Shown in pieces: positions 1 to 35,622 of a stretch of DNA of 35,622 nucleotides (position 1 is its first letter; each line of letters starts with the position of its first letter). The DNA comes from Granulicella sp. GTDB taxonomy: Bacteria > Acidobacteriota > Terriglobia > Terriglobales > Acidobacteriaceae. The notes below the pieces were generated by a model. That model did not search any database. It was not told where the DNA came from and saw only the letters and a list, made by a program, of their open reading frames with translations. The translations under genes and the position numbers were made by a program. The stretch covers positions 1-35,622 of the forward strand of contig PLHC01000008.1 of the NCBI GenBank assembly GCA_003138795.1, read 5' to 3'.

Positions 1-188
1 TGCAACCCCGGACTTAGAAGGTGGAGGATCGCGGAATTTCGGTCCGTGCTTGAAACCGTAATCCCGCAAAACCACCTAAGATCCATTACCAAAGCGCCGA
101 CAAGCCGCGTTTGAAGTTGCAACAACTATATCGCATTATTCTGTGGGAGTTTTCCATAAGGTTACGACTTAGGTACACGGGCCAGCAT

Positions 189-1298
189 CTAAGCCGTTCG
201 GCGTACCGCCGCAATGTGCCAGTGGCGCGGCTCGATCGCATTGACGACAGACATCTTCGCCTCCATCCGGATATGCGAATAATGATCCAACATCTGCCGT
301 GAGATGTGGCCCGCGACGGCCATCACTGTTTTTTCAGGCGCTCCACATTCAAGCATACGGGTAATCACCTGGTGGCGCAGATCATGAGGACGCAGCCATG
401 GAAGCTTCGCCGCAATGCGCAGCTTATCGAAGTTGGCGCGGATCCAATAGCGCGAGGCTGGCCGCGCCGGGTCGTATTTGTTGCGCTTCACGCGGAAAGG
501 GAAGAGGTAGTGCTCCCGATCCACGGAGCCACGCTTCGCCGCGCGCGCCAGGCACCGCGCGAACATCGCCGCCGCCGTCTCATTGAGCGGAATGCGCCGG
601 CCGCGAAACTCGTTCTTCACCCGGTCGGACGGGATGAGCACCTCTGGCGGGCTCGACAGCAGGTCGACATGCTTGATCTGCAGCTGGCGCAGCTCGCAGC
701 CGCAGGCGCTCGTATTGTTCGTGATCGACGCGACTAGGTAGGCCATCTCCAGATCCGGATCCCCTGCCGCTACCTCGAAGAGCCTGCGCTCTTCCTCTGG
801 CTCCATCACGCGCGGAGGCGTCCAGCGCGGTATTTGCAGTGGCTGATAGTAGGGCTTGAGTTTCTGCCACAGGCCAGCATATTCGAGCACCTGAGAGAGC
901 GAGTTGATCTCATGATTGATGGTTCCGGCACCCGCGGTGCGCTTCCACATCGCGTCCGCATTCGCCGCTCGCGTGCGCTGATATTCGCGTAGATGTCCGG
1001 CGCTAATCTCGCCCAGGTGCAAGTCGCCGAAAAATCGGTCGAGCGCGATGAATTGAGTTTGGAAGGCCTCAATGGTGCTTGGCCGGACGTAGGGTCTGCG
1101 CCATTCGACGAACCGCTCACCGGCGGATCGGATGGTCATGGTAGAAATCGCGCTGTCGATACTGAGTAACCTCTCGTTTGCAGCTTCACACGCTGGACAT
1201 TCCCGGTGATCCAGGGTGTGCTGACGAGACGGACTCCATATCTTCCGTTTCCTCACAAGAACTCTGGTTGAGGGGGTAGGGGCGTATTCACTTATCAT
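189..1298 (-). CDS. int: Tyrosine-family site-specific integrase
   Basis: A 369-residue phage integrase that would recombine attP with attB. The C-terminal catalytic half shows the beta-hairpin Lys (VKNEFRGRRIPL), the HxxR box (HDLRH), the following GH, and the nucleophile Tyr in MLDHYSH. The N-terminal half has a SAM-like core-binding region starting near TIRSAGERFVEW. The start is the ATG at 1298, preceded by AAGGAG at good spacing; the frame stays open upstream but that part reads as non-protein. Odd point: the first catalytic Arg, expected in the TGLRxxEL-like motif, aligns with Cys in NNTSACGCEL, so activity is uncertain. It stands alone beyond the late operon terminator, as temperate phage integrases often do. 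Family assignment is firm. Confidence 0.93.
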   Translation of the reverse strand: MISEYAPTPSTRVLVRKRKIWSPSRQHTLDHRECPACEAANERLLSIDSAISTMTIRSAGERFVEWRRPYVRPSTIEAFQTQFIALDRFFGDLHLGEISAGHLREYQRTRAANADAMWKRTAGAGTINHEINSLSQVLEYAGLWQKLKPYYQPLQIPRWTPPRVMEPEEERRLFEVAAGDPDLEMAYLVASITNNTSACGCELRQLQIKHVDLLSSPPEVLIPSDRVKNEFRGRRIPLNETAAAMFARCLARAAKRGSVDREHYLFPFRVKRNKYDPARPASRYWIRANFDKLRIAAKLPWLRPHDLRHQVITRMLECGAPEKTVMAVAGHISRQMLDHYSHIRMEAKMSVVNAIEPRHWHIAAVRRTA

Positions 1299-1325
1299 CG
1301 GAGACTCCTTCGGAGAGAGTCCAAC

Positions 1326-1354
1326 TTTATACCTTAGAGCACCAACGGACACAA
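1326..1354 (-). promoter_or_regulatory. Candidate integrase promoter
   Basis: On the minus strand, TTGTGT (1349-1354) and TATAAA (1326-1331) are separated by exactly 17 nt. The -10 lies about 30 nt upstream of the integrase ATG, and a good AAGGAG site follows. The sequence just before the ATG can also fold (GACTC/GAGTC and CTCC/GGAG arms around the ribosome site), which could dampen translation. This is pattern matching only. Confidence 0.5.
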
Positions 1355-1435
1355 TCGTTACCAAATGCACAACAGGGTGCTGGGCACACGGCCAGAGTTC
1401 TTTATTCGCTCGCCGTCCGCGCAGCACTAACGCGC

Positions 1436-1483
1436 AAAGAACCCCGCCTGCGCCCCCATGCGAAGGGGAAGCAGAGCGGGGCT
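1436..1483 (-). terminator. Intrinsic terminator at the end of the tail operon
   Basis: Read on the minus strand, the outer arms AGCCCCGC and GCGGGGT pair, and inside them CTGC/GCAG and CCCC/GGGG form a second helix. The hairpin is followed by TTCTTT. It lies about 65 nt after the last tail gene and upstream of the integrase promoter, so it would separate late transcription from int. The opposite strand has no T run after the stem. Confidence 0.7.
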
Positions 1484-1548
1484 CCGTGTGCGGCTCATTA
1501 CGATTCTCCGCGACTCCTTTCTCTCGGTCCTGCGCGGACGGCGAGGGC

Positions 1549-2100
1549 TTATGACCAGACGACGGCCTGCACGGCGGCGACAGTGGTTGCGGCCATAACC
1601 TCGGCCCCCAGCGTGGCATGCGTGGCCTGCTGGGACTGAATCCACGCCTTGGCATCGACGCCGACCTGCTGAATCTGCGCTGCGGTGTGGGGAGTAAATG
1701 CCCAGACGGCCGGAGTTCCAGTCGCGCAATAAAACAGCGTGGTGAAGGTGCTTGGCACGCCGGGCAGCATGGATGCTACGACAGACGCTGTGAGGTTGAG
1801 CTGGTCGGTCTGCCCCGATGGATAGAGATGCGCCGAGCCGAGAGCCGACGAACTGAATCCCCCGATAATGGCCTGCTTGGCATTGTTGCTGAGCAGGGTA
1901 AGCTGCTGCTGCTGTGCCTGATATAACTGCACGCTCGGCCATGCCTGCTGCAACTCGGGGATGGTTGGCTGCGGGCCGAGTTTGGTCGTGTTCCAGTTGC
2001 CTAGCGTGGGCGTGGTACTGCCCTGCGTAAAGTAGAGGTAAAAGTCCGCGCCCTGCGCAGCCGTGGGGTAGAGGAATCTGATAATGGCCGAATAATCCAT
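1549..2100 (-). CDS. Phage tail-associated protein, DUF4376-like
   Basis: A 183-residue protein following the tail-tip gene. The second half (about residues 75-165, from SNNAKQAIIGGFSSSALG to QSQQATHATLGAEV) has the pattern I associate with DUF4376, a domain of small phage tail or tail-fibre-assembly proteins: a helix, then a short strand pair, then a helix that ends in a polar-Ala stretch. The N-terminus (FLYPTAAQGADFYLY) is typical of proteins that lie near tail fibres. The ATG at 2100 has a clear AAGGAG ribosome site. It is the last gene of the late operon. The family call is from memory of the pattern, and the role is inferred from position. Confidence 0.6.
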   Translation of the reverse strand: MDYSAIIRFLYPTAAQGADFYLYFTQGSTTPTLGNWNTTKLGPQPTIPELQQAWPSVQLYQAQQQQLTLLSNNAKQAIIGGFSSSALGSAHLYPSGQTDQLNLTASVVASMLPGVPSTFTTLFYCATGTPAVWAFTPHTAAQIQQVGVDAKAWIQSQQATHATLGAEVMAATTVAAVQAVVWS

Positions 2101-2112
2101 GTTGTTACTCCT

Positions 2113-2451
2113 TTATGCTTTCGGGTGCATGGCGGCCATGCCCAGAGAGGTGTGAATCTTCTTCAGCGCGCTGAATGTAGAATCCTGCAAGCTCAGTCCG
2201 ACACTCGCCGGGAACGCGTCAATCAGCGGTTGGGTGAGGTGCTCGGATGGATCGTGCAGTTCAGGGAACGCCAGATATTGTGCTGTGAACTCCGTCTCCA
2301 TATCTGCTGTCGGTCCCATGACTACGACCAGCATGTTCGCGTGATCGGGCGGTATAGTGTGCGTATGCCACTCGCGCCGTGAGACAGCACAGGCGGTGGT
2401 GATAGCCGCCTGTGCCGTTATTGGTGCTACGAAGTACAGTTTGTTTCTCAT
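2113..2451 (-). CDS. Hypothetical tail-region protein, 112 residues
   Basis: I do not recognise this family. The protein starts MRNKLYFVAP and has no obvious transmembrane segment beyond a mildly hydrophobic start. It has an HTHTIPP stretch and an acidic, hydrophobic middle. The ATG at 2451 has a GAGGA-like site just after the tail-tip stop codon. The open frame continues further upstream but would then overlap the tail-tip gene by more than 100 nt, so I prefer the internal ATG. It lies between the tail-tip and DUF4376-like genes, only 12 nt from the latter, so a role in the distal tail or fibre assembly is likely but unproven. Confidence 0.6.
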   Translation of the reverse strand: MRNKLYFVAPITAQAAITTACAVSRREWHTHTIPPDHANMLVVVMGPTADMETEFTAQYLAFPELHDPSEHLTQPLIDAFPASVGLSLQDSTFSALKKIHTSLGMAAMHPKA

Positions 2452-2465
2452 GGCGAGTCCTCGGT

Positions 2466-5400
2466 CTAAATCTTCTGGAAGTTGTGACTGTAGATGCGAC
2501 GATCCGCCGTTGTTCCGGCTGCGAAGGTGCGGCCACCCACAGAGATGAAGTTGACCAGCCTTGCTCCGGCTGGTTCTACATGGCATCGCGCCCAGACACA
2601 TTCAGTGCCGTGGCCCGAATCAGTCAGAACCATGCTGCCATCCATTGCAACAGCGAGGCACGACGACCCATCTTCCAAGGTGAACGGAGTTGAGATGCTA
2701 ACGATAAGTTCGTGTCCAACGTCCGTCCAGACACGCACACAGGGCTGTAAGCTGACACCATCATGCTCAACTGGAAACTCTCCGTCTGTGCAGTCCAGCA
2801 CATCTCCTATGACGAGATCGCCAACCTGCACGCCGTCGTAGACAAACATCTCCAGCGCGGGGCACCCTTTGGGAACGCCTGCACTCCCTCCGCTCGACGT
2901 TCCGCCGCTGCCGACTGCGGCTGTGGATGCCTGCATCCCCGGCCCACCCGTCAGCAGCGCGATGTTGCCGTCGAGACCGAGCACCGTGACTATTGTCAGG
3001 TTGCTAAACGTCGTGGCTGTTGCCGCCGACGTAGTGGCGGAGATCATCCACTCACCAAGCGTTGAGGATGCTACGTTCAGGCTGCATCCAATGTCATAGG
3101 TGGTACCCGTTGCCAACCCGGTGAACTCATAGCTGCCTGCGCTGATTACTGTAATAGAGCCGTCCGAACGATACAGGTCAAACGTCACCCAACTCACTGT
3201 GATGGTGTTATAAGTGCCCGTGTAGGTAAACGCAAGGTTGCCAAACCCCGTGAGTCCGCCCTGCTTATTTAGGGATGAGCTACTGCCTGATGTTACAAGG
3301 CTTGCAATGGGTGTGATGGCTGCTGCAGCCACGCCGCCTAGCGATGCAGCGTTGGGGTTGCCATACGACGCAAAGATATTGCCCACTTGCGAGTTAGACA
3401 GGCATGTCCCAAGCCACAATGCCACATCCTGCATGTTGATGCCATTTGAGCAATAATTCCATCCGCTGGCTAAGTTGGGCCAGCTAGTTCCAAAAACTGA
3501 GCCAACGATCCATATACTCAACGCCCCGCTGTTCGGTGCTGACCCCGTGCCCACCACTAATCCATCGACAAACAATGTCAACGTGTTGTAGTTGTACGTG
3601 CAGGCAAGATGGTGGGGCACGCTCCAATTCGGCGCAGAAGCGGAAACTGCCTCATTCAAGCCATTTCCGTATGTCCCTGCATGTACGTAGCCGGATGAAT
3701 CTACAAACATTACGGGGTTGTACCCTGTAGGTGCGTATCCAGCCGGACTAGCGTTAGCATTTGCAAATATTCCTGCGACTCCTCCCTGCGGCGGTAGATT
3801 GCCGCCAAAGTAGACCCACGTCATCACCGTCCACGATGTAGGGGACCACAGGGAGGCATACCATGCGGCCTGACCGTAAACGTAACTCCCTGCAATCGCA
3901 TCTCCGGGTGCTGGGGATTGCACCGCTATTCCTGACGACCCACCGGAACCTATAAATAAAGACAGGTTCACTGGTCCCGTACCGATGTCCGTCATGGAGT
4001 TATTATCCAGCGGCCAGAAGTTTGTTGGCGCAAGATATAGGATTGCGGCCTTACCACTCCTCACAGGCAGACCATTCGCGAGCGTTGTTGCCAACTGGCG
4101 CGAGTAAGTGCTGCCGTTAGATAGAGTGTCTAATGACTGGTTGCTCAGCGATGCGGTTGTGGCACTTTGGTTCAGCGATGTAACATCCGCACCCCATTGG
4201 CCTGTTGCACCATACGGTACGCAGGTCACACCCTCTAAATAGATATCCCCGCCAGTAGTTCCGTTGCTGCATATCTGTATGGATGCGAAGAGGCCACCTG
4301 GACACACCCACTCGAAGCTGTAGTTATTCTCAAAGTTATAAGCGAAGGGTAGGTAGATCGTGGTGTAAGAGCTACTTGAGGCCCAGCCCTGCAATCCTGT
4401 TGAGGCTGACCCATAATTGACACGCATCACCGGGTTTGGGCTAACTGTAACGCCCCCATAAAAACCTGTGACAGTTATCATGTATGTTGCACCACCAACA
4501 ACACTAAACACTGGCGTCGCTGCAAAGTTCTCGCCGAGATTAGATGCGTAAATGAGAATAGCGTCACTCCATGCACCAGGGCCGCCGCCTAGACTGTAGG
4601 TTGCCCCACTGAGTACCCATCCCTGAGTGTTGTCGAGAATGAAAGTACCGTTTGGAACTATGCTCTCACTAGACCCTGTGTAGACGATAGCCTGCTGCGC
4701 CGTGACATCCGCGCCCGCCTGTGACGGCATCAGAGTTGCGATAGGTGTGATGGCTGCGAGTGTTGTGGTCGTGCCTTGAACGGTCGCACTAGCCGATAGA
4801 TACGCCGGTGTCGTTGAAGTACTTGCCGTAATAATGCCCTGTACGCTGCTGGACATCGCACCATGCGCCAACCCTGCTGTCGAGTTGGTCGCACCGACAC
4901 CAGCAATATAGGCCGTCATCGTGCTACCCGGCTGGATCATAGGAGCCGCTGCAAGTAGGACACCACCAGAGGAGATTGTGCAGGCATTCGTGTCGAAGAG
5001 CAAGACCACGTTGACAGCCGTCCCAGCCGCAACACCAACGGGGCTGAATGTAAAGGTGATGCTGACGCGGCCCGTCTGTCCTGGGGCCTGGGTGACCGTA
5101 ACATAAAAGGTTGTGATGGATGGGTTATATAGTTGCCATACCGGAGTTCCAGCCGTCACATAATATGTGTCGATAAATCCGCTGAGTGTATAGGTCTGTC
5201 CAGCAACCAGCTGGAACGGCGTGGATTGCGTACACTGATACGTTCCACTAGCAGCAGCAGAGACCATCAGCGCCATGCATCCCGGTACAGGGCTGGCAGG
5301 ATCAGGATTACTGGTGGAGATGGCATCCACCACCGACCATTCAGAGCCGGGATTGCTCCAATATGCTGACGGGCCGATGCCGAACTGGAGGTTGCTGTCG

Positions 5401-8177
5401 GGTACGAGGTTTATAGCTGGAGTCGCGTATATGGCAGTCGAGTTTATGGTGGCAGCGATGGCGCTCAGCAGGGCAGACTGCGCCGAGTAGGCCGCCTGCA
5501 AGTCGGCGGACAAGGTTGCACCATTGATCGTGGTGTAGTTCGTGGCCACATTCCATGCGACAGGGCTTGTCAATGTGGCTAGATACGCATTCAGCGTGGC
5601 GAGGGCAGCGTCATACACCGCATGAGAAACCCCTACCGCTATCGCCTGACCGTCGTTCTCCGATTGGACTTCATTCAGAGCAGCCACGTCTGCCGCGAGC
5701 AATGCCTTTTGTCCTGGCGTCAAGACGCTCTCAGCCGAGAGGATGGCCAGTAGAGCATTAGCGGCGTTTGCATCTGCCTGAGCTATGCCTGCATTGGTTA
5801 GAGCCGTGTTCCCCGCCGAAATAGTCGTTGCGAGTACGGTGGAAAGCAGGTTGCCTTCGCTACCATAGTAGACATCGGCAGCGCTCACATTGAGCAGCGT
5901 GTCGCTGACAGTCACCGGTCCCACCTGGTTCCACTCCGAGCACAGCCCCGTCTGACGCACCGCCTGCACGCGCACATAGACGATCGTCCCATCACTCAGC
6001 CCGGTGATGGAGAAGGATTTGGAGGTACCGTCAATCGTCGTTACGGCGTTCCAATTCACCTCGTCCGTCGAGACCTGGACGTTGTAGTGTCCGCCGTCGA
6101 CTACCATGCCATCGGGTGTCGGTGTGGATGTGGTGCCCGCGCCGGTGGCAGTGGAGACGGTCGGCGGAGTCCAAGTCACCAGGATTGCCGGCGTGGAGAT
6201 GCCCACCGAGGTCGTAACCATTGTGGCCGAACCGGATTCAGCCACTAGGTTCGTTACCGGGGCGCACAGCGATGCCGTCGGCGCGGATTGCGACATGCCC
6301 GTGGGGGTGTTGGCGAGCTCATCGGTGATGACCGTGGTGCCCTGGCTCACATCGTTCAGCAGCACGGTGCTGACGGCAGCGTATCCGGCTGGCGATCCGG
6401 CCGCGATCACGTCGGCGGCTGTGATGTTGACGCACCACTCGTAGATGCTCGGGTCTGTCTCCTGGATACCGATCTTGTAGGTTGGGGCGCTGATCTTGTC
6501 ACCGCTGGTCCCGGCCTCGAGGGAGGCACTGACAACAGTGAACAGCTTTTGTGTCCAGCCATAGCGGGGATAATCAAATGCGATGTTATCTACGGGCGTG
6601 ATGTTGTAGTTCTCGAGCGACAACGTCAGCGAACCCGTACCCTGCCAGCGGTTGCGCCGCAGCATGATCTTGGAGAGGCGCTGGCAGCAGGCGTGGGAGA
6701 TAGTGAGCGGGTAGTTGACGTTCTGGATGTACTCCACGCCGCGATCCTGCGTCAGCCACTGGTTGGTGCCGTAGTTGCGCGCCGGATTCTCCAGATACGG
6801 AACCATGTCCGTCTTCTTCCACTGCGCGTTGAAGTTCTGGAACAGGCTCGTGTTCTGATAGACGTCGATGTTTGGACCCATCGTTGTCGTGAAGGCGGCC
6901 GGCGAGATGAACTGCGCCCGGACCTCGTTGAAGAGCTCCCGCGCTTTCTTCTTCGGGCTGTAGCTCATGGGCGCGACCATGGAGCTCGCGGTCAACACGC
7001 TCGCAGGCGTGCCGTACCAGACGCCCGGAAAGATGTTCCACTGTCCGCCGATATAGCTGAGGCTGCCGGCCATCGCCGAGAGCATGTTGCTGATCACTTC
7101 GCCGGAGGCCTGGCTGGAATCGATGCAGCCGTTGATCTCAAACTGGTTTTCGACCGTGACGGTATAGCTGTTAGGGGCATCGGCACCATCGACACCCTGG
7201 TAATTCATGGTTTGCGGGTTCTGCAGCAAGATCTGCTCGTCGCAGATGTTGGCCGCCGCGACCAGCTGCTCCATGTTGATGTCGGCCCACAGGAAGCCCG
7301 CGCCAAACTTGGTGTTGGTGAGGTAGTAGGCCAGAATCAGCGCCGCATTCGCCGTGTAGATCAGGTAGGCCGGGTTGGTTGGGTTGGCCCCTGGAGTGGT
7401 GTCCAGCCGCGGATCGTAGATCTGATTGCAACCGTGCACATCCTGGGTCACGGTCGGAGGGCTTCCGGCCCAGTTGGCATTCCACCAATAGCGCAGGATG
7501 CTATAGGCCGTATCCTTCAGGACCGCGGTGGATCCCCAGTGCGGGACGCCCCCGTTGTGGAAGCAGTTGGCCATGTAAAACGGGTCTGCTTCGGTCTGGG
7601 TGCCATCGTATCGTGCCATCCAGAAACGAGAGTTGCCGTCATAGTAGAAGTTCGAGTATTGCTGCCAGTTCAGGTCGGTGGCTTGAATATTCTGGGTATT
7701 GCCGGGGAGACCCGTATTGTTGATGTTGGCGGACCCTGCCAATCCCAGCGTGTTGCCCTCGAGGCCGTTGGTGCCCTCGATCATGAACGCCTCTTGGCCG
7801 TTCAGATAGATGTGATCGTAGCTTTCGAGGGGGTGGCAGGCATGGGCAATCACCTCCCACAGCCAGCGGTTGCTGGAACCGGATACGCTGCAGTCCACCT
7901 GCGCGCCGCCAATGCGTTGCCGCCCGAATACGGCGATCCAGTCACTCGCCGCCTTGCCGCGAACAGCGAAGCCCGTCCCCTCGCCGAAGCTCAGCTCCTC
8001 CGCGATCCCCGATATCGTCAAGTCAGCGCCAATGGCACCGGCCACGATAACCGCACCCTGCAGGATGGCCATCATCGTTGTGCCGACAAACCCTAGAAAG
8101 GGCGTAGCCGCACCTGCACTTAGAACTTCAGCAGTAACGGCCCCTGCGATAAGCGCTACTCCAATGATGATCTTCAC
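2466..8177 (-). CDS. Giant tail-tip (J-like) protein with Fn3, jelly-roll, LamG-like and Hint-like modules
   Basis: The 1903-residue central tail-tip or host-specificity protein. It begins with two hydrophobic segments (residues 1-55), then a J-like core: FGRQRIGGAQVDCSVSGS, ALILAYYLTNTKFGAG and long beta-rich stretches to about 630. An Fn3-like repeat follows (about 635-755, ITGLSDGTIVYVRVQAV). Then come a helical stretch, two carbohydrate-binding jelly-roll-like modules (about 920-1095 from NLVPDSN, and 1170-1325 from SIVPNGTF), a LamG-like module (about 1385-1605, WPLDNN to LTLFVDGLVVG), a second Fn3-like stretch and a C-terminal Hint-like domain (1772-1903). The phrase AAITPIA[TS]L occurs twice. 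I choose the GTG at 8177: it lies 2 nt after the upstream stop and is preceded by GGAGGA. The 3' half is visibly less GC-rich than the 5' half. The J-like role is firm; the glycan-binding modules are inferred from pattern. Confidence 0.87.
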   Translation of the reverse strand: MKIIIGVALIAGAVTAEVLSAGAATPFLGFVGTTMMAILQGAVIVAGAIGADLTISGIAEELSFGEGTGFAVRGKAASDWIAVFGRQRIGGAQVDCSVSGSSNRWLWEVIAHACHPLESYDHIYLNGQEAFMIEGTNGLEGNTLGLAGSANINNTGLPGNTQNIQATDLNWQQYSNFYYDGNSRFWMARYDGTQTEADPFYMANCFHNGGVPHWGSTAVLKDTAYSILRYWWNANWAGSPPTVTQDVHGCNQIYDPRLDTTPGANPTNPAYLIYTANAALILAYYLTNTKFGAGFLWADINMEQLVAAANICDEQILLQNPQTMNYQGVDGADAPNSYTVTVENQFEINGCIDSSQASGEVISNMLSAMAGSLSYIGGQWNIFPGVWYGTPASVLTASSMVAPMSYSPKKKARELFNEVRAQFISPAAFTTTMGPNIDVYQNTSLFQNFNAQWKKTDMVPYLENPARNYGTNQWLTQDRGVEYIQNVNYPLTISHACCQRLSKIMLRRNRWQGTGSLTLSLENYNITPVDNIAFDYPRYGWTQKLFTVVSASLEAGTSGDKISAPTYKIGIQETDPSIYEWCVNITAADVIAAGSPAGYAAVSTVLLNDVSQGTTVITDELANTPTGMSQSAPTASLCAPVTNLVAESGSATMVTTSVGISTPAILVTWTPPTVSTATGAGTTSTPTPDGMVVDGGHYNVQVSTDEVNWNAVTTIDGTSKSFSITGLSDGTIVYVRVQAVRQTGLCSEWNQVGPVTVSDTLLNVSAADVYYGSEGNLLSTVLATTISAGNTALTNAGIAQADANAANALLAILSAESVLTPGQKALLAADVAALNEVQSENDGQAIAVGVSHAVYDAALATLNAYLATLTSPVAWNVATNYTTINGATLSADLQAAYSAQSALLSAIAATINSTAIYATPAINLVPDSNLQFGIGPSAYWSNPGSEWSVVDAISTSNPDPASPVPGCMALMVSAAASGTYQCTQSTPFQLVAGQTYTLSGFIDTYYVTAGTPVWQLYNPSITTFYVTVTQAPGQTGRVSITFTFSPVGVAAGTAVNVVLLFDTNACTISSGGVLLAAAPMIQPGSTMTAYIAGVGATNSTAGLAHGAMSSSVQGIITASTSTTPAYLSASATVQGTTTTLAAITPIATLMPSQAGADVTAQQAIVYTGSSESIVPNGTFILDNTQGWVLSGATYSLGGGPGAWSDAILIYASNLGENFAATPVFSVVGGATYMITVTGFYGGVTVSPNPVMRVNYGSASTGLQGWASSSSYTTIYLPFAYNFENNYSFEWVCPGGLFASIQICSNGTTGGDIYLEGVTCVPYGATGQWGADVTSLNQSATTASLSNQSLDTLSNGSTYSRQLATTLANGLPVRSGKAAILYLAPTNFWPLDNNSMTDIGTGPVNLSLFIGSGGSSGIAVQSPAPGDAIAGSYVYGQAAWYASLWSPTSWTVMTWVYFGGNLPPQGGVAGIFANANASPAGYAPTGYNPVMFVDSSGYVHAGTYGNGLNEAVSASAPNWSVPHHLACTYNYNTLTLFVDGLVVGTGSAPNSGALSIWIVGSVFGTSWPNLASGWNYCSNGINMQDVALWLGTCLSNSQVGNIFASYGNPNAASLGGVAAAAITPIASLVTSGSSSSLNKQGGLTGFGNLAFTYTGTYNTITVSWVTFDLYRSDGSITVISAGSYEFTGLATGTTYDIGCSLNVASSTLGEWMISATTSAATATTFSNLTIVTVLGLDGNIALLTGGPGMQASTAAVGSGGTSSGGSAGVPKGCPALEMFVYDGVQVGDLVIGDVLDCTDGEFPVEHDGVSLQPCVRVWTDVGHELIVSISTPFTLEDGSSCLAVAMDGSMVLTDSGHGTECVWARCHVEPAGARLVNFISVGGRTFAAGTTADRRIYSHNFQKI
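2469..2864 (-). other. Hint/intein-like domain at the tail-tip C-terminus
   Basis: The last 132 residues start at Cys (GCPALEMFVYDGVQVGDL), matching the first Hint block, with a VGDLVIGDV turn. A TPFTLEDG stretch sits where the TxxH block is expected, and the end reads ISVGGRTFAAG then YSHN plus four residues. Cys1 and the terminal His-Asn are kept. The block-B His is not evident, and the residue after Asn is Phe, so full splicing looks impossible. Hint-like tails on phage tail proteins are known to me only as a recurring, poorly characterised arrangement. Confidence 0.6.
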
Positions 8178-8179
8178 GG

Positions 8180-8644
8180 CTAGGCAATCCTCCACGCGCG
8201 GGTGCAGTTGCCCCGTGCCTTGATGCGGGCCGTGCCGGTGTCATGGATCCCGATCGCATGGATGCCGTCGAAGTCCATGACCAGCAGGGCAGGCTGACCG
8301 CTTTGCGGGTTGAACAGGACATCCCCGCGCTGAGCGTAGACCACAGGGATCTCCGTGAAGCCATTGGCTGCGGCTATCTTGGCGAAATGGGTATCCAGGC
8401 CGCCCGCAGCCGCGTACTGTTTCGCCGCGCCCAGCTCCGTGCTGTAGGTTCCCCGCACGCCCTGCGCGATATCGATTCCGGTGATCGCCTTGATGTGATC
8501 GCTGACGAACATGGCGCAGTCGTTGGTCCCAAAGGCAAACGGTACCGTGGCCTTCGAGACCACGAACTTGTGCATGCTCTCCTGCCACTGGTAGTGGCGG
8601 GGATGGGTTGGGTGCGGGCGCGGCTGGACAAAGGTCGATTTCAT
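8180..8644 (-). CDS. NlpC/P60-like tail peptidase (DUF6950-type)
   Basis: A 154-residue protein. The stretch PFAFGTNDCAMFVSDHIKAITG is the active-site Cys region of the DUF6950/NlpC-like family of phage tail proteins, and RGDVLF followed by an HAIGIHD segment fits the catalytic His region. These proteins lie just before the tail-tip gene and probably contribute to tip assembly or to local peptidoglycan cleavage during entry. The ATG at 8644 has a purine-rich AAGAGAG upstream. An earlier in-frame start would overlap the upstream gene and lacks support. The stop lies 2 nt before the tail-tip GTG, so the two are probably translationally coupled. Family fit is good; enzymatic activity is inferred. 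Confidence 0.75.
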   Translation of the reverse strand: MKSTFVQPRPHPTHPRHYQWQESMHKFVVSKATVPFAFGTNDCAMFVSDHIKAITGIDIAQGVRGTYSTELGAAKQYAAAGGLDTHFAKIAAANGFTEIPVVYAQRGDVLFNPQSGQPALLVMDFDGIHAIGIHDTGTARIKARGNCTRAWRIA

Positions 8645-8679
8645 TGTGCTCTCTTGCGGGAGGGTTCCCGGCGTGCGGA

Positions 8680-9249
8680 TTAGGAGATCGTGTTGCCCCA
8701 CAAGGCCACGTAGTCGGCCAGGTCGGCGGTGTACAGGAACCCCGTGTCTCCGGGGTAGAGTTCGGCCTGCTGAGCCTGTGTCCAGCGATAGGTTCGATCA
8801 CGCTGCAGCTGGGTCAGCCGGTTCTCCACGTCAAGGGATATGGACGACAGACCACTGGCATCCTCCTTTATGGTTATCCCGTCTGTTTGACCGGCGAAGC
8901 TCACGATCGGAACGCCGATAACGTTGTTGCTGCCATCCAGCACGACGAACAGGATTTGAACATTGCCGCCTTGCGGTATGTCGGTCAGGGCCTCGGAGAT
9001 GTTGGTGGGGTCAACACCATTCAGAGTGAGGGTTACACCCTGCGAAATCACGCTATTGGCCTCTGTAATGGCCGATATGTTGGTCAGCGAACCAAGGCCG
9101 AGATAAGTGTTTCCGTTGTAGACAACGGTGCCGTATCCGGTCCAGGCGTAGACCATGCCGCTGAGGGTTTCAATGCTCACCAGCGTGCCCATGCGGAGAT
9201 TGCCGGTTGCCATCAGCGCTAAGACGGTGGGGTCGATGCCTCTGGGCAT
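8680..9249 (-). CDS. Distal tail protein, DUF2163-like
   Basis: A 189-residue protein starting MPRGIDPTVLAL. It resembles the N-terminal region of DUF2163-type tail proteins: an N-terminal helix, then a beta module of the form TLVSIETLSGMVYAWTGYG, VYNGNTYLGLG. Mid-protein strands (GVTLTLNGVDP, VQILFVVLDGSNNVIG) fit a tail-hub fold. It lies between a small distal tail gene and the peptidase, where lambda-like phages place their L-type tip proteins. The start ATG overlaps the previous stop (TAATG at 9247-9251), so coupling is likely and the start is secure. Confidence 0.6.
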   Translation of the reverse strand: MPRGIDPTVLALMATGNLRMGTLVSIETLSGMVYAWTGYGTVVYNGNTYLGLGSLTNISAITEANSVISQGVTLTLNGVDPTNISEALTDIPQGGNVQILFVVLDGSNNVIGVPIVSFAGQTDGITIKEDASGLSSISLDVENRLTQLQRDRTYRWTQAQQAELYPGDTGFLYTADLADYVALWGNTIS

Positions 9250-9872
9250 TAGAGCGCCTCCATGGCCTGCAGGGTGGGGAAGGTATACAGCGCTTTTACC
9301 GAGTAGCTCCACTCGCGGTCGGGCTTCGCCAGCCGGAAGAGTCCCTGCGTGTTGGTGGTGATAATAGGGGTACCGGCGGCGGGAGTGTCGCGGAGCTGGG
9401 GGAAGATCGAAAGGGTGGCTCCGCCCGTGCCGTTGGAGTTGACCGCCTCGAGGATCTTGTACAGCCGGTAGCCGATCTGGATCGAATCACCGGGAAGAAA
9501 CAGGTTGTTGGCCGAGGCGGGAAGGCCTGCGACCACGATGCTGTTCAGGGTGGTGGCTGACTGGAAGGTCATTCCGGTGCCCGCATAACTTCCCAGCGGG
9601 CGGGCCTCGATCAGATTGCCGATCAGGAAGACGTTGGTGTTGCCCTGCAGCTCCAGCAGGAAGGCCTGCCAGGGTTGGGCCTGGGCGCGGGTCATGGCAG
9701 GGAAGGCAATACTCAGCGTCCACCACTGCGCTGCCCAGTTATACACGCTGGTCGCTCCCGACCACGGAGATTGGCTGACCGAGGTCGCGTCGTGGGCTGT
9801 AACCGCGACTTCAATCAGACGGCTGTTGGGGCACTGGATGATGTTCGCCCCGTTGAAGGTGCCGATGATCAT
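9249..9872 (-). CDS. Tail protein downstream of the tape measure (distal tail/minor tail candidate)
   Basis: A 207-residue beta-rich protein beginning MIIGTFNGANIIQCPNSRLIEV. The central part (YNWAAQWWTLSIAFPAMTRA followed by WQAFLLELQG) is a pattern I recognise from phage proteins that lie immediately after the tape measure gene. In these a tail-hub-like sheet is followed by a helix, as in distal tail proteins. It has no transmembrane segments or signal. It starts inside the tape measure stop codon (TAATG) and ends overlapping the next start, so its coordinates are well fixed. I infer a structural role at the tail tip; the exact family is not certain. Confidence 0.6.
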   Translation of the reverse strand: MIIGTFNGANIIQCPNSRLIEVAVTAHDATSVSQSPWSGATSVYNWAAQWWTLSIAFPAMTRAQAQPWQAFLLELQGNTNVFLIGNLIEARPLGSYAGTGMTFQSATTLNSIVVAGLPASANNLFLPGDSIQIGYRLYKILEAVNSNGTGGATLSIFPQLRDTPAAGTPIITTNTQGLFRLAKPDREWSYSVKALYTFPTLQAMEAL

Positions 9873-12808
9873 TAGGGTTTCCTCTTCGCTATATCTTGCG
9901 TTGCAGCGATCGCCTGCCTCACCGCTTGCTTCCTGCTGTGCTCAATCGCGGCCTGAACGTACGCCGCAGTCTGCGCCGGGTTGTTGCTCTGGCGAGCGTC
10001 GACGTTGTAGTGGTAGTGCGTGTCGCCTCCGCCCATACCGCCCGGCTGGTTGTACTTCTTCGGTACGACGGCCTCACCTTGATGGACCATTGCGAGCATG
10101 TCGTGCGGGACGTAGTCGGTTCCCACATCCAGGAACGGGATAGCGAGCTTGGCATAGCTCATAAGGGTTTTCAGCATGGAAGGCGGGGATGCGCCGCCCG
10201 CGAGGGAGACGTCTGGCATCGCTGGACTATTCGCGCCAAAGAGCGACTGCCCCAGCGCGGCGGAGCCAGTGTCAGCGCCCGGCATCACAGTGGAGGACAA
10301 CAACGGAGCGAAGTCCGCACCCGGAGTCCGCGGCGATAAGAGGCCAGCCAGTCCGTTGGGCATGGCGGAGACGTTCGGCGTCGATGGGCCCTTCGCGCCA
10401 AAGGGGGACTTGCCCAGCGCCGCCGCGCCAACCTCGTGCACATAGAGCGCCGCGGTCGCACTCGATCCATCTCTCTTGCCGCCAAGACCAGGGACGCCTA
10501 ACTTGCCCAACATCTTCAAAGTCGTCCCTTCGCCGTACTTGAGACCCTCCCCCTCAGCATCTTTCCCCATAGCCAAACCCATCGCCTTGAAGCGATGAGA
10601 TCCCGGCTTGCCGGGGTTCAGGATGGCATTGTTGACGCTGCTGAGGGCGCTGTCGACGAGATGCTTCATCAGCGCTGCATTGTCCATCGCCGCTGCCGTG
10701 AGCTCCTGCAACGCAGCGACAGCGCCGCCGACCGCCGTATTCGAGAACTCTTCCCACTTATCCTGCATGGCCTGCAGTTGGGCTTGGCTCGTCGCTGTAG
10801 CGATCGCGCCCTGCACCGCTTTCTGCTGCGCCTCATTCTCCGGCTTCTGCCGCTCATAGTCCTTGCCGTTGGGATCGAAGTTCTTAGCATCGGCCTTGAG
10901 GTCGGCGAGGTCCTGCTGCAGTTGGGCGATCTTTGCAGCCGAATCGGTGGCGTGAACGCCCGTCATCACCTGGGCGGCATCGCCCTTCGACATCGCGCCC
11001 GTCTTAACGCCATGCTCCGCCTGCAGCGCCTTGATCGCCTCCTGGCTCTTGACCATCAAATCGTTGTTCTTCGCGATCTCGGCGTTGTAGACCTTCCAGC
11101 GCTCGCCGGTGCGGGAGACGTCCTCGGCCTGCTCGCGCAGCCGTGCATTGAACGCAGCCATCGCCTCGTTCGCTTCCTTCGGATCGAGGTTGGCGGTTTC
11201 GTTCGACTCCTTCTGGAACTTGAGAATAGCCTCGTGCGCTGCCTTCGCGCCCTCAACGGCGAGCGACGCCTGCTTCGCGACGATGGCGTCGTACTGTTCC
11301 GAGCCCTGCTTGAACGCGTCGATGCGCTGCGACCAGAAGTCGTACTCTACCTTGACCGATACATTAGTCTGCTGCTTCATCTGGTCGAGATCGGCGGTGT
11401 AGCCCTTCAGCCGCTGCTCGCGGGCCTTGTTCGCCGCGGCCTCGGCCTTGGCCGCGCTGCCGGGATCGCCGCCAGTCCCCCCAAACCCTCCATCGCCGCC
11501 AGTCCCACCCCCGGACACCACGGCGGGAATGATCGGCGAGCTTCCGCTCTTATTGCCTTCCACCATCGCCTCGCGAAACTCCTGGGCTTTGGCGTCCAAA
11601 CTCGCAGCCAGATCCAACATCTCCCTTCCCGATGAGGTAAGCCTTCCACCATCCCCAAGCGCCGCCAGTTCTACGGTGCCGCTCGCCAGCCCATAGGCTG
11701 CCGCCGCCGCAAGGTTCATGACTGCTGCCAACCTCTCCCCCAGGCTGGTGAATACGGACATCGGACCAGCGCCGTTGGAAAGAGCACTCATGAACTGGTT
11801 CAGCCCAGGCGTCAACCCATCCGTGAACGCGAGCTGCGCGCCCAAAACCTTCTGCTGCATATCTTTCAAGCGCTGATTCGTTGCAGCCAGCGACTCCGCC
11901 GTCTGACCGTCCAGTTGCACCCCTGCCGCAGCAGCCTTCGCACGGAACGCGTCCCAGTTGTTGCCAAGCTGCAGGATGGTGGGGATCTGCTCTGCACCCG
12001 CCTTGCCGAGCAGCCCGGTGGCCAGCTCCACGCGGCGAATAGGATTCTCCGTATCGGCCATCGTCGACGCGAATTTCTTGAACGCGATCTCCGCGCCGTC
12101 CGAGCGGCCAGCCAGCTCCGATGCATTGAGGCCGAGGGACCTCATAAAGGACTCAGCCTTCTTATCCCCCTCCGTGGCTGCAGCGATAGTCTTGTCCATC
12201 TTTGCGACAGCCGAACTCATCTTATCGAAGTCGCCGCCCGTGATCCCCGCCGCATAATGCAGCGTGGAGAGCGTGCCAACCGAAAGCCCCGTCTTCTCAC
12301 TGGCGCGCTGAATCGCTTCGCCGAAATCGAGCGACTCGGTGACCGCCTCCTTCATCTTGCTGATCAATTCGCCGATCGCTGCAACCGAGGCGAGGCCCTT
12401 CAGCATCGACGACATATTCATGCCGCCGCCATTCTTATTACCGCCGTTGACGGCCTTCTGCGCCTCCGCCGTGGCGCGCAGCTGCGTCTGCAGCCGCTGG
12501 TGCGCGGCGGCCATCGCCTGGATCCCCTGGCCCTCCGACACGTAGCCGGAGGCAGCAATCTTCTGAGCACGAGCAAAGTCCGCATACGCCTCGCGCTGCT
12601 TCTTGAGCGCGTTGACGAGTGCGACACTCTGCTTCGTGACCGCATCGCCGATGAACTGGGAGGCAAACTTCTGCGCGTCCGCGCCACGCTTGGCCGCCTT
12701 CTCCGTGGCCGCACCCGTGGCCGTGGCCTCTTTGGCGGACTTCGCCATCGCCGCATCGAACTGCGCGTTATCCGCGAGCAGCCGTGCTGTAAGGTCCATG
12801 TTTCCCAT
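9872..12808 (-). CDS. Tail tape measure protein
   Basis: A 978-residue protein, the largest in the tail region after the tip. It is Ala/Lys-rich and mostly helical (residues 15-120 and 450-700 read as coiled coil), with apolar stretches near 133-152 and 365-390. The C-terminal tail ends in HYHYNVDAR and IEHSRKQAVRQAI, common in tape measures. It sets tail length and is ejected during infection. At the usual 1.5 angstrom per residue the tail would be near 150 nm. A roughly 25-residue unit occurs twice near the C-terminus (AALGKSPFGAKGPSTPNVSA and AALGQSLFGANSPAMPDVSL). The ATG at 12808 overlaps the upstream stop (TGATG). Confidence 0.9.
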   Translation of the reverse strand: MGNMDLTARLLADNAQFDAAMAKSAKEATATGAATEKAAKRGADAQKFASQFIGDAVTKQSVALVNALKKQREAYADFARAQKIAASGYVSEGQGIQAMAAAHQRLQTQLRATAEAQKAVNGGNKNGGGMNMSSMLKGLASVAAIGELISKMKEAVTESLDFGEAIQRASEKTGLSVGTLSTLHYAAGITGGDFDKMSSAVAKMDKTIAAATEGDKKAESFMRSLGLNASELAGRSDGAEIAFKKFASTMADTENPIRRVELATGLLGKAGAEQIPTILQLGNNWDAFRAKAAAAGVQLDGQTAESLAATNQRLKDMQQKVLGAQLAFTDGLTPGLNQFMSALSNGAGPMSVFTSLGERLAAVMNLAAAAAYGLASGTVELAALGDGGRLTSSGREMLDLAASLDAKAQEFREAMVEGNKSGSSPIIPAVVSGGGTGGDGGFGGTGGDPGSAAKAEAAANKAREQRLKGYTADLDQMKQQTNVSVKVEYDFWSQRIDAFKQGSEQYDAIVAKQASLAVEGAKAAHEAILKFQKESNETANLDPKEANEAMAAFNARLREQAEDVSRTGERWKVYNAEIAKNNDLMVKSQEAIKALQAEHGVKTGAMSKGDAAQVMTGVHATDSAAKIAQLQQDLADLKADAKNFDPNGKDYERQKPENEAQQKAVQGAIATATSQAQLQAMQDKWEEFSNTAVGGAVAALQELTAAAMDNAALMKHLVDSALSSVNNAILNPGKPGSHRFKAMGLAMGKDAEGEGLKYGEGTTLKMLGKLGVPGLGGKRDGSSATAALYVHEVGAAALGKSPFGAKGPSTPNVSAMPNGLAGLLSPRTPGADFAPLLSSTVMPGADTGSAALGQSLFGANSPAMPDVSLAGGASPPSMLKTLMSYAKLAIPFLDVGTDYVPHDMLAMVHQGEAVVPKKYNQPGGMGGGDTHYHYNVDARQSNNPAQTAAYVQAAIEHSRKQAVRQAIAATQDIAKRKP

Positions 12809-13290
12809 CAGCGCAATACCTCTTTGAACGACTCGCTCAAACTCTTCTCGATCGCTTCGCCAGCAGGAGCAATGCTGGCCTCAAACGCGGGGCGCAGGAA
12901 CGGATGCGCGGGAACATCTACGCCAGCCGTGCCAGTGCCGCGCGACTTGCCGTTACCCAGCAACTTCAGATAGCCGCCCGATACCTGGCGATGGCCGTAC
13001 TCCACGAAGCGAGCGACATACGCGACTTTCGAGTTGGGGCCGATGATGGCCTCAATCGGATTGTCGCTTGCTGGCACCGAAACGGTGATGTGCGACTTCA
13101 GCGCCCCGGGCTCGAGCGAATCCGAACCGGGCGTCTTTCCATCCAGCATCGGGGCACGCTCGATCATGGCTTGCTGAATAACCTTGCCGCCCGCACGCAG
13201 CGCCTTCTTCATCTCCGGGCCAGCCATGTCAACGCGCGCTTTTTCCAGCTTCGCGACCAGCTCTTTCATGCCCTTTATTTCAAAATCCAT
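12808..13290 (-). CDS. HK97 gp10-like head-tail/neck protein
   Basis: A 160-residue protein of the HK97 gp10 family: an N-terminal FEIKGMKELVAKLEK helix, GGKVIQQAMIERAP, a strand with HITVSVP, and the family's C-terminal pattern YVARFVEYGHRQVSG followed by VPAHPFLRPAFE. These proteins act at the neck or tail terminator. The ATG at 13290 has GGAGG at 5 nt spacing; the GTG one codon earlier is too close to it. Its place is odd: family members normally sit between the connector and tail tube genes, whereas this one follows the chaperones and a moron cassette and is coupled to the tape measure. Confidence 0.85.
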   Translation of the reverse strand: MDFEIKGMKELVAKLEKARVDMAGPEMKKALRAGGKVIQQAMIERAPMLDGKTPGSDSLEPGALKSHITVSVPASDNPIEAIIGPNSKVAYVARFVEYGHRQVSGGYLKLLGNGKSRGTGTAGVDVPAHPFLRPAFEASIAPAGEAIEKSLSESFKEVLR

Positions 13291-13308
13291 CACAACCTCC
13301 GGGCAATA

Positions 13309-13331
13309 GAAAAGCCGCCCGAAGGCGGCTT
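13309..13331 (-). terminator. Intrinsic terminator with UUCG tetraloop
   Basis: On the minus strand, AAGCCGCC (13331-13324) and GGCGGCTT (13319-13312) form a perfect 8-bp stem closed by TTCG. The stem runs into TTTTCTATT. It lies about 50 nt beyond the stop of the membrane-anchored protein and just before the gp10-like gene. It would end the moron transcript and attenuate the late transcript. Confidence 0.85.
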
Positions 13332-13382
13332 GTTTTATCCGTGCTGGGGATGCTTAGCTGCAGGCCCCCGCCGTTGCATGTG

Positions 13383-13793
13383 TCACCACACGTCAACGCT
13401 GATAGGCACGACGCGATAGGTCCATTTACCGCGCGGGGCTGAATTCATCATCTCAAACGCATAATCAGTATGCGGCGGAATGTTGGTTGTGCTCGCCGGC
13501 CAGAAATCCGATGAAAACGCAACGGTGCCGTCCGGATTGAATGCGGTCCACTTGAGTCGCACGCCGGCTGCGGATGCACAATGGCTCGTTACTATGCCGG
13601 TGAGCTTCGCCTCATCGTATTCGACGGCTGCCTTGGTCTTTGACAGCGAGAAATCGGCCGCAGTGCAGGATTGCGCCTTCGCCTGCACCTGCTCGATAGC
13701 ATCCGAGGACACGTCACTGCCCGCGTGATTCGACCATTGCCACGCGTAGTAACCGAGAGTCAAAACCACGAAGACGTAGATGGCTTTTCGCAT
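13383..13793 (-). CDS. Membrane-anchored moron protein, FxLYD-like
   Basis: A 136-residue protein not related to any tail function I know. Residues 4-20 (AIYVFVVLTLGYYAWQW) form a signal anchor. The rest is probably an extracytoplasmic beta domain. KLTGIVTSHCASAAGVRLKWTAFNPDG followed by an aromatic strand and PPHTDYAFEM resembles FxLYD-type domains. Two Cys residues (in QSCTAAD and SHCASA) could pair. It has its own extended -10 promoter 7 nt before the ATG and its own intrinsic terminator, the classic layout of a moron expressed from the prophage. A lysogenic conversion or envelope role is inferred; the actual function is unknown. Confidence 0.75.
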   Translation of the reverse strand: MRKAIYVFVVLTLGYYAWQWSNHAGSDVSSDAIEQVQAKAQSCTAADFSLSKTKAAVEYDEAKLTGIVTSHCASAAGVRLKWTAFNPDGTVAFSSDFWPASTTNIPPHTDYAFEMMNSAPRGKWTYRVVPISVDVW

Positions 13794-13800
13794 GCCGCGA

Positions 13801-13809
13801 ATTATACCA
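13801..13809 (-). promoter_or_regulatory. Extended -10 promoter for the membrane-anchored moron
   Basis: The minus strand reads TGGTATAAT, a perfect TGnTATAAT extended -10 element, and the ATG begins 7 nt after it. Transcription would start at or next to the ATG, giving a leaderless mRNA. I see no ribosome site and no good -35, which agrees with both ideas. The same design occurs at 14692-14700. Confidence 0.75.
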
Positions 13810-13817
13810 CCGCCGCT

Positions 13818-14657
13818 TCAGTCTCCTAGCCCGATCAGAGCTTCGAAATCAGCCTCAGAGATGATGCGGATAGGTTTCCCCTTAGCCGCCAACTCACGCG
13901 CCTTGGCGTGCGAGTGACTAACCTCCGCACCATTCAACACTCGGGCATCCTGATTACCAACAATAAGTATCGTCGTGTGCTTCGTGACACCTTCCATCAC
14001 CTCACAGCCCGCTTGTGCGGCCAGAGTTGCAGCCGTACGCCGCAGCATACTCAGCTCGCCCGTAAATACGACGACCTCCCCGAATAATGGGCCTTCCCGG
14101 TTTACTTCCACGGACGCGCCGCCCAGGAAGACGGGCTGCTGAACCCTGCGGAACCAACCATCTAGATCGATTCCAGTGTCCAGAATCGCTCTCGCTAGAA
14201 TTTCTCCGGAGCACCGCGCATCTTCGAGCGCATCGTGATGTTTGAACTCAATCCCCAAATATCGCGCTATAAACTTCAGTCCATAGCGCTGATCCGGATA
14301 CGCCCTGCGCACCACTCTTGCAGAGTCGAGCCAGCGGCACGGAATAGCGGGAAACCCCGCTGCCGCGCACGCACGATCCAGACTGATTCGATCGAACGGC
14401 GTATGGCTAACGACAATTTTGTCAACCAGCAGATTCAGGACGATCGGATAAATCTGCTTAAATGTCGCTGCTTTCGCCGCGATCTCTGCCGTGATGCCAT
14501 GTATGTCGACATTGACGTCGAGGAAGACGTCTTCGGGATTCACCAGCGTGTTTACACCATCAACATAATGGCCGCCCGCAAAAGACGCGATACCGATCTG
14601 GCAGATACTGGAGTGCGACTCGTTTGCTGTTTCAACATCCACACATAAGAAATCCAT
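13818..14657 (-). CDS. DEDDh 3'-5' exonuclease with C-terminal BRCT domain
   Basis: A 279-residue protein. Residues 1-160 form a DnaQ-like DEDDh exonuclease: Asp7 and Glu9 (DVETAN), Asp89 (SHTPFD), and His141/Asp146 (HDALEDAR). Residues 190-279 form a BRCT domain (FGEVVVFTGELSMLRRTAA, then TILIVGNQDARV). This fusion is known in bacterial DNA polymerase III epsilon-like proteins and would degrade or proofread DNA 3' ends. It sits inside the tail operon with no structural role there, and has its own promoter motif upstream, so I read it as a moron. All catalytic residues appear present. The start directly follows an 8-codon leader ORF; GGAGG lies 13 nt upstream. Confidence 0.9.
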   Translation of the reverse strand: MDFLCVDVETANESHSSICQIGIASFAGGHYVDGVNTLVNPEDVFLDVNVDIHGITAEIAAKAATFKQIYPIVLNLLVDKIVVSHTPFDRISLDRACAAAGFPAIPCRWLDSARVVRRAYPDQRYGLKFIARYLGIEFKHHDALEDARCSGEILARAILDTGIDLDGWFRRVQQPVFLGGASVEVNREGPLFGEVVVFTGELSMLRRTAATLAAQAGCEVMEGVTKHTTILIVGNQDARVLNGAEVSHSHAKARELAAKGKPIRIISEADFEALIGLGD

Positions 14658-14684
14658 TCAACCCGCGCAGCCTCCGGCCTTCAT
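14658..14684 (-). CDS. Possible 8-residue leader peptide
   Basis: ATG at 14684 lies 7 nt after an extended -10 element and opens a frame MKAGGCAG that stops with TGA directly before the exonuclease ATG. If transcription starts at this ATG, a leaderless ribosome would terminate and could re-initiate on the exonuclease. The ORF also contains the GGAGG that could serve the exonuclease. It may be a real leader peptide or merely the 5' untranslated region. Confidence 0.35.
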   Translation of the reverse strand: MKAGGCAG

Positions 14685-14691
14685 GCGCAGA

Positions 14692-14700
14692 ATTTTATCA
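14692..14700 (-). promoter_or_regulatory. Extended -10 promoter for the exonuclease-BRCT gene
   Basis: The minus strand reads TGATAAAAT, an extended -10 (TGn then TAAAAT). It is followed by TC, then 5 nt, then ATG at 14684. Spacing and flanks match the element at 13801-13809: in both, 7 nt beginning TC separate the hexamer from ATG. No convincing -35 is visible. Confidence 0.55.
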
Positions 14701-14705
14701 CCGCA

Positions 14706-15017
14706 TCAAGATCTACTCGGCAAGGAATTCATGACGCTCCTGTATTCGTCCGCGATGGCCTGACGGTTGCGCCGACGCTTTGGTCGGCCGCCGCCATGGC
14801 TGTGCTTTACCAGCAGCGACGGCATGAAATCTTTCGGGTCCACTGGATTTTTGAACTCGCGGAAGCCCGTATTGCCGACCATCGCGATCAACTGCGCGCA
14901 CATCAGCTCGATAGTGCCATTGCGCGGGCGGTCCAGCGCCTTCAGCCGGTCGACCATCGCAAAAAACTGGCAAGGCGCCAAGCTGCGCAACTCCTCCAGC
15001 GACATCCCCAGATCCAC
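14706..15017 (-). CDS. Second tail assembly chaperone ORF (T-like)
   Basis: About 103 residues. The start, EEYWEYILTVARVDLGMSLE followed by ELRSLAPCQFFAMVDRL, has the pattern of the downstream (T) part of tail assembly chaperones. It opens in the -1 frame relative to the preceding chaperone gene, as in lambda G/GT, and the frame continues upstream through the chaperone stop to a TGA about 20 codons back. I do not see a canonical XXXYYYZ heptamer in that window, and the possible independent starts (GTG 15017, ATG 15005) lack a good ribosome site. A strong GGGAGGAG lies just after the first gene's stop. Expression mode is therefore unresolved. The basic C-terminus is GGRPKRRRNR. Confidence 0.6.
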   Translation of the reverse strand: MDLGMSLEELRSLAPCQFFAMVDRLKALDRPRNGTIELMCAQLIAMVGNTGFREFKNPVDPKDFMPSLLVKHSHGGGRPKRRRNRQAIADEYRSVMNSLPSRS

Positions 15018-15058
15018 GCGAGCGACCGTGAGGATGTACTCCCAATACTCCTCCCGCC

Positions 15059-15460
15059 CTATTCGGCGGGTGTGAGAGGGTCCGATGCACCGCCCTCAGT
15101 CTTCTTCGGCTTGGGCATCGAGAGTACCCAGAGCTGCGCGATCGCCTCGCTGATCGGGGCCAGCGTCGGGTAGGTCACCAGCGACTTGAGATGCTCGATG
15201 CCGAGCTTGGAATGGAAGCGTTGCGCCGCGATCACGAAGAAGGTGCGTAGCGCAGATGCCGAATTGAATTGGAGACAAGTGAGCAAGCTGATGTCGTGAT
15301 GTCCCGCCGCGATCAGCTCCGCTTCGGTGTCGATCAGCGCTCCAAAGTCGAGGCAGAGGCGAATCTCGCCGTCGGCAGTGGAGACGATGTGCGTGGGAAG
15401 CGTGGGGTCCTGCGCTGAGGGTGAAGACTTGAGTAGTTTGGGGGCTTTGCGGGTTGCCAT
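15059..15460 (-). CDS. Tail assembly chaperone (G-like)
   Basis: A 133-residue protein directly after the tail tube gene, the usual place of the tail assembly chaperone that coats the tape measure before tail tube polymerisation. It has a basic start (MATRKAPKLLK), a beta segment (GEIRLCLDFGALIDTEAEL) and a helical body (LRTFFVIAAQRFHSKLGIE, LAPISEAIAQLWVLSMP). It ends in a low-complexity Pro/Lys/Gly tail, as G-type proteins do. The ATG at 15460 has AAGGA about 8 nt upstream. It overlaps in register with the T-like ORF in the -1 frame. Family assignment rests on position and pattern. Confidence 0.65.
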   Translation of the reverse strand: MATRKAPKLLKSSPSAQDPTLPTHIVSTADGEIRLCLDFGALIDTEAELIAAGHHDISLLTCLQFNSASALRTFFVIAAQRFHSKLGIEHLKSLVTYPTLAPISEAIAQLWVLSMPKPKKTEGGASDPLTPAE

Positions 15461-15546
15461 GATGAATCCTTTGGAGGTGAGATGGGATGCGGGAGGTTTG
15501 GCGTTCTGGGGCGGCGCGCCCGCATGCGACGCCGCCCTAAACCTCG

Positions 15547-16020
15547 TTAGCTGCCGGGGGTGAAGGTGACGGGCCCGGTGATCTGCAGCTCGACCTCGTA
15601 CGCGATGGCCTTGTTGGTCTCGACCGGCCCGAACGACTGGCCCATCACCAGCGCGTCATAGGTGTAGGCGTCGCCCTGGGCGATCTGCCCGGCCTTCTTG
15701 TTGATCGGCAGCGTGACTTTGATCATGTAGGAATTATCGCCATCATTGTAGGCGGCCACCACGGCCAACTGCCCGGCGTCGCTGCCCACCCGGTTGCCGC
15801 TGAGCTTGGGCGCTCCATTGTCGCGCATCAGCTTCAGAAACTCCTTGTCCAGCCCGGACTCCAGGTTGCTGACCTCTTCCTTGTCGAACGTGCCCTTGCC
15901 GGGGTCGGTGGTCTTGATTTCGCCCACCGGCACGTAGACCGGGGTAACGGTTCCAGAAATAGGCCCGATAGCGAAGATGGTGCCCCGCCCGGCTTGGGCA
16001 AAGCTGCGTGTGTAAGCCAT
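15547..16020 (-). CDS. Major tail tube protein
   Basis: A 157-residue protein starting MAYTRSFAQAGRGTIFAIGP. Two beta sheets with a central helical insertion (FDKEEVSNLESGLDKEFLKL) and a C-terminal strand ELQITGPVTFTPG fit siphovirus tail tube proteins, which form hexameric rings around the tape measure. It has AAGGAG upstream of the ATG at 16020. It lies between a DUF3168-type tail completion gene and the chaperones, exactly where the tube protein belongs. Apart from the capsid protein it is probably the most abundant product of the late operon. Confidence 0.8.
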   Translation of the reverse strand: MAYTRSFAQAGRGTIFAIGPISGTVTPVYVPVGEIKTTDPGKGTFDKEEVSNLESGLDKEFLKLMRDNGAPKLSGNRVGSDAGQLAVVAAYNDGDNSYMIKVTLPINKKAGQIAQGDAYTYDALVMGQSFGPVETNKAIAYEVELQITGPVTFTPGS

Positions 16021-16062
16021 GATTTGACTCTCCTTGATGCGAAATGCCGCTCGCGCGGGGTA

Positions 16063-16494
16063 CTACTCGGTGAAGGTGTACAACAGTCGGAACTCGATCT
16101 CGGCAACGTATTGCCGGGCTTCATTCATATAAGCGTCGCGGCCCTCGATCAGGTCCGCATTGTCGAGAAAACTCCCATCGGGCAGCGTGTCGCTATACCC
16201 ATTCAGCAAGACGCGCAGCGCCTCGCGCACACTGTTGGCCACCGCGTAGCCGGAGGCCGTCGCCGTTCCCACGGCGTAGCAATCGAACTGCAGCCGCAGC
16301 GTCTGCAAGCCACTGGTTTCCAGCGTCGCGTCGCTCCTTCCGCCGATCACCTTGAACACCATCGCCGGGCCATCCACACCCAGCGCCGCGCCCACGGCCT
16401 CCGGCAGCACGCCAGGGAAGATGCGGCTGGCAGTAATCGCCTGCAACCCGCTCCCCGCCTGCACAATCAGCGCCACAATGCCTTCGAGAATCAT
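16063..16494 (-). CDS. Tail completion/terminator protein (DUF3168-like)
   Basis: A 143-residue protein. Features of the DUF3168/tail terminator group: an N-terminal ILEGIVALIVQAG helix, RIFPGVLPE, a strand VDGPAMVFKVIGG, then LQTLRLQFDCYAV, a helix with NSVREALRVLLNG, and a final strand VAEIEFRLLYT. It would cap the tail tube at the head-proximal end. It starts immediately after the stop of the head closure gene region (TAG followed by ATG on the minus strand), which fixes the order and suggests coupling. Confidence 0.75.
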   Translation of the reverse strand: MILEGIVALIVQAGSGLQAITASRIFPGVLPEAVGAALGVDGPAMVFKVIGGRSDATLETSGLQTLRLQFDCYAVGTATASGYAVANSVREALRVLLNGYSDTLPDGSFLDNADLIEGRDAYMNEARQYVAEIEFRLLYTFTE

Positions 16495-16884
16495 CTATTG
16501 GACTCCATTGATCTCAATGCAATACAGCAGCAGCACGCGGTCGCGCTCCTGGATGTTCTCGACGTTCTGCAGCACAAAGAAGCGGCCGCGATACAGCACC
16601 CGCTGTCCGCCCAGCAAGCTCACGTCCGGACCTGGCCAGCGAATCTTCATCACATGCGTGATCTCGGAGGAGAACTGCCCATCCTGAGAATTCTCGCGGG
16701 GTTGCTTGCTCCGGATATCGGGAACCGCGGCCCCGGTATAGATCGCTGCCCGCGTCGTCAGGAACGTATTCCAAACCTCTATCTGTCCACCCAGCGTGTC
16801 CTGCGTCGTGGCCTGCGCCTGGATCTGGATCTGCTGACGCAGCTCACCGGGGTCGATCGCCAGCGGATTGAAGCGCTGCGGCAT
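16495..16884 (-). CDS. Head closure protein (SPP1 gp16-like)
   Basis: A 129-residue protein of the phage head-tail joining family. It has the canonical start IDPGELRQQIQIQAQ, then a strand with WNTFLTTRAAIYTG, an HVMKIRWPGPDVSL segment, and the strong family signature RVLYRGRFFVLQNVENIQERDRVLLLYC. It closes the connector and gives the docking surface for the tail. The ATG at 16884 follows the upstream stop by one base. Confidence is high because the short family is well marked here. Confidence 0.85.
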   Translation of the reverse strand: MPQRFNPLAIDPGELRQQIQIQAQATTQDTLGGQIEVWNTFLTTRAAIYTGAAVPDIRSKQPRENSQDGQFSSEITHVMKIRWPGPDVSLLGGQRVLYRGRFFVLQNVENIQERDRVLLLYCIEINGVQ

Positions 16885-16885
16885 C

Positions 16886-17557
16886 TTAGCTCAACCTTTC
16901 AAGTGCGCCATAGTTCAGGCAGGACGTTACGGCGAATGGCAGCTCCGCATCGGCGCTCGCTCCCGGCGTGAAGGGCAACCGATTCTCATACCATGAGCTG
17001 ATCAACATCAGCATGCCAATCTTGACCCGCGCTCCGCTTCCAAGCCAGAAAGGATCGACCGCGGCATAGCCGGAGGTGAAGCGCGTCAGAATGGCCGACG
17101 AGGGGAACGGTGTAAAGGCCGGCCAGGAACGGTTCCAGGGGGGCGTGATGACGCCCGGTTCCTTCTTTAGGTCGATCACGTAATCCGTTGTCAGCGCCAT
17201 CGGCGTGACGGCACCGGTGAGGTCGGTGTACTGCATGAGATCGACGGAGACGCATGGCGCGCGCAGGCGCAGCCTGTACGCCGGCCAATAGTCGTAGGAC
17301 AGGTCCCACTGCTTCTGCACCAGATCGCGATTCTGCAGGATCTCCGCCTGCTCCCGGGCCGCGGAGATCATTCCCCCCAACATCACGTCATCCATCGTAA
17401 AGCTGGCGTCGAGACGCAGATAGTTCTTCATATCCGCGAGCAGTATCGGCTCGGTGAACGTCTGCACCGGGTCCGTCACCGTCAGGCGCAGCGTGCCAAA
17501 GGAATCGAAGTTGGAATCATAGGCCGAGACGTAGGGATAGCCGTAGGGATAGTTCAT
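16886..17557 (-). CDS. Head-tail connector/adaptor protein (gp6/gp8-like)
   Basis: A 223-residue protein. The pattern EPILLADMKNYLRLD, then DDVMLGGMISAAREQAEILQNRDLV, then strands ending in DYVIDL is that of the phage gp6-like or phiE125 gp8 head-tail connector. The family binds the portal ring as a 12-mer. It has a longer N-terminal arm (MNYPYGYPYVSAYDSNFDSF) than many relatives, rich in Tyr, and a long C-terminal region. The ATG at 17557 overlaps the stop of a small gene upstream (ATGA), so the start is secure. It is followed by the head closure gene with almost no gap. Confidence 0.8.
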   Translation of the reverse strand: MNYPYGYPYVSAYDSNFDSFGTLRLTVTDPVQTFTEPILLADMKNYLRLDASFTMDDVMLGGMISAAREQAEILQNRDLVQKQWDLSYDYWPAYRLRLRAPCVSVDLMQYTDLTGAVTPMALTTDYVIDLKKEPGVITPPWNRSWPAFTPFPSSAILTRFTSGYAAVDPFWLGSGARVKIGMLMLISSWYENRLPFTPGASADAELPFAVTSCLNYGALERLS

Positions 17558-17670
17558 TGAGCCTTTTCCTTCGTCTCGCGTGGGTAGAGCGGCTTGACCT
17601 CGGTGGGCGCGACAACCTTTGTCTCGCGTGAGTCAGATGGCTTTTTGGGCGGTTTCGGGCAAGCGCGCAT
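17554..17670 (-). CDS. Small Lys/Pro-rich protein, 38 residues
   Basis: A short gene with a strong GGAGGT site 6 nt before ATG 17670 and an ATGA overlap with the connector gene. It starts MRACPKPPKKPSDSRETK and ends PRETKEKAQ; the motif RETK occurs twice. It is highly charged and has no hydrophobic segment, so it is probably unstructured. I know no family for it. The ribosome site, overlap and position right after the capsid gene argue that it is translated. It could be a minor head component or simply a coupling ORF for the connector gene. Confidence 0.65.
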   Translation of the reverse strand: MRACPKPPKKPSDSRETKVVAPTEVKPLYPRETKEKAQ

Positions 17671-17735
17671 AGAAAACCTCCAAAGAAAATGTGGTGGGGG
17701 TCTCCCGAGGGAAGACTCCCCACCTTGGTTCGGGA

Positions 17736-19100
17736 TTAGCTGAAGGTTCCGGACACGTAGGAGTTCGGACGCTTGACGATCAGCGCCGAGCGCTTCTCCG
17801 CACGAACCGCCACCAGGTTCAACTGGAAGAAGTTCGCGTGCTCGGTCGAGATCTCGACCTGCATATCCATGCGGTCGCGAATCTCGGCTGCGGGTGCAGC
17901 TCCGGAGCCCACAAGGAAACTACCCTGCGCCATCGAGGTGGTCGAAACCACGTCGAGGTTCCAGATGGACGGCCGTACCGCCGCCTGGGGGTCGCCCAGA
18001 ATATAGCGGCCGTACGCATCCTTGGTCAGGCGGATCGCCCACCAGTCCATCGTGTTGAGCACAATGAAGGTCGGATTGAGTTCCTTCGAGCGCGCGATCT
18101 GGCTGATCGCATGCCCGAGCTGGTCGATCTTGTTGTCACCGCCCAAATTCAGGGTGGTGTCGTAGGTAGCAGCCTGGGTGATCAGGCCGTGCAGGTTCTC
18201 GCCGGTTCCATCGCCGGAGAGCATCTGCTGCTCTTCCTCAAGATTCACGTAGTACGGCAGGGACGAATTGATGTACCCGGCAAGCTCCGTGAAGTCGTCG
18301 AGGATCTGCTTCGACGCGGGGATGAACGCGGCGATGGTGCGCACCTTCTCCGAGGCGCTCGCAAACGTCACGGCGCTCTCGTTGATGGCGTTTCCTTCTG
18401 CCGTCACGCTGCCAGCGCCGGCCGTCACCGTGAGCGCGACCGGACCTGCAGTTGCGGTGGCGTTGATCGAGATGGTGATGGCGGCGGCGCCGGTGATGCT
18501 TGCGATGACCGCGCCGGCGGGGATTCCAGCACCAGATATCGGCTGGCCGATCTTCAGTCCGGACGTGCTGACCGAGAGCGCAGTCACGGCCTTGCTGGTC
18601 GCCGTCGTGCTGCCCGTCATTGGGATGGCGTACGAGGGAGCCCCCGTTACCTTCACAAAATCGATCAGCGCCAGATTCGTCGGCCGCGCGACCAGCAGAT
18701 CGCGCACCCGGAGACCCTGACGGGCTTCCGCCGTGATCCCGTTGATCCGGTCGATCTGCATCACACCCGTGGTCGCGAAGCCGACCGCGGACTCGCTGAT
18801 GGTCGTCTTGCGCTCGAAGCGGTTGGACTTGACGGTAAACGAGGCGCGGCCCGAGCGGTCCTTGATCAAACGCGCGACGTTGTCATTTTCCTTCAGTTCC
18901 TGCTCGAGCGGCTTCTCGTTGCCGGAGTTGTGCTTTTCGACCATCTTCAGGTCGATCGCGTCGATCTGCTTCTGCAGCTTCTCAACAGAATCCTTGGTTT
19001 CGGTGAGCATCGTGCCGAAGCTCTTCTTTTCTTCGGCGGCCTTGTCGACATAGCCCTTCAGTTCAGTCTGGAGGGTAGACAGCTGGTCCTTCAGTTCCAT
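17736..19100 (-). CDS. Major capsid protein, HK97 fold, with an E-loop insertion
   Basis: A 454-residue HK97-type coat protein. Residues 1-75 form the coiled-coil scaffold (delta) domain, LKDQLSTLQTELKGYVDK onward, removed by the prohead protease. The coat begins near residue 100. The E-loop (LIDFVKVTGAPSYA, then AEGNAINESAVTF) is split by an insert at about residues 163-231 that reads as a small beta domain (GLKIGQPISGAGIPAGAVIA). The P- and A-domain signatures follow: VRTIAAFIPASKQILDD, GDGTGENLHGLI, FIVLNTMDWWAIRLTKDAYG. The ATG at 19100 has AAGGAG. Without the insert the coat would be close to the common family size. Confidence 0.92.
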   Translation of the reverse strand: MELKDQLSTLQTELKGYVDKAAEEKKSFGTMLTETKDSVEKLQKQIDAIDLKMVEKHNSGNEKPLEQELKENDNVARLIKDRSGRASFTVKSNRFERKTTISESAVGFATTGVMQIDRINGITAEARQGLRVRDLLVARPTNLALIDFVKVTGAPSYAIPMTGSTTATSKAVTALSVSTSGLKIGQPISGAGIPAGAVIASITGAAAITISINATATAGPVALTVTAGAGSVTAEGNAINESAVTFASASEKVRTIAAFIPASKQILDDFTELAGYINSSLPYYVNLEEEQQMLSGDGTGENLHGLITQAATYDTTLNLGGDNKIDQLGHAISQIARSKELNPTFIVLNTMDWWAIRLTKDAYGRYILGDPQAAVRPSIWNLDVVSTTSMAQGSFLVGSGAAPAAEIRDRMDMQVEISTEHANFFQLNLVAVRAEKRSALIVKRPNSYVSGTFS

Positions 19101-19163
19101 GGGGGAACTCCTTGTGGAGATGGGGTGGGTGGAGTGATTCGTTGAGTTGATCCGCGGGGAGTT

Positions 19164-20120
19164 CTACGCCCGCAGCAGCGCCCTCATGGATTCGAGGGAT
19201 TCAACCGCCGAGTGGAGTTCCGGCTCGGGCTTCTGTTTGGCTGCGGCTGCAGATTTCGAAGTGGCATCGTCGTCTTCCTCTTCGACGTCATCGGCTTCGT
19301 CATCGATCAGTGCATCCATAATGTCCATGGCAGACTTCATGTGCTCGTGGGCTTCGCCGAGCGAACCCTTGGTCGCCGCGCTCAGCTTGCGGCCTTCCTT
19401 GGTCTCGTGGCGCTTCGCCGACCAGGACTTTGTGTCCATGCCGTACACCTCGGCCAGCACGTCAAGATATTGCGGCAGGTAGTCCATGTACGCATTGCAG
19501 AACTGCTGGGTGACCGTCGCGGCGGCCGTCACCATCTCCTCACGACTCAGGTTGCCGTCCCAGATGGCGTCCTGCAGCGCATCCTGCAGCGCGCCGATCA
19601 TCTGGTAGCCAGCCGCCATAATCTGCCGCTCATTCAGCTCCTCGTTGAAGTCGCCCTTATTCTCACGGCGCGATTTCACGTCACCGACCAGGGCGAGAGT
19701 ATTCATCGGGAAGGTGACAACGGACCCCTCCCAGAGCCGGATCTCCTTCAAGTGCCGAACTCCGTCGATCACCTGCGCCTTGATGGGGTCATAGCCGATC
19801 GAGAGTCCCTTGACCACCTTCGCCTTGAGCAGCAGGTAGGCTTTCTTCGCCTCGGGGATCTCCAGCAGCAGTTGCCCCTTGCACGCCAGGCCTTCGGACG
19901 TGTCCTCGAGCGCCAGCTCGCCAATCGGGCAGTCGGTCTTATGCTGCCACAGCATGGGTACCTTGCTGCCGTTTTCCTGTAGCGTCTTGGTGAAGGCGCC
20001 GGGCTCGACCAGGTCGCCGCCATCGTCGACATTGCTATACGGCGAAAGCATCCCCTCGAACGATCCGTCCTCATTGAGCGATTTGACCGCCATTCGGAAT
20101 TGACGCTGCTTGTTTTTCAT
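19164..20120 (-). CDS. Prohead protease (HK97 gp4-like, U35) with acidic C-terminal extension
   Basis: A 318-residue protein. Residues 1-145 are the protease: FEGMLSPYSNVDDGGDLVEPG, His60 in LWQHKTDCPIGE, Ser107 in VKGLSIGY, then the LWEGSVVTFPMN strand. It would cleave the capsid scaffold domain during maturation. The rest (150-318) is long for this family and includes a helical part and an acidic run (DDEADDVEEEDDD) with a Lys/Ala-rich region after it. This part may aid scaffolding, and self-cleavage is possible. The ATG at 20120 overlaps the portal stop by four bases (ATGA). Confidence 0.88.
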   Translation of the reverse strand: MKNKQRQFRMAVKSLNEDGSFEGMLSPYSNVDDGGDLVEPGAFTKTLQENGSKVPMLWQHKTDCPIGELALEDTSEGLACKGQLLLEIPEAKKAYLLLKAKVVKGLSIGYDPIKAQVIDGVRHLKEIRLWEGSVVTFPMNTLALVGDVKSRRENKGDFNEELNERQIMAAGYQMIGALQDALQDAIWDGNLSREEMVTAAATVTQQFCNAYMDYLPQYLDVLAEVYGMDTKSWSAKRHETKEGRKLSAATKGSLGEAHEHMKSAMDIMDALIDDEADDVEEEDDDATSKSAAAAKQKPEPELHSAVESLESMRALLRA

Positions 20121-21433
20121 CTGCTCTCCCTTGACTTCTTGCCGACGACCTGGACGCGGGCCGCCGGCGTTGCGCCCTGCATGTTCTGCACGGGCGCGAG
20201 ATTGACCTGAACAAAGTGCTCGTCGCCGCCATCGATCGGGTTTAGACCCTCAGACCCTCGGACTTCGTTGATGCATTCGATACCGTTCTGCAGCATCGTC
20301 GCATAACCCTGCATGCGCGCCTGGAAGTCGGCGCGGAGAAGGGCACTGAGATCGTGCCGGAAAAAATAACCCTGATGCTTTTCCTCCGGCGTAAGAACGC
20401 AGCGCCACAACTCCTGCTCCCATCGCGTCAGGTGCGTCATCAGCGTGAAGCGCACAAACTGTTCCGCCAGGGACTCGATGTTGGAAAACGTGGCATGCGA
20501 CAGATCGCCGACAAGGGTGGGAAAGACAGAGAACCATCGGCAGATATCGGGGATCGTGAACTCGCGGCTTTCGATGAGCTGCGCATCCTTAGCCGAGAGC
20601 CCGATCTGCTCGTACTCAAGGCCCTGCTCCAGGATTGGCGGCTTGTGCGGGTCCGAGTAAGTCTTCTCCCAATTCGCTGCGAAGCGCTCATAATCCTTGT
20701 CATCCTTGAACTTGTTCGGATGCTTGAGCACGTACGGGATACGTCCCCCCCTCGCGTAGAAGTTCGCAACATTGCGCTCCTGGGCGATTGCCGTCCCCAG
20801 CGACTGACGCGCCATGGTGATCATGCTGTAGCCCCGAACGCCATCCCAGCCGAGGCCGCGAAGATGCAGGATGTCCTGCGGCTTGCCCCTTTCGACGGTG
20901 TAGGTCTTGTCAGCCTGATGCTCCTCGCGCACCACGTAGATGAGCCGCTTCTGCCCGGTTTTCTCGCGGTCAGGGAATACCATCTGGGGCTGAAGGGGAT
21001 AAAACTCCAGAGCCTCGCCCGTTCCGGACCGCCGCGCGATCTTGGCGAACCCATTACCCTGCAGCACCAGGTGCGACGTCAACAGCTCTGTGAATGTCTG
21101 GGTTGTAATCTCCTCGGACGGGGCATATTTCAGCGCCGTGTACAGGGGCTTACCTATCGCCATATCCTTTATGTTGCCGTTCTCCCGCATCATATTGACG
21201 GGCAGGAAACCGACAGACTCGGAGATGATCTTGTTGCAGGCCCAGACGGTGCTGAGCCCCATGGCGGTGTCGGTGGAAACCGGCTCGCCAGACCACGCCG
21301 GGAGGCCGCCCGAGAGGGCGTTATAGATGCCGTAGTACCCATTGCGGGCATACCATCCAGCGCTGATCGTATCGAACGAAAACGCGGCAGCCTTCTTCGC
21401 GCGGCCGAGCGCGCTCTTGATTCCTTTGAACAT
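20117..21433 (-). CDS. Portal protein, HK97 family
   Basis: A 438-residue portal. Key patterns: GLSTVWACNKIISESVGFLP, the wing strands, HLRGLGWDGVRGYSMI, a stem region with AQERNVANFYARGGRIPYVL, and the clip (FTIPDICRWFSVFPTLVGDL). It forms the 12-mer vertex through which DNA enters and leaves. The ATG at 21433 has AGGAG at 7 nt; a TTG one codon earlier is unlikely. The ATG overlaps the terminase stop (TGATG) and the gene's own stop overlaps the protease start, so terminase, portal and protease are translationally chained. Confidence 0.9.
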   Translation of the reverse strand: MFKGIKSALGRAKKAAAFSFDTISAGWYARNGYYGIYNALSGGLPAWSGEPVSTDTAMGLSTVWACNKIISESVGFLPVNMMRENGNIKDMAIGKPLYTALKYAPSEEITTQTFTELLTSHLVLQGNGFAKIARRSGTGEALEFYPLQPQMVFPDREKTGQKRLIYVVREEHQADKTYTVERGKPQDILHLRGLGWDGVRGYSMITMARQSLGTAIAQERNVANFYARGGRIPYVLKHPNKFKDDKDYERFAANWEKTYSDPHKPPILEQGLEYEQIGLSAKDAQLIESREFTIPDICRWFSVFPTLVGDLSHATFSNIESLAEQFVRFTLMTHLTRWEQELWRCVLTPEEKHQGYFFRHDLSALLRADFQARMQGYATMLQNGIECINEVRGSEGLNPIDGGDEHFVQVNLAPVQNMQGATPAARVQVVGKKSRESR

Positions 21434-23118
21434 CAAGCACTCCTAACAACGGGTGAAATGTAGGCGGATTCCAGTGCTAACGCCGCCGGATATTGCGCGA
21501 GAAAAAGCGCGATTGCGGCATCGATCTTGTCCTCGGGCTTCTTCTTGTCTGGCATCCGGTAGTTTCCGGCGCCCGACTCCGAAGTCATCACATTCGATAT
21601 GCACCAGGTAAGCACCGGGTGACCGTCATGGTGGAAGCGGCCATCGTAGACCGCGCCCTCTAATTCCTTCATCGCCGGCGAGAGAATCGCCGGGCTGGGC
21701 GGCATCTCCACCCTTGTCGCTCCGGATATCTCCTCGACTCGCTGTGACCACTGGTCCGCGTACCGAGCGTCATACGCGAGTTGCCGAACGTCATTGCGCT
21801 CGATGTCCCCGACAACATCTGCCTCGAGCAGGCTGTAGTCGATCGACGCCCCGCGCGTCGCGGTAAGAAATCCGCCTTTGACCCATTTCTGATAGTGCTG
21901 ATTTTGAGGTTCCTGAACGCGCTCCTCGGGAAGGTAAGCACGCGTCAGCGCATAATAGTGTGGCTTGTCGCCCTTTGAATCGTCGCGATAAAGTCGGACA
22001 CAGGCCGCCAGGTCGAGCTTGGACGCAAGATCCGATCCGATCCAGCACGGCAAATGTTTGACTAACTCCTCCTGCTGATCCTTGAGCTCCTGATCGAAGC
22101 ATGCTCCCCAGAAAACCATATTCATCCAGTTTCCAGAGCCCCCGGCCCAGATGTTGAGATACTTGGCCTTGACCAGGTTTGCCTTCGCCGGATTGCGGAT
22201 CGCCGCCTGAATGTCGAGCTCAATTGCCTCTCTGTCGTTGGAGATTCCCAACATGGGCTGGGCCATCTGCAACGCTTCTTTCGTCGTCCATTCGACGGTT
22301 TCATCCGCGCAATGGATAAGCACAAACCACCGTTCATTCGGAAGCGTTCCTTCCAGAACCTTTTCCGCCTCATCCTGCAGCGCATGGCAGGGATTTTCGG
22401 TCGACCCGACGCCCGCGGTAGAGACGACGAAGATCAAAGAACCGGAGCGCTTCGAAGCTCCCGTCTTGTAGGTGTCGTAGAGCTCGGGGTTGAGCGCTTC
22501 GTGATACTCGTCAAGGATGGCGCACCATACAGAGGCGCCATCGCCGGGTTTTTTACATAGCGGGATAAAGCGTGAACGTGTTCTAAGCTGATAGATCGCC
22601 CGCGAGGATGTCTCGATCCCAAAGCGCTCACGAAACGCCGTCTCCTGGTCGATCATCGCCTTCGCGGGACGGAAAACCTCCATCGCCTGACGCATGGAGT
22701 TCGCGCCACAATAGACCTCGGCGCCGGGCTGGCCGGCAAAGAAGGCCATGATGACGCCGACCATCGCGGCGAGTGGAGACTTCCCCGATCCGCGAGGCAT
22801 CAGGATGAAGGCTTCGCGGTATTTACGGACCCCGGTTTCGCGGTCGACCCATCCAAAGATCGACGCGAGGATGAAGATCTGCGCATCTTCCAGGACGATG
22901 CGCTGGCCCTGTTTTATTCCTTTCTCGTGTCTATACTTGCTTGCAACGTCGCAGGCGAAGTTCACCCAGGCGGCATCGAACACCCATCGCGCGGAGCTGT
23001 CGAGATCAGTGAGGTGTATCCCGCACGCCAACCGCACCCACTTCGAAGCGCAGATCTGCCCCTCTGCTATTGCACGCGCGTAGCGGGTGGCGCGGGAGGC
23101 GTAGTCAAGTTGCTCCAT
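21433..23118 (-). CDS. Terminase large subunit
   Basis: A 561-residue packaging motor. ATPase: Walker A LMPRGSGKS (about 107-115), Walker B WCAILDEYHEA with Asp203/Glu204, and a coupling motif VVSTAG (231-236). Nuclease: GSDLASKLDL with Asp363, AYDARYAD, and DKIDAAIAL near 540, giving the acidic metal site. This is the HK97/P27-partner type that cuts concatemers and pumps DNA into the prohead. The start at 23118 lies 52 nt inside the small subunit gene in another frame. Length is normal and all motifs seem intact. Confidence 0.93.
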   Translation of the reverse strand: MEQLDYASRATRYARAIAEGQICASKWVRLACGIHLTDLDSSARWVFDAAWVNFACDVASKYRHEKGIKQGQRIVLEDAQIFILASIFGWVDRETGVRKYREAFILMPRGSGKSPLAAMVGVIMAFFAGQPGAEVYCGANSMRQAMEVFRPAKAMIDQETAFRERFGIETSSRAIYQLRTRSRFIPLCKKPGDGASVWCAILDEYHEALNPELYDTYKTGASKRSGSLIFVVSTAGVGSTENPCHALQDEAEKVLEGTLPNERWFVLIHCADETVEWTTKEALQMAQPMLGISNDREAIELDIQAAIRNPAKANLVKAKYLNIWAGGSGNWMNMVFWGACFDQELKDQQEELVKHLPCWIGSDLASKLDLAACVRLYRDDSKGDKPHYYALTRAYLPEERVQEPQNQHYQKWVKGGFLTATRGASIDYSLLEADVVGDIERNDVRQLAYDARYADQWSQRVEEISGATRVEMPPSPAILSPAMKELEGAVYDGRFHHDGHPVLTWCISNVMTSESGAGNYRMPDKKKPEDKIDAAIALFLAQYPAALALESAYISPVVRSA

Positions 23119-23525
23119 TCATCGCTCTCCGTTGTGCCTGCGGCTTTATCCCCAGTGTCGTGGATGAGCTTGCGGCCTGCTGTACCGAGGCAAAGCTTTG
23201 TCGAGAATTTGTCATAGTTTGCAAAGTCAGAGGACTGCGGCTCAAGGCGGCGGCAGCGGGCCATGATGCGGGCCAGCATCTCCACGTCGATGCGGTCCCC
23301 GGCTGTCAGCTTGACGCCATTCGCGGCGGCAGCCATCTCGATGTCCTTCCACGCTTCAAGATGCTGGCCCGCTGATGGACTATGCTTGTCCAGGAACTTC
23401 GGAGGCGGCGGCCCCAGGTCCCCCTTGGGCTTGATTGCAGACGCGCGAGCTCGCTTGCGCGCGGGGTCCTTGGCGTCCGCCCCCGACAACGCATGTTCGA
23501 TATCTGATTTTGGTGGCCTTGCCAT
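23067..23525 (-). CDS. Terminase small subunit, P27 family
   Basis: A 152-residue protein with the family start ARPPKSDIEHALSGADAKDP, then PPPPKFLDKHSPSAGQHLEAW (helix), VKLTAGDRIDVEMLARIMARC, and a C-terminal low-complexity tail (TTPPAPPATRVQ). It recognises phage DNA and hands it to the large subunit. The ribosome site before ATG 23525 is weak (purines are poor), unlike its neighbours, so it may depend on coupling or an upstream signal. It lies next to a structured intergenic region and an HNH gene, the usual order in cos-type HK97 phages. Confidence 0.85.
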   Translation of the reverse strand: MARPPKSDIEHALSGADAKDPARKRARASAIKPKGDLGPPPPKFLDKHSPSAGQHLEAWKDIEMAAAANGVKLTAGDRIDVEMLARIMARCRRLEPQSSDFANYDKFSTKLCLGTAGRKLIHDTGDKAAGTTESDEWSNLTTPPAPPATRVQ

Positions 23526-23698
23526 GGGTCATAGCCGCACACAGTTGAGCCAGGTGCGATTGGCGTTGAGAGCTGAGCGTTTCTTTCGTCCCAAATCGTT
23601 GAATCCATTGTCCAAAACCTTAGAATTTTGCGGACGTAAAAATTCTTCCAATAACGGGTCTAGACGCCGAAGGTTGTAGAGATTTAGACCCCCTACCC
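23526..23698 (-). other. Structured intergenic region, candidate cos/packaging site
   Basis: The only sizeable gap inside the packaging block. It holds two inverted repeats: AGAATTTT/AAAATTCT (23622-23629 and 23639-23646, perfect 8 bp, 9-nt loop) and GGGTCTA/TAGACCC (23656-23662 and 23685-23691). The first is AT-rich in a GC-rich genome, and a C/T-rich run lies at 23688-23706. No intrinsic terminator is convincing. A location between an HNH gene and terS makes it a natural cos site, but I cannot see the nick position. Confidence 0.4.
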
Positions 23699-24070
23699 CT
23701 ACCCCTTGATTTCATTAGGCTTATGCCCGAATCCGCCATCTTCCACCGCTGTCTTGCGATCGTGATCCGCCTTCGTCAAGCCTTGCCAGTTGTTCGGATC
23801 CCAAAACAACTTCATGTCGCCGCGATGAGGGATGATGTGATCGACAACCTCCGCTGGATAGAACCTTCCGCCATGCTCCTTGAACCAATCAACTGCGAGC
23901 GGATGCGCGAGCAGGTAAGCCTTACTCGACTTCTGCCACCTGTATCCATAGCCACGCTGAGTCGAATTCAGCCGCTTCATAAGCGCAGGTGCAGCCTTAT
24001 GCTCTGCGCACCGTCCGCCGCGCTCGACCAGGTTCTTGCACCCAGCCCGAGCGCATGGTCGTTTCGCCAT
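23699..24070 (-). CDS. HNH endonuclease of the packaging module
   Basis: A 123-residue protein. A short zinc-ribbon-like start (CARAGCKNLVERGGRCAEH) is followed by the HNH motif: VVDHIIPHRGDMKLFWDPNN with catalytic His, then NWQGLTKADHDRKTA. HNH proteins beside terminase stimulate terminase cleavage at cos in HK97-like phages, and I infer that role here. ATG 24070 follows GGGGAT. The longer reading frame starts at a TTG without support. The stop is followed by the packaging gap. Confidence 0.85.
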   Translation of the reverse strand: MAKRPCARAGCKNLVERGGRCAEHKAAPALMKRLNSTQRGYGYRWQKSSKAYLLAHPLAVDWFKEHGGRFYPAEVVDHIIPHRGDMKLFWDPNNWQGLTKADHDRKTAVEDGGFGHKPNEIKG

Positions 24071-24088
24071 CGCTAATCCCCCTACCAA

Positions 24089-24868
24089 TCAATGCAGCAA
24101 GTATCCGCCGGCCTGCGCGCCGAACATCGTGTAGGCCTTCAACTGGCAGGAGAGATGCGGGTGCAGGGTGCATTCGCTCACCTTGGTTTCGATCTGATCG
24201 CCCGTGAGCAGCATGTGATTGAAGGTTCCGGTGGTAGTCACGAACAGCTTAGTGAAGCCCTGCACGTTCCCCATGATTAGCGGAATGTCGGAGTTGGTCG
24301 CCAGCGTATCCGCATGAGTAACGAACAGCGAAACTCGGCCGATGAGCCCGCCGTCACCACCGGGCGTTCCTGCGAGCTGGGCGCCCACCGCGGCGATCTG
24401 GACATCAGCAGCGCCCAACGTCTTGTCGCCGTGCTTCGATAGCGTGTCGAAGGCACCAGAGGCGCTGTTGAGCGTTCCCGTGGCCGCATCTGCCGTCTTG
24501 CTCAGATGTTTTCCAACCGTGGTGATCGTGACAGCCGCCGACGTGATGAGCTTGCCGGACTGCTTTACCTGTTCCGCGCCCTGCGCTGCCATGAGGCCGA
24601 TGTTCTTGGTCGTCTGCGCGACGCCTGAGAGCGTGCCATACACGATCTGGTGCCCGTCATCCCGAGGCGGAGCATTGACGGTATCGAGGGCGATCCCGAT
24701 TTTGTCGAGGTTGGTCCCGACCTTCGCGAGGACTGCGGCGGAGCCTTGGCTGTTCGACTGGATCGCGTGATGCACCGGCCAAAGAGCCCACGTCAAAAAG
24801 ACGCACATCACCGGAACGCAGCACAGTGCGACAGCTTCGAAGTAGGAATGGGAGGTAAGAGGCTTCAT
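24089..24868 (-). CDS. Membrane-anchored hypothetical protein, 259 residues
   Basis: I do not recognise this family. Residues 12-31 (AVALCCVPVMCVFLTWALWP) make an N-terminal membrane anchor. The rest is Ala/Thr/Gly-rich and helical with repeated short units (KVGTNLDKIGIALDTV, VTITTVGKHLSKTADAATG, LSKHGDKTLGAADVQIAAVG), like the extended helices of MCP- or MlaD-type proteins. The C-terminal region has Cys residues (ECTLHPHLSCQL). It overlaps the preceding gene by 4 nt (ATGA), lies between lysis genes and the packaging HNH gene, and may act at the envelope. Confidence 0.6.
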   Translation of the reverse strand: MKPLTSHSYFEAVALCCVPVMCVFLTWALWPVHHAIQSNSQGSAAVLAKVGTNLDKIGIALDTVNAPPRDDGHQIVYGTLSGVAQTTKNIGLMAAQGAEQVKQSGKLITSAAVTITTVGKHLSKTADAATGTLNSASGAFDTLSKHGDKTLGAADVQIAAVGAQLAGTPGGDGGLIGRVSLFVTHADTLATNSDIPLIMGNVQGFTKLFVTTTGTFNHMLLTGDQIETKVSECTLHPHLSCQLKAYTMFGAQAGGYLLH

Positions 24869-25122
24869 CGGAGATTCCCTCTCTCAGCAGCATCAATCTG
24901 CGACTGAGTCAAGTGCGTGCCGGCGACATTGTTCCCGCGCGGGTCGTTTGGATCGTCCAGCTCACGCTTCTTGAAGAACGCGGAGACGAACGAATACGGA
25001 GCCACGACGAGCAAACCCACCGTCGTTGCGGCTACGGCGAGGCCTGGCGCGCAGTCGCTCTCGTTGGCGTTCGCGTAAGCGTCCGAGATCACCTTGCCGA
25101 CGTGCTTGAACGGGTTGACCAT
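24865..25122 (-). CDS. Small single-span membrane protein, holin candidate
   Basis: An 85-residue protein, MVNPFKHVGKVISDAY onward, with one long apolar stretch (GLAVAATTVGLLVVAPYSFVSAFF, about 30-53) and a charged, soluble C-terminus (KKRELDDPNDPRG). The ATG at 25122 has GGGAGA; the in-frame upstream part is probably untranslated. It follows the lysozyme by two genes, where holins or small accessory lysis proteins are common. One transmembrane segment and location are the only support, so the holin label is tentative. Confidence 0.5.
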   Translation of the reverse strand: MVNPFKHVGKVISDAYANANESDCAPGLAVAATTVGLLVVAPYSFVSAFFKKRELDDPNDPRGNNVAGTHLTQSQIDAAERGNLR

Positions 25123-25208
25123 GAAGTCTCCCAAACTCGTGTTACGGACGGGCTGACACCAGCGAGGCCCCTGCTGTGTCAGCCCGCCCATAAGGTTAGA
25201 GAGTCAGC

Positions 25209-25550
25209 TTAGAGCGACTTCGCCACGGTAACGAGCGTGGGGAAGCCCGCAACCAATGCCTTGACGGTGCTGATGACGTTGGTGTCCAGCCCCGCATCAC
25301 TCAGCTTGGCCTCTGCGGCCGATCCGCCAGCAGTGAGCACAGAAGCCAGCTCTCCGAGGACGGCGTACCCCGCCTGCTCCAGTGTGACGGCAAGAGGGCC
25401 ATAGGTGGGGATCGCGGACGTGACCTTCTCGACGACAGCCGCGGTGCCCTCTACCTTTACGATATCGGCTTCGACCTTCGGGATTGCGGCGACGATTGCG
25501 GTATAGGCCTTCGCGAAGAAATGCCCGACGGATTTGAAATTGATTGCCAT
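25209..25550 (-). CDS. Hypothetical protein in the lysis region, 113 residues
   Basis: Unrecognised. It starts MAINFKSVGHFFAKAYTAIV and is Ala/Val-rich and probably all helical, with alternating amphipathic helices (VEADIVKVEGTAAVVEKV) and a C-terminal VKALVAGFPTLVTVAKSL. No helix is long and apolar enough to be a clear transmembrane span, so it may bind a membrane surface or oligomerise. It has a strong AAGGAG ribosome site. Small Ala-rich proteins between lysozyme and terminase occur in many phages without a known role. Confidence 0.6.
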   Translation of the reverse strand: MAINFKSVGHFFAKAYTAIVAAIPKVEADIVKVEGTAAVVEKVTSAIPTYGPLAVTLEQAGYAVLGELASVLTAGGSAAEAKLSDAGLDTNVISTVKALVAGFPTLVTVAKSL

Positions 25551-25585
25551 GATATTGCTCCTTGCGAGGGTTGCTCGCCGTTCTG

Positions 25586-25723
25586 TTAGTCCTTGCCCAG
25601 TGCCGCCTGCGTCGCGGCGTCCGCGATGATCTGCTTCAGCCGCTTAGTCTCTTGCTCGGCGGCGTCTACCCGCTTGGCCTTCTGCTCCAGCTCGCCGTAT
25701 CGCTTCCACATCTCAGGGCACAT
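25586..25723 (-). CDS. Small coiled-coil protein, 45 residues
   Basis: This ORF starts inside the lysozyme stop codon (TAATG) and reads MCPEMWKRYGELEQKAKRV then DAAEQETKRLKQIIADAATQ, a clear heptad helix of about 35 residues. No membrane segment or lipobox is visible, which argues against an Rz1-like lipoprotein. The start overlap and its regular coiled coil are the evidence that it is a real gene. Its function is unknown; it may assist the lysozyme or oligomerise with another lysis protein. Confidence 0.6.
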   Translation of the reverse strand: MCPEMWKRYGELEQKAKRVDAAEQETKRLKQIIADAATQAALGKD

Positions 25724-26280
25724 TATGCCGCCCTCAGGAACATCCGCTCTTCTGCGTCACGCCGCCGCACCAAGCCACTTACCGGCTTGCCGCCAGCATT
25801 CACCCACAGACCAAACTGCGCAGCGGCGGCTTCGGTCTTGCCAGCGTTCAGATTCGTCAGCAGCGTCGAGCGCAGGAAGTTGCCGCGCCCAGCGTTGAAC
25901 GTGAAGTCCACCAGCGCGTCAAACTCGTACTGGGTGATATCGAACCTGACAGCATGGTTCACACAGGCTACGGCTGCGGCCACATCGCTTACCAGCAGCG
26001 CTTCCGCCTGCGAATCCGTAATGACGAGACCTTTGCAAACATCGCCGCCGGTGTGACCATAGCCAATCGTCCAGATTCCACCAACGTCCAGATACGCAAT
26101 CAGCCGCACGCCTTCAAACCCCTCGGTGAGCGCGAGGCCGTTATTGTCGTAACGGAAGTTGTTCATGTATTGCCTCAAGTCATGCACCGCGATGCGCGCT
26201 TTATGCTGCGGCCCCAGGTACCGGGCCATCGACACATCGGCAGCATCCAGAGCCGCGTTCCACTCGTTGCGCAGCCGCAT
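25723..26280 (-). CDS. Endolysin, GH24 lysozyme (T4 type)
   Basis: A GH24 muramidase. The catalytic triad fits T4 lysozyme exactly in spacing: Glu in FEGVRL, Asp nine residues on in AYLDVGG, Thr six further in WTIGYGHT. It continues with EFDALVDFTFNAGRG and GLVRRRDAEERMFL. It would cleave cell-wall glycan at lysis. Two starts are possible: ATG 26280 with GGAG at 7 nt (185 residues) or ATG 26166 with GAGG at 6 nt, which gives the compact MNNFRYDNNGLALTE family start. No secretion signal appears, so it needs a holin. It follows an intrinsic terminator at once, so readthrough must be controlled. Confidence 0.9.
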   Translation of the reverse strand: MRLRNEWNAALDAADVSMARYLGPQHKARIAVHDLRQYMNNFRYDNNGLALTEGFEGVRLIAYLDVGGIWTIGYGHTGGDVCKGLVITDSQAEALLVSDVAAAVACVNHAVRFDITQYEFDALVDFTFNAGRGNFLRSTLLTNLNAGKTEAAAAQFGLWVNAGGKPVSGLVRRRDAEERMFLRAA

Positions 26281-26292
26281 CAAGATCTCCGG

Positions 26293-26330
26293 AAAAAAAT
26301 AGGCCGCACGCGCATCCTTGACGTGCGACC
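26293..26330 (-). terminator. Strong intrinsic terminator upstream of the lysozyme
   Basis: On the minus strand, GGTCGCACG pairs with CGTGCGGCC (9 bp, one T-G pair) around an 11-nt loop, then TATTTTTTT follows. It ends only 12 nt before the lysozyme ATG. All late genes lie beyond it, so transcription from upstream must pass it, as at lambda tR'. Confidence 0.85.
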
Positions 26331-26454
26331 CAGGAGGAAACTGCTTTGCGGCGCCGGAGTTCGACCGTCCGCTATCAGGTGTTCTCTACTGACCCACGAA
26401 ATACGCTTACGCGGAAAGTGGGGATTTCAGAACCACCGCAAACTGCAACCCCGC

Positions 26455-26484
26455 ACCGGCTCTGGCGTCAATCACAGAGCCGGT
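26455..26484 (-). promoter_or_regulatory. Perfect 10-bp hairpin in the late leader
   Basis: ACCGGCTCTG and CAGAGCCGGT pair without mismatch around a 10-nt loop. On the minus strand it is flanked by CCCCGC (26514-26509 region) and GCGGGG, which can pair to close a larger structure of about 70 nt. No T run follows, so it is not a terminator. It could be an RNA antitermination element or a protein-binding site. Confidence 0.55.
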
Positions 26485-26514
26485 TTCGTCTAGTGCTTCA
26501 CGTTTTAGCGGGGT

Positions 26515-26523
26515 ATTATCTCA
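26515..26523 (-). promoter_or_regulatory. Candidate late promoter (pR'-like), extended -10
   Basis: The minus strand reads TGAGATAAT: TGn followed by GATAAT, five of six matching TATAAT. The TGA is also the stop codon of the gene ending at 26521. A transcript would begin near 26508 with a leader of about 180-210 nt ending at the terminator at 26293-26330. Confidence 0.45.
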
Positions 26524-26817
26524 ATCTTTTGCAGGTCTGGACATATCGGGATAGCGGTAGGTATAGCCCGGCTTATTCCGAATCTCATCCTTCAGTTCGT
26601 CGAAATCTTTGCGGAAGTCAACGATCTGTTGCTCCAGCGCCGCCAGCTGCGTTGGCGCAGAAGATAGGGCCGCCGACTGCACTTCCAGCGCGGAAATCCG
26701 GCTCGCCAGGCTGAGCATCCAACCGCCCATTGAAGCAACGACAGTCAGTGCCAGCGAGACGATTGCAACGATAAGGACGCCATTGCCTTTCGCTGGATCC
26801 CGCTCATTCGTGATCAT
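26521..26817 (-). CDS. Membrane protein with coiled coil, possible inner-membrane spanin
   Basis: A 98-residue protein: short cytoplasmic N-terminus (ITNERDPAKGN), one transmembrane helix (about 13-36, VLIVAIVSLALTVVASMGGW), then a coiled coil (SRISALEVQSAALSSAPTQL and FRKDFDELKDEIRNK). The topology resembles Rz-type i-spanins, but it lies upstream of the lysozyme and no partner lipoprotein is seen. It could equally be another small phage membrane protein. Its start overlaps the previous stop (ATGA). Confidence 0.55.
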   Translation of the reverse strand: MITNERDPAKGNGVLIVAIVSLALTVVASMGGWMLSLASRISALEVQSAALSSAPTQLAALEQQIVDFRKDFDELKDEIRNKPGYTYRYPDMSRPAKD

Positions 26818-27089
26818 CGTTTCCCGCCTCCGCGTGTTGCTTGCCGTTCAGCTTGCTCTGTTGCCCGGATCGCAGCCCTCGCCTTGGCCACATCGCCAAA
26901 GCTGTCGCAATCCTTATGGACCCGCTGCAGCTCGCTCTTGATGTCCAGCGCGCGGTCCAGATTCCGCACTTCCGAGAAGGTCAGGGAAACGCCCCAACCG
27001 CAGCCGCTGCAGCGCAACCTGTAGCCGTCATCCAGTTGGGTGATCACGCTAGTGAACGCCGGTATACACAGCCAGTTTTTGCTGCGCAC
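26814..27089 (-). CDS. Small protein with a CxxC zinc-binding motif
   Basis: About 91 residues from GTG 27089, or shorter if translation begins at an internal GTG. DDGYRLRCSGCGWGVSLTFSE contains one CxxC; a third and fourth ligand may come from an earlier Cys (WLCIP) and HKDC. The C-terminal half is helical and basic (ARAAIRATEQAERQATRGG). The 41-nt overlap with the previous gene and weak ribosome site leave the start in doubt. By position just before the late promoter it could be a late regulator of Q type, but nothing in the sequence proves it. Confidence 0.5.
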   Translation of the reverse strand: MRSKNWLCIPAFTSVITQLDDGYRLRCSGCGWGVSLTFSEVRNLDRALDIKSELQRVHKDCDSFGDVAKARAAIRATEQAERQATRGGGKR

Positions 27090-27456
27090 TTTCTACCAGG
27101 TCCTCAGCACACCAGCGCTGGCGGATACGTTCTGCCCTCTGGTCTTCCGTCATATGAGCCGTCCGTGACTTGCCGCGCATTCCTACGATCGCCTCGACTT
27201 CCGCCTTAGAGAACGCTGTGCAGGAAGCCTTCGATCTCCGCTCCATGATCGCCTGCATTGCAGGATGTGGCGCGCTCACTGGCCTGCGAACCTCGCGCAG
27301 CGAACGCAATGCGACGATCGCACCCGTCTGATTGTGAAGCACCGGCTCAGCAGTGTTCTGCTCAACCATGCGCACAGCCTCCTCGGGCTTCAGATAACGG
27401 CGAATCGAGTTGATTCCACGTTCATCTGTGACCCACAACGCTATGCTTTTCGACAT
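27049..27456 (-). CDS. Hypothetical protein, 135 residues, basic helical C-terminus
   Basis: Unrecognised. MSKSIALWVTDERGINSIRR starts a compact alpha/beta region (about 1-60, VLHNQTGAIVALRSLREV). A linker follows, then a helical, basic C-terminus (FSKAEVEAIVGMRGKSRTA, EDQRAERIRQRW). AGAGGA precedes ATG 27456; the open frame runs further upstream without a good start. It is the first gene after a 314-nt regulatory gap, which suggests it begins its own transcript. It may be a DNA- or RNA-binding regulator of late genes. Confidence 0.55.
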   Translation of the reverse strand: MSKSIALWVTDERGINSIRRYLKPEEAVRMVEQNTAEPVLHNQTGAIVALRSLREVRRPVSAPHPAMQAIMERRSKASCTAFSKAEVEAIVGMRGKSRTAHMTEDQRAERIRQRWCAEDLVESAQQKLAVYTGVH

Positions 27457-27770
27457 GCTTTCCTCTTTCAAACGCAGACATCGACGCACACGCGCGACGG
27501 CGCGTGAACAGGCGGATATGGAAATGGAGACGGAGCTATTCCTAGGCTTCACAACGGCCCGATTTTCGCTCGGACTGTACAGCCAGTCGGTGCTGGCTAC
27601 GCTGCTTTCGCAGTTACGTTGCATACCTTCGCCAGTACGTCAGTGAGGTACAAATAGGACTATGAGGCATGTTTTATCAACATGCAATGGGTAGGTTGCA
27701 CATAATTCTGTGATTGGCGATCTACCCGTATAAACATTGGACGAAACACATGCACATAATTCTGCGATTC
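27457..27770 (-). promoter_or_regulatory. Regulatory intergenic region with direct and inverted repeats
   Basis: A 314-nt gap without a credible gene. Two 19-nt direct repeats, TGCACATAATTCTGTGATT (27697-27715) and the same with one change (27751-27769), start 54 nt apart. A perfect operator-like palindrome GCATGTT-N5-AACATGC spans 27667-27685; on the minus strand its core reads TTGATAAAAC, close to the extended -10 boxes found elsewhere here. A 7-bp hairpin CACGCGC/GCGCGTG lies at 27489-27506. I infer a promoter/operator region for the gene at 27456, with regulator unknown. Confidence 0.5.
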
Positions 27771-28265
27771 TTACTTTTCCACAAGGCTGCGGGGTGTCTG
27801 TATCGCTGCGCAGCACGCCTTCCGGTGCTCCATTTCGAGCTTCTGCATGATGCCCTGCGCCTCTGGCATCTTCATCAGCTCGCCGAAGGTCATAAACTCC
27901 TCGGGATGATCCTTGGCATACGCCGCATCGTCCGCTTCCGCCTTGCGAATCTCTGCTGCCTCGCGGACCAGCTTGCGCTCGATGACAGCCTGCTTCAACT
28001 TTGCGCATTCTGGGAAGGCCGTCTCGCCGTCACGCTTTGGGTAGCGCGCAATGTCATCCAGTCCGCCCTCGATGTCGACCAGGTCGAATCTCGCCAGGTC
28101 CTCAGCCAGCACCAAGTAATCGTCCATGCCCAGCTTGGCCTGGCGCCGAACGCCCAGCTTGGCCAGAAGCCGCGTAATAGCCGCTTGCTTCTCGGCTGGC
28201 GATAACGGCGATAGCCTGCTGCGCTGCATCGAGGCTGGATTCGGTTTTACCCTTGAAAGTTCCAT
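27771..28265 (-). CDS. Replication-associated protein, helicase-loader candidate
   Basis: A 164-residue, mostly helical protein. SPAEKQAAITRLLAKLGVR, then YLVLAEDLARFDLVDIEGGL, ARYPKRDGETAFPECAKL and KQAVIERKLVREAAEIRKAEA resemble the pattern of phage proteins that follow an initiator and load the helicase (lambda P-like in layout). ATG 28265 has AGGAG at 6 nt, deciding the start against a TTG seven codons earlier. It begins 164 nt inside the upstream initiator gene in a different frame. Function is inferred from position and weak pattern only. Confidence 0.5.
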   Translation of the reverse strand: MELSRVKPNPASMQRSRLSPLSPAEKQAAITRLLAKLGVRRQAKLGMDDYLVLAEDLARFDLVDIEGGLDDIARYPKRDGETAFPECAKLKQAVIERKLVREAAEIRKAEADDAAYAKDHPEEFMTFGELMKMPEAQGIMQKLEMEHRKACCAAIQTPRSLVEK

Positions 28266-29259
28266 GTATATCTCCTGTTTTTCCAAATTGATTGAGGGGC
28301 CCGTCCTGGTACTTCGTGATGTTCGACAGCCACAGACGCGGCCGCTCGCCGTGCGGCGTTCCCGGACTTCGCGCCCGGTGGTTCAGGCACGCCTGAAATC
28401 TCTCCAGCGTCAGCCCCGGCGCGGACTGCAGCAGCAGCGACAGTGCCCTAGCCTCCGAGCCATCCCACGCCAGCACGACGTCCTTGAACTTCGCATAGGT
28501 GACGATCGCCAGGCGGAAGGGCGTATGCCGTGGATCTGCCGGAGCTGTTGCGTTTGCTTTTGCCCTGATCGGCGCTTTTGCTTTTCGCTTTGCTTTGGCA
28601 GGTGCGACGGTCTCGCCGGGAAACGCAAGAAGGTTCCATGGTGGTTCAATGATGGTTCCTCCTATATGGGGGTGTGGGGGTTCGGTCTCACAGACCGCAA
28701 TTTCGGTCTCACAGACCGCAATTTCGGTCTCACAGACCGTTTCTACTACGACGGCATCGGCAAATGGTTCCACGGATGCGGTCTCACAGACCACTTTTAC
28801 TGCGGCGGCATCGGCAAAAAGTTCCACGGATGCGGCCTCTACTTCTTCTGCGTCCAAGATCAACGGCTGGCGCTGGGCTAGACGGAAGCGGGCCGCGAAC
28901 GGCTGCTTCAGGTCTGTCCCTAGAACCCTCAGGTTGATCTGGAAGGCGTATTTGTAAAACTTCCCCTCGACCCGCTGACGCGCGACAAGGTTTATCTCTT
29001 CGAATATCTGCAACATGCGGCGGACGGTCCGCAAATTCAATTCGGAACTCCCCGCCACACGCTCCACCGACGGCCAGCCATAGCCCGCAGCGTCGGCCGC
29101 ATCCGCGAGCACAACCAGGACAGCCTTCGCGGTCGGATTACCCAGCCGCGTTCGGTATGCCGAATTGGTTACCTCGTTGCTCACGCACGCCCACCCTTCG
29201 CCGTCGTATCCCCGGCCGCTCTTGCTGCTCGATTGACGTGCTGCACCGTTGCCCACCAT
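28102..29259 (-). CDS. Replication initiator (O-like), winged-helix N-terminus, iterons inside the gene
   Basis: About 385 residues. The N-terminal winged helix (VSNEVTNSAYRTRLGNPTAK, VLVVLADAADAAGYGWPS, LNLRTVRRMLQIFEEINLVA) is the type in phage replisome organisers. The middle (about 130-190) consists of Val/Glu/Cys repeats, with VCET four times, encoded by iterons. It is followed by a Lys/Ala linker and a second helical domain (RLAIVTYAKFKDVVLAWDG, LERFQACLNHRARSP, RLWLSNITKYQDG). As in lambda O, the protein would bind repeats in its own gene. The start is ATG 29259 or GTG 29184, the latter with AAGGGTGGG upstream and a family-like N-terminus. The Gly/Ala-rich C-terminus overlaps the next gene by 164 nt. 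Confidence 0.75.
   Translation of the reverse strand: MVGNGAARQSSSKSGRGYDGEGWACVSNEVTNSAYRTRLGNPTAKAVLVVLADAADAAGYGWPSVERVAGSSELNLRTVRRMLQIFEEINLVARQRVEGKFYKYAFQINLRVLGTDLKQPFAARFRLAQRQPLILDAEEVEAASVELFADAAAVKVVCETASVEPFADAVVVETVCETEIAVCETEIAVCETEPPHPHIGGTIIEPPWNLLAFPGETVAPAKAKRKAKAPIRAKANATAPADPRHTPFRLAIVTYAKFKDVVLAWDGSEARALSLLLQSAPGLTLERFQACLNHRARSPGTPHGERPRLWLSNITKYQDGPLNQFGKTGDIHGTFKGKTESSLDAAQQAIAVIASREASGYYAASGQAGRSAPGQAGHGRLLGAG
28684..28792 (-). repeat. Iteron array, candidate phage replication origin
   Basis: The hyphenated palindrome GGTCTGTGAGACC (minus strand) occurs four times, at 28684-28696, 28705-28717, 28726-28738 and 28780-28792. The first three are spaced exactly 21 nt, about two helical turns, with the same GAAATTGC between them. 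A diverged fifth copy may lie near 28834. Each exact copy encodes VCET in the initiator. A roughly 54-nt unit is also duplicated at 28753-28790 and 28807-28840. Layout matches origins carried inside initiator genes. Confidence 0.75.
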
Positions 29260-29279
29260 TCCGTTCTGCTGCGTTACTG

Positions 29280-29552
29280 TCAGGCGCTCTTGCGCACTTC
29301 ACTCGACAACGCGAACGCCGCCCAGGGTTTGCCGTCATCCGGGACTGCATTGTCGAAGAACGGCTGCGCAATCCTGACGCCCAACACATTAGCGAACTCG
29401 ATCTCCACCTTGGCCGAGTTGATGATGGTCTGCGCGAGATCGCTGATCGCCTTGGCGCGGGCGACCTCCATGGGAATGGCCTTCTCTTCATCCCTCAACG
29501 CCTCAATCGCCTCAAATAAATGGTTCCGCAAGTCCGACATCTTATTTTTCAC
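29280..29552 (-). CDS. Conserved phage protein of unknown function, 90 residues
   Basis: A single-domain helical protein: KNKMSDLRNHLFEAIEALRD, then EVARAKAISDLAQTIINSAK followed by VEIEFANVLG. I recall this pattern from many prophages of Gram-negative bacteria, where it lies near replication or regulatory genes; its role is not known to me. The GTG at 29552 has AGGAG at 6 nt and overlaps the HNH gene by 11 nt. The helical pair and the KAISDLAQTI motif suggest a small adaptor that acts by protein-protein contacts. Confidence 0.65.
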   Translation of the reverse strand: MKNKMSDLRNHLFEAIEALRDEEKAIPMEVARAKAISDLAQTIINSAKVEIEFANVLGVRIAQPFFDNAVPDDGKPWAAFALSSEVRKSA

Positions 29553-30195
29553 GTTGACTCCTGATCTTTCTGTTGAGCGCACCGCGCAGTTGAATCAATC
29601 CGAAAACCTCCGGCCCCCACCGCTGCGAACTGTTCCGCAGCATCAGGTCTCGACGCGACAGGCACTCGAGGTTCTCGAGCACGATGTTCGCCTTGTCGCC
29701 ATCCTTGAAGATCACTACGCGCCCCGCCGGCACCGGACCGTGCGCCTCTTCCCACACGAGAATCTGCACACCCTTCCAATCGCGTGGCGTTCCGAGCGTG
29801 TCGGTGACCTTGCGCTCCCGATAGCCGTCTGGGTTGACGCGCTCCGTCCCGATTGGCATGTACTTATTTCCGATCTGGCCGCACTTGAACTGCGTCTCCG
29901 CCATGCGCCCAGGAGCCCATCCCGGCATCTTCATTCCCTTGTTCGCCGGTACGTGCCCAGGCTTGAAGCGAAAGTCAGCCCCGACATTGTCTCCGCGCCG
30001 CAGACGATACGCATCCGGGCTGGCCAGAAACGCAGCCGTCTTCTTCAGCCCCAGCCTCGCCGCGACGCGATAGATATTTTTCGCTGAGCAGCCGAGCTGC
30101 GTCGCGATCTCGGCCGTGGGTAGGTGGGGATACGTACGCTGCACGGCATCGAGCTCCTCCGGACTCCAGAGCTTGCGTTTAGCACGGGGGCTCAT
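29542..30195 (-). CDS. HNH endonuclease with N-terminal homeodomain-like HTH
   Basis: A 217-residue protein. Residues 6-55 (KLWSPEELDAVQRTYPHLPT, AEIATQLGCSAKNIYRVAAR) form an HTH of the SANT/homeodomain type. A linker with GHVPANKG and YMPIGTERVNPDGYRERKV then leads into the HNH_3 nuclease (VWEEAHGPVPAGRVVIFKDG, NIVLENLECLSRRDL). The group includes homing-like and phage regulatory nucleases. ATG 30195 overlaps the upstream stop (TAATG). It is chained to the triple zinc-ribbon gene. It may be a free-standing mobile nuclease or serve phage replication or exclusion. Confidence 0.8.
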   Translation of the reverse strand: MSPRAKRKLWSPEELDAVQRTYPHLPTAEIATQLGCSAKNIYRVAARLGLKKTAAFLASPDAYRLRRGDNVGADFRFKPGHVPANKGMKMPGWAPGRMAETQFKCGQIGNKYMPIGTERVNPDGYRERKVTDTLGTPRDWKGVQILVWEEAHGPVPAGRVVIFKDGDKANIVLENLECLSRRDLMLRNSSQRWGPEVFGLIQLRGALNRKIRSQREK

Positions 30196-30749
30196 TAGCA
30201 CGGCAGTCCCTTCGGCATCGCTACCCTGCGGCATTCCCGGCAGGTCGCATGCGGCGAGTACTTACTGAAGGTGCGCGGGCAGCTTGCGCACGTCTTCAGT
30301 TTCCCCGCCTTGGGGCGGCAGAGCTTGCAGATCTGCTGCGTGCTGCGAGCCTCCATCCGCCGGCCGCAGCCTGCAGCGCACAGCCGCATCGTCCGCGTGG
30401 TCTTCGCCGTCGGGCGGCACGTCGAGCACAGCGCCCCCTTCACGCAAGGGTTCAGCTCTGCCTTGCAGGCCGTGCAGTACCTCTTTGCCCGCTCGCCGCT
30501 GGCTACATACTGGCGCCACTCGATGACTCGGCCCGCTGCTGGCTGGGCAGGACGCACGGTGCGCAGGTTGGCGGGGTTCAGCTGCACCCGGTCGCGCCAC
30601 TCCTGCGCTGGCGACACACTCAGCCGCTCGCGCTCGGCCTGCAGCGCAGCATCGGCGGCACGGATGGCGGCCGTGATCGGGATGCTGACGCACGGCAGCG
30701 TAGGCGATGCATCGAAGTCCTCAAGCCATGCAAACGCGTTGACGGCCAT
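30195..30749 (-). CDS. Triple zinc-ribbon protein
   Basis: A 184-residue protein. The C-terminal 95 residues hold three four-Cys zinc ribbons in tandem: CTAC...CSTC, CAAGC...CKLC, CASC...CREC, with basic linkers. The N-terminal half is helical with RAADAALQAERERLSV and an aromatic EWRQYVASGERAKRY just before the first ribbon. Such ribbons bind DNA, RNA or protein. I know no family for the complete protein. It starts inside the stop of the gene upstream (TAATG) and ends overlapping the HNH start, so the two may form a functional pair. Confidence 0.6.
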   Translation of the reverse strand: MAVNAFAWLEDFDASPTLPCVSIPITAAIRAADAALQAERERLSVSPAQEWRDRVQLNPANLRTVRPAQPAAGRVIEWRQYVASGERAKRYCTACKAELNPCVKGALCSTCRPTAKTTRTMRLCAAGCGRRMEARSTQQICKLCRPKAGKLKTCASCPRTFSKYSPHATCRECRRVAMPKGLPC

Positions 30750-30952
30750 TAGACCGCCTCGCTGTCTTTACGCCTGCGAGCTTGTAAAACCGCCTCATCC
30801 GCAAACGCAGCAGCAGTGGCCACGGTGGGTATCCGCCCGGAATACATCTCGAGAATCACAGGGGTAACCGAGCACACCATCCGCTCCCACAGCTCACACT
30901 CGTGCGCTGAGGCAAAACAGACCGCTGGCCGCTCGATATCAACTTTCACCAT
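30749..30952 (-). CDS. Small hypothetical protein, 67 residues
   Basis: Unrecognised. MVKVDIERPAVCFASAHECE begins a likely beta-alpha fold. The helical C-terminus is VATAAAFADEAVLQARRRK. Two Cys residues near the start are not in a standard zinc motif. ATG 30952 has GGAGG at 6 nt and overlaps the previous stop (TGATG). It belongs to the chain of small early genes and has no visible specific role. Confidence 0.65.
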   Translation of the reverse strand: MVKVDIERPAVCFASAHECELWERMVCSVTPVILEMYSGRIPTVATAAAFADEAVLQARRRKDSEAV

Positions 30953-31254
30953 CACTCGCCTCCAAATAAATTCGCTTGCTCTTGACTACCGCCGCCGTGG
31001 GACCGCATGAACTGCACCATCTGTTCGCGGGTATGCTCGACAGCACCATGCTCGACAGCCGCAGTGCGCCGGGTTGCCACCAGGTCATAGTGCGGCAGCT
31101 TGTCTTTGGCTTGAAACCACTCCCGCCGCATCCCGATCGCCCGCGCCATGGCGTGCAGCTCCTCGAGCGTGTCCGCGTACATGTGGCAGCTGCGCTCCCA
31201 GCGAAAAGTCTTCGATCCACCATGTGCCATCACCGGATCCACATAAACGCTCAT
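30952..31254 (-). CDS. DUF4031 domain protein
   Basis: A 100-residue protein of a widespread small phage and bacterial family: MSVYVDPVMAHG, then FRWERSCHMYADTLEELHAM, IGMRREWFQAKDKLPHYDLV, and ATRRTAAVEHGAVEHT. The matched order of these conserved blocks makes the assignment good. The biochemical function of DUF4031 is not known. The ATG overlaps the previous stop (ATGA), as throughout this operon. The C-terminal Gly/Gln-rich tail (HGGGSQEQANLFGGE) is beyond the family core. Confidence 0.8.
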   Translation of the reverse strand: MSVYVDPVMAHGGSKTFRWERSCHMYADTLEELHAMARAIGMRREWFQAKDKLPHYDLVATRRTAAVEHGAVEHTREQMVQFMRSHGGGSQEQANLFGGE

Positions 31255-31508
31255 GCGCCGGGCTCCGGCTCACATAAGGGTTCACCTTCGTCGAGAATGA
31301 TGACCCACTGGGGATTCTCAAGACTGCGTTCTAGCAACCGACGGGAATCGAGGTAAAGCACTTCGTCCGTCAAGTCGACTGTGGCGCTCGCGAGATCAAA
31401 CCACATATCGCCATAGCAATTGCTTCCCTGAGGAACACATTCGCTTTCGATCACACCGGCAGCGCGTTCATACGCGAAGCTCATCTCGATCATTCGCAGG
31501 TCACTCAT
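31251..31508 (-). CDS. Small acidic protein, 85 residues
   Basis: No recognised family. It is acidic throughout (WFDLASATVDLTDEVLYLD, ILDEGEPLCEPEPG) with alternating strands and one helix (RRLLERSLEN). The acidic surface recalls DNA-mimic anti-restriction or inhibitor proteins, but that is only a guess from charge. It is chained by 4-nt overlaps at both ends (ATGA at 31505-31508 and 31251-31254). Confidence 0.6.
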   Translation of the reverse strand: MSDLRMIEMSFAYERAAGVIESECVPQGSNCYGDMWFDLASATVDLTDEVLYLDSRRLLERSLENPQWVIILDEGEPLCEPEPGA

Positions 31509-31777
31509 CGCGATCCCTTCTTCGCTGCTCTTGCGAGCTTGCGGTCGGCCAATTCGCGGGCCAGTTGGCGTTCCCGTTCGAGGCGTTCATGCAACTCCGG
31601 CATGCGGTCCTCAAGCAGGCGCTGGGACTCACGCGGAGCGCACAGCGGATCGGCGGCGATAGCCAGGTCATCGACCCGCACGATGACCACCAGCAGCGCA
31701 CCGCTCTTCTTTAGCAGCCACGCCGCCGCAGCCTGCAGCGCACCGTTGCTCGTCAGCTCCCAATCACGCTTTGCCAT
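31505..31777 (-). CDS. Small hypothetical protein, 90 residues
   Basis: Unrecognised. MAKRDWELTSNGALQAAAAW is followed by an apolar strand region (LLVVIVRVDDLAIAADPLC). A long charged helix, MPELHERLERERQLARELAD, and a basic end (RAAKKGSR) complete it. The middle is too short for a firm membrane call. ATG 31777 has GGAGG at 6 nt and lies 14 nt inside the DUF5131 gene. The longer reading frame upstream is the antisense-like extension of that gene's 3' end and is not supported. Confidence 0.6.
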   Translation of the reverse strand: MAKRDWELTSNGALQAAAAWLLKKSGALLVVIVRVDDLAIAADPLCAPRESQRLLEDRMPELHERLERERQLARELADRKLARAAKKGSR

Positions 31778-32858
31778 GCGCAACCTCCGGAAACTGGTGC
31801 CACTGCACGCCATCGAGCAGATCGCCCGCAGACTTCTTGCCGAGGCGCGCCATCCACACGTCGTTGTCTCTAGCCGATCCGAGAATCTGCCCATCCTTTC
31901 CGTCGCGCGTTAGTCTGACGTGAGGCTTATTGTCCGGATCGTCCCATCGGTGATCCCGCCACTCGCCCCATTGCTTGAAGAAGAAGGGCACGCCAGCGGC
32001 GACACACTGATCGCGCAGGCTGCAAGCCCAGGCCGGATGCATCGGGCGAGCTCCAGGGCCGCTCTCGCCGCCGCAGATCACCCAGTCAAGACGCGTCGCA
32101 ATCTCTGCTCCGGGGTCCACACCTGCATTACTCAAAGCGTTCAGATACCTCCCAATCCCACTAACGCTCAGAAGTTCTTCCAGACTTACATGCCGCAGCA
32201 GGGGTTCAGCGGAGATGAACCGCACTGCTGCCGGCGTCTTCAGCAGCAGCGGGATACGCTCATCCGCAGCCTTCTGGTTCTCGACCGAGACACCCAACCA
32301 CACGTTTAGCAGCGGCCAGTTACTACTTACTCGACAGCCGCATTCATCACGATCCGCGCCGAGATCATAGACAACCTCAGCATTCTTCGGAAACATGGAG
32401 CGCGGATATTTCACGTGTGCTTCAATCTCAAACGCCAGGTCACCAGCAGCCAGCATCACATCGCTGCGTCTACCCGGCTCGCCCAGATATGCCAGCATCC
32501 GCTCCGGCCGCTTCGTGAGGATCTGAAACGTGTGCCGCGCGCACAGCGCCATCACCGCGAAGATACGGTCGCGCATTTCATCCGTCACGTTCTCATGAAA
32601 GAGGTCGCTCATCGAGTTGACGAAGATGCGGCGCGGCGTCTTCCAGCGCAGCGGATCGAGCAGGTGCTCTTCCACGAACTCGATCCTTCCATTCCACCTG
32701 CCCAACGCCGTCAGGCCTGCATACGCCAACCCCGGCCCGCTGAAGCGATGCGCTACGCTCTCGGCGTAGCAGTTGCGGCATCCCTCACTCACCCGCGAGC
32801 ATCCCCGAATCGGATTCCACGTCGCATCCGTCCACTCGATTGATGTCGCACCGCTCAT
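31764..32858 (-). CDS. Phage Gp37/Gp68 family protein (DUF5131)
   Basis: A 364-residue protein with the DUF5131 hallmarks: TSIEWTDATWNPIRGCSRVS, the Cys cluster GCRNCYAE, RIFVNSMSDLFHENV, FQILTKRPERM, NVWLGVSVENQ and WVICGGESGPGARPMHPAW, and FKQWGEWR. The layout resembles radical-SAM-like barrels and the Cys residues probably hold a metal or cluster. The function is not established in the literature I know. It is widespread in phages and mobile elements, often beside a ParB-like gene as here. The start overlaps the ParB-like stop (ATGA). Confidence 0.9.
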   Translation of the reverse strand: MSGATSIEWTDATWNPIRGCSRVSEGCRNCYAESVAHRFSGPGLAYAGLTALGRWNGRIEFVEEHLLDPLRWKTPRRIFVNSMSDLFHENVTDEMRDRIFAVMALCARHTFQILTKRPERMLAYLGEPGRRSDVMLAAGDLAFEIEAHVKYPRSMFPKNAEVVYDLGADRDECGCRVSSNWPLLNVWLGVSVENQKAADERIPLLLKTPAAVRFISAEPLLRHVSLEELLSVSGIGRYLNALSNAGVDPGAEIATRLDWVICGGESGPGARPMHPAWACSLRDQCVAAGVPFFFKQWGEWRDHRWDDPDNKPHVRLTRDGKDGQILGSARDNDVWMARLGKKSAGDLLDGVQWHQFPEVAHGKA

Positions 32859-34726
32859 GCCGTCACCCCTTTGGACTTCTTTCCCGCTGGCAGTACAGCC
32901 TTCTTCGCCGGAACCTTTTTCGCAGCAGGTTTAGCGACTTTCTTGACCGGCTTTGCGGCGTCCGGAGCGGTCCATTTGAAACCGAGCTCCTTCGCGACGG
33001 CGTCCATCGCCCGGCGCTCAGCCTCTTTCCGTTCGCGGCGGTCGACCTTCAGCAGGTCCGCGTGCTCTAGCGCGGCGGCCAGACGAATCAACTCATCCAC
33101 CATGGCCGTGCCGATATATTTCTCGATCGCATCCATTGCGACATCATCCTGCGCGGACAAGTGAGTGCCCTTCGCGGTTGGTACCGGAATCCCCATTGAC
33201 ACCGCCAGGCTTACACCGTCAATACCCCACCCGCGCTCGAGTGCATCCTCGAGGAGCTTGCGCAGAACCGCTTCACGCTTCTCCATCGCCTTCGCCAGCA
33301 GCAGCTTCATGAACGCGACACGCACCGGCCGCTCGCTCTCCACGTACGCCTTCGCAGCAGCCTCACGCGCTTCACGCTCCGCCGTCGTCTCCGATGGCTT
33401 CGGCTTATCCTCGCTGCGCGCCTGCTTCTCCTCCCAGCCCTTCGAGTGCACCTTGCAGCCCACCGCGATGCACACCCGGACAGTCTCACCGGCCATCCGC
33501 AGCTTCTCCCTGCCGCCCATGTAGCCGCGATCGCCCGCATCGCTCCAATCCACCGTCACACCCGAACGCACATTCGCGCAGCTGCCCATCTTGGCATCGA
33601 TCCACTGGCCGTACTTCAGCACCTTCGCCGGGTTGGCCGTCTCGGCAGCTGACTTGATAGAGCACGCCGCAATCCCATCATTGGGCACAATGCTCGGCTT
33701 CACGCTGGATATCTTCCAGCTCAGCCGCGGTACCAGAACCTTCGGCTTGGCCAGCTCATCGTGCCCAGCCTTGCGCATCTCGATCTGCACGAAGCCTTCC
33801 GTCTTGGCTGCGAAGCATGCGCCGTCGGTGCAGGTCGCGTCGCCCATCTCCATATCGCCGAAGAGCGGCGTATTAGCCTTGGTATTCTTCGGGCACTCCG
33901 CGCAGGGCCCAACGTCGGGCAGCAGGTAGTCTTCGTCCGTCAGCGACCAGGGCGCGCGGCTCAACAGGATGCCCGACTCAGCCTCAATCCACGCCTTCAG
34001 CCGAACGACGCTCTGCGGTTCAAAGGTGTAGGAATAACGCGACGAATTCCCCGCAGCCTTATCCGCGCGCGCCTGCACAACGCTCGCGATCCGCTGCTGC
34101 AGCACCGTCTCCACGGTCGTCTTCGAGCCCGCGCTATGGTCCAGCGTCCACTTCAGTGCGGCATTCTGCTCGGCCTCCGCCAGGCGCGCCAGCAGCAGCG
34201 CATGGTCGATGGTGATCAACTCAGCCCGCATCGCATCGCGCGAGTGCAGCGTCAGCGCACACAGGCGCAGGATCTTCGCGACATAGCTCTGCTCCTTGCC
34301 CATCCGCGCCGCGACTGCCGGAATCGAGCCAAGCACCTGGAGCAGCCGCTCGAAGGCCTCAGCTTCCTCCACGGGGTGAATGTCGACGCGCTGCAGGTTG
34401 GCGACGATCGCGGTCTCGGCCGCCTCGGCATCGGTCATGCCGCGAGCCAGCAGGCACGGCAGCAGCTCGAGGCCAAGCTCCCGCGCTGCCAGCAGGCGGC
34501 GATGCCCGGAGACGACCTCGTAAACGTCAACGCCGTGGCCACCGTCGCAGTCCTCAAGGAACACTGGCCGCACCAGCAGCGGCTCCTGGAGGCCGGACTG
34601 CGCGATCGAGGCCTTGAGCTCGTCAAGCCTAGACCGGTCGAAGGTCTGGCGTGGGTTGGTGCTCGAGGCGCGAAGGTCAGCGACGTTCAGCTCCAACAGG
34701 ATTCGTTCCGAATTGCGGTCTGTCAT
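32855..34726 (-). CDS. ParB-like protein with cysteine cluster and Lys-rich tail
   Basis: A 623-residue protein. N-terminal ParB domain: STNPRQTF, SGLQEPLLVRPV, SGHRRLLAARELG, and ANLQRVDIHPVEEAEAF. An HTH domain follows (SIPAVAARMGKEQSYVAKIL). In the middle a Cys cluster (CAECPKNTKANTPLFGD, CTDGACFAAK) recalls the PRTRC-type ParB proteins of plasmids. The last 50 residues form a Lys/Ala/Pro tail (KPVKKVAKPAAKKVPAKKA), like histone H1. ParB folds are CTP switches; here it may organise or protect phage DNA. No ParA gene is visible. GAGGGA precedes ATG 34726. Confidence 0.88.
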   Translation of the reverse strand: MTDRNSERILLELNVADLRASSTNPRQTFDRSRLDELKASIAQSGLQEPLLVRPVFLEDCDGGHGVDVYEVVSGHRRLLAARELGLELLPCLLARGMTDAEAAETAIVANLQRVDIHPVEEAEAFERLLQVLGSIPAVAARMGKEQSYVAKILRLCALTLHSRDAMRAELITIDHALLLARLAEAEQNAALKWTLDHSAGSKTTVETVLQQRIASVVQARADKAAGNSSRYSYTFEPQSVVRLKAWIEAESGILLSRAPWSLTDEDYLLPDVGPCAECPKNTKANTPLFGDMEMGDATCTDGACFAAKTEGFVQIEMRKAGHDELAKPKVLVPRLSWKISSVKPSIVPNDGIAACSIKSAAETANPAKVLKYGQWIDAKMGSCANVRSGVTVDWSDAGDRGYMGGREKLRMAGETVRVCIAVGCKVHSKGWEEKQARSEDKPKPSETTAEREAREAAAKAYVESERPVRVAFMKLLLAKAMEKREAVLRKLLEDALERGWGIDGVSLAVSMGIPVPTAKGTHLSAQDDVAMDAIEKYIGTAMVDELIRLAAALEHADLLKVDRRERKEAERRAMDAVAKELGFKWTAPDAAKPVKKVAKPAAKKVPAKKAVLPAGKKSKGVTA

Positions 34727-34795
34727 AAATCCCTCACTCCTGAAATGTTTGGTTTGCGCACGGCGAAAGCCTTTCCTCTTGCCGTGCGCGCAGCA

Positions 34796-35194
34796 CTAGC
34801 GAACGACGCTGACCGTCTTTGCGTCGACGTTGTCGCAGTCGACCTTCAGCGTCAGCACATCCGAGCGCGTCAGGTCAGAGATCGAGTTGGATATGCGCGT
34901 TCCCGCGGCGTCATAGACCAGCACGCGAACGCGGCGATGCAGTTGCTTATGGTTCGGGTCCTTATGGTTGGCAATCGCCTTGGCAGCCGACTCCACGCGC
35001 CCAGCCACATCGCTCGCGCGAACAATCGCCTCCTGCAGCCGTGTGAAATCTTCGGTGTCGACATCGACCTTGAGGGTGATCACCTTGTCAGCGACGCCTG
35101 CCAGCGGCAGTGCAACCCTGCCCGCGAACCGCGAGCGCTTGGCTACCTTCTTCTTTGCAACCTTCTTTGCTGCCTGCTTCGACGTACCTGCCAT
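34796..35194 (-). CDS. Hypothetical protein with Lys-rich N-terminal tail, 132 residues
   Basis: I know no family. The first 20 residues are AGTSKQAAKKVAKKKVAKRS, a basic, likely disordered DNA-binding tail. The remainder is a compact alpha/beta domain: KVITLKVDVDTEDFTRLQEA, a helix ending in AAKAIANHKD, HRRVRVLVYDAAG, and VLTLKVDCDNVD. The phrase TLKVD[VC]D occurs twice. The similar Lys tail on the ParB-like neighbour suggests the two act on the same DNA. GAGGAGGCAGT precedes ATG 35194, a strong ribosome site. Confidence 0.6.
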   Translation of the reverse strand: MAGTSKQAAKKVAKKKVAKRSRFAGRVALPLAGVADKVITLKVDVDTEDFTRLQEAIVRASDVAGRVESAAKAIANHKDPNHKQLHRRVRVLVYDAAGTRISNSISDLTRSDVLTLKVDCDNVDAKTVSVVR

Positions 35195-35214
35195 ACTGCC
35201 TCCTCATCCACGCT

Positions 35215-35466
35215 CTACGTGGAAAGCTCAATGTGTGTGGTTCGGCCGTTCCTACGGCGGAAGAAGTTCAGCTGCAGCGGCCGAGACCGGACCTGTACAA
35301 CGGCAGCCCCGTCGCGATGCATACCCGCGCCCTGGATCAATGCGGCACGCTTCATCGCCTTCAACGTTGCGGCCACTGCTACGCGCGACCAGCCGAGAGC
35401 CTGCGCCACTTCGACGCTGGTCATGCCTGCAGGATGTGCGCGTAGCAGGCTCAAAATCTTTTCCAT
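35215..35466 (-). CDS. Winged-helix/HTH protein, 83 residues
   Basis: MEKILSLLRAHPAGMTSVEV then AQALGWSRVAVAATLKAMKR is a winged-helix DNA-binding fold (residues 1-50), with GAGMHRDGAAVVQVRS as the wing region and a basic C-terminus (FFRRRNGRTTH). It is a transcription factor candidate for the early operon. The ATG at 35466 overlaps the previous stop (TGATG), and a purine-rich GGGGGTG precedes it. It does not have the size or the C-terminal domain of a CI-like repressor. Confidence 0.65.
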   Translation of the reverse strand: MEKILSLLRAHPAGMTSVEVAQALGWSRVAVAATLKAMKRAALIQGAGMHRDGAAVVQVRSRPLQLNFFRRRNGRTTHIELST

Positions 35467-35622
35467 CACCCCCGAACCTCTTCAACGGTCAGGTCAATGG
35501 CTTTGCCGAAGACCTCGATTGCGGCGTCCCAGACCTTGCGCGGATCGACTAGAGGAAGGTCGAGGGCGAGGTCGAGGGCGAGGTCGAGGGCGAGGTCGAG
35601 GTCGAGGGCGAGGTCGAGGTCG
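35466..35622 (-). CDS. Partial gene: C-terminus with Leu-Asp/Leu-Ala repeats
   Basis: Only the last 51 codons are inside the window. The visible part starts with alternating LD/LA dipeptides encoded by the repeat tract, then PLVDPRKVWDAAIEVFGKAI and DLTVEEVRG, an amphipathic helix. The stop overlaps the winged-helix start (TGATG), which supports real translation. Identity cannot be told; the gene is cut by the window edge. Confidence 0.5.
   Translation of the reverse strand, partial: DLDLALDLDLALDLALDLALDLPLVDPRKVWDAAIEVFGKAIDLTVEEVRG
35556..35622 (+). repeat. Short tandem repeat tract (6-bp unit) at the window end
   Basis: The units GGTCGA and GGGCGA alternate imperfectly for about 67 nt and run off the window. 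The tract keeps the reading frame of the partial gene (minus strand: GAC CTC, GCC CTC). Length probably varies by slippage. The window ending inside it is consistent with an assembly break. Confidence 0.85.

Follow-up and report, generated by a model that had tools for sequence, protein, structure and literature searches.

A predicted Hint domain without the block-B histidine at the C-terminus of a J-like phage tail-tip protein

What is an intein-like fold doing at the very end of a phage tail-tip protein? Hint domains work as single-turnover enzymes in the cutting, ligation or transfer of proteins. Those that were met in phages in this work, where the carrier is known, sit mainly in terminases and DnaB-type helicases, with one in a MuF capsid protein, and in open-licence PMC papers no description of a Hint domain at a tail tip was found among the matches listed. 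The locus considered here lies in the window, which is the whole 35,622-nucleotide stretch of Granulicella sp. DNA that was analysed. An earlier note, made from the sequence alone, had assigned the last 132 residues of the tail-tip protein to a Hint domain that keeps Cys1 and a terminal His-Asn, lacks a block-B His and has Phe after the Asn. All of these features are present in the sequence, and the assignment is borne out by a fold search, by a profile match to the gp41-1 intein and by the relatives of the domain.

The window looks like a temperate siphophage between positions 189 and 34726, judging from its recombinase-like, ParB-like, O-like replication, terminase, portal, head and tail genes. 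The gene at 189-1655 is tyrosine-recombinase-like and scores below the NCBIfam cut-offs. The tail-tip gene has tail genes on one side, beyond which lie the head, portal and terminase genes, and an XkdW/DUF4376 gene on the other (PF14301 E 8.1e-9, PF09636 E 9.3e-8; PHROG 1348, tail fiber). The tail-tip protein is covered by PHROG 5616 (tail fiber) at residues 17-588 (E 3.2e-45) and by PHROG 31 (central tail fiber J) at residues 228-558 (E 2.1e-22). Its lectin-like domain scores 28.1 bits against a cut-off of 27.6 on a fragment of the protein and falls below the cut-off on the entire protein. A small ORF on the minus strand (2113-2450) starts directly past the J stop codon; considered as a possible downstream partner gene, it shows no relative at the loci compared. 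The coordinates of the main features are collected in Table 1.

Table 1. Position of the tail-tip protein, its C-terminal domain and neighbouring tail genes in the window
Feature	Position	Strand	Basis
J-like central tail fibre (tail-tip) protein, 1909 aa	2466..8195	-	ORF list, GTG start as listed; PHROG matches
Concanavalin/LamG-like (lectin-like) domain, N-terminal to the Hint domain	3528..3866	-	PF13385
Gly/Ser/Ala-rich linker preceding the Hint domain	2865..2948	-	6-12 Gly within the 14 residues before Cys, 23/24
Predicted Hint domain, 132 aa, C-terminal end of the tail-tip protein	2469..2864	-	AlphaFold2 model; Foldseek and VIA-align; profile match to gp41-1 intein
Cys1, residue 1 of the Hint domain	2862..2864	-	sequence; Cys in 24/24
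Ser at block-B position 7, model residue 59	2697..2699	-	aligned on Ser of gp41-1 CSEEHLF
Thr at block-B position 10, model residue 62	2688..2690	-	aligned on His of gp41-1 CSEEHLF; Thr in 9/9 of the Thr subfamily
Terminal His-Asn (block G)	2481..2486	-	sequence; 24/24 keep His-Asn
Tail behind Asn: Phe-Gln-Lys-Ile	2469..2480	-	sequence; all 24 have a tail of 3-13 residues
XkdW/DUF4376 gene, tail-fibre related, downstream of the tail-tip gene	1549..2100	-	PF14301, PF09636, PHROG 1348
Tail protein	8680-9312		PHROG match
Distal tail protein	9249-9872		PHROG match
Tape measure	9872-12808		PHROG match

Fold and sequence links to inteins

AlphaFold2, supplied with 9 aligned sequences, gives a best model of the window domain with pLDDT 84.5 and pTM 0.80. 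This is the one confident model of the five, and the remaining four have pLDDT values of 57.7-64.9. The earlier note had named a match of a predicted structure to Hint or BIL folds as a check, and Foldseek returns exactly that. The 28 PDB chains found at E <= 0.001 are all inteins, Hedgehog or BIL domains, and the top match is the gp41-1 intein (E 1.1e-6, TM 0.78). VIA-align 2 places the model on gp41-1 (6qaz) with Z 17.2 and an rmsd of 1.7 over 120 residues, and on Hedgehog (1at0) with Z 16.1; for the C. thermocellum BIL (2lwy) Z is 13.4. Among predicted viral structures the four best-matching proteins reach TM 0.82-0.91 at 27-33% identity, and the ranks below them include terminase, DnaB and proteins annotated as Hint, along with others. 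On these models it is close to certain that the last 132 residues of the tail-tip protein have a Hint fold.

Searches with the single window domain give no Hint-like match in Pfam, NCBIfam or PHROGs, nor does phmmer against the PDB. A profile of 6 members of its own subfamily, none of which has the block-B His, places gp41-1 first among 177,635 PDB sequences (E 1.6e-5) and also matches PhoCDC21-1 (E 7.6e-4). Taken together, the profile match to gp41-1 and the fold matches are well beyond chance. The window domain has Ser-x-x-Thr in block B, as against the Thr-x-x-His common in class 1 inteins, and in the profile alignment this Ser-x-x-Thr falls on the Ser-x-x-His of gp41-1, at block-B positions 7 and 10 (B:7 and B:10, numbered as in PMC4031507). 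The block-B His of the window domain is taken to be replaced by Thr, because the alignment places Ser59 and Thr62 on these two positions. The block-F His position aligns with Arg, and the domain closes with the letters IYSHN-FQKI.

Relatives, subfamilies and modularity

A tblastn search of 50,697 phage records with the window domain found 7 records at 32-34% identity (E 2e-10 to 0.04), which are those of five Xanthomonas phages, one Stenotrophomonas phage and one Erwinia phage. In the four records opened (LucasX, XacN1, DLP_6 and PhiXhv-12) the encoded protein always ends with the domain. The carriers in LucasX and PhiXhv-12 have annotated tail genes nearby, the DLP_6 carrier is annotated as a VlrC protein, and in XacN1, for which virion mass-spectrometry data exist (PXD008065, JPST000339; PMC5852040), the carrier is ORF231 (BBA65379.1) and its near neighbours are mostly unnamed. 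The earlier note had spoken of similar tails on other phage tail proteins; C-terminal relatives were indeed found, and a tail identity could be assigned to some of their carriers. Among 398 genomes of the host family the domain was found in 5 with the single sequence and in 10 with a profile, the window's own genome being among them each time; the profile count also includes L019, a chance match at which another frame reads RecA-like. No relative turned up in one scan of genome contigs or in two scans of viral sequences.

After removal of duplicates and chance matches there are 24 distinct C-terminal domains from Acidobacteriaceae genomes, viral contigs and phages of Xanthomonas and Stenotrophomonas. 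Typing of the carrier as a tail protein covers part of the 24, and sequence comparison to the window J covers selected loci. The count leaves out L034 (a stop and a 44-aa frame), L026 (C-terminal 260 residues the same as in L025; L039 and L040 are those same two contigs), L035-L038 and L027 (ends the same as in L022, L018, L020 and L021), L002 (identical to the window across 10,864 bases), and Erwinia phage Ep032, PhiXhv-15 and PhiXhv-16 (99-100% match to the PhiXhv-12 domain). The 24 comprise a Thr group of 9, which includes the window domain, a His group of 4, a Glu group of 9 and the singles L033 and L070. L033 is a single member with a canonical block B. At B:10 there are 10 Thr, 9 Glu and 5 His, where the placement of Glu and of the L070 Thr rests on multiple alignments. 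The B:10 residue is the same throughout each subfamily (Thr 9/9, Glu 9/9, His 4/4), and the block-B His is missing in 19 of the 24.

Cys1 and His-Asn are each kept in 24/24 domains, which were found by similarity and then located by peptides starting at Cys. The Asn is followed by 3-13 residues in every case, the first of which is Cys, Ser or Thr in 4/24, and a Gly-rich stretch precedes the Cys in all except L025. In an alignment of 22 sequences, with flanks of varying length kept, the Cys, His and Asn are the sole invariant columns. The sequences in the tree alignment had been trimmed to run from Cys to His-Asn, which by itself makes these residues invariant in it. In the tree the Thr group is recovered as a clade (support 0.985), within which members from Acidobacteriaceae and from Xanthomonad phages are intermingled. 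All alignments of the Hint domains are shallow.

The subfamilies are linked to Hint proteins and to each other by different routes. The Glu group was modelled separately (best pLDDT 87.4, others 62.2-79.3), and its model matches BIL2, gp41-1 and Vint (8r2c). A profile of the His subfamily alone finds no Hint protein in the PDB, where its matches are mostly antibody-like noise. The link of this subfamily therefore rests on matches to Pfam Vint below the cut-off and on profile-profile alignment; sister sequences score on Vint or Hint_2 below the cut-offs, with a best value of 6.8e-5. Profile-profile alignment joins the His group to the Thr group (probability 92, P 6e-7) and to the Glu group (probability 85, P 6.4e-6). 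Because the Thr and Glu profiles align over only 32 N-terminal columns (probability 25), these two groups are joined indirectly, via the fold and the His group. The C. thermocellum BIL is matched at E 0.0014 when the His group is part of the profile and at E 0.042 when it is left out. A profile of the Thr and His groups was run against 347 genomes of the phylum and, leaving aside the window's own genome, gave 9 matches. Five of them read with intein-like blocks A and B and are cellular proteins; these include the four best (E 4.5e-6 to 3e-4) and one further match (5.3e-4). The other four score E 5.8e-4 to 7e-4. Two of these (L046 and L049) show no Hint character on reading, and two (L047 and L048) were left out unread, with a frame length of 319 aa and scores like L046.

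Purifying selection on the Hint domain is seen in one close trio of the His (sister) subfamily. In this trio dN is 0.095-0.179 and dS is 1.69 or saturated, similar to the upstream region, and the sole Hint comparison with unsaturated dS gives dN 0.095 against dS 1.69. A functionless, decaying intein remnant could well have lost the block-B His, as 19 of the 24 domains have, yet such a remnant is hardly credible here: the key residues are kept in 24/24 across Acidobacteriaceae genomes and phages of Xanthomonas and Stenotrophomonas, dN lies far below dS in the tested trio, and the proteins have no leftover C-extein.

The domain occurs on different proteins. The main body of the window J is common to Acidobacteriaceae J-like proteins that end in a Thr-type (L051, L052) or a Glu-type (L056, L021) Hint domain, whereas for the LucasX, XacN1, DLP_6, PhiXhv-12 and L025 proteins the similarity to the window protein is confined to about residues 1777-1909. 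A J match is present in 21 of 300 family genomes. These 21 genomes give 23 J-like ends, from which the partial J matches G140:C4 and G173:C78 are left out; 6 (L070 included) have a Hint end and 17 do not. An IYIQ-like (EIYIQ-like) motif is found in 12 of the 17 non-Hint ends, and some of the other five look truncated. This alternative C-terminal end is seen at L058, L060-L065, L067, L069 and L073-L075. By position and modularity, the Hint domain is an interchangeable terminal module on phage proteins.

The J-like protein of L070 (365-3307, minus strand) has a quite different Hint-like end, which matches Hint_2 at E 0.0013, below the cut-off. Its block B reads Ser-x-x-Thr, yet a His is kept before the block-F Tyr, and the Thr is perhaps an independent change from His. 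A repeat search with this domain in 200 genomes and in phages gave no match; one empty answer in it carries no weight.

Self-processing and its alternatives

Class 1 inteins begin with Cys1 (or Ser1) and end with Asn, and so does the window domain. Its +1 residue is Phe, only 4 residues stand in the place of a C-extein, and it lacks the Thr-x-x-His that is common, not universal, in block B of that class. The phage-derived mini-intein gp41-1 is its best structural and sequence match and shares the Ser at B:7. They differ at B:10 (His in gp41-1, Thr in the window), and the window domain has Phe after the Asn and no C-extein for ligation. Ordinary protein splicing by the phage module is unlikely, because a nucleophile follows the Asn in only 4/24 domains. 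The earlier note had ruled splicing out. The 4 residues past the Asn offer hardly anything for splicing to join, and to this extent the claim stands; it is slightly too strong, because BIL domains without a +1 nucleophile are described as yielding predominantly, rather than solely, cleaved products, and several inteins without the block-B His are described as staying active by compensating changes (PMC7664689).

In its features the phage module comes closest to A-type BIL domains, with which it shares the Hint fold, a His-Asn end, varied flanking residues and a +1 nucleophile that is not conserved. A-type BIL domains usually have an intein-like block B with His; the phage module has Thr or Glu in its place (Thr at B:10 in 9/9 of the window's subfamily). 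It also differs in standing at the extreme C-terminus, past a Gly-rich linker and with 3-13 residues behind it. A conserved His-Asn and possible C-terminal self-cleavage are described for A-type BIL domains (PMC7765530), and they are described as occurring in proteins that are not conserved, within hypervariable regions (PMC7765530; PMC7664689).

Two other Hint families were compared. The Hedgehog autoprocessing domain is likewise a C-terminal Hint domain after Gly-Cys, with the fold match given above. The window domain differs from it in keeping His-Asn, in lacking the block-B His and in having only 4 residues past the Asn, hence no separate sterol-recognition region. To our knowledge, C-side cleavage is absent from Hedgehog domains and His-Asn is not kept in them. 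For Vint (PF14623), some sister members score below the cut-off and the Glu-group model matches 8r2c, but the window domain is unmatched and all relatives stay under the curated cut-off, below 27 bits.

We give about even chances to the reading that the tail-tip protein ends in a BIL-like autoprocessing module whose active site has changed and which would undergo one slow or triggered self-processing event. This is plausible for the window because Cys1 and His-Asn are kept in 24/24. Asn cyclisation would clip the short tail behind His-Asn, and/or an acyl shift at Cys1 would detach the Hint domain from the flexible Gly-rich linker before it, either as the tail matures or at host contact. That a bond is cut, which bond and when, we infer; self-cleavage by the phage Hint module could as readily be true as false. 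Cys1, His-Asn, the chain behind the Asn and a B:10 residue fixed by subfamily would suit single-turnover self-processing better than a dead fold. The block-B and block-F His usually aid intein chemistry, and it counts against self-processing that the former is lost in 19/24 domains and the latter is Arg in the window. The release of merely 4 residues, the purpose of which is not obvious, counts against it too.

A Hint fold retired from catalysis, serving as a folded cap or binding module on a flexible linker, is a serious possibility that falls somewhat short of even. The two ends of a Hint fold meet, so the conserved Cys and His-Asn could be structural; they might also bind a ligand. The 19 domains without the block-B His are in keeping with such a cap, as are the lectin-like domain upstream in the window protein and the 17 of 23 J-like proteins that fill the same C-terminal place with non-Hint ends (12 of them IYIQ-like), which may mark a binding slot. 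Yet exactly the residues that perform the chemistry are invariant in 24/24, the short tail past the Asn is always there, and Thr or Glu at B:10 is fixed in each subfamily without drift. Hedgehog domains, which are not known to cleave on the C-side, are not known to keep His-Asn.

Peptidase S74/endosialidase-type intramolecular chaperones are self-cleaving C-terminal domains of phage fibres that are cut off once the fibre has trimerised; their fold and chemistry differ from those of Hint. The window domain has no S74 match (none in Pfam up to E 1 in the C-terminal 164 aa). An assembly chaperone of this kind that is removed by Hint chemistry would account for the C-terminal place of the domain on a J-like protein and on the LucasX and PhiXhv-12 carriers, which have annotated tail genes as neighbours, and a cleavable Cys1 would set the entire domain free. 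We regard it as improbable, for a Gly-rich linker (23/24) does not resemble the close packing of a chaperone against its fibre, and 17 of the 23 J-like proteins manage without a Hint domain.

Covalent chemistry at adsorption is a long shot. A Gly-Cys thioester or an Asn-cyclisation succinimide, borne on the tail tip at the end of its flexible linker, might be attacked by a nucleophile of the cell surface, which would weld the tip to the host or release a plug. On this reading Thr and Glu in the active site would be tunings that hold the module poised until contact.

Since the nucleophile and His-Asn are kept while the block-B His becomes Thr or Glu in whole subfamilies, the evidence points to an undescribed job for a known fold at the host-contact end of the virion. 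Hint relatives with their key residues kept cap phage proteins that are otherwise unrelated, which suggests that the part of the virion that touches the host may process itself.

Two minor observations concern the Glu subfamily. One Glu-type Hint domain (L031, 4001-4336, plus strand) has about 30 extra residues inserted close to block A. Eight of the nine proteins of the subfamily (L018, L020, L021 and L028-L032) end in a Cys that lies 5-8 residues past the Asn; this terminal Cys may be close to Cys1, serving as a redox lock or as a nucleophile that has been displaced.
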